Source of the DNA: Candidatus Poribacteria bacterium | GTDB lineage: Bacteria; Poribacteria; WGA-4E; WGA-3G | Reading direction: 5' to 3' | DNA length: 32,520 bases | Assembly: GCA_009839975.1 (NCBI GenBank) | Contig: VXOP01000287.1 | Location: forward strand, 1 to 32,520 | In this document: positions 1 to 32,520 of the stretch, in pieces | Numbering within the stretch: position 1 is the first letter of the stretch | Layout of the letters: each line of letters opens with the position of its first letter | Position numbers and translations under genes: made by a program | Notes under the pieces: generated by a model | What the model saw: only the letters and a program-made list of their open reading frames with translations | Told to the model about the DNA's origin: nothing | Databases searched by the model: none

Positions 1-52
1 AACTAAGAATTAAGGTATTATATATATGAAAGAAATTGAAAAGGTAATTACA

Positions 53-145
53 ATGGTCTTTGCTACACACTCCTATTTGAATACAAACGGACATCATTGG
101 CATTGGTGGCATTCCAATTCCAACAAAGGGGTGTGTGCGCGCTAA
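53..145 (+). CDS. His/Trp-rich leader peptide of the hisI-trpEG operon
   Basis: A 30-codon ORF from ATG 53 to TAA 143-145. Codons at 92-112 read His-His-Trp-His-Trp-Trp-His (HHWHWWH), so four His and three Trp codons fall in seven positions. An AAGG Shine-Dalgarno at 41-44 sits 8 bases before ATG 53. An in-frame ATG at 26 would give 39 codons but has a weaker site. A terminator follows at 185-222, and the next genes are hisI, trpE and trpG. Short length, clustered codons for the end products of the downstream genes, and a following intrinsic terminator define amino-acid attenuator leader peptides (trpL and hisL are the model cases). I infer the peptide itself has no function beyond placing the ribosome. 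A mixed His+Trp leader is one I do not know from the literature. Possible -10 box TATTAT at 16-21; the -35 would lie outside the window. Confidence 0.8.
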   Translation: MVFATHSYLNTNGHHWHWWHSNSNKGVCAR

Positions 146-222
146 CGAAATTTGGTCTATACTATTCTTTACATTACTGATAAGCCTTATGCACACATAC
201 CTCAGTGGCATAAGGGTTTTTT
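64..222 (+). promoter_or_regulatory. Transcription attenuator with mutually exclusive helices, predicted dual His/Trp control
   Basis: Segment 1 (64-73) can pair with segment 2 (128-137) in 10 bp with two G-U pairs. Segment 2 (131-138, plus 128-130 across a bulged A199) can instead pair with segment 3 (191-198 and 200-202). Segment 3 also forms the 5' side of the terminator (185-192 with 208-215). The control codons lie at 92-112 and the leader stop at 143-145. A ribosome finishing the peptide would cover segment 2 and let the terminator form. A ribosome stalled on His or Trp codons would leave segment 2 free to pair with segment 3 and prevent termination. The pairings are read directly from the sequence; the mechanism is inferred from the E. 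coli trp and his attenuators. No folding energies were computed. Confidence 0.7.
185..222 (+). terminator. Intrinsic terminator of the attenuator
   Basis: CCTTATGC (185-192) pairs perfectly with GCATAAGG (208-215). Three more pairs (194-196 with 205-207) extend the stem past a bulged A193. Six T residues follow at 217-222. It lies 39 bases after the leader peptide stop and upstream of hisI, as an attenuator terminator should. Confidence 0.8.
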
Positions 223-237
223 GTTTAAAGACACTAA

Positions 238-360
238 TGCTTAGTCAACATGGTATTGCAGGTCGCGATTCGGAGATCGCTCCTACAGAATCTTTTGTAT
301 TGTAGGAGGGAACTCCGATTCCCGACTTCTTAGTGCCATAAAAAAATACTTGACTAAGCA
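238..360. repeat. MITE-like nested palindromic element between attenuator and hisI
   Basis: The outer ends are an 11-bp perfect inverted repeat, TGCTTAGTCAA at 238-248 and TTGACTAAGCA at 350-360. Nested inside is an imperfect 27-base inverted pair, 261-287 and 301-327, built on TGTAGGAG and CTCCTACA cores with GCGAT-type inner palindromes. There is no coding capacity. The right end abuts the hisI Shine-Dalgarno (362-368). It looks like a non-autonomous palindromic insertion. Together with the leader peptide and terminator it accounts for the otherwise gene-free first 373 bases. Confidence 0.6.
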
Positions 361-373
361 CTAAGGAGAAATC

Positions 374-754
374 ATGGAAATATTATCTGAACTCAAATAT
401 GATCGCGACGGTTTAGTCGCTGCCGTTATACAGGATAAGACAAACAACGAAGTCTTAATGGTCGGTTATATGAACGATGAAGCAATAAAACAGACGTTGT
501 CAACGGGTCGTGTCTGCTTTTGGAGTCGGTCCCGTCAGAAACTCTGGATAAAGGGGGAGACTTCAGGACATACACAGACAGTGGAGTCTATTGCCGTAGA
601 CTGTGATGGTGATGCCTTGCTCATAAAGGTTGAGCAAAAAGTGGCAGCATGTCATGTAGGCTATCGCTCCTGCTTCTATCGGGAGGTCTCCCCCGATGGT
701 GAGTCAACGCGTGTGGTAGGTAAGAAAATTTTTGATGCAGATACAGTTTATTAG
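374..754 (+). CDS. hisI: Phosphoribosyl-AMP cyclohydrolase (HisI)
   Basis: 126 residues, full length for monofunctional HisI. It opens the adenine ring of phosphoribosyl-AMP, the third step of histidine synthesis, in the cytoplasm. The metal-binding signature is intact: D76-C77-D78-x-D80, then C93 and C100 in the ACHVGYRSC block. The upstream half has the family's MVGYMNDEA and [18 protein letters not shown] motifs. There is no HisE (PRA-PH) domain, so it is not the HisIE fusion. Strong site TAAGGAG at 362-368, 5 bases before the ATG. It heads a his-trp mixed operon, with trpE starting 100 bases downstream and no other his gene in the window. Predicted to be controlled by the upstream attenuator. 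Confidence 0.95.
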
Positions 755-854
755 TCCTTGATATTTTTTAGGTAGAAGGATGGAAGCCGACTAACCTCTC
801 TTCCAATCTTCCATGAATATCATGGATGCTAAGAATAGGAAAAGGAGTCATAAA

Positions 855-2366
855 ATGTATTATCCAAGTTTGGAGGAATTCCAAGAAAAAGCGGCAGTTA
901 AAAATCGAGGCAACACAATACCTGTATACCGTTCAATTTTAGCGGATATGGAGACACCGGTATCCGCATTTTACAAATTAATGCCCGACAATTTTGCGTT
1001 CTTATTGGAGAGTGTTGAAGGTGGCGAAACCGTTGCCCGATACTCATTCTTAGGTAGTCAACCTTCGGTGCTATTCCAAAGTAAAGGACATCAAGTAACA
1101 CTTGAATATCTGGATAAGGGTGAAAAGGTTTCCATGGAATATGAAGACCCGTTAACAGCACTTGAAGAACTGATGCAAAACTACAGACCTATTAGTGTTG
1201 AAGGTTTACCGGAATTCCACGGCGGTGCAGTCGGGTATATGAGCTACGATATGGTGCGGTTCGTTGAAGAACTACCGGATGATAACGAAGATGAATTGCA
1301 AATCCCCGATTGTTTCTTCATGATCGCTGAAACACTTCTCATCTTTGATCACGTGAACCATCAGATTAAAGTCGTCGCAAATGCACATATTGATGATGAT
1401 GTTGACACCGCTTATGCCGATGCTATCGCTAAAATTGATGAATTGATCGCAAAACTCACAACAGTTTCAGAGAGCATTGCAATCGGCAATAGGCAGCAAG
1501 ATACTGAGAGTTTTCCAGAACCTATCCCCGACCCACAATCCAATTTCACAAAGTTTGACTATGAAAATGCAGTCCGACGTGCAAAAGAATACATCGCAGC
1601 GGGTGACATCATACAGGTCGTGCCATCACAACGATTTAGTCGTCCGGTCTCAGTAGACTCATTTGATATTTATCGTGCATTGCGAGTCGTAAATCCATCA
1701 CCCTACATGTACTATCTCAAGTTTGATAGTTTTGACATTGTAGGGGCTTCTCCGGAAATGATGGTACGGGTAGAGGATGGGATTGTCCAGACGGTGCCAA
1801 TTGCTGGCACGCGTCCACGTGGGAAGACGACTGAAGAGGACCAGGCATTAGAAGCGGAACTTATTAATGACCCTAAGGAACGTGCGGAACATGTGATGTT
1901 AGTGGACTTAGGACGGAACGATCTCGGACGCGTGTGTGAATATCATACCGTCAAGGTAACCGACCTGATGATAGTCGAGCGATTCTCACATGTCATGCAC
2001 ATCGTTTCACACGTCGTTGGGCGTCTACGTGAAAATCTAACTGCTTTTGATGTCATCCGTGCATGTCTACCAGCGGGAACACTCTCAGGTGCACCGAAGA
2101 TACGCGCAATGGAGATCATAGATGAACTGGAACCTACTCGACGTGGCACCTACGGGGGAACAGTCGGGTATTTTAGTTTCTCAGGGAGTGCAGACACCGC
2201 GATTACAATAAGAACAGCGGTTATCAAAGACGGCACTGCTTATGTGCAAGCAGGCGGTGGTGTCGTTGCTGATTCCGTACCCGAAAATGAGTATTATGAA
2301 ACCGTCAGTAAGGCGTGGGCGATACTCACTGCTATTGAAATGGCACAACAAGGTCTGGTGTTATAG
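855..2366 (+). CDS. trpE: Anthranilate synthase component I (TrpE)
   Basis: 503 residues from ATG 855. I chose this over the in-frame ATG at 813 because AAAGGAG (841-847) lies 7 bases upstream and MYYPSLEEF is the usual family start. It converts chorismate to anthranilate using ammonia from TrpG. Near the N-terminus FLLESVEGG followed by RYSFLG matches the LLES-type tryptophan feedback site. The C-terminal chorismate-binding domain shows [61 protein letters not shown] and [15 protein letters not shown], all intact. Only 10 bases separate its stop from trpG. The feedback motif and the leader attenuator suggest two layers of Trp control. PabB is the main alternative; the LLES motif and the hisI/trpG context favour TrpE. 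Confidence 0.95.
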
Positions 2367-2376
2367 GAGAAAAAAG

Positions 2377-2940
2377 ATGGTTTTAATGATTGACAACTAC
2401 GACTCTTTTACATACAATCTTGTGCAGTATTTCGGTGAGTTAGGTGCGGATTTAGAGGTACATCGCAGCCGAAAAATAGGCATAGCCGAATTAGACGCGC
2501 TGGAACCAGAACGAGTCGTGATTTCACCCGGTCCCTGCACACCACGAGAAGCGGGGATTTCCAACGATACGATCAAACACTTCGCGGGAAAAGTGCCGAT
2601 TTTAGGCGTATGCCTTGGACATCAATGTATCGGGGACGTGTTTGGTGGTGAGGTCGTCCGTGCCGATAGATTAATGCATGGGAAAACATCCATGATACAT
2701 CACAATGGTAACGAACTTTTCAGGGATTTGGACAACCCATTTGAAGCCACGCGCTACCATTCCCTTATCGTCAAAAAAGATACATTGCCAGAGTGTCTTG
2801 AAATCACTGCATGGACTGACCAGGACGAAATCATGGGAATTCGCCACAAGACCTTACCGATCTGGGGTGTGCAGTTTCACCCAGAATCCATTCTGACTGC
2901 ATCTGGAAAAAGCCTATTGGCAAACTTTTTGACACTATAA
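2377..2940 (+). CDS. trpG: Anthranilate synthase component II, glutamine amidotransferase (TrpG)
   Basis: 187 residues from ATG 2377, preceded by TAGGAG. The reading frame stays open upstream to 2242, but that part overlaps trpE and does not resemble the family. Class I glutamine amidotransferase with the nucleophile C79 in GVCLGHQC, the oxyanion-loop SPGPCTP motif at 50-56, and the H168/E170 pair in QFHPESI. It releases ammonia from glutamine for TrpE. The spacing to trpE suggests translational coupling. In some bacteria the same protein also serves p-aminobenzoate synthase, which cannot be excluded because no pabB is visible. Confidence 0.93.
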
Positions 2941-2950
2941 TCTCAGTTGT

Positions 2951-3067
2951 ATAGTAGTAGGCACACGGAGTGTGCCGTATACCATAAACATATTGGTTGT
3001 TGATATTGTGAAACTGATACGAAAAACTGACAATTGCAGACGGCACACGGAGTGTGCCTACTACTAT
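2951..3067. repeat. Inverted pair of GGCACACGGAGTGTGCC palindromes
   Basis: A 28-base arm at 2951-2978 (TAGTAGTAGGCACACGG onward) is the reverse complement of 3040-3067 except for the central four bases, which read GGAG in both arms. Each arm is itself a hairpin, GGCACAC-GGAG-TGTGCC. About 60 bases separate the arms. There is no U-tract, so it is not a simple terminator. It looks like a REP/MITE-type unit. Confidence 0.7.
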
Positions 3068-3092
3068 TAACGCTTCACTAAACTCCATCTAT

Positions 3093-3119
3093 GATGCGAT
3101 TGGGAAATCGCATCTACCG
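3093..3119. repeat. Degenerate copy of the GCGAT-AAGGAA-ATCGC hairpin repeat
   Basis: GATGCGATTGGGAAATCGCATC followed by TACCG is an imperfect copy of the hairpin at 6959-6990, 29376-29400 and twice in 31361-31467. It sits directly beside the GGCACAC pair and upstream of the PP-loop gene. Confidence 0.6.
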
Positions 3120-3155
3120 TGGGATGAAAGTGTATATTTTTTTTTGATTAACAAT

Positions 3156-3920
3156 ATGTTAGAAGAAACAAAAACAACAAAAAACCTACCTGTTCTGGTT
3201 TCCTGGTCATCAGGTAAAGATTCCGCTTGGGCATTGCACGTTTTACGTCAACAACCCGACAGATACGATGTGCGCGGCATCTTTACCACTGTCACAAAGA
3301 CTTTCGACCGTGTATCAATCCACTCAACACCCACATGGGCACTAAAACAACAAGCAGATAGACTGGACATCCCGTTGTACGAAATACCTATTCCGTATCC
3401 TTGCTCAAATGAGATATATGAAGCAGCGATGCGGAAATTCCTTGAAGACGTAGAAACACTACCGAGTCATTTAACCGCTTCACATTTCGCATTCGGAGAC
3501 TTGTTCCTTGAAGACATCCGCGCATACAGAGAGGAAAAACTCAGCGGTACTGGATTCACCCCGATTTTCCCTGTCTGGGATGAGGATACGGCACAACTCG
3601 CGCGAGAGATGATCGCAGCTGGCATGCGTGCGATAATAACTGCTCTCAACCCAACAAAAGTTCCTGCTGATTTTGCTGGAAGATGGTTTGACGTAGAACT
3701 CCTTGCAGATTTACCTGACGATGTTGACCCACTCGGTGAGAATGGCGAATTCCACACATGTGTTATTGATGGTCCTATGTTCAGTTCACCCGTTGATGCT
3801 AAACCAGGCAGAATCGTCCAGAGAGATATTGTCTCTGCATCCAAAGACGAAGATGACAAGATTCATGCAAGTAATACCAGTCCTCCGACTTATGTGTATG
3901 CCGACGTAGTACCTTTGTAG
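3156..3920 (+). CDS. Dph6/DUF71-like PP-loop ATP pyrophosphatase
   Basis: 254 residues from ATG 3156. The frame stays open to 3054, but that extension runs through repeats, so I exclude it. No clear ribosome site precedes 3156. The PP-loop SGKDSAW at 19-25 binds ATP in the adenine-nucleotide alpha-hydrolase superfamily. Later motifs FGDLFLEDIRAYREEKL and FPVWDEDTAQLAREMI fit the DUF71 family, whose archaeal and eukaryotic members (Dph6) amidate diphthine. Bacteria lack the diphthamide pathway, so the bacterial substrate is unknown to me; an ATP-dependent amidation or ligation is the reasonable class. It may be co-transcribed with trpG, but the 215-base repeat-filled gap argues against a tight operon. 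Confidence 0.8.
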   Translation: MLEETKTTKNLPVLVSWSSGKDSAWALHVLRQQPDRYDVRGIFTTVTKTFDRVSIHSTPTWALKQQADRLDIPLYEIPIPYPCSNEIYEAAMRKFLEDVETLPSHLTASHFAFGDLFLEDIRAYREEKLSGTGFTPIFPVWDEDTAQLAREMIAAGMRAIITALNPTKVPADFAGRWFDVELLADLPDDVDPLGENGEFHTCVIDGPMFSSPVDAKPGRIVQRDIVSASKDEDDKIHASNTSPPTYVYADVVPL

Positions 3921-3984
3921 AGTCCGTAACCGTCTAATTTCTCACGTTCTTATCTAAACTATCTCCTTTTTGTGCAGAATTATG

Positions 3985-4015
3985 CACCCGATTCACTGTC
4001 TCGCAGTGTCACTAT
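3985..4015 (+). promoter_or_regulatory. Candidate ECF-type promoter of the first sigma-WD40 gene
   Basis: CACCCGATTC (3985-3994), a 13-base gap, then GTCACTAT (4008-4015), ending 22 bases before the ATG. The second sigma-WD40 gene has ACCCGTTC, a 13-base gap and GTCACCTAT in the same position. The shared bipartite pattern, with a GTC-containing downstream element, is the kind expected of an ECF promoter recognised by its own product. This is inferred from only two sites. Confidence 0.45.
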
Positions 4016-4037
4016 AGGGTGAAATCGGAGGTAAACC

Positions 4038-6782
4038 ATGAAAAACAACGATACACGATTAATTCGTCTGACGCTTGAAGGTGATGATACTGCCTTTGCG
4101 GAGCTTGTAGAAAAATATCAGAAACAGGTTCACGCGCTGGTGTGGCGAAAAATCGGTGATTTCCATATCGCTGAAGAAATTACGCAAGACACATTCCTGA
4201 AAGCGTATAACAATCTCGCTACACTGAAACAGTCACAGAGTTTCGCAAGTTGGCTTTATGTTATTGCCACAAGTCGTTGTAACTCATGGTTGCATAAAAA
4301 GTATCGACAGACAGCGTTAATACGGGATATAGATACCCTACATCCCCAGAAAACCACCTATTCTGAGCATGTGCTTGAAGAAAACGAACGGATCGCTGAA
4401 AAAGCACAACGCGAAGTCGTTAAGAAACTACTGGCGAAGCTTGGCGAAAGCGAACGCACTGTCATGACATTACATTACTTCGGAGAGATGTCGTGTTCAG
4501 AGATAGGTAAGTTTATGGGTGTATCTACCAATACAATAAAAAGCAGACTCCGTCGCGCACAACAACGTCTGCAGAAGGAGGAAACGATGATAAGAGAAGC
4601 ATTAGACAATTTCCAGATCACACCACATCTTACTGAGAATGTCATGCGTGAGATTTCGCGTATCAAACCTGTAACACCGTCAAGTAGTAAACCATTGGTG
4701 CCATTAGCAATATCTTCTGCCTCAGCCATTTTAGTTGTTTTACTGATAGGTTTTGGTGCACAGAATTTACTCAGGTTTCAAAAGCCGTATAGTTTAGAGT
4801 CAATATCAGAGCGAACGATTGAAATCGTTAAGGCACCAGTAGTTCTAAATCATCAATCAAAACCCCAATGGCAAAAACGGATTGGTGGCACTAAGAGTAG
4901 CAAAGACATAAACGACGGTCTAACAGAAGGAACAGAAAAAGTGGAAAACAACTTAACACAAGATGCTATGCAATGGAATTTGCCTGAAGATGCTAAAGCA
5001 CGTCTCGGTAAAGGTAGGATAAATGATATACAGTATTCTCCAGATGGAACAATACTTGCAGTGGCGAGTGATATTGGTATTTGGTTCTACGATTCAGATA
5101 CACATCAAGAGATCGCACTCCTTACAGATCATGAGGGTGAAGTTACCGATATCACCTTCAGTCCTGAAGGTCGCTATTTTGCAAGTAGGAGCAAACATAA
5201 TAGCGAAGAAGGGAAAATACTGCTGTGGGATAGGACATCGGGGACGCAAACAACACTTGCAGTGGATACAAGTGTGTTCCTAAACATCGGTCTGAGATTT
5301 AGTCCAGATGGGAAGACACTTGCCTGTGGAATCGGAGATACTGTTACACTTTGGGATTCCGTCATCGGAGAGCAGAAGTCTACACTCACTAACGAGACAA
5401 TAGAAAATAACATTTATTTGTCTTTTTCTACGGATGGAGAAACAATCGTTTGTGTTAATGGGGAAGGAACTGTCAGTCTGTGGGACCTGATCACTGCTAA
5501 ACATAAGCAGACAATTTCAGGACAGAAAATGATTACGTTGAGTGCAGCGTTGAGTCCGGATGGAAAAACAATTGCTACGGGTTGTGAGAATGGTGCTGTC
5601 TACCTGCACGATTTAAACACAAGTGAACTTAAGTCTACACTCTCCGGACATACGTGGGATGTTGACAATTTAGTGTTCAGTCCGGATGGAGAAATCCTCG
5701 CCAGTGCTTCGTATGTTGATAACACATTTTGCTTATGGGATGTGGATACCGGTGAGCGCAAGCGAACACTCACAGGACACACGTGGGATATTCGCGGCAT
5801 AGCGTTCAGTCCAGATGGAAAAACAATTGTCAGTGGTGGTGCTGATGATAGCATTCGTTTTTGGGATGTACATACAGGTAACCAGAAACATATCATCACT
5901 GGACATACGGATTTTGTTGCAAGCGTGGCGTTCAGTCCAGATGGAAAATTAATCGCAGTTGGCTATGAGGGACGCAATATTCGCTTCTCGGATGTAAACA
6001 CAGGCCAACCAGTCAAAACATTTGATGGATTCGAGGATTGGATTCCAAGCATAGTATTTACAAGAGATGGAAAAACACTTGTGTGTGGAAGCGGAGAAAA
6101 CGTTCACATACTGGATTCACAGACTGGTGAACACAAAATGGTACTCACTCGACAAACGAGCAGTAAACAAAGGAGCGGTATTCATAGTGTCGCACTCAGT
6201 CCGGATGAGAAAACAATCGCCAGTGGTAGTGAAGACAAAACTATCTGTCTATGGGATATGTTCACCGGTAAACAGGAAAAAATACTCATAGGACATACAC
6301 ACAGAGTCTATAGTGTAGCATTTAGTCCAGACAGAAAGACCCTCGCAAGTGGCAGTGATGACAATACTGTACGATTATGGCGTGTTGACACTGGCGAGAC
6401 TCAGATAATACTTGCCGGACATACACATGAATTTGAAGGAGTCAAGAGCGTAGCTTTCAGTCCAGATGGGAAAACTCTCGCAAGTGGCGGTGGTGATAAC
6501 ATCATCCACCTATGGGATATAGATACAGGGGAAATTAACATGACGCTTATTGGCCATACACATTGGGTGTTCAGTCTGGCGTTCAGTCCAGATGGTAAAA
6601 CCCTCGCAAGTGGGAGCGTAGACAGCGACATTCGTCTATGGGATCCGCATACTGGTAAGCATAAGAAAACATTAACGGGACATACAGGTTGGGTAAGAAG
6701 TATCGCTTTTAGTCCAGATGGCAAAACACTCGTTAGCGGTAGTGACGATGGTACTGTACTCATCTGGGAGATTGATCCTTAA
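4038..6782 (+). CDS. Membrane-anchored ECF sigma factor fused to a 14-repeat WD40 domain
   Basis: 914 residues; ATG preceded by GGAGGT (4027-4032). Sigma-70 region 2 spans about 19-92 and region 4 about 131-182, whose HTH includes MSCSEIGKFMGVSTNTIKSRLRR. A single hydrophobic helix follows at 221-242, then a hydrophilic linker with NLTQDAMQWNLPEDAKARLG (305-324). Residues 327-914 hold 14 WD40 repeats of the type FSPDGKTLASGSDD...LWD..TG...L.GH, enough for two seven-bladed propellers. The sigma domain must be cytoplasmic, so one helix would put the propellers outside the cytoplasm as a possible sensor. No separate anti-sigma gene is present. Sigma-WD40 fusions are known from planctomycete ECF groups. 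Signal and regulon are unknown; it is the full-length member of this three-gene array. Confidence 0.9.
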   Translation: MKNNDTRLIRLTLEGDDTAFAELVEKYQKQVHALVWRKIGDFHIAEEITQDTFLKAYNNLATLKQSQSFASWLYVIATSRCNSWLHKKYRQTALIRDIDTLHPQKTTYSEHVLEENERIAEKAQREVVKKLLAKLGESERTVMTLHYFGEMSCSEIGKFMGVSTNTIKSRLRRAQQRLQKEETMIREALDNFQITPHLTENVMREISRIKPVTPSSSKPLVPLAISSASAILVVLLIGFGAQNLLRFQKPYSLESISERTIEIVKAPVVLNHQSKPQWQKRIGGTKSSKDINDGLTEGTEKVENNLTQDAMQWNLPEDAKARLGKGRINDIQYSPDGTILAVASDIGIWFYDSDTHQEIALLTDHEGEVTDITFSPEGRYFASRSKHNSEEGKILLWDRTSGTQTTLAVDTSVFLNIGLRFSPDGKTLACGIGDTVTLWDSVIGEQKSTLTNETIENNIYLSFSTDGETIVCVNGEGTVSLWDLITAKHKQTISGQKMITLSAALSPDGKTIATGCENGAVYLHDLNTSELKSTLSGHTWDVDNLVFSPDGEILASASYVDNTFCLWDVDTGERKRTLTGHTWDIRGIAFSPDGKTIVSGGADDSIRFWDVHTGNQKHIITGHTDFVASVAFSPDGKLIAVGYEGRNIRFSDVNTGQPVKTFDGFEDWIPSIVFTRDGKTLVCGSGENVHILDSQTGEHKMVLTRQTSSKQRSGIHSVALSPDEKTIASGSEDKTICLWDMFTGKQEKILIGHTHRVYSVAFSPDRKTLASGSDDNTVRLWRVDTGETQIILAGHTHEFEGVKSVAFSPDGKTLASGGGDNIIHLWDIDTGEINMTLIGHTHWVFSLAFSPDGKTLASGSVDSDIRLWDPHTGKHKKTLTGHTGWVRSIAFSPDGKTLVSGSDDGTVLIWEIDP

Positions 6783-7030
6783 TGTTTCCAATGCATAACA
6801 CCTGCGTTGGTAATATTACAGTTCTTTGTTTGTGTCTTATACTGAAATCCATAATTATTTGCATACAATTGTAGCGCAAACTTTTAGTGTGCGGACACTA
6901 CTGCACAAATTAAATGAAGATTAAATGATTAATCAGGTAATTATGATTTCTCCAGGGCGGTAGGTGCGATAAGGAAATCGCACCTACCGAATAATGTTCT
7001 ATTCACAAAAAGGCAGGTTTTTTTGAATTA
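6783..7030. other. Gene-free spacer between the first two sigma-WD40 genes
   Basis: The gap between the genes is 324 bases. I see no ORF, RNA gene or U-tailed hairpin in its first 115 bases. It then carries one copy of a dispersed repeat (6901-6990) and the candidate promoter at 7044-7073. Confidence 0.7.
6901..6990. repeat. Dispersed repeat with GTGCGATAAGGAAATCGCAC hairpin, copy A
   Basis: The hairpin GGTGCGAT-AAGGA-AATCGCACC lies at 6963-6984. The 60 bases before it (ATGAAGATTAA, AATCAGGTAAT and others) also match the sequence before the hairpin at 31311-31390. The repeated unit is therefore longer than the hairpin. It is non-coding and has no U-tail. Confidence 0.65.
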
Positions 7031-7043
7031 TGACATTCCTGCA

Positions 7044-7073
7044 ACCCGTTCTCAGTGGAATCGCGTCACCTAT
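7044..7073 (+). promoter_or_regulatory. Candidate ECF-type promoter of the second sigma-WD40 gene
   Basis: ACCCGTTC (7044-7051), 13 bases, then GTCACCTAT (7065-7073), 33 bases before the ATG at 7107. Element sequence and gap match those upstream of the first paralogue while the surrounding bases differ, which argues for a retained functional site. Inference from two occurrences only. Confidence 0.45.
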
Positions 7074-7106
7074 TTGTATACCTAAATAGATTATGAGAGG
7101 ACTGTG

Positions 7107-9617
7107 ATGGAAAAAGATGATGTTGAACTAATTCAGAGTACACTTTCTGGTGATGAGGATGCCTTCAGCGATCTGTTCAGGAAATATGAAAAACGTATTC
7201 ATGCTTTTGTATGGCGAAAAATAGGAGATTTCCATTTCGCTGAAGAAATCACACAAGATGCTTTTCTTCAGGCTCATAATAAACTTACTTCGCTGGAAAA
7301 TCCGAACCAGTTTATAGGATGGCTCTATGTTATCGCAGACCGACTTTGCACAGCATGGTTACGAAAAAAGAAAATGACGATACAATCGCTGGAAACCACC
7401 AGTGAAGAGGCACTGGAAAAAACCGCTTATGCCAATTATATTGCAGAACAACGTGAAGCAACATCTGCTGAGTCTCGTCGTGACATAGTAGATAGTCTAC
7501 TGGAAATGCTACCGGAGCGTGAACGCACGGTGATAATCCTCTACTACCTTGGAGAAATGAGCTGTGAAGCGATAGGAAAGTTTCTAAGTGTGTCTCCGAA
7601 CACTGTCAAAAGTCGACTTCAACGGGGGCGGAATCGTTTACGGATTACCGTTGACATCGAAACATTACCTGATTATTTATACCAAGTTAGAAGCAGTATT
7701 ATTGCATCTGAAAACAAAAACCAAAGTTTACCAAAAGGAAACAAGACAATGGAAAGAAACTTAACCCAAGAAGTTATGCAATGGAACTTACCTGAAGATG
7801 CTAAAGCACGTCTCGGTAAAGGTAGGATATACGAATTCCAGTATTCTCCCGATGGTGCTATACTTGCTGTGGCGAGTAGTATCGGTATTTGGTTATACGA
7901 CACATCAACATATCAAGAGATAAGTCTTCTCACAGAACATACGAGTGTAGTCGACTGCCTTGCGTTTAGTCTGGATAGACGCACTTTTGCGAGTGGAAGC
8001 AAAGACGGCACCATTCTGCTATGGGGGTATAAGCCTTCCGATGGTAGTGTGAGTGTGCAAACAAAGCTCACCGTGGATAGAAGGGTACTCTCAGGCCTGA
8101 ACCTGGCATTCAGTCCTGATGGGAAGACACTTGCAAGTGGAACTGGTGATACTATCCAGTTTTGGGATACCATCACAGGAGAACAGAAGTCAGAACTCAC
8201 TTCTTTCAATACTTTCTTATCCTTTAGTCCGGACGGAACGACAATAATTGTTTGTGAGGATCGGAAGGGTACAATCAGTCTGTGGAATCCAATAACCGGT
8301 AAACCCGATAAAACGATACCAGGACATATAGATCGTATACATAGTGTTGCGTTGAGTCCGAATGGTAAAACAATCGCTATGGGTAGCGAAAATGGTCCTA
8401 TTCATCTCTACGACTTAGACACAATCGAAAACAAAATAACACTCTCCGGACATGAGCGGCAAGTTCAGAGTCTTGTATTCAGTTCGGACGGTAAAATGCT
8501 TGTGAGTGGAAGTTTGGATCAAACAGTACGACTGTGGGATGTCAACACAGGTGAACACAAGCAAACAATGACGGGTCACACAGATTGGGTCCAAAGTGTT
8601 GCGCTGAGTCCGAATGGAAAAACAATCGCAAGTGGAGGCGGCGATGATACTATCCGATTCTGGGATATAGACACAGGTACTCCGATAAATATAGTCACTG
8701 GACATACGCCTTGGATCGGTGCTATCGCATTCAGTCCCCATAATAAAGAGACAATCACAATTGAAAATGGTGATGGTACTATCCTATTCTGGCATGCAGA
8801 CACAGGACAACACATCAAAACCCTCAATGAGTTTAGGGATGCGGTGTCAAGTGGTGCAGTACGAAATATAGAGTTCTCTCCAGATGGAAATATACTCGCT
8901 TGGGGCGATGACGGCATGCGTCTATGGGATGAGGACACAAACGAGTACAAAATGATACTCAAGATAAGCGAGTGGGGTACCCACAGTGTGGCACTCAGCC
9001 CCGACGGAAATATAATCGCTATTGCGTTCGACAAGGGCAATCTTATCAAATTGTGTATGCCCGCAAGTGAACAAGAGCTGACACTCACTGGACATACGGA
9101 GGGCATTTTCGGCTTGGCATTTAGTCCTGACAGTAAAACCCTCGCGAGTACAAGTGATGATGACACTATCCGCCTCTGGGATGCACAAACAGGAAAGATC
9201 ACAGAGGTATTTGCTTTAGATAGTACTTGGAGAAGAGACGTTGTAGATTGGTGGAAAGCTAGTGCTTGGTGGGGACTTGCATTCAGTCCGGATGGTAAGA
9301 CCCTCGCTGTTGGTGGTGGTGAAATTATCCTCTTATGGGATATAGATACTGGTAATACCATGATGAGGCTCATCATGCCTTCGCATCGGGTGTTTGATTT
9401 AGCATTCAGTCCGGATGGTAAAACCCTCGCAAGCGGGGGTTTTGAGAGTAACATCAACTTATGGGACCCACACACCGGCAAGCACAAGAAAACATTGACA
9501 GGACACACAGATTGGGTTAGTGCCATCGTGTTCAGTCCGGATGGTAAATCTCTCGGCAGTAGAGGTGACGATGGCACTGTCCTCATCTGGAAGGTAAATC
9601 CTTATGTACACGAGTAA
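7107..9617 (+). CDS. ECF sigma factor fused to a 14-repeat WD40 domain, without membrane helix
   Basis: 836 residues from ATG 7107, with GAGAGG at 7095-7100 six bases upstream; a GTG at 7104 is less well placed. Sigma region 2 is at about 16-90 and region 4 at about 131-182 (MSCEAIGKFLSVSPNTVKSR). Unlike the first paralogue there is no hydrophobic helix: about 30 residues after region 4 it enters ERNLTQEVMQWNLPEDAKAR and then 14 WD40 repeats (about 240-836). Both parts should be cytoplasmic. Several blades are degenerate, for example the eleventh, which has a Trp-rich insertion (WRRDVVDWWKASAWW). Its last 14 bases overlap the next gene. The missing membrane segment heads that next protein, suggesting this gene arose when a WD40 module was inserted into a sigma-TM-WD40 gene. 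Confidence 0.88.
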   Translation: MEKDDVELIQSTLSGDEDAFSDLFRKYEKRIHAFVWRKIGDFHFAEEITQDAFLQAHNKLTSLENPNQFIGWLYVIADRLCTAWLRKKKMTIQSLETTSEEALEKTAYANYIAEQREATSAESRRDIVDSLLEMLPERERTVIILYYLGEMSCEAIGKFLSVSPNTVKSRLQRGRNRLRITVDIETLPDYLYQVRSSIIASENKNQSLPKGNKTMERNLTQEVMQWNLPEDAKARLGKGRIYEFQYSPDGAILAVASSIGIWLYDTSTYQEISLLTEHTSVVDCLAFSLDRRTFASGSKDGTILLWGYKPSDGSVSVQTKLTVDRRVLSGLNLAFSPDGKTLASGTGDTIQFWDTITGEQKSELTSFNTFLSFSPDGTTIIVCEDRKGTISLWNPITGKPDKTIPGHIDRIHSVALSPNGKTIAMGSENGPIHLYDLDTIENKITLSGHERQVQSLVFSSDGKMLVSGSLDQTVRLWDVNTGEHKQTMTGHTDWVQSVALSPNGKTIASGGGDDTIRFWDIDTGTPINIVTGHTPWIGAIAFSPHNKETITIENGDGTILFWHADTGQHIKTLNEFRDAVSSGAVRNIEFSPDGNILAWGDDGMRLWDEDTNEYKMILKISEWGTHSVALSPDGNIIAIAFDKGNLIKLCMPASEQELTLTGHTEGIFGLAFSPDSKTLASTSDDDTIRLWDAQTGKITEVFALDSTWRRDVVDWWKASAWWGLAFSPDGKTLAVGGGEIILLWDIDTGNTMMRLIMPSHRVFDLAFSPDGKTLASGGFESNINLWDPHTGKHKKTLTGHTDWVSAIVFSPDGKSLGSRGDDGTVLIWKVNPYVHE

Positions 9618-11676
9618 ACCCTTGCTACCTTTTGCAGCTTTAGGTGCATCTGCTATTTTGGTTATCTTGCTGATGGGTGCAAACAAGCAATTCACCGCTA
9701 ATTTTCAGATACCATATAGTGTTGATGCACGATCAGAACCTACGATTGAAATCGTCAATGCACCAGTCATTCAAAATCATCAATCAAAACCCCAATTGCA
9801 AAACCGAATTGGTGGCAATAAAAGAAGCAAAGACAGTAACGACGGTCTAACAGAAGGAACAGAAAAAGTGGAATACAACTTAACACAAGATGCAATGCAA
9901 TGGAATCTGCCTGAAGATGCTAAAGCACGTATCGGTAAGGGTAGCATAAATGAGATACAGTATTCTCCTGATGGTAAATTTCTCGCTGTTGCGAGTGGTA
10001 TCGGCATTTGGTTATACGACACAACAACACATCAAGAAGTCGCCTTGCTTACAGAACATGTGAAACAAGTTGACAGTTTGGCATTTAGTGCTGATGGACA
10101 CATCTTGGCGAGTGGAAGTGCCGATGCCATTATTCTGTGGGACAGAAGTACCGGTGCACAAACAAGACTCACCGGACATACACATTGGATTTCAAGCCTG
10201 GCATTCAGTCCGGATGGAAAAACACTCGCGAGTGATAGCAGGGACGGTACTATCCGATTATGGGATGTCATCACAGGAGATCAGAAATATTCGCTCAAGA
10301 AAGATTCGGATGGTGCCACTGTGTTATCATTCACACCAGACGGACAGACGCTTGTAAGCGTGAGTTGGTGGGACAGCAAAATTAGTTTATTGAACCCGAT
10401 CACAGGTGAACACAAGAAAACACTCGCTATGCATCCCGATTGCTTTCCTACAGGCACGGAGTTCAGTCCGGATGGGAAAATAGTTGCGATTGGCAGTGAA
10501 GGTGGCACGATCTATCTCCACGACTTAAACACAGGTGAACTCAAGATGGAACTCATCGGACATAGGGAGCATGTTGATAACTTAGCCTTTAGTCCAGAGG
10601 GAAAAACAATTGCGACTTCATCACATATAGACGAAACAATTCGTCTGTGGAATATTCACACGGGTGAACACAAGCTAACACTCAATGCACATACGCGGTA
10701 TGTTCGAGGTTTAGCATTCAGTCCTGATGGAAAAACACTTGTGAGTGGAAGTGGCGATGGCACTATCCGATTCTGGGATGCACGCACAGGTGACGAAAAG
10801 TATAAAATCACTGGATATTCGGAATATGTCTATAGTGTAACATTCAATCACGATGGTGACATCATTGCCAGTGGATCTACCAATGGAATTATTAGTTTGT
10901 GGGATGTAGAGACAAAACAACATATCAGAACGCTCAATGGGTCAAAAAATGGGTTTAAGGATCCCGCTGACAGTCTGGTGTTCAGTCCTGATGGAAATAT
11001 ACTCGCTTGTGGACACGATGGCATCAAACTTTGGGATGTAGATACTGGTGAACACAAGAAAACACTTGTTGGACATACGGATACTGTTGAATCTGTAGCA
11101 TTCAGTCCGGATGGGAAGATCCTTGCAAGTGGTAGTTCCGACACGACTATCCGCCTCTGGGATGCACACACTGGCAAACACAAGCAAACACTTATTGGAC
11201 ATACAAATGGGGTTAGCAGTGTCTCGTTCAGTCCAGATGGAGTTATCCTCGGGAGTGGCAGTGCCGATGGATCCGTACGTCTTTGGGACGTTGGTAGTGG
11301 AAAAATTAAAATGACATTTATCGGGCACAAAGGATGGGTCGAAAGTATCTCGTTTAGTCCAAACGGAAAAATCATCGCAAGCGCAGACGATGACGAGGTA
11401 ATTCATCTATGGGAAATAGACACAGGTAAAACCGAGTTTACGATTGTTGGACATAGAGACTGGGTATACAGTTTAGCGTTCAGTCCGGATGGAAAAACAA
11501 TTGCATTTGGTTGTCTTGACGCCACGATCCACTTATGGGATATAAAGACAGGTGAACACAAGCAAACGTTGACTGGTCATACATTTCGGGTCAAAAGTTT
11601 AGCGTTTAGTCCTGATGGGAAAACCCTCGTGAGCGGCGGTGATGATGGGTCTGTGCTTCTCTGGGAGATAGAATAG
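9604..11676 (+). CDS. Membrane-anchored 14-repeat WD40 protein lacking the sigma domain
   Basis: 690 residues; ATG 9604 lies 14 bases inside the preceding gene in another frame, with GGAAGG (9589-9594) nine bases upstream, so coupled translation is likely. The first residues (YTSKPLLPF, then a helix at about 8-26 ending ILVILLMG) align with residues 216-240 of the first paralogue. The linker shares TIEIV, NHQSKPQ and LTEGTEKVE with it. Residues about 112-690 form 14 WD40 repeats. The N-terminal helix could be an anchor or an uncleaved signal, exporting the propellers. It amounts to a sigma-TM-WD40 protein minus its sigma domain. It may act as a partner or decoy sensor for the sigma-WD40 proteins; this is unproven. 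Confidence 0.87.
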   Translation: MYTSKPLLPFAALGASAILVILLMGANKQFTANFQIPYSVDARSEPTIEIVNAPVIQNHQSKPQLQNRIGGNKRSKDSNDGLTEGTEKVEYNLTQDAMQWNLPEDAKARIGKGSINEIQYSPDGKFLAVASGIGIWLYDTTTHQEVALLTEHVKQVDSLAFSADGHILASGSADAIILWDRSTGAQTRLTGHTHWISSLAFSPDGKTLASDSRDGTIRLWDVITGDQKYSLKKDSDGATVLSFTPDGQTLVSVSWWDSKISLLNPITGEHKKTLAMHPDCFPTGTEFSPDGKIVAIGSEGGTIYLHDLNTGELKMELIGHREHVDNLAFSPEGKTIATSSHIDETIRLWNIHTGEHKLTLNAHTRYVRGLAFSPDGKTLVSGSGDGTIRFWDARTGDEKYKITGYSEYVYSVTFNHDGDIIASGSTNGIISLWDVETKQHIRTLNGSKNGFKDPADSLVFSPDGNILACGHDGIKLWDVDTGEHKKTLVGHTDTVESVAFSPDGKILASGSSDTTIRLWDAHTGKHKQTLIGHTNGVSSVSFSPDGVILGSGSADGSVRLWDVGSGKIKMTFIGHKGWVESISFSPNGKIIASADDDEVIHLWEIDTGKTEFTIVGHRDWVYSLAFSPDGKTIAFGCLDATIHLWDIKTGEHKQTLTGHTFRVKSLAFSPDGKTLVSGGDDGSVLLWEIE

Positions 11677-11758
11677 AAGGATAACTATGGTGAATTATTG
11701 AAATAACACTACTGTTCGTAATCGGTTTTCTACGATTCAGTTAAAAGCAATTTTTTCA

Positions 11759-12373
11759 TTAGAGAGATCCATTTATAATATCGCTCACCTTCACACCGAG
11801 GCATGCCAAGTCGTCCTCATAATAATTCAGAACAGATTGCACATAGCCAAATCGGTACAATGCGCGATCTAAAGTTCTCATATCAACTTTGTTATCTTTT
11901 GCAACTTTCCGACAAAATTCTACATAACGTCCCCAAACACCTTCACCTTTTTCTTTGCCAACAGCCCTTAATGCATGAATATCATAAATTGGATACTTGT
12001 CCTTGTGAAAAAAATGTAGTATAGCAGATGCAATCGCCCAGTCAATCCTTTTTAGTTCACGTAAAGGATTAATACTTTCATACGGATCTGTAGCCTTGAA
12101 TGATGCAGATGTTTTCTCTTTAACAAGTTTTTCACTGTTGTTTTTGATGATTCTGTTAGCATTACGGGGAGATTTCCATTTTGCAAGTATTTCCAATTCG
12201 GATTTCGTGAGATGTCCCTGTTTGTAGATACTTTCTTTGAGTTCTAACAACTTTTTTTCACGTGTAAAGTTCTCAATATAATAGGTCTGTGCTATATCTA
12301 TATAACAATTCGCCCAGCAACATATTTTTTCTTTACGTTGATCGGTTTTGGGAGTGTCAAATAGCAAGTCCAT
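11759..12373 (-). CDS. Hypothetical protein, possibly DNA-glycosylase-like (helical HhH type)
   Basis: 204 residues, predicted mostly helical. AAAGGAT lies 11 bases before its ATG. The block at about 110-150 (IDWAIASAILHFF, KYPIYDIHALRAVG) resembles the part of OGG/HhH-GPD glycosylases where a helix-hairpin-helix precedes the catalytic Asp, here the D of PIYDIHAL. I see no clear catalytic Lys at the expected place, so base-excision activity is uncertain. No signal peptide or membrane segment. It follows the Stf0 gene by 87 bases on the same strand and ends tail-to-tail with the WD40 array. Treat as a conserved hypothetical with a fold-level guess. Confidence 0.4.
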   Translation of the reverse strand: MDLLFDTPKTDQRKEKICCWANCYIDIAQTYYIENFTREKKLLELKESIYKQGHLTKSELEILAKWKSPRNANRIIKNNSEKLVKEKTSASFKATDPYESINPLRELKRIDWAIASAILHFFHKDKYPIYDIHALRAVGKEKGEGVWGRYVEFCRKVAKDNKVDMRTLDRALYRFGYVQSVLNYYEDDLACLGVKVSDIINGSL

Positions 12374-12460
12374 TTGTATTGGTATCCTTTGTTAATGTTA
12401 GATCAACACTTCATGCACGTGGTAAGCTACGGACAACAATTTGGATTAAATCGTTATTCA

Positions 12461-13111
12461 TTAGCGATAGGGATCCACGATCTGATTGTATAAGTCTTGA
12501 TCCCATTCCGTATCTTGACGTGTAACCCAAACTTTAGGTTCACTCGGTGTGTCGCAGATCTCAAGAAATTCAAGGACTTTCTTGATGATATCTTTTTGCT
12601 GTGTTTCTGTTTCTAAGTCTTTATACCAAACTGTTAAGGGAATAATCTTGTTTTCTTCAAAATAATATCCCCACGACATATCCTGTGCAGTCAATTCAAG
12701 TGTGCTGTATGCGATCTCATCACGCGTGATTTTGATCTGATTAAGGTCGTCATTTTTCCGATTTTTATCTGTCTCATAAAAGCAATTGCGTTTGTGAGCT
12801 TTCAAAAGGGAGATGGCTTGTTTTATTTTGTTTTCCCTGCGGAGCCAGATGCATTTCACGTTTTTAAAATCTATAAACTTTTCAACGATATGCTTTTCTG
12901 TGGACATTACTTGTATACCACAAACTCCATTCGGTGAAGTGGAAACGGATATGTATTTTTGATACGTTGCTGGGTCGGTTATATCCAAGCCTTTTAGCGA
13001 TTCGTGTCCTTCATGGTATTCTCTCGGATATCCTGCTATATCTGACGAAACCAACAAGTCACATAAAACGGTACTGCGTGTGCGGGGTGTTGCACAGATA
13101 ACATAGTTCAT
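12461..13111 (-). CDS. Stf0-family sulfotransferase
   Basis: 216 residues. The N-terminal CATPRTRSTVLCDLL (6-20) is the 5'-phosphosulfate-binding loop that holds PAPS, and AGYPREYH right after it is the Stf0 signature. LRRENKIKQAISLLKAHK at about 125-142 supplies the Arg/Ser of the 3'-phosphate site. The family's founding member sulfates trehalose in mycobacteria; in other bacteria the acceptor is a glycan or glycolipid not predictable from sequence. It starts 54 bases downstream of proS. No signal peptide, so a cytoplasmic enzyme. Slightly short for the family, with both PAPS motifs present. Confidence 0.8.
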   Translation of the reverse strand: MNYVICATPRTRSTVLCDLLVSSDIAGYPREYHEGHESLKGLDITDPATYQKYISVSTSPNGVCGIQVMSTEKHIVEKFIDFKNVKCIWLRRENKIKQAISLLKAHKRNCFYETDKNRKNDDLNQIKITRDEIAYSTLELTAQDMSWGYYFEENKIIPLTVWYKDLETETQQKDIIKKVLEFLEICDTPSEPKVWVTRQDTEWDQDLYNQIVDPYR

Positions 13112-13165
13112 ATATTCATTCTAAAAAGATTCGTTTATTATTTTTTAGGTAGTAAGTGGGTTATG

Positions 13166-14602
13166 TTAGTATGCCCGCGCGAAAATCGTGATCTCATCCG
13201 CTTCTGTGCCGCAGACAATACACGTCCCACCACCATCAGGCTGCTCTATCGGGATACATCGGATAGTTGCTTGTGTCTCTTCTTTGACCTTATCTTCACA
13301 TTCAGCATTGCCACACCACCATGCGCGTGCAAAACCGTTTTCAATAGTTCCCTTAAATTCATCATAGTCTTTAGGTTCAAAAGTGTTTGCATCACGAAAT
13401 TCGGTTGCGCGTTTTAACATGTCCGACTGAATCGTCTCAAGCATCTTACTCGCTGTCTCTGCAACATCAGCAATTGGGATGAACGATTTGCCCTCTTTAC
13501 CGGGTATATCGCGTCTCGCAAAGACCACTTGTTCGTTTTCAATGTCGCGTGGACCGATCTCAAGACGCAAAGGCACACCTTTGAGTTCCCACTCGTTAAA
13601 TCGCCATCCGGGTGAATACTCGTATCGGTCATCAACATGGTAGCGAATGTCGCCTAAGGTTCCACAGATAAGATCAACGGTTTCTGTGACGACCTGTTTC
13701 GCATCCTCGTTGTTTTTGGGTATGATCGGCACAATGACAAGCTGCGTGGGAGCAAGCCGTGGGGGTAGGACTAAACCTTGATCGTCTCCGTGTGCCATGA
13801 TAATCGCACCAATCATGCGGGTGCTAACACCCCAACTGGTTGTCCAGCAGTGTTGTTGTTTCTGGTTCGCGTCAAGATACTGTATATCAAAAGCTTTAGC
13901 GAAGTTCTGTCCGAGGTCGTGTGAAGTGCCAGCTTGAAGCGCGCGTTTATCACCCATCATCGCCTCAATCGTATAAGATGTTAAGGCACCGGGGAACTTT
14001 TCACTATCACTTTTGCGACCGGGAATGACCGGTATCGCTGCTTCGTTGACTGCAAAGTCGGTATAGATGCCAAGGATACGGAGCGTTTCCTCCTCAGCTT
14101 CTTCATGTGTCGCGTGTGCAGTATGTCCTTCTTGCCAGAAAAACTCCGTCGTCCGGAGGAAAAGTCGGGGACGTAACTCCCATCGCACCACGTTTCCCCA
14201 CTGATTGATTAGCACGGGTAGGTCTCGGTAAGATTGTATCCACTGACTATACATATAACCGATGATGGTTTCAGATGTTGGACGGACGACAAGCGGTTCT
14301 TCCAGTTCTTTCCCACCGCCATGTGTTACGACTGCCAGTTCAGGTTTGAAACCTTCTACGTGCTCCGCTTCTTTCTCAATGAAACTCATCGGAATGAAAA
14401 GCGGGAATGCAGCGTTCTGGTGTCCTGTGGCTTTGAAGCGGATATCCATCTGTTCCTTGACGTTTTCCCAGAGCGCGTAGCCGTAAGGACGCACAACCAT
14501 GCACCCGCGCACGGGTGCATAGTCTGCCATCTCTGCCTGTCGGATGACCTGCGTATACCATTTTGAGTAGTCTTCACTACGAGGTGTAATTTTATCAAAC
14601 AT
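13166..14602 (-). CDS. proS: Prolyl-tRNA synthetase, archaeal/eukaryotic-like type
   Basis: 478 residues. Class II synthetase charging tRNA-Pro. The class II core runs from AAFPLFIPMSF through motif 2 (VRWELRPRLFLRTTEFFWQEGH) to motif 3 (GVSTRMIGAIIMAHGDD). The anticodon-binding domain begins near LAPTQLVIVPI. The C-terminal domain holds WCGNAEC and CIVC cysteines for zinc and ends in a Tyr (FARAY), as in the archaeal/eukaryotic-like ProRS. There is no editing insertion of the bacterial type between motifs 2 and 3. It starts 51 bases after pgk. A tRNA-Pro(GGG) gene lies elsewhere in this window. Confidence 0.95.
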   Translation of the reverse strand: MFDKITPRSEDYSKWYTQVIRQAEMADYAPVRGCMVVRPYGYALWENVKEQMDIRFKATGHQNAAFPLFIPMSFIEKEAEHVEGFKPELAVVTHGGGKELEEPLVVRPTSETIIGYMYSQWIQSYRDLPVLINQWGNVVRWELRPRLFLRTTEFFWQEGHTAHATHEEAEEETLRILGIYTDFAVNEAAIPVIPGRKSDSEKFPGALTSYTIEAMMGDKRALQAGTSHDLGQNFAKAFDIQYLDANQKQQHCWTTSWGVSTRMIGAIIMAHGDDQGLVLPPRLAPTQLVIVPIIPKNNEDAKQVVTETVDLICGTLGDIRYHVDDRYEYSPGWRFNEWELKGVPLRLEIGPRDIENEQVVFARRDIPGKEGKSFIPIADVAETASKMLETIQSDMLKRATEFRDANTFEPKDYDEFKGTIENGFARAWWCGNAECEDKVKEETQATIRCIPIEQPDGGGTCIVCGTEADEITIFARAY

Positions 14603-14653
14603 AATTTTGTTCTCAGTTTACTGATAGTCAGATTTTATTGAGTATTATTCCGA

Positions 14654-15847
14654 TTAGGATTTGTCAGTTAATGCGGTAATTCCCGGCAAAGACTTTCCTT
14701 CTAAGAACTCCAATGATGCGCCGCCACCAGTGGAAACGTGTGTAATGCGATCAGCGACACCAGCCTGCTGTATCGCTGCGACGCAATCTCCACCACCGAT
14801 AATGCTAACAGAATCGGAGGCTGCGATCTGCTGAGCAACGGCTATTGTGCCGTTAGCAAATTTTTCAAACTCATAGACACCTAAAGGTCCATTCCATACG
14901 ACCGTTTTCGCATTGGTGATTCGTTCACCAAATACTGCGACAGTTTTAGGACCGATATCCAGTCCTTGCCATTCATCAGGGATACTTACTTCATCTACAA
15001 CTTTAGATTCGGTTTCAGGTTCAAATGTTTTTCCAACGACGTGGTCTGCTGGTAAAACAACGGTATCTGAAAATCCACGCTTTTTGATTAACGCTGCTGC
15101 CACGTCAAGTTTCTCTGTTTCAACAAGCGAATTGCCAACTGAAACACCCATTGCAGCGAGGAACGTGTAAGCCATACCGCCACCGATCAATAGACTATCA
15201 ACCTTATCCAATAGGTTCTCAATCAGTGTGATTTTATCTGATATTTTTGCTCCACCCAGGATTGCAACATAAGGACGTTGGGGATTCTCAAGACTCATAC
15301 TGAGATAATGCATCTCGCGTGCCATGAGTATACCCGCGACACACGGTGTCAGGAAATGTGTAACGCCTTCTGTTGAAGCATGTGCACGATGTGCCGTGCC
15401 GAAAGCATCGTTAACATACACATCTGCAAGCGATGAGAGTTTTTCAGCAAACACTGGGTCGTTATCCGTTTCTTCTGCATAAAATCGCACATTTTCAAGA
15501 AGCAGCATTTCACCGTTTTCTAATGATTCAACAGCATTTTCTACGATTTCACCGATGCAGTCGTTAACATGCGTAACACGTTTTCCAAGTTTTCGACTCA
15601 GTGCTACAGCAATTGGTTCAGTAGAAAACGTCTCGCGGTCAGTAGCGGAGCCTACTATGGGTCTACCTAAGTGTGTCATCAGGATGACTTTCGCATTACG
15701 GTGAATTAGGTCTAAAAGTGTCGGTAAAGCAGCAGTAATACGGGTTTCATCAGTGATTTTACCGTCTTGGATAGGGACGTTAAAATCCACACGGACGAGA
15801 ACCCGTTTCCCTGTTACATCAATATCTGCTAATTCAAGCTTTGCCAT
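14654..15847 (-). CDS. pgk: Phosphoglycerate kinase
   Basis: 397 residues, normal length. Transfers phosphate between 1,3-bisphosphoglycerate and ADP in glycolysis. RVDFNVPIQDGKITDETRI near the N-terminus, HLGRP, LLLENVRFYAEE, NDAFGTAHRAHAS, GGAKISDKI, WNGPLGVYEF, and the C-terminal IGGGDCVAAI and HVSTGGGASLEFLEGK are all intact. Downstream proS is close. Upstream is a 120-base gap containing a stem-loop (15890-15915: GTGTGAGTAG, GAAA, CTATTCACAT). That gap separates it from the Rpn-like gene, so pgk may have its own promoter. Confidence 0.97.
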   Translation of the reverse strand: MAKLELADIDVTGKRVLVRVDFNVPIQDGKITDETRITAALPTLLDLIHRNAKVILMTHLGRPIVGSATDRETFSTEPIAVALSRKLGKRVTHVNDCIGEIVENAVESLENGEMLLLENVRFYAEETDNDPVFAEKLSSLADVYVNDAFGTAHRAHASTEGVTHFLTPCVAGILMAREMHYLSMSLENPQRPYVAILGGAKISDKITLIENLLDKVDSLLIGGGMAYTFLAAMGVSVGNSLVETEKLDVAAALIKKRGFSDTVVLPADHVVGKTFEPETESKVVDEVSIPDEWQGLDIGPKTVAVFGERITNAKTVVWNGPLGVYEFEKFANGTIAVAQQIAASDSVSIIGGGDCVAAIQQAGVADRITHVSTGGGASLEFLEGKSLPGITALTDKS

Positions 15848-15967
15848 ATTCTTCTACTGTCCTACGAATATGTTACTTTTAACTTGGCACGTGTGAGTAG
15901 GAAACTATTCACATGCGATAAAAATAATATAGAACATGCTTTTTTCTGATCGTAAACCTATCTATAT

Positions 15968-16945
15968 TCATTTAGCACCATTTTGAATTGTTTGAACCGA
16001 ACGTATGAAATCTTCTAAGTGTTCAACATCTAATGCTTCCTGGAAAAGCTGTTTTACTTGTTGTAAATCGCCAATAGTCTCAAGCAAGGGTATTAAAACA
16101 GGTGTAGTATTCATTTCAAATCGTTTGTCAAGTAGAACCACTATGGCTTCAATTATTCCTTCTTTTACCCCTTGTTGTATTCCCTGCTCCATACCGCGTT
16201 CCATACCGCGTTCCATACCGCGTTCAATTATCATTTCATAAACTGATGAATTATTCACAATATCCTCCGATAGTGTTTCTATTAAGTTTTGACGTTCATG
16301 TCTCAAACCACTCATAACCCACAACTCAACAAGCAGATTATTTCGTGTTGGTGTGTCAACAGGTAATGCCTTCGTTACCTCTACACAGTGTGTTGTCCAA
16401 TTGATGCCTGACATTCCCTTACGGGGTCTCATCAATGGAGTAAACGGCATCAGACCTGGCTGCTGTGTCTGAAGAATCTCCTCACCGTCAATCTCGTTTA
16501 ACCGAATTACTTGGTACTCAACAATTAGTCTATGACCGGGTATGTCTTGGAAATACCCTCCAGGGTCTCTTGCTCCAGCAGTTGATCTTAAATAAAGCAC
16601 GTATGAATAGATTGGCAATCCATATTTTTCATAGCATCTGCCGATATAACCAACATTCCGCTGCACCATATTCGGATTTACGCTATCGTCTGTCTGGATT
16701 TCGCAATGTATTAAAACGGGTTTTTCATCAATCAGAACCTTTACCAAAATGTCCATCTGTCGCACATCAACATTGGTTAAGTTGGTGTCAACATGGTCAA
16801 TAAACTCAAAATCCTTGTTACCCATCAGAAATTGGATCATAGTTTCTGGATAGGTATAAAATGGGTCTTTTGCTACAATATCAAAACGTTGATGCGGTAA
16901 AATAATTGTGTCAGTTTGAGTTTGTGTGTTCTCTTGTTCTTTCAA
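15968..16945 (-). CDS. Rpn-family PD-(D/E)XK nuclease / transposase-like protein
   Basis: 325 residues from a TTG start, 7 bases after the sucC stop. The N-terminal half fits the Rpn/YhgA-like family: DPFYTYPETMIQFL, then the PD-(D/E)XK core with D65 (RQMDILVKVL) and E82-x-Q84 (LIHCEIQTDDS). In that family these residues cut DNA and promote RecA-independent recombination. After about residue 230 comes a low-complexity heptad-like tail, ERGMERGMERGMEQG, encoded partly by a three-fold 12-base tandem repeat. No partner gene is seen. Its place between sucC and pgk looks like insertion of a mobile or selfish gene into a housekeeping run, expressed by read-through. Confidence 0.8.
   Translation of the reverse strand: MKEQENTQTQTDTIILPHQRFDIVAKDPFYTYPETMIQFLMGNKDFEFIDHVDTNLTNVDVRQMDILVKVLIDEKPVLIHCEIQTDDSVNPNMVQRNVGYIGRCYEKYGLPIYSYVLYLRSTAGARDPGGYFQDIPGHRLIVEYQVIRLNEIDGEEILQTQQPGLMPFTPLMRPRKGMSGINWTTHCVEVTKALPVDTPTRNNLLVELWVMSGLRHERQNLIETLSEDIVNNSSVYEMIIERGMERGMERGMEQGIQQGVKEGIIEAIVVLLDKRFEMNTTPVLIPLLETIGDLQQVKQLFQEALDVEHLEDFIRSVQTIQNGAK
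16189..16224. repeat. Three in-frame 12-bp tandem repeats in the Rpn-like gene
   Basis: CCATACCGCGTT occurs three times without interruption, encoding R-G-M-E units on the minus strand. Copy-number change would lengthen or shorten the protein by four residues without a frameshift. Confidence 0.85.
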
Positions 16946-16952
16946 TATTCTT

Positions 16953-18137
16953 CTAAATGTTATTTACTGCGTTTACAGCGAGTTCTGCTGCTTCAGATAG
17001 TCCTTCAGCCAATTGTAAGTTCAAGTCCGATTCAGCGATAATCTGTTTTCCTAATTCTACATTTGTCCCCTCTAATCGAACCACGAGAGGAACATTGAGT
17101 TTGACCTGTTTTGCTGCATCAACGATACCGGTTGCTATTGTGTCACATTTCATGATGCCACCGAAGATATTAACAAGAACTGCTTTTACGTTTTCATCTG
17201 CAAGGATAAGTCTAAAGGCGTGTGCGACTGCCTCTACGGATGCCCCTCCGCCAACATCAAGAAAGTTCGCTGGTTCACCACCCTTCTGTTTGATAATATC
17301 CATCGTTGCCATAGCTAATCCTGCACCGTTGACCATACAACCGATGTTTCCATCAAGACGGATGTAACTAAGACCGGACTCACTCGCTTCTAATTCGCTT
17401 GGGTCTTCTTCGTGTGGATCACGCATATCAGCAATCTTTGCGTGTCGCCACAGCGAGTTGTCATCAAGATTGACTTTAGAGTCAAGAGCAACGATTTCTA
17501 AGTCATCATCCTCACCGACAATTGCCAACGGATTAATTTCAATTAACGAACAATCACATCCGATAAATGCGTTGTAAAGCGAAATGATCAACGCAGTGGT
17601 ATTCGGTATAAGGTGTCGGTAAGTTAGATCAGTAATCAGTCTGTATGCAAATTCGCGTGCTTGGAAATCGGTTAACCCGAAAGCAGGATTAATCTGTGTT
17701 CGGATAATCTTTTCAGGTGTACGTGCAGCGACTTCCTCAATATCCATACCCCCTTCTTCGCTTCCGATTAGGGTGAGTTGAGATGTCTCTCTATCAAGCA
17801 ATAATGCAAGATAATACTCCTCTTGTATCTCAGCAGCCTCAACGATGAGGATTTTTCTGACCTGTTTTCCTTCGGGTCCGGTTTGAGGTGTCACGAGTTG
17901 CATGCCAATCATATCTGCAGCGAGTTGTTTAACTTTTTCTATTGAATTCGCGAGCTTTACACCGCCGCCCTTTCCGCGACCTCCAGCATGTATCTGTGCT
18001 TTGATAACGTACTTATCACTATCAATGGCTTTCGCAATTGCTTCTGCTTCTTCAGGTGTTTCGGCAACCTTGCCGGGAAGTGTGCTAACACCAAAGGATT
18101 CTAATATTTCTTTAGCTTGGTATTCATGTATATTCAT
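16953..18137 (-). CDS. sucC: Succinate-CoA ligase, ADP/GDP-forming, beta subunit
   Basis: 394 residues from ATG 18137, where MNIHEYQAKEIL is the canonical start. The frame is open to 18206, but those 23 residues do not look like the family. ATP-grasp fold with AGGRGKGGGVKLA near residue 45, the metal-binding NPLAIVGEDDDLEIVALDSK region, and the CoA-ligase part NIGCMVNGAGLAMATMD, FLDVGGGAS and VNIFGGIMKCD. It makes succinate plus ATP or GTP from succinyl-CoA in the TCA cycle. The alpha subunit gene sucD, normally adjacent, is not here; an Rpn-like gene follows instead. Weak ribosome site. Confidence 0.93.
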   Translation of the reverse strand: MNIHEYQAKEILESFGVSTLPGKVAETPEEAEAIAKAIDSDKYVIKAQIHAGGRGKGGGVKLANSIEKVKQLAADMIGMQLVTPQTGPEGKQVRKILIVEAAEIQEEYYLALLLDRETSQLTLIGSEEGGMDIEEVAARTPEKIIRTQINPAFGLTDFQAREFAYRLITDLTYRHLIPNTTALIISLYNAFIGCDCSLIEINPLAIVGEDDDLEIVALDSKVNLDDNSLWRHAKIADMRDPHEEDPSELEASESGLSYIRLDGNIGCMVNGAGLAMATMDIIKQKGGEPANFLDVGGGASVEAVAHAFRLILADENVKAVLVNIFGGIMKCDTIATGIVDAAKQVKLNVPLVVRLEGTNVELGKQIIAESDLNLQLAEGLSEAAELAVNAVNNI

Positions 18138-18265
18138 CTTTAATGTTGTGAGTGCAAGTCCTTTTATAGGTATAATAACTTCAGGTAGAATATCAACATA
18201 AGACAAGAAAATGTGTTACAGATTATACTATACTTGATTCGTAATTGCAAGTATTTGATGATGAC

Positions 18266-18489
18266 TTACGTTAGAACAGATGAGGGTAGTTCCTGTATCA
18301 CAGGGATTACATAACTTCGTATTTTAAAGCCTTCCAACGTCTCAGTTTCTACAAGGGTTTCTGCTGTTTTACGATGATTAAACACCACATAGTATCCTTC
18401 TACTCAACAAAATCCGAGAGTTCTTCTGTTCGCGCGACAACGTAGTTATCTTCAGGATTAACGGGTCCGCGTGTTTCAAACCATCGCAT
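18266..18489 (-). pseudogene. Internally deleted remnant of the AAA/PD-(D/E)XK family
   Basis: Read on the minus strand, an AGGAGGAT ribosome site (18496-18503) precedes ATG 18489. About 29 codons (RGPVNPEDNYVVARTEEL) match the first 29 residues of the full-length protein at 27670-29292 (RGRVYPDRHYIVKRTEEI). A TAG at 18400-18402 follows. Two bases on and in another frame comes GYYVVFNHR, then VETETLEGFKIRSYVIPVIQ up to TAA 18266-18268, matching that protein's last 45 or so residues. Roughly 460 central residues, including Walker A and the nuclease core, are gone. Start and stop regions survive with a single deletion junction at about 18398-18403. This explains the otherwise gene-free 18207-18544. 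Confidence 0.85.
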
Positions 18490-18544
18490 CTCAATATCCT
18501 CCTTTAGTCGTTGAAGGAATTATATCAGTTTACAGTGTGGAAAT

Positions 18545-19072
18545 CTATAAGAAAAGGTGTGTAAAAGAGGTAGGACTAAAAGATAAACCTTCTGCTTTTT
18601 CAACAGACCTATCATCTTCAAGATGGGCAAGCAGTGTCTGGATAGTTTCATTAAAGATAGGATGCACAAGGTCAGGTGCAATTTCTGCTAACGGCACAAG
18701 CACGAAACGACGCAGGTGCATCTCTGGATGAGGGATAGTCAGATGCGGGGTTTCCACACATAGATCGTCATAGATCAAAATATCCATGTCGATTTCTCTC
18801 GGTCCCCAACGGATACGGTGTTCTCTGCCAACGTTAATCTCAATTTGCTTTAGCGTATACAGCAAAGTATGAGGAGAATGAGAGGTTCTGATTGAGACAA
18901 CACCGTTTAGGAAATCATCTTGTGCTTCATTTCCGACAGGGGCAGTTTCGTATAGGGAGGAAATCTTTTGTAATGTGATCCCTTCTATTTTCGATAGAGC
19001 AGTGATTGCACTTTGGGTATACGAAAACTTATCACCAATGTTGCTGCCGAAGCCGATGTATGCTAAATGCAC
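18545..19072 (-). CDS. folK: 2-amino-4-hydroxy-6-hydroxymethyldihydropteridine pyrophosphokinase (HPPK)
   Basis: 175 residues, normal for monofunctional FolK. Transfers pyrophosphate from ATP to 6-hydroxymethyl-7,8-dihydropterin in folate synthesis. [10 protein letters not shown] at the N-terminus, [18 protein letters not shown], the [18 protein letters not shown] signature with the two catalytic Asp, and [21 protein letters not shown] are intact. It starts 26 bases after fabF and is probably the last gene of the fatty-acid run. Folate synthase neighbours (folP, folB) are absent. Confidence 0.95.
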
Positions 19073-19098
19073 AGCGTTTGATTCGTTAGAATAGAATA

Positions 19099-20337
19099 TT
19101 ACTCGGAAAATTTTCGGATAGCGATAGAGGTATTGTGTCCACCAAAACCGAATGCATTTGAAAGTGCGACATCAATTTTTGCATCACGACTTTCATTTGG
19201 GACATAGTCCAAATCACAATCTTCATCTGGCACTTCGTAGTTTATTGTTGGTGGTAGAAAACCTTTCTCCATTCCGCCTATACAGCCGATGAGTTCCACA
19301 GCACCTGCAGCACCGAGTAGATGTCCAACCATAGATTTTGTAGAACTAACCGGAATTTTGTAGGCACGTTCACCAAACAGTGATTTAATCGCGTTGGTTT
19401 CAGCGATATCACCATGGGGTGTTGAGGTGCCGTGCGCGTTAATATAATCTATAGAGTCTACCGGAAGTTTTGCATCACTTAATGCGAATTCCATCGCTTT
19501 TGCTGCACCTTCGCCGTCACTTGGCGGAGCAACCATATCATGAGCATCAGAAGTCATGCCAAAGCCAACTATTTCAGCATAGATATAAGCATCACGTTTT
19601 TTCGCATGCGAAAGTGATTCAAGAATAAGAATTCCTGCCCCCTCTCCCATTACAAATCCATCTCTATCTTTGTTAAATGGACGAGATGCTTTTTCAGGTT
19701 CATCGTTGCGTTCTGACATTGCACGCATTGAACAAAACCCGCCAAAAGCCAAAGGTGTAATAGCTGATTCTGTTCCACCCGTAAACATCACATCTGCGTA
19801 GCCATGTTGGATCAAACGGAGTGATTCACCAATGGAATGATTAGCAGTTGCACACGCTGTGACAGCGGAGGAATTGGGACCCTTTAGGTTAAACTGGATG
19901 GAGACTTGTCCCGATGCCATATTGATGATCATATATGGCACGAGAAATGGACTAACGCGTTTGGGGCCTTTTTCAATAAGGATCGCTGCGTTGTCCTCAA
20001 GGACACCGATACCACCGACACCAGAACCGATTTGAACTCCTGCTCGGTACGGATCAATACTGGACAAATCCAATCCAGAATCCTCATGCGCCATCATTGC
20101 GGCAGCAAGGGCATATTGAATAAAAAGCGGTAAACGCGATGCTGCCTTTTTATCCAGATATTTTTCTGCTTGAAAGTCTTTTACCTCAGCGGCAATCTGC
20201 GTGCGAAAATCGGTTGCATCAAAGGAAGTTAAAGATCCGATGCCGTTTTTACTGATAGCAAGCGCATCCCAATATTCTTCTTTCGTATTGCCGATCGCAT
20301 TGATAACGCCGATTCCTGTAATTACTACACGCTCCAC
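19099..20337 (-). CDS. fabF: 3-oxoacyl-ACP synthase II (FabF)
   Basis: 412 residues from a GTG start, preceded by AAAGGAT. Elongating ketosynthase of type II fatty acid synthesis; it condenses malonyl-ACP with acyl-ACP. Thiolase fold with the catalytic triad C162 ([10 protein letters not shown]), H302 ([11 protein letters not shown]) and H339 ([13 protein letters not shown]). The C-terminal FGFGGHN glycine loop is present. It lies 83 bases downstream of acpP, the common acpP-fabF order. Confidence 0.96.
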
Positions 20338-20420
20338 GAGACCGATCCTTTTCTAAAGTAAGTGAAGAGGGCTTGCAGTTTAGGCTACATGCCCTCAACG
20401 GTTTTTAGGAATGTGAGAAT

Positions 20421-20654
20421 TTATACATGCTCATCAAGGTAATCAAGAGCATCTTGAACCGTTTGGATCTTCTCAGCATCACTGTCAGGAATTTCAAGAT
20501 CAAATTCTTCCTCAAGTGCCATGACCAATTCTACGGTATCAAGTGAATCCGCCCCTAAGTCTTCCATAAATGAAGCATCGGGTGTTACGTTATCTGCGTC
20601 AATACCGAGTTGATGTGAGATGATTTCTATAAGTCGTTCTTCATTTGTAGCCAT
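20421..20654 (-). CDS. acpP: Acyl carrier protein
   Basis: 77 residues, acidic. S37 in the [12 protein letters not shown] motif is the site of the 4'-phosphopantetheine arm. It carries growing acyl chains between the Fab enzymes. A clear AGGAGAT lies 9 bases before the ATG. It is separated from fabG by 187 bases that hold two inverted repeats, so it may have extra regulation or its own promoter. Confidence 0.97.
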
Positions 20655-20677
20655 ATCTTTTTTATCTCCTATGATAC

Positions 20678-20821
20678 GAGCGGATAATCAGAGTTCTAAG
20701 ACGTTTGATGCTGTCCGCTCCTGCATTAAAAAATCAAGGTTAATCAGTAGAGCAAATATATAATTCAACCTACGTCCTAAGGCAAATAGGTTAGCATAAA
20801 AATCAATTTACTACCTATTTG
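20678..20821. promoter_or_regulatory. Two inverted repeats in the fabG-acpP gap
   Basis: CAAATAGGT (20783-20791) and ACCTATTTG (20813-20821) form a 9-bp perfect stem with a 21-base loop just after fabG. GAGCGGA (20678-20684) and TCCGCTC (20714-20720) form a second dyad in the acpP leader. Neither has a U-tract. They could be an operator, an mRNA-stabilising hairpin or a processing site; nothing more can be read from the sequence. Confidence 0.35.
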
Positions 20822-20841
20822 TAGAAATATGATATCTGAAG

Positions 20842-21618
20842 TTACATCGCCATACCCCCATCAACTTGAATAGTTTGACCGGTGATATAACGTGCGGCAT
20901 CCGATGCTAAAAAGCAGACTACATCCGCTACATCTTCTGGGATGCCGAAGTTCTGTAATGGAATAAGTTCAAGTATTTTATTTTGTAAATCTTCTGGAAT
21001 TTTTGCTGTCATATCGGTTGTTATAAATCCGGGAGCGATAGCGTTTACAGTTATCCCTCTTGTCCCGACCTCTTTTGCAATTGTCTTTGTCAGTCCGATT
21101 ATTCCAGCTTTTGCTGCGGCATAACTGGCTTGTCCTATATTTCCCATCAGGCCGACTACTGATGATATATTAATTATGCGACCACTTTTCTGTCGTATCA
21201 TGGGTCGCAGAACGCCACGGGTGCAATACATCGTTCCTGTAAGGTTTGTTTGTAACACAGCATCCCAATCTTCATCTTTGAGTCGCATGAGTAACATATC
21301 CCGTGTAATCCCTGCATTGTTCACAAGAATATCTATTTGCGAAAATTGCGTGATCGTTTCCTCAATAAGTGCTTCAACATCTGCTTTCAGAGAAACGTCT
21401 GCTGCCATAGCGTTTACTGTGTATCCTTTGTCCTTCAAGGCAGACTCAATTTGGGATACCGATTCTGTTGACCGGGAACAAACTGTAACATTCGCGCCAA
21501 CTTCACACAATCTATGTGCAATCGCAGCACCGATGCCTCTTGATGCCCCCGTTACAATTGCTGTTTTCCCACTCAGCATGTCATCTTTAAATATAGACTT
21601 GACTGCTGTCATATCCAT
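20842..21618 (-). CDS. fabG: 3-oxoacyl-ACP reductase (FabG)
   Basis: 258 residues from ATG 21618, supported by CAGGTGA upstream; the ATG at residue 14 (MLSGKTAIVTG) is a shorter alternative. NADPH-dependent short-chain dehydrogenase reducing 3-oxoacyl-ACP. The nucleotide-binding TGASRGIG is at 23-30, NNAG at 100-103, and the catalytic S153, Y166 and K170 lie in the ISSVVGLMGNIGQASYAAAK region. The C-terminal GQTIQVDGGMAM is typical. Only two bases separate it from the fabD stop, so translation is probably coupled. Confidence 0.96.
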   Translation of the reverse strand: MDMTAVKSIFKDDMLSGKTAIVTGASRGIGAAIAHRLCEVGANVTVCSRSTESVSQIESALKDKGYTVNAMAADVSLKADVEALIEETITQFSQIDILVNNAGITRDMLLMRLKDEDWDAVLQTNLTGTMYCTRGVLRPMIRQKSGRIINISSVVGLMGNIGQASYAAAKAGIIGLTKTIAKEVGTRGITVNAIAPGFITTDMTAKIPEDLQNKILELIPLQNFGIPEDVADVVCFLASDAARYITGQTIQVDGGMAM

Positions 21619-21620
21619 AA

Positions 21621-22556
21621 TTATTCACCTGCAAATTCCTCTGTCACGATAGACATTGACTCAACATCTTCAACGTTAAAGGCAGTGCTTTCAGGTAACG
21701 TCCGTTTTACTAAACCAGATAAAACCTTTCCTGGACCAACTTCAACAAAATGCTTAATTCCAATATGGTGTATAGTGCGTAGCGACTTTTCCCACTGAAC
21801 TGGTTCTGTTATCTGTTTAAAGAGTAGATGTTTCATAAGTTCTGTATCTGTTGCCAACTCCCCTGTAACATTCATTATAATATCAGTTTTGGGTTGATGA
21901 AAAGGTACAGCGTTAATCATATTTTGAAACTTCTGTTGTGCCGATTCCATCAACGGTGAATGAAATGCACCACTAACTGCTAAAAGGCGACACCGTCTTG
22001 CACCGATTTTGTCTGCGGCAAGTGCAACTGCTTTATTAACAGCATCAATTTCACCTGAAATCACTAATTGACCGGGACAATTGTAATTGGCAATTTTAAC
22101 TACGCCTTGAACCTTTTCACAAATACTTTGAAGTTGCTCTACCTCCATGCCAAGGATTGCGGCCATCGTGCCGTTTTGCTCTTTACCTGCTTCCGCCATA
22201 AACTGTGCACGAGCACTTACTAATCGCACTGCATCTGAGAAGTCCAGGACACCTGATGCGACGAGTGCGGAATATTCTCCTAAACTATGTCCTGCAACAA
22301 CCTTCGGAGCAACTCCTAATTCTGTAAGCACATTTAATGTCGCAACACTACATGTCAGAATGGCAAGCTGTGTATTTTCTGTCTGTCTTAATTCTGCTTC
22401 CGGTCCCTCAAAACAGAGTTGACTTAATTGCCTGCGTAAGAATGTGTCTGCTGTATCAAAAACGGCTCTGGCTTTTTCGTAGTTCTGTGCCAACTCTAAA
22501 CCCATACCGACTTGTTGCGAACCTTGTCCAGGAAAAATAAAGGCGATTTCTGTCAT
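21621..22556 (-). CDS. fabD: Malonyl-CoA:ACP transacylase (FabD)
   Basis: 311 residues. Transfers malonyl from CoA to ACP. N-terminal FPGQGSQQVGMG, nucleophile S91 in GHSLGEYSA, acyl-binding R117 region (SARAQFM) and H199 in SGAFHSPLM are present. It lies between fabH and fabG in the standard order. There is no strong ribosome site before the ATG. The C-terminal tail ends acidic (VTEEFAGE), slightly longer than the family core. Confidence 0.96.
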   Translation of the reverse strand: MTEIAFIFPGQGSQQVGMGLELAQNYEKARAVFDTADTFLRRQLSQLCFEGPEAELRQTENTQLAILTCSVATLNVLTELGVAPKVVAGHSLGEYSALVASGVLDFSDAVRLVSARAQFMAEAGKEQNGTMAAILGMEVEQLQSICEKVQGVVKIANYNCPGQLVISGEIDAVNKAVALAADKIGARRCRLLAVSGAFHSPLMESAQQKFQNMINAVPFHQPKTDIIMNVTGELATDTELMKHLLFKQITEPVQWEKSLRTIHHIGIKHFVEVGPGKVLSGLVKRTLPESTAFNVEDVESMSIVTEEFAGE

Positions 22557-22636
22557 TGTGTCATAGTACTGCTGTGATTTACGTTTAGATTATATTTTAT
22601 TCACAAACTCGCCATAAGCACGAAACTTGTCTGAGA

Positions 22637-23626
22637 CTATAGCCTCAAGAGTGTGCTCCCCCATGTTAAACCTGCCCCGAAAGTTACAAGCAGTATAAGG
22701 TCATCCGGTTTTGCTCGTCCTTGTTGAATCGCCTCATCTAAGGCGATGATGACTGTAGCAGCTGATGTATTGCCGTATTTGTCAACGTTAACATATACCT
22801 TCTCGCGCGGCACGCCAAGTCTTTGTCCCACTGCTTCAATGATTCGTAAATTGGCTTGATGCGGTATCAGGAGATCAATTTCATCAACACTGACATCTGC
22901 TTTCTTGAGCGCACGTTCTGCTGCCTCTGGCATAAGTCGAACACCGAGTTTGAAAACTTCCCTACCATTCATCTGAATCTTATTCAAATTCTGGTCAAGT
23001 GCTTCCGCTGTGACCGGCATCCTTGAACCCCCTGCGGGGATACCGAGTAAGTCAATATCGGCATAATCACCATCCGACCCGATGTAAGACGAGATGATAC
23101 CTTTTGGTTCATCGGTAGCTTGAACAATTGCAGCACCCGCGCCATCTCCGAAAAGCACACATGTATTCCTATCTTTCCAATCGACGATATTGTTAAAAAT
23201 TTCACCACCGACAACAAGAATAGTAGCATACTGTCCAGATATAATCAAGCCATTTGCTAAATCCAGTCCATACAGAAACCCCGCACATGCTGCGGATATG
23301 TCCATAGCAGAAGCATTCTTTGCTCCGATACCTTTCTGCACATAACATGCGGTTGATGGGAAAAATGTATCGGGTGTAACAGTAGCAACGAGAATCATCT
23401 CAATGTCAAGTGGGTCAATTTGTGCTTTTTTTATTGCTAATCGCGAAGCACGCACACTTAGGTCAGATGTTGCGATATCAGCATCAGCGATTCTACGCTC
23501 AACGATACCTGTCCGTTGCCGAATCCATTCGTCGCTTGTGTCTACCATTTTCTCAAGATCAAAATTAGTTAATACATTTTCAGGTAGATAAGCACCCGTG
23601 CCAGTAATTGCTGCATTTCGAGCCAT
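22637..23626 (-). CDS. fabH: 3-oxoacyl-ACP synthase III (FabH)
   Basis: 329 residues with AAGGA before the ATG. Starts fatty acid synthesis by condensing acetyl-CoA or another acyl-CoA with malonyl-ACP. Catalytic triad C114 (ISAACAGFLYG), H256 (IPHQANLRIIEA) and N286 (KYGNTSAAT); the GTGAYLPE N-terminus is typical. It directly follows rpmF with a 96-base gap. The usual intervening plsX gene is missing. Confidence 0.96.
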   Translation of the reverse strand: MARNAAITGTGAYLPENVLTNFDLEKMVDTSDEWIRQRTGIVERRIADADIATSDLSVRASRLAIKKAQIDPLDIEMILVATVTPDTFFPSTACYVQKGIGAKNASAMDISAACAGFLYGLDLANGLIISGQYATILVVGGEIFNNIVDWKDRNTCVLFGDGAGAAIVQATDEPKGIISSYIGSDGDYADIDLLGIPAGGSRMPVTAEALDQNLNKIQMNGREVFKLGVRLMPEAAERALKKADVSVDEIDLLIPHQANLRIIEAVGQRLGVPREKVYVNVDKYGNTSAATVIIALDEAIQQGRAKPDDLILLVTFGAGLTWGSTLLRL

Positions 23627-23722
23627 GCTAAGTATCCTTTTTGAGCCGATTATGACAGATCAATACTATAGAATTAGTTTCTAAGAAGATCAATCAACGA
23701 AAATATTAATGTGGGTAATTAC

Positions 23723-23908
23723 CTACAACTGTTCTGTTTCTTTGCGAACTGAATGCCCCTTATAGTGTCCACAGTGCGTACAGACTCGATGCGACACCAT
23801 CATTTCTCCACAATATGAGCAATCTGTAATGTCTCGGCTTCGAAGGGCATGATGACTTCTTCGCATCCTTTTTTTTGATTTTGATGTTTTACGTTTTGGA
23901 TGTGCCAT
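23723..23908 (-). CDS. rpmF: 50S ribosomal protein L32
   Basis: 61 residues, very basic. N-terminal MAHPKRKTSKSKKRMRRSH is the L32 signature. CSYCGEMMVSHRVCTHCG is the zinc-ribbon (C+) form, so its function depends on zinc. Its first 20 bases overlap the end of the DUF177 gene, the usual tight yceD-rpmF pairing. Confidence 0.97.
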   Translation of the reverse strand: MAHPKRKTSKSKKRMRRSHHALRSRDITDCSYCGEMMVSHRVCTHCGHYKGHSVRKETEQL

Positions 23909-24512
23909 TTTTTGAGGTTATCTCCTTACGATTTTTCTGTTTGGGTTCAGCTTCCGATTTTGCTGATGCAAGCAGTTGAGAAAGTTCGGCAAAAGGTGAA
24001 TTGACCCGTTGTCTATCAGATTCAAAACCGTCTGCGTCAACACAAGCACACTGTTCATCATTCAGATTTACGCCACAGTCTGCACAGAGACCAGAACATT
24101 CTTCTGAACATAGGGGCCATACCGGTATCTGTATTACCAACGCTTGTCTTGTATCTTCAGATATGTCAAATGTTTCACCGTCGTAGTATCGTTCATCGTC
24201 TTCAAATCCTTCCGTAAATAGGTCTTCAGGATTGTTAGCAGGTGTAAACTGTATTTCAAACAATCCGGCAATACCTATATTAAAAGGGTCAAGGCATCTA
24301 CGACACTGCATCTCAATCTCAGCAGACACTTCAGCCTTGACGTAGATACTATCCTCACTGTGACGTAGTAATTGAACATACCCTTGCACTGGACTGACAA
24401 ATTGTATTTCCGCAATATTAAATGCCAGCTGTGAGGCGTGAACTTCTATTTCTTGATTGTTAAAAACACCGTCTTCAATGTTTCTTGCGTCAAAAACTAA
24501 CGTGTCTTTCAT
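23889..24512 (-). CDS. yceD: DUF177 (YceD-like) protein, large-subunit biogenesis
   Basis: 207 residues. DUF177 members are nearly always found with rpmF and have been tied to 23S rRNA and large-subunit accumulation. The central CRRCLDPF and the later CSEECSGLCADCGVNLNDEQ cysteine cluster fit the family and could bind metal. The acidic stretch EGFEDDERYYDGETFDIS between them is also typical. A longer, basic C-terminal tail (SKNGTSKT) runs into the rpmF start. It begins 13 bases after hom. Confidence 0.88.
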   Translation of the reverse strand: MKDTLVFDARNIEDGVFNNQEIEVHASQLAFNIAEIQFVSPVQGYVQLLRHSEDSIYVKAEVSAEIEMQCRRCLDPFNIGIAGLFEIQFTPANNPEDLFTEGFEDDERYYDGETFDISEDTRQALVIQIPVWPLCSEECSGLCADCGVNLNDEQCACVDADGFESDRQRVNSPFAELSQLLASAKSEAEPKQKNRKEITSKNGTSKT

Positions 24513-24525
24513 TTTTCTGCCGAAG

Positions 24526-25848
24526 TTAAAATGCTACTTCTTCTTCAATTCTAATCAGTTTCGCACCACCTTTAACAACTTCTAATTTGAGTATCTTTTC
24601 AAGTGCATCTTTCATGTTTTTTTCACGTGCATGATGCGTTAATAGCATCAGTGAGACAGTCTCGGTATCGTGTGGTTCTTTTTGAACGACTGAGGCGATA
24701 CTAATATCATAGTTCCCCAATATACTACAGATACTTGCCAGTACTCCCGGTTTATCAATCACAACGAAACGTAGATAGTAACGCGTCTCAATGTCATCAA
24801 TAGGACAGACTGCAATTTCCGAATGTGCGTTGTCAAGCCAGGCGTGGGATATGTGTGAACTGATACCCAATTGTATAGATTTCGCAGCGTCAATAATATC
24901 CGCAACGACCGCGCTGGCAGTAGGCATTTCACCTGCTCCCTGTCCATAAAAGAGCGTTGGACCGACAGCCGAACCGATGACACAAACAGCGTTATAGGCA
25001 CCATTAACATTTGCCAATAAACTTCTATCTGGTAGAAGTGTCGGATGCACCCGTGCTTCTACGCGATTGTCATCAGTCAACTTTGCAATAGCCAGTAATT
25101 TGATCACATAACCGAGTTCACGCGAGTATTGAATCTCTTGTTGTGAAATGTCGGTGATACCTTCAACGTGGAATTGGTCAACCGGAATATTCACACCATA
25201 GGCGAGTGCTATGAGGAGTGAAAGTTTTTGTGCTGCATCAATACCTTCAACATCAAGGGTTGGATCGGCTTCAGCGTAGCCTTTCTCCTGAGCATCCGCA
25301 AGCACATTCGCAAAATCAACATCACTTTCATGCATTTCTGTTAGCATGTAGTTACAGGTACCGTTAACGATGCCATATATGGATTGAATTTGATTGGCAG
25401 TGAAACTCTCCTGGAGCGTTTTAATGATAGGAATTCCACCTGCAGTGCTTGCCTCAAAATTGAGACTGACCTGATGTTTCTGTGCTAATTGAAATAATTC
25501 CCCTCCATATTCAGCCAAAAGAGCTTTGTTTGCGGTCACGACGTGCTTTCCATTTCGGATAGCACGTTTAATAAGCGACTGTGCATCGGCAATACCGCCG
25601 ATAAGTTCAACGACAATATCAATCTCTGGATTGTCAACAACATCCGCTGGATCAGTTGTTAAGAAGTCGTCAGGTAGTTTAATTCCATGACGTGACGCGG
25701 GGAGTGTTCTTTTGACTACCTTTTTTAGAGATAGTTGGACACCGCTATTTTTTGATATGAGAGCGTTCTGATTAACAAGTATTTTGGAAACACCTGTCCC
25801 GACTGTCCCCCATCCTAAAATACCTATATTGATTGACGATTTATCCAC
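24526..25848 (-). CDS. hom: Homoserine dehydrogenase with C-terminal ACT domain
   Basis: 440 residues from GTG 25848. The frame stays open to 25971, but that stretch begins inside the tRNA-Pro gene and shows no family similarity; the conserved NIGILGWGTVGTGV starts five residues after the GTG. Reduces aspartate semialdehyde to homoserine, the branch point to threonine, methionine and isoleucine. NAD(P) fold at the N-terminus, catalytic core around STAGGIPIIKTLQES, GTCNYMLTEM, EKGYAEADPTLDVEGIDAAQK. The ACT domain (LRFVVIDKPGVLASICSILG) probably gives threonine feedback. It lies 82 bases after the tRNA on the same strand, probably one transcript. Confidence 0.93.
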   Translation of the reverse strand: MDKSSINIGILGWGTVGTGVSKILVNQNALISKNSGVQLSLKKVVKRTLPASRHGIKLPDDFLTTDPADVVDNPEIDIVVELIGGIADAQSLIKRAIRNGKHVVTANKALLAEYGGELFQLAQKHQVSLNFEASTAGGIPIIKTLQESFTANQIQSIYGIVNGTCNYMLTEMHESDVDFANVLADAQEKGYAEADPTLDVEGIDAAQKLSLLIALAYGVNIPVDQFHVEGITDISQQEIQYSRELGYVIKLLAIAKLTDDNRVEARVHPTLLPDRSLLANVNGAYNAVCVIGSAVGPTLFYGQGAGEMPTASAVVADIIDAAKSIQLGISSHISHAWLDNAHSEIAVCPIDDIETRYYLRFVVIDKPGVLASICSILGNYDISIASVVQKEPHDTETVSLMLLTHHAREKNMKDALEKILKLEVVKGGAKLIRIEEEVAF

Positions 25849-25929
25849 GACTGTAATTGCCTCTTCTGTGATGTTTTTAACAAAGAAAATCGGGCATCGG
25901 CGTGTAAATCCGCATGAACACCCGAAGAA

Positions 25930-26003
25930 TCGGGGCGACTGGATTCGAACCAGCGACCTCTTGAACCCCATTCAAGCGCGCTTCCGGGCTGCGCCACGCC
26001 CCG
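25930..26003 (-). tRNA. tRNA-Pro, anticodon GGG
   Basis: On the minus strand the acceptor stem is CGGGGCG (26003-25997) with CGCCCCG (25937-25931), discriminator A at 25930, and no encoded CCA. The anticodon arm is CTTGA-ATGGGGT-TCAAG, with GGG in the loop. The T arm carries GGTTCGAATCC. A C1-G72 first pair is usual for bacterial tRNA-Pro. Length 74 with a short variable loop. Confidence 0.95.
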
Positions 26004-26027
26004 CTATTAAGTTTGAGTTACCCTATA

Positions 26028-26056
26028 ATAGTATCATAAAATGACAGAAAAGTCAA
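26028..26056 (-). promoter_or_regulatory. Sigma-70-type promoter for tRNA-Pro and hom
   Basis: On the minus strand, TTGACT (26056-26051), a 17-base spacer and TACTAT (26033-26028) place transcription start near 26021, about 18 bases before the tRNA. Close to consensus in sequence and spacing. Confidence 0.6.
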
Positions 26057-26221
26057 ACGAAATTGTATTTTGGGTATTCTGAATAACTTCTTTTGAAATG
26101 TAATTCTTCAAAAAGAGTTTTTAGCACAACTCGTTAAATACCACCTCTAAAATCTCCGTATCTCTGTTATTCTACTATACGTTTCATATATTAGGTGATT
26201 TCTATAATGAAGGTGAACTCT

Positions 26222-26344
26222 ATGACAATACAGATAGCAATAATCGCTTGTGGTGGTGTGGTAATTGCTTTTCTTAGTGCTTATCTCACAATATATAATA
26301 CAGAAGTGTATCAAAAACCGATCAATGGACGCTGGGGGATATAA
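26222..26344 (+). CDS. Small single-pass membrane protein coupled to the MFS gene
   Basis: 40 codons from ATG 26222, with AAGGTG (26210-26215) six bases upstream; an in-frame ATG at 26207 gives 45. Residues about 3-24 (IQIAIIACGGVVIAFLSAYL) form one hydrophobic helix, followed by a polar tail ending NGRWGI. Its TAA (26342-26344) is immediately followed by the TTG start of the transporter, so translation should be coupled. Length and layout suggest a small transporter-associated membrane peptide. I recognise no family. Confidence 0.5.
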   Translation: MTIQIAIIACGGVVIAFLSAYLTIYNTEVYQKPINGRWGI

Positions 26345-27640
26345 TTGTCTAAAAAGGAGCATACCTCTACAATAATACCTGACAAGGATGTATCTGCAAA
26401 AAGAGAGAAACTGGTCGGTTACTTTGAACTTCTTCAACATAATTCCAATTTTAGGTGGTTATGGTCAGGACAAGTTGTTAGTCTATTAGGGGATTGGTTT
26501 AACATAATCGCTTCAGCGATCCTAATCCGTAAACTTACCGACTCTGGTCTCGCTTTAGGTGTACTGTTTACGATTCGCATGCTTGCACCTTTTCTGATCT
26601 CTCCGTTAGCCGGAATTTGTGCGGATCGATTCAACAGAAAGTACCTACTAATCATCACGGATATTATAAGAGGTATACTCATAATCGGTTATCTTTTTGT
26701 CCAAGATGAAAACGACATCTGGCTTCTGTATCTCCTTACGGCACTCCTATTTGGTGTCAGTGGATTTTTCAGTCCTGCACGAAGTGCCATTTTACCTGAT
26801 ATCACTTCCCAACGCGAACTGGGAACAGCAAATGCGTTGAGTGCAACAAGCTGGTCAGTTATGCTTGCTCTGGGGGCTGCTATAGGTGGATTCACGGCAG
26901 GCTTGTTCGGTGTTTACACGGCTTTCGTAATTGATGGGTTAACCTTCCTCATTTCAGCGGTATTGTTGTGGCAGATTAAACTTCCAAGACGTTCTGAATC
27001 TCAAGTAGAACTACCTACTCGTGCGAAGTTCGTTACATTTCACTATATGCTTCAACATCCCGATATTTTCTTCCTCACGCTCCATAAAGCAGCCATTGCC
27101 CTTCTCCTGTCTTCTGGATTTCAGGTTGTGCTGGTTGAAATTGCAAAGACACACTTCGTTGTTGGGAAGGATGGCGCAATAAGTTTAGGACTGATGTTTT
27201 GTATGGGTGGTGTAGGTAGTGGAATAGGCCCGATCGTTGCAAGATATTGGACAGGTGATAGAGATAGACCGTTGCGGCAAAGTATCAGTCTGGGTTACCT
27301 GATTGGTTCAATTGGATTAGCAATCACTGCACCACTGGTAAGTCTGACGACTGTGGTGTTTGGTGGGTTTGTTCGTAGTATCGGTGGTGGCATCGCGTGG
27401 GTGTTCTCAACGCAACTCCTTCTTCAGCGCGCGCCGAATGAGATCCGAGGCAGGATATTTGGAACAGAATTTGCCCTCTTTACGTTAATGGGTGGAATTG
27501 CCACTGCCATTGTTGGAGCAATGCTTGATCTATTTGGCGTAATGTATGTTTTGTGGGGGATGACAACATTACCGCTCATTCCAGCAGTATTATGGTGGTT
27601 GTGGCAGGCACGATTTACCAGAAAAGCACAAAAACAGTAG
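26345..27640 (+). CDS. MFS transporter, MFS_3/EntS-like exporter
   Basis: 431 residues from TTG 26345, with GGGGG at 26334-26338 as ribosome site. About 12 hydrophobic segments after a 30-residue cytoplasmic N-terminus. GICADRFNRKYLL between helices 2 and 3 is the MFS motif A form. The family (MFS_3) includes siderophore exporters such as EntS and macrolide exporters; substrate unknown. The N-terminal LLQHNSNFRWLWSGQVVSLLGDWFN is the typical start of this group. Preceded by a tiny coupled membrane ORF. It converges on the AAA/PD-(D/E)XK gene, with a 27-base tandem duplication spanning both gene ends. Confidence 0.88.
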   Translation: MSKKEHTSTIIPDKDVSAKREKLVGYFELLQHNSNFRWLWSGQVVSLLGDWFNIIASAILIRKLTDSGLALGVLFTIRMLAPFLISPLAGICADRFNRKYLLIITDIIRGILIIGYLFVQDENDIWLLYLLTALLFGVSGFFSPARSAILPDITSQRELGTANALSATSWSVMLALGAAIGGFTAGLFGVYTAFVIDGLTFLISAVLLWQIKLPRRSESQVELPTRAKFVTFHYMLQHPDIFFLTLHKAAIALLLSSGFQVVLVEIAKTHFVVGKDGAISLGLMFCMGGVGSGIGPIVARYWTGDRDRPLRQSISLGYLIGSIGLAITAPLVSLTTVVFGGFVRSIGGGIAWVFSTQLLLQRAPNEIRGRIFGTEFALFTLMGGIATAIVGAMLDLFGVMYVLWGMTTLPLIPAVLWWLWQARFTRKAQKQ

Positions 27641-27675
27641 CTCTATTGAAAAGCACAAAAACAGTAGCTCTATTG
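27622..27675. repeat. 27-bp tandem duplication across two convergent gene ends
   Basis: The unit at 27622-27648 (AAAAGCACAAAAACAGTAGC onward) is exactly repeated at 27649-27675. The first copy contains the MFS stop codon (27638-27640), and the second contains the stop of the oppositely oriented AAA gene (27670-27672). Identity of the copies points to a recent slippage event. Confidence 0.9.
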
Positions 27676-29292
27676 ATCAAAAGCAGAGATGGATGAAGGT
27701 TTTCTTTGAACGACAGGGATTAGGTAGGATCGAATGGTTACACCCTCAAGCATTTCCGTTTCAACACGCGATTCTGGATTCGTGCGGTGATTGAAAACAA
27801 CATAGTACCCCTTATCAACTTTTTCAGATTTGAGATACGCTACCAGCTGCTTCTTTCCTGCTTGATGATACCTTTCTCCTTCCCAAATTTTGGTCTCTAC
27901 AATATACTTACGGGAGTTATAGAGAATCATTAAGTCAATCCTGCCTCGACCCGTTTGAACTTCAAGGAACATACTTGCATTTATAGTTCTGATAAAGTGA
28001 TCTAAATATGCATAGAGTAGGTTCTGTCCAACATACTCTTGAGGTGTTTCCGGAACTTGTAATATCCGAAAACCTACGCGAGAAATGAAATCTTTAAAGT
28101 TGTTGAGTAGACTCTCAAGTTCAATTCCACCCGAAGGTGTAACATAGTCAATGAAATCTACCTCGGTATCTTCAGCAAAATAGTCATTCTCTAAACCGTT
28201 TATTGCTGGTTTAAATGCTTGTAAAATGCGATGTTGATATATCGGATTGACAATCTGACACATTCTGTCAGGACCTCTCTTGATGACACCATACATGGTG
28301 AGTTCATTTATTATGTCATCATCAAGATTATATGGAACGCCTCTTTCATAAGAAGCAATTTTCATCAGGAATCTTCCAAAACGACGGTCTCTACGAATAT
28401 TTGTCAGAAGGTGTTCAATATTGGTATTTCTTTCCTCAAGCAGTTGTGTATGTGCTTCTGCAAAGTGCGACATTTCAATTGTATCGGTTTTAGGAATGTT
28501 TAATTCATTTGTCATTATCTGTGCTGCGCGGTTAACAAGGAAAGGTTGTCCTGCTGTCTGTTTATGTAATGAGATGATAACTTCTTGGTCAAAAGGTTGC
28601 CCGACTTCATCTGTGTATTGCGAAAGCAGTTCCTGTACCTGTTCCAATGTGAAGTTTGGTAGGTTGAATTCATCTTGAATGTTAAACGGGGAGATTGAAC
28701 GATCATAGTTGAGCTGCGTGATGCTCTTGACACCAACAATACCGACACTATGGATACATCTTGGTTCATCAGATAGGTAGACACGACGTAGTGTATGTAG
28801 GAAATCGCTCAAGACGGTTTGAGGTATACCATCAAATTCGTCAATTATAATAACGATCTTTGGTCTGATTCCTCGCTGGATTGAAAGAAAGTCTGTGAGG
28901 GCTCCAAAAAATTCACTCATTGAAATATGATCAACGATTGATTGATCTTCAAGGAATTGTACTGTTTCCTCACATGAACCTTCTGCCCGACTTTGAATAA
29001 CTTTCTCAATCTCCTTACATGTATCTCTGTAGAAAGCGTTATAAAAGTCCGAAGATGGTAGATTATTATACGGCTCAAAATTCAGTTGAATTGGAAAAAA
29101 GGATTCATCCTGATTCGTGAGTTCTTCGGTAGTAAACCGAAAAAAGGTAGTCTTTCCTGTTTGGCGCGGCGCAAACAGAACGATGTATCTACCCTCTTTG
29201 ATACGGTTAATGAAATCTCTGATTTCTTCTGTGCGCTTTACAATATAGTGTCTATCGGGGTATACACGACCTCTTGTTCCAAAACTTCTCAT
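27670..29292 (-). CDS. AAA-like ATPase with C-terminal PD-(D/E)XK nuclease domain
   Basis: 540 residues; AGGTGG precedes the ATG. Walker A APRQTGKTT is at 41-49 and Walker B IVIIIDEFD near 145-153, in an AAA-like (AAA_35 type) ATPase domain followed by a winged-helix-like region. The C-terminal third carries a PD-(D/E)XK core: GRIDLMILY, then IVETKIWEGE with the E-x-K pair, and KGYYVVFNHR. These multi-copy bacterial genes have no settled function; defence, mobile-element or housekeeping ATPase-nuclease roles have been proposed for relatives. A second, internally deleted copy lies at 18266-18489. It is a lone gene, converging on the MFS gene. Confidence 0.85.
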   Translation of the reverse strand: MRSFGTRGRVYPDRHYIVKRTEEIRDFINRIKEGRYIVLFAPRQTGKTTFFRFTTEELTNQDESFFPIQLNFEPYNNLPSSDFYNAFYRDTCKEIEKVIQSRAEGSCEETVQFLEDQSIVDHISMSEFFGALTDFLSIQRGIRPKIVIIIDEFDGIPQTVLSDFLHTLRRVYLSDEPRCIHSVGIVGVKSITQLNYDRSISPFNIQDEFNLPNFTLEQVQELLSQYTDEVGQPFDQEVIISLHKQTAGQPFLVNRAAQIMTNELNIPKTDTIEMSHFAEAHTQLLEERNTNIEHLLTNIRRDRRFGRFLMKIASYERGVPYNLDDDIINELTMYGVIKRGPDRMCQIVNPIYQHRILQAFKPAINGLENDYFAEDTEVDFIDYVTPSGGIELESLLNNFKDFISRVGFRILQVPETPQEYVGQNLLYAYLDHFIRTINASMFLEVQTGRGRIDLMILYNSRKYIVETKIWEGERYHQAGKKQLVAYLKSEKVDKGYYVVFNHRTNPESRVETEMLEGVTIRSYLIPVVQRKPSSISAFDQ

Positions 29293-29375
29293 TTTTCCAC
29301 CTGAATTGCTATCATATTTTATAGTAGAATATGGAATTATTTATACAGTCTATATCTTATACAATCTATAGTTCA

Positions 29376-29400
29376 GTGCGATAAGGATATCGCACCTACC
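29376..29400. repeat. Solo GTGCGATAAGGATATCGCAC hairpin repeat
   Basis: GTGCGAT-AAGGAT-ATCGCAC followed by CTACC. Same core as copies at 6963-6984 and 31361-31467 but without the conserved 60-base left flank. Confidence 0.7.
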
Positions 29401-29456
29401 AAGGCATGAAAATGTATAGTTATTTTCAAAAATCACAATAGTAATGTATACAGTTT

Positions 29457-30191
29457 CTACTCATCCTCATCTTCAGAATACGTATGTCCACTGAAGATTG
29501 CCCGAACCTGTTTTGCTGTTTTTGGTCCTGACAACAATTGTCCAATCCGATTACCTTCTTGTGCTATCAATGCTTCAACATTTGTCAAAACCGCATTTAG
29601 TTGATCTTCGGGAAATTTACATGCTCCGTTTTCATCCATGTGTATGATCTCACCCGGGGCAACATCCATTCCCGCAATAGAAACGGGTGCATTCACCGCA
29701 TGCACTGCCATAGCACCGTGCCCAGGACTGATGCCGCTTAATAGATTTTGGAATTCCATCGGTCGGATTTCATCTATATCACGTGAAGGTCCGTTTGAAA
29801 TCAAACCTAAACAACCTACAGATTTCATCGCAGCTGTCATGTTACCACCTGCTAATCCTACCTTATTGGCTATTTCTGGTGGAAACTTCTGTTGTAGTGC
29901 AAGAATCGTTGGTTTTTTTGAGGCGTCTAACGCATCAACAACATCCATGAATGAGAGTTCAGAAAAATTAGGATCTGGTAAGCCGTAAACACAGGTCACA
30001 GCATATCCTGCCATCGCCCCTAATTCAGGAAACATGCAGTTTATTGTCGTGTCCGTATACCAATTTTCTGTCCAAGGGTTGTATAATCCAAGACATAGTG
30101 GATTACCCGGATAGGTTGCTACAACATTTGTGATTGATGGTGTATCATATTTCCGCAATTCTGCCAACATTTCATATTCAGTTAACGCCAT
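29457..30191 (-). CDS. RraA-like aldolase/decarboxylase family protein
   Basis: 244 residues with AGAGGAA before the ATG. RraA/HMG-aldolase fold: LAGGNMTAAMKSVG in place of the usual substrate-binding glycine loop, then GLISNGPSRDIDEI carrying the Arg-Asp pair that binds metal and substrate, and GEIIHMDENGACKFP. The family covers 4-hydroxy-4-methyl-2-oxoglutarate and 4-carboxy-4-hydroxy-2-oxoadipate aldolases with oxaloacetate decarboxylase activity, besides RNase E inhibitors. Pairing with an aldolase 39 bases upstream favours the catabolic role. The C-terminus is acidic (SEDEDE). Confidence 0.85.
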   Translation of the reverse strand: MALTEYEMLAELRKYDTPSITNVVATYPGNPLCLGLYNPWTENWYTDTTINCMFPELGAMAGYAVTCVYGLPDPNFSELSFMDVVDALDASKKPTILALQQKFPPEIANKVGLAGGNMTAAMKSVGCLGLISNGPSRDIDEIRPMEFQNLLSGISPGHGAMAVHAVNAPVSIAGMDVAPGEIIHMDENGACKFPEDQLNAVLTNVEALIAQEGNRIGQLLSGPKTAKQVRAIFSGHTYSEDEDE

Positions 30192-30230
30192 AGTATTCCT
30201 CTATTTATTGATTGATATTAGAAAGTTCAA

Positions 30231-31109
30231 TTAGACCGGCATAGTTCTACCAGCATAAGCACGTCCGATACGTGCAGTTTCTTCACCTGAGCCACAAATC
30301 CTGACACCTGCATCAATACTTGACTCAATTGTTTCTGGAGATGCACTTTCCAAAAACTTAAGACCTGCTGATTGACATGCAGCAAATACACGGTCCCTTG
30401 CATCCTGAATTTCTTTTGGTCTTGGATTGGGTTGATGTTTATAGCCGAATGACATGCTCATATCCCCTGGTCCCCATTCGGCAAATGCTATTCCTGGTAC
30501 CTGTGCGGAAATTTCAACATTTGCTAATGCACGCTTATTCTCAAACTTTAGACCGAGTAGCAATTCTCCATTGGGATTTAGCGGCCAAGGGTCAGCAGTA
30601 TCAAGATATTGGTCGACCGAAACGCCCCATATTGGTGCAGCAGAACCTTGTCCAGCAGAACCGCGTCTACCAACATCCAAGTGGGACCCAACACCGATAG
30701 TCTGGAAAGGGTATCGGCACGTTTCAACAAATGCTCTGACAGCTTCAGGAGATTCCGCGTGGCAAAGCAGAAGACCGTGCACACCGCGTGCAAGGAGTTG
30801 TCGCATCTGCCAGCCATTAGCACGGATAACATCCGCACTCACACCATCTACGGGTAACTCCACGATCACTGCAGGAGTCTTGTGGCCACTATTAGCTGGC
30901 CCCCCATCAACAAGTCCTTTCATAAATTGATCTAAACCGGACAGATCAAAACAACCGTGCTCCATACCGATATTGATATAGTCTGCCCATGTTTTTGTCA
31001 TGGCGCGTCCTGCTTCATAGTTAAGGTCAGCACCTGTGTGGCTTCCTGTGTAAAACACCGGTTGGTCTTCATCCAATAATTCAATGACTTTATTAACCCG
31101 TTTGGGCAT
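30231..31109 (-). CDS. HpcH/HpaI-family aldolase
   Basis: 292 residues with a strong GGAAGGAG before the ATG. Class II (metal-dependent) aldolase of the HpcH/HpaI or 2-keto-3-deoxy-sugar-acid type, cleaving to pyruvate and an aldehyde. TIM-barrel elements include VIVELPVDGVSADVIR, ARGVHGLLLCHAESPEAVRAFV, LLGLKFENKRALANVEI and EWGPGDMSMSFGY, which hold the expected Glu and Asp metal ligands. The N-terminal substrate His/Arg region is less typical (TGSHTGADLNYE), so the substrate may be unusual. Upstream of the RraA-like gene, probably one operon. Confidence 0.85.
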   Translation of the reverse strand: MPKRVNKVIELLDEDQPVFYTGSHTGADLNYEAGRAMTKTWADYINIGMEHGCFDLSGLDQFMKGLVDGGPANSGHKTPAVIVELPVDGVSADVIRANGWQMRQLLARGVHGLLLCHAESPEAVRAFVETCRYPFQTIGVGSHLDVGRRGSAGQGSAAPIWGVSVDQYLDTADPWPLNPNGELLLGLKFENKRALANVEISAQVPGIAFAEWGPGDMSMSFGYKHQPNPRPKEIQDARDRVFAACQSAGLKFLESASPETIESSIDAGVRICGSGEETARIGRAYAGRTMPV

Positions 31110-31360
31110 TGTAAGACTCCTTCCCCTGCTAATATATAAGGACGATGTGGTCTAAGATTTGTAATCGTAGTTGCGAAACAGTATGTGATATGACATAATG
31201 TTCCTGCAATTTTGATATAATTGTTTATCTTATAGCAAGTTAGTCAATGTGTCAATAGAAATTGAATAAACTGATAAACAGAGAGTGTGTAAATATTTTG
31301 TTAGTAGAGACTGCACTCGGATGAAGATTAAGTAAATAATCAGGTAATATTGATTACACT
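31110..31360. other. Gene-free region upstream of the HpcH/HpaI gene
   Basis: AT-rich, without an ORF, RNA gene or clear terminator that I can see. It should contain the promoter of the HpcH-RraA operon. From 31311 it becomes the left flank of the dispersed repeat described separately. Confidence 0.6.
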
Positions 31361-31467
31361 AGGCCGGTAGGTGCGATTTCCTAATCGCACCGAATCCTAC
31401 GCGGAAACCTTCAATGAAGCGGGTTCGGAAAAATCCGGTGCGATAAGGAAATCGCACCTACCGGCCT
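31311..31467. repeat. Dispersed repeat copy B: paired GCGAT hairpins in inverted orientation
   Basis: The left flank 31311-31360 matches 6901-6950. An arm at 31361-31397 (AGGCCGGTAGGTGCGATTTC onward) then pairs with 31433-31467, its reverse complement with a few mismatches. Each arm contains its own GGTGCGAT/ATCGCACC hairpin. The 35-base centre is non-coding. This is the most complete unit of the family in the window and looks like a MITE. Confidence 0.75.
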
Positions 31468-31599
31468 GGGAACATCGTTGAATTGATGAATTTTAACCAA
31501 AACTTTACACACCCTAAACTAAAAACCCACTTGACAGCAAGATAGCAAGCCCACTGCTTTAGCTGTGGGTCTAAAAACGCTAACTAAGGGAAAAAAAGG

Positions 31600-31629
31600 T
31601 TGATTTTTGGGTTAAAATGTGGTTATAAT
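31600..31629 (+). promoter_or_regulatory. Sigma-70-type promoter of tnpB
   Basis: TTGATT (31600-31605), an 18-base spacer, then a perfect TATAAT (31624-31629). Transcription would start near 31636, just where a structured leader begins. Confidence 0.65.
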
Positions 31630-31636
31630 ATTTAGA

Positions 31637-31690
31637 CTACTTCAGCGTTGGTGTTGTGAACATCAACGCACCTCTCGCAAAGGGAAGTAG
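31637..31690 (+). promoter_or_regulatory. Structured 5' leader upstream of tnpB
   Basis: Outer stem CTACTTC (31637-31643) with GAAGTAG (31684-31690). Nested hairpin GCGTTGGTGTT (31645-31655), loop GTG, AACATCAACGC (31659-31669), with one G-T pair. A 14-base single strand (ACCTCTCGCAAAGG) follows the inner hairpin. The structure ends 22 bases before the tnpB ATG. Possible roles are mRNA stability, translational control or a recognised RNA; function unknown. Confidence 0.55.
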
Positions 31691-31712
31691 AAACTATTCA
31701 GGAAATAGTATC

Positions 31713-32520
31713 ATGAAAAGAACACACAAGATTGCCTTAAATCCGAACAACAAGCAACGTAAGTGGTTTGCTCAGCAGGTTGGATACGCACGTTGGTCAT
31801 ATAATCAAGCATTAGCAGACTTTAAAAAGCATTATGATGCTACAGGTGAATATCTATCTGTTGGCAAGTTAGATAAAAGGTTTAACGTCTACAAGAAAGA
31901 ACATGCTTGGACTGCTGATATGGATCAAGTTGTTTGTTCACAAAGTATCTATAAACATTTAGGTGCAGCGATAACGAACTGGATAGAGAAACGTGCAAGA
32001 TTTCCAGTCTTTAAAAAGAAAGGAAGAAAAGATTCTTTTTCTTCTAAGAATGGATCAGCAGAAGTAAGAGGAAAGTGGCTTAGACTGCCCAAGATTGGTT
32101 GGGTCCGCATGTTTGAAAAACTTCGTTTTGAAGGTAAGATTAGTAGTTGGACTATATCAAGGACGGCACACCGATGGCTTGTATCAATCACTGTTGAAAC
32201 AGAGAACACTATAGCAGTTGATAAGACTTCAACGCACCCTGTTATTGGCATTGATGTGGGTATAAATACATTAGCAACCTGTTCGGATGGCAGTAAATAC
32301 GATAATCCAAGACCCTTGAAGCGTCATGAGAAGAAACTGGCAAAGTTTATGCGTGTGCTAAGCAGGCGTGTCAAAGGTTCTAAGAACTGGCATAAGCAGA
32401 AGGATAAAGTAGCACGCTTGCATTATCGGATAGCATGTATCCGTGAAGATGCACACCATAAAGCAACTACGGATATAGTCAACCGTTGTTCTGGTATAGG
32501 TATTGAAACACTGAAAGTAA
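31713..32520 (+). CDS. tnpB: TnpB-family RNA-guided nuclease, truncated by the window end
   Basis: 269 codons from ATG 31713 run open to the window edge. The N-terminus MKRTHKIALNPNNKQRKWFA with ARWSYNQAL is the usual TnpB start. RuvC-I catalytic D181 lies in IGIDVGINTLAT and RuvC-II E265 in GIETLKV. The zinc-finger and RuvC-III parts would lie beyond 32520. TnpB of IS200/IS605 elements is the ancestor of Cas12 and cuts DNA guided by an RNA from the element's right end. There is no disabling mutation in the visible part. GGAAATA lies before the ATG. Confidence 0.88.
   Translation, partial: MKRTHKIALNPNNKQRKWFAQQVGYARWSYNQALADFKKHYDATGEYLSVGKLDKRFNVYKKEHAWTADMDQVVCSQSIYKHLGAAITNWIEKRARFPVFKKKGRKDSFSSKNGSAEVRGKWLRLPKIGWVRMFEKLRFEGKISSWTISRTAHRWLVSITVETENTIAVDKTSTHPVIGIDVGINTLATCSDGSKYDNPRPLKRHEKKLAKFMRVLSRRVKGSKNWHKQKDKVARLHYRIACIREDAHHKATTDIVNRCSGIGIETLKV

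Follow-up and report, generated by a model that had tools for sequence, protein, structure and literature searches.

Between two genes that we take, following the earlier note, to be folK and sucC, a genome of Candidatus Poribacteria carries a short stretch that begins like a gene of an AAA/PD-(D/E)XK family and ends like one, with most of the gene missing between the two parts. The locus raises the question of how this remnant arose and of what it says about the family from which it comes. The window analyzed here is a 32,520-nucleotide stretch of contig VXOP01000287.1, and the features discussed are collected in Table 1. Read on the minus strand, the remnant has the sequence AGGAGG, 8 nt, an ATG, and then 29 codons (MRWFETRGPVNPEDNYVVARTEELSDFVE) that end in a stop at the junction. 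Past the junction, in another frame, come the ~45 C-terminal codons of a gene of that family (EGYYVVFNHRKTAETLVETETLEGFKIRSYVIPVIQELPSSVLT, again with a stop). The coding frame is destroyed by the junction stop and the frame shift, both here and in a second genome of the genus (G004). Translation of the minus strand thus bears out the earlier description of a ribosome site and 29 N-terminal codons fused to about 45 C-terminal codons in a shifted frame.

Table 1. Features of the folK-sucC gap and of the intact family member in the window (G004 and G013, genomes of the same genus)
Feature	Position	Strand	Basis
Relic: start codon, 29 N-terminal codons, junction, and last ~45 codons of the folK-linked AAA/PD-(D/E)XK gene	18266..18489	-	Break points shared with G004; orthologue intact in G013
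N-terminal piece (MRWFETRGPV..DFVE), the 86 nt before the junction	18404..18489	-	78/86 nt identical to the intact G013 copy
C-terminal piece (GYYVVFNHR..SSVLT and stop), 133 nt	18266..18398	-	119/133 nt identical to the intact G013 copy
Deletion junction, 5 nt left versus 1380 nt in G013	18399..18403	-	Ends share at most 1 nt, read against G013
folK (name assumed), upstream neighbor marking the conserved position	18545..19072	-	Synteny
sucC (name assumed), downstream neighbor	16953..18146	-	Synteny
Sigma-70-like site TTGCAA-17-TATAAT between relic and sucC	18222..18250	-	Consensus matches 10/12; whole scan at chance level
P0001, intact member (AAA_35 + PD-(D/E)XK), 540 aa, in a clade other than that of the relic	27670..29292	-	Profile matches, tree, model
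P0001 segment, CDS nt 220-499	28794..29073	-	G004 orthologue has ~60% identical DNA there

Both pieces can be assigned to one family. P0001, the intact member in the window, matched the C-terminal piece at an E value of 4.6e-11 (67% over residues 494 to 535; whole-genome search) and the N-terminal piece at 6e-5 (small database), and the N-terminal piece in G004 was matched at 9e-15 by a folK-type N-terminal query. Compared with the protein encoded by an intact, syntenic copy in a third genome (G013), the pieces are 93% (residues 1 to 29) and 91% (residues 488 to 530) identical. At this identity the likeness is due neither to chance nor to low complexity, and the two retained parts are the two ends of one family member, as the earlier note had held.

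folK was located in 17 of the 18 genomes of the genus, this genome (G000) included. An intact family copy lies directly after it in 10 of the 16 others (G001, G005, G006, G007, G008, G012, G013, G015, G016, and G017), in two of which (G001 and G017) a tandem pair of copies lies there, and within the stretches fetched, the folK-linked copy is followed by sucC in G013, G006, G015, and G016. G004, a separately assembled MAG, has the same relic after folK, with the same break points. A tblastn search with N- and C-terminal peptides found no family trace in the 5.3 to 5.7 kb after folK in G002, G010, G011, and G014 (best E value, 0.09), and G009, whose contig ends ~90 bp past folK, was left out of the judgment of presence or absence. 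None of the folK-sucC gaps compared (G004, G006, G013, G015, and G016) was an empty site. The undeleted copy that the earlier note had proposed to look for in the syntenic gap of relatives is present in G013, where both gene ends and both flanks are collinear with those of the relic. Because this intact copy of 1599 bp occupies the same gap, the relic can be said to have lost ~1375 bp; relative to the G013 gene, 1375 bp (458 codons, not a multiple of three) are missing, in agreement with the ~460 codons estimated before.

G000 and G004 have identical break points and differ at one base within the five junction bases. The G013 gene reads GATTTTGTTGA up to the 5' break, continuing with CCGG, and AAAGCA up to the 3' break, continuing with GTAAAAGG. 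Read with G013 as the reference, which is not the true ancestor, the ends have at most 1 base in common, which suggests that the deletion occurred by illegitimate (non-homologous) recombination. The other deletions in the family that keep both gene ends have junctions different from this one. Identity at fourfold sites is 86.9% between G000 and G004 (2400 sites, 17 genes) and 75.4% between G000 and G013 (2198 sites, with three of the 17 genes contributing none), which makes G013 the outgroup, and the deletion postdates the divergence from G013. A single internal deletion of ~1.37 kb that took place in the ancestor shared by G000 and G004, once G013 had split off, would account for the locus. 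Taken alone, the relic is an ordinary pseudogene. The full reading, which we hold with high confidence, is that one internal deletion made this pseudogene and that its parent family probably combines an ATP-driven sensor with a nuclease, diversifies by blocks, and loses copies by deletions.

Once formed, the scar would have diverged about as fast as its surroundings. Between G000 and G004, the relic is 95.5% identical and its flanks are 96.6% and 98.2% identical, so that its divergence is close to theirs, inside one of the better conserved gaps. The gaps at 18147-18544, 20338-20841, and 23627-23888 have identities of 0.957 to 0.966, compared with 0.869 at fourfold sites; other gaps are lower (0.80 to 0.93 in several of them), among them a further long one (25972-26344, 88.6%) and the shorter gaps with at least 25 aligned bases (84 to 93%). 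Since the folK-sucC gap diverges less than fourfold sites and several other gaps, some constraint is possible, and the remnant might have been kept for a function, whether by encoding a short leader peptide, by giving rise to a small RNA, or by belonging to the control region of sucC. The retention of the start codon, the ribosome site, and the 29-codon frame in both G000 and G004 means that a short product could still be made, and a TTGCAA-TATAAT site lies in the flank. This promoter-like site is, however, also found at the intact G013 locus, and the scan that detected it performed at chance level; the C-terminal piece stands in a shifted frame, conservation is just as high in two other long gaps (0.966 and 0.957), and the relic does not exceed its flanks. 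We therefore consider a retained function very improbable.

The position of the relic within the family was examined with its two peptides and with a tree. Among 99 full copies, the syntenic G013 copy scored best against the relic peptides and P0001 ranked 69th; seven of the eight top scorers were folK-linked copies. In a tree of 97 copies, built by a quick method with SH-aLRT support only, all 11 folK-linked copies fell into one clade of 15 rows (SH-aLRT, 100), together with two tandem partners, the contig-end copy of G009, and one G002 copy, and P0001 and six orthologues formed a separate clade (SH-aLRT, 100). The folK label requires 4 changes on this tree, at least 3 of them by the starred branches. 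The copy at 27670-29292 is thus clearly diverged, as the earlier note had stated. Its further proposal of an older family member lost in place holds for the loss in place, given the intact syntenic copy in G013, and is not supported for the relative age, as the relic and P0001 appear on the tree as parallel lineages.

Because their clades differ, the relic is not a duplicate of P0001. A recent copy of P0001 in truncated form or a small MITE-like mobile derivative that had landed between folK and sucC could explain why both gene ends are kept, as they are in internally deleted transposon derivatives, and several other broken family copies likewise keep both ends. Yet in G013, G006, G015, and G016 a full gene stands at the same site, with sucC next to it; with the flanks also collinear, we regard such an insertion as highly improbable. 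An assembly artefact, in which two gene ends of a multicopy family were wrongly joined in this fragmented MAG of 454 contigs, has a negligible probability, since the separate G004 assembly has the same break points and its own substitutions on both sides.

Three further regions of the window were observed in passing. Adjoining sucC, positions 15968-16945 encode a 325-aa protein, presumably Rpn/PDDEXK-like, for which the G004 match is limited to 98 residues (60%) and the stretch of G013 compared has none; this near-absence suggests another variable nuclease-like gene nearby. At 4038-11676, three adjacent genes, which we assume to encode WD40-repeat proteins, two with a sigma-factor-like N terminus, contain stretches that cross-match one another's G004 counterparts. 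An open frame at 31656-32519 that we take to be TnpB/IS605 OrfB-like runs past the contig end.

The family to which the relic belonged is widespread in this lineage. A whole-genome search with P0001 returned 10 family matches in G000, the 18 genomes of the genus have 3 to 16 each, and many copies are broken, which agrees with the earlier suggestion of a many-copy family that turns over. Among 84 genomes of the phylum searched at an E value of 1e-30, all 58 genomes of the window's Poribacteria family have 3 to 18 matches, and 5 of the 26 genomes in the rest of the phylum have 1 or 2; these counts include partial matches and are minimum values in many genomes, for which 17 candidates were scored. 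In a named genome collection, all 74 loci found with patterns from P0001, which reach close relatives only, were titled Poribacteria.

P0001 matched AAA_35 (PF14516) with 58.8 bits (cut-off, 27), and all 40 aligned members matched this model at an E value of 0.01 or better. The P0001 scores against PF08011 (PDDEXK_9; 20.2, cut-off 25.5) and PF09820 (AAA-ATPase_like; 17.4, cut-off 26.1) were below the cut-offs, and at an E value of 0.01 these two models were matched by 33 and 12 of the 40 members, respectively. Searches of NCBIfam returned nothing above its cut-offs, PADLOC gave weak matches only (best E value, 0.0011), and a PDB sequence search gave nothing below an E value of 0.06. Catalytic positions are nearly invariant: all 162 distinct open-frame copies keep G46, K47, T48, D151, E152, E444, E466, and K468, with D453 kept in 160 and Q482 in 161, so that each element of the PD-(D/E)XK active site (acid E444, D453, ExK E466/K468, and Q482) is present in 160 to 162 of the 162 copies. 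Six copies (G003:C109, G008:C79, G010:C56, G011:C137, G016:C145, and G017:C1:5056194) lie in open frames of 836 to 838 aa, a sign that a longer form, extended by ~300 residues, may exist in the family.

The full-length model of P0001 is moderate (pLDDT, 74.3; pTM, 0.60). The best Foldseek match of its AAA part is an archaeal ATPase_2 structure, 2qen (E value, 2.3e-7), and the same part aligned with the ORC chain 8s0c_E over 138 residues (Z, 10.9; 2.9 A). Modelled alone, the C-terminal domain reached a pLDDT of 84.7; its sole Foldseek match below an E value of 0.001 was chain G of the E. coli McrBC complex (E value, 1.3e-4), which by its length we take to be McrC, and it aligned with BamHI over 131 residues (Z, 8.8; 4.0 A), with BstYI also among its structure matches. 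These models point to a probable ATPase-coupled restriction-type nuclease, whose activity we infer. The parent of the relic would then have had an AAA+ module of the ORC/Cdc6 type, including a winged helix, followed by a PD-(D/E)XK domain, and may have acted as a sensor that is driven by ATP and linked to a nuclease of the restriction type.

Exchange of segments and loss of the nuclease domain also seem to contribute to the turnover of the family. Over the first 1611 nt, P0001 shows 137 differences from its G004 orthologue; 112 of these fall within nt 220 to 499, and the rest is ~98% identical. The replaced block of the G004 orthologue (280 nt, L149:12617-12896) lies between Walker A and Walker B and has nearly identical DNA on either side. 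Through most of this block, G013 is 83 to 92% like G000 but 52 to 75% like G004, indicating that it was G004 that changed. No donor of the G004 block was found, the best full-length match elsewhere in the genus being 69%.

Close pairs among the 162 copies were scanned at third codon positions, and a pair was called mosaic at thresholds chosen after the first pairs (third-position identity of at most 0.55 in the block and at least 0.80 outside, with an LLR of >20). Identity was at least 0.62 in 213 pairs, in 70 of these the sequence outside the best block reached at least 0.80, and 31 of those 70 pairs were mosaic. The largest LLR over 620 shuffles was 12.8, and none of 39 control pairs, from 13 other genes of G000, G004, and G013 (a genome set that differs from that of the family pairs), had a mosaic block (largest LLR, 10.2). 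The 31 pairs form 19 connected groups and are therefore not independent. The block covers the Walker A-B segment in 13 pairs (starts at residues 4 to 82, ends at 149 to 224) and surrounds the winged helix and linker in 7 (starts at 252 to 326, ends at 349 to 460), these two positions accounting for 20 of the 31; eight pairs, all of one group, have a long block from 258-285 to 497-533, two blocks straddle both parts, and one is short (25 to 54).

The clearest donor candidates come from a chromosome-level record, OY282383, in which block 46 to 182 of copy L100:3001 is 94% and 93% identical to two L082 copies, with 76% and 74% outside it, at a distance of ~1.5 Mb. Weaker donor cases have 81 to 86% identity inside versus 67 to 74% outside, two of them within one genome (L082:1245 with L098, and L114 with L143), and for many family members no donor of comparable identity was found. 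Copies would thus diversify through block replacement, and deletions like that of the relic would remove or disarm them.

Twenty places with partial matches were fetched and classed. Six hold frameshifted copies (L254, L259, L260, L265, L266, and L270), five hold C-terminal remnants (L256, L257, L258, L268, and L269; a contig end is ~100 nt away from L257), and one (L271) is cut by a contig end. Five others are deletions that keep both ends (L252, L253, L263, L267, and L255), and three copies (L261, L262, and L264) stop past the winged helix, where no C-terminal scrap was seen; L180 in G017 resembles these three. In P0001 numbering, L252 and L253 join residue 362 to 487; in L267 and L255, each read against its closest full copy, the joined residues are 362 and 514 and 386 and 471, respectively. 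In G000 itself, L007 (contig C232), as read by eye, appears to be fused at residue ~360 to the ~10 C-terminal residues of the family. The nine ATPase-only frames examined are 360 to 373 aa long.

Derivatives without the nuclease that end just past the winged helix, at residue ~360 to 366 (L129, L133, L134, and L135; L252, L253, and L263; and L007), have more than one origin and are still open frames with low pairwise dN/dS, a ratio obtained here from simple pairwise counts that do not allow for block exchange. L252, L253, and L263 have a common junction, and their divergence (pairwise omega, 0.15 to 0.22) therefore postdates the loss of the nuclease. At one locus, with neighbors that we take to be RraA-like and MFS-like, 7 of 11 genomes have the full gene and 4 (G008, G011, G012, and G017) have the ATPase alone; over 362 residues, the gene of G012 and the full one of G006 are 92.5% identical (omega, 0.10). 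A C-terminal scrap is kept in G012 and was not seen in the other three, so that the nuclease was probably lost at least twice at this locus. Across the family, deletions have removed the nuclease domain on several occasions, and the resulting ATPase-only genes have low dN/dS.

Known systems resemble parts of this arrangement. The AAA_35 model covers residues 15 to 353 of P0001, that is, the ATPase part only, so that the fused nuclease and the mosaic structure lie outside it. The archaeal ATPase_2 and ORC-Cdc6 proteins (2qen and 2qby) have the AAA core with helical and winged-helix parts; however, the matched entries name no PD-(D/E)XK domain, and identity is 8 to 18% among the matches listed. 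McrBC, which consists of two proteins, McrB and McrC, the former from a different AAA+ branch, is matched by the structure of the C-terminal domain and offers ATPase-gated restriction-type cutting as a working analogy.

The closest precedent appears to be the DUF1703 family (PF09820 plus PF08011), described as AAA+ plus PD-(D/E)XK with a Walker A of the RPRRFGKS type (PMC1913061). DUF1703 and the Poribacteria family are alike in having an N-terminal AAA+ and a C-terminal PD-(D/E)XK domain, with a motif-I acid, a D, ExK, and a motif-IV Q. They differ in that P0001 scores below both Pfam cut-offs and above that of AAA_35 and has the Walker A APRQTGKT; on these grounds, we file the family as a DUF1703-related variant. 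The account of Cardinium cCpun reports 25 DUF1703 paralogs with intragenic recombination, secretion signals in 10 of the 25, and six AAA-only genes, with all partial genes near scaffold borders (PMC6387759). This expansion is the closest to what we see, a large paralogous expansion in an animal symbiont with intragenic recombination and some AAA-only genes. In contrast to the Cardinium partial genes, which may on this account be truncation artefacts, the AAA-only genes of Poribacteria lie inside contigs and have low dN/dS, and the positions of their exchanged blocks in the family are mapped here. We met no earlier description of the Poribacteria family under Poribacteria or DUF1703/PDDEXK_9 topics, in sources available mostly as titles and abstract openings, which is not proof of absence.

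The relic is thus a dated event in a family with 3 to 18 matches, at least, in many genomes, in each of 58 genomes of one Poribacteria family, and the host is a sponge-dwelling bacterium. Beyond the relic, the family offers a mapped exchange of blocks, most often at two places, together with repeated loss of the nuclease while the ATPase is retained. We speculate, as a rather unlikely idea, that this might be a self-diversifying recognition system, in which two exchangeable ATPase segments would set sensing, the nuclease would be the effector, the nuclease-less ATPases, which evolved repeatedly, would serve as blockers or immunity subunits holding the armed copies in check, and relics would be retired specificities. 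As recombination is also reported for the similar Cardinium family, the pattern may be general in the expanded AAA/PD-(D/E)XK nucleases of animal symbionts.
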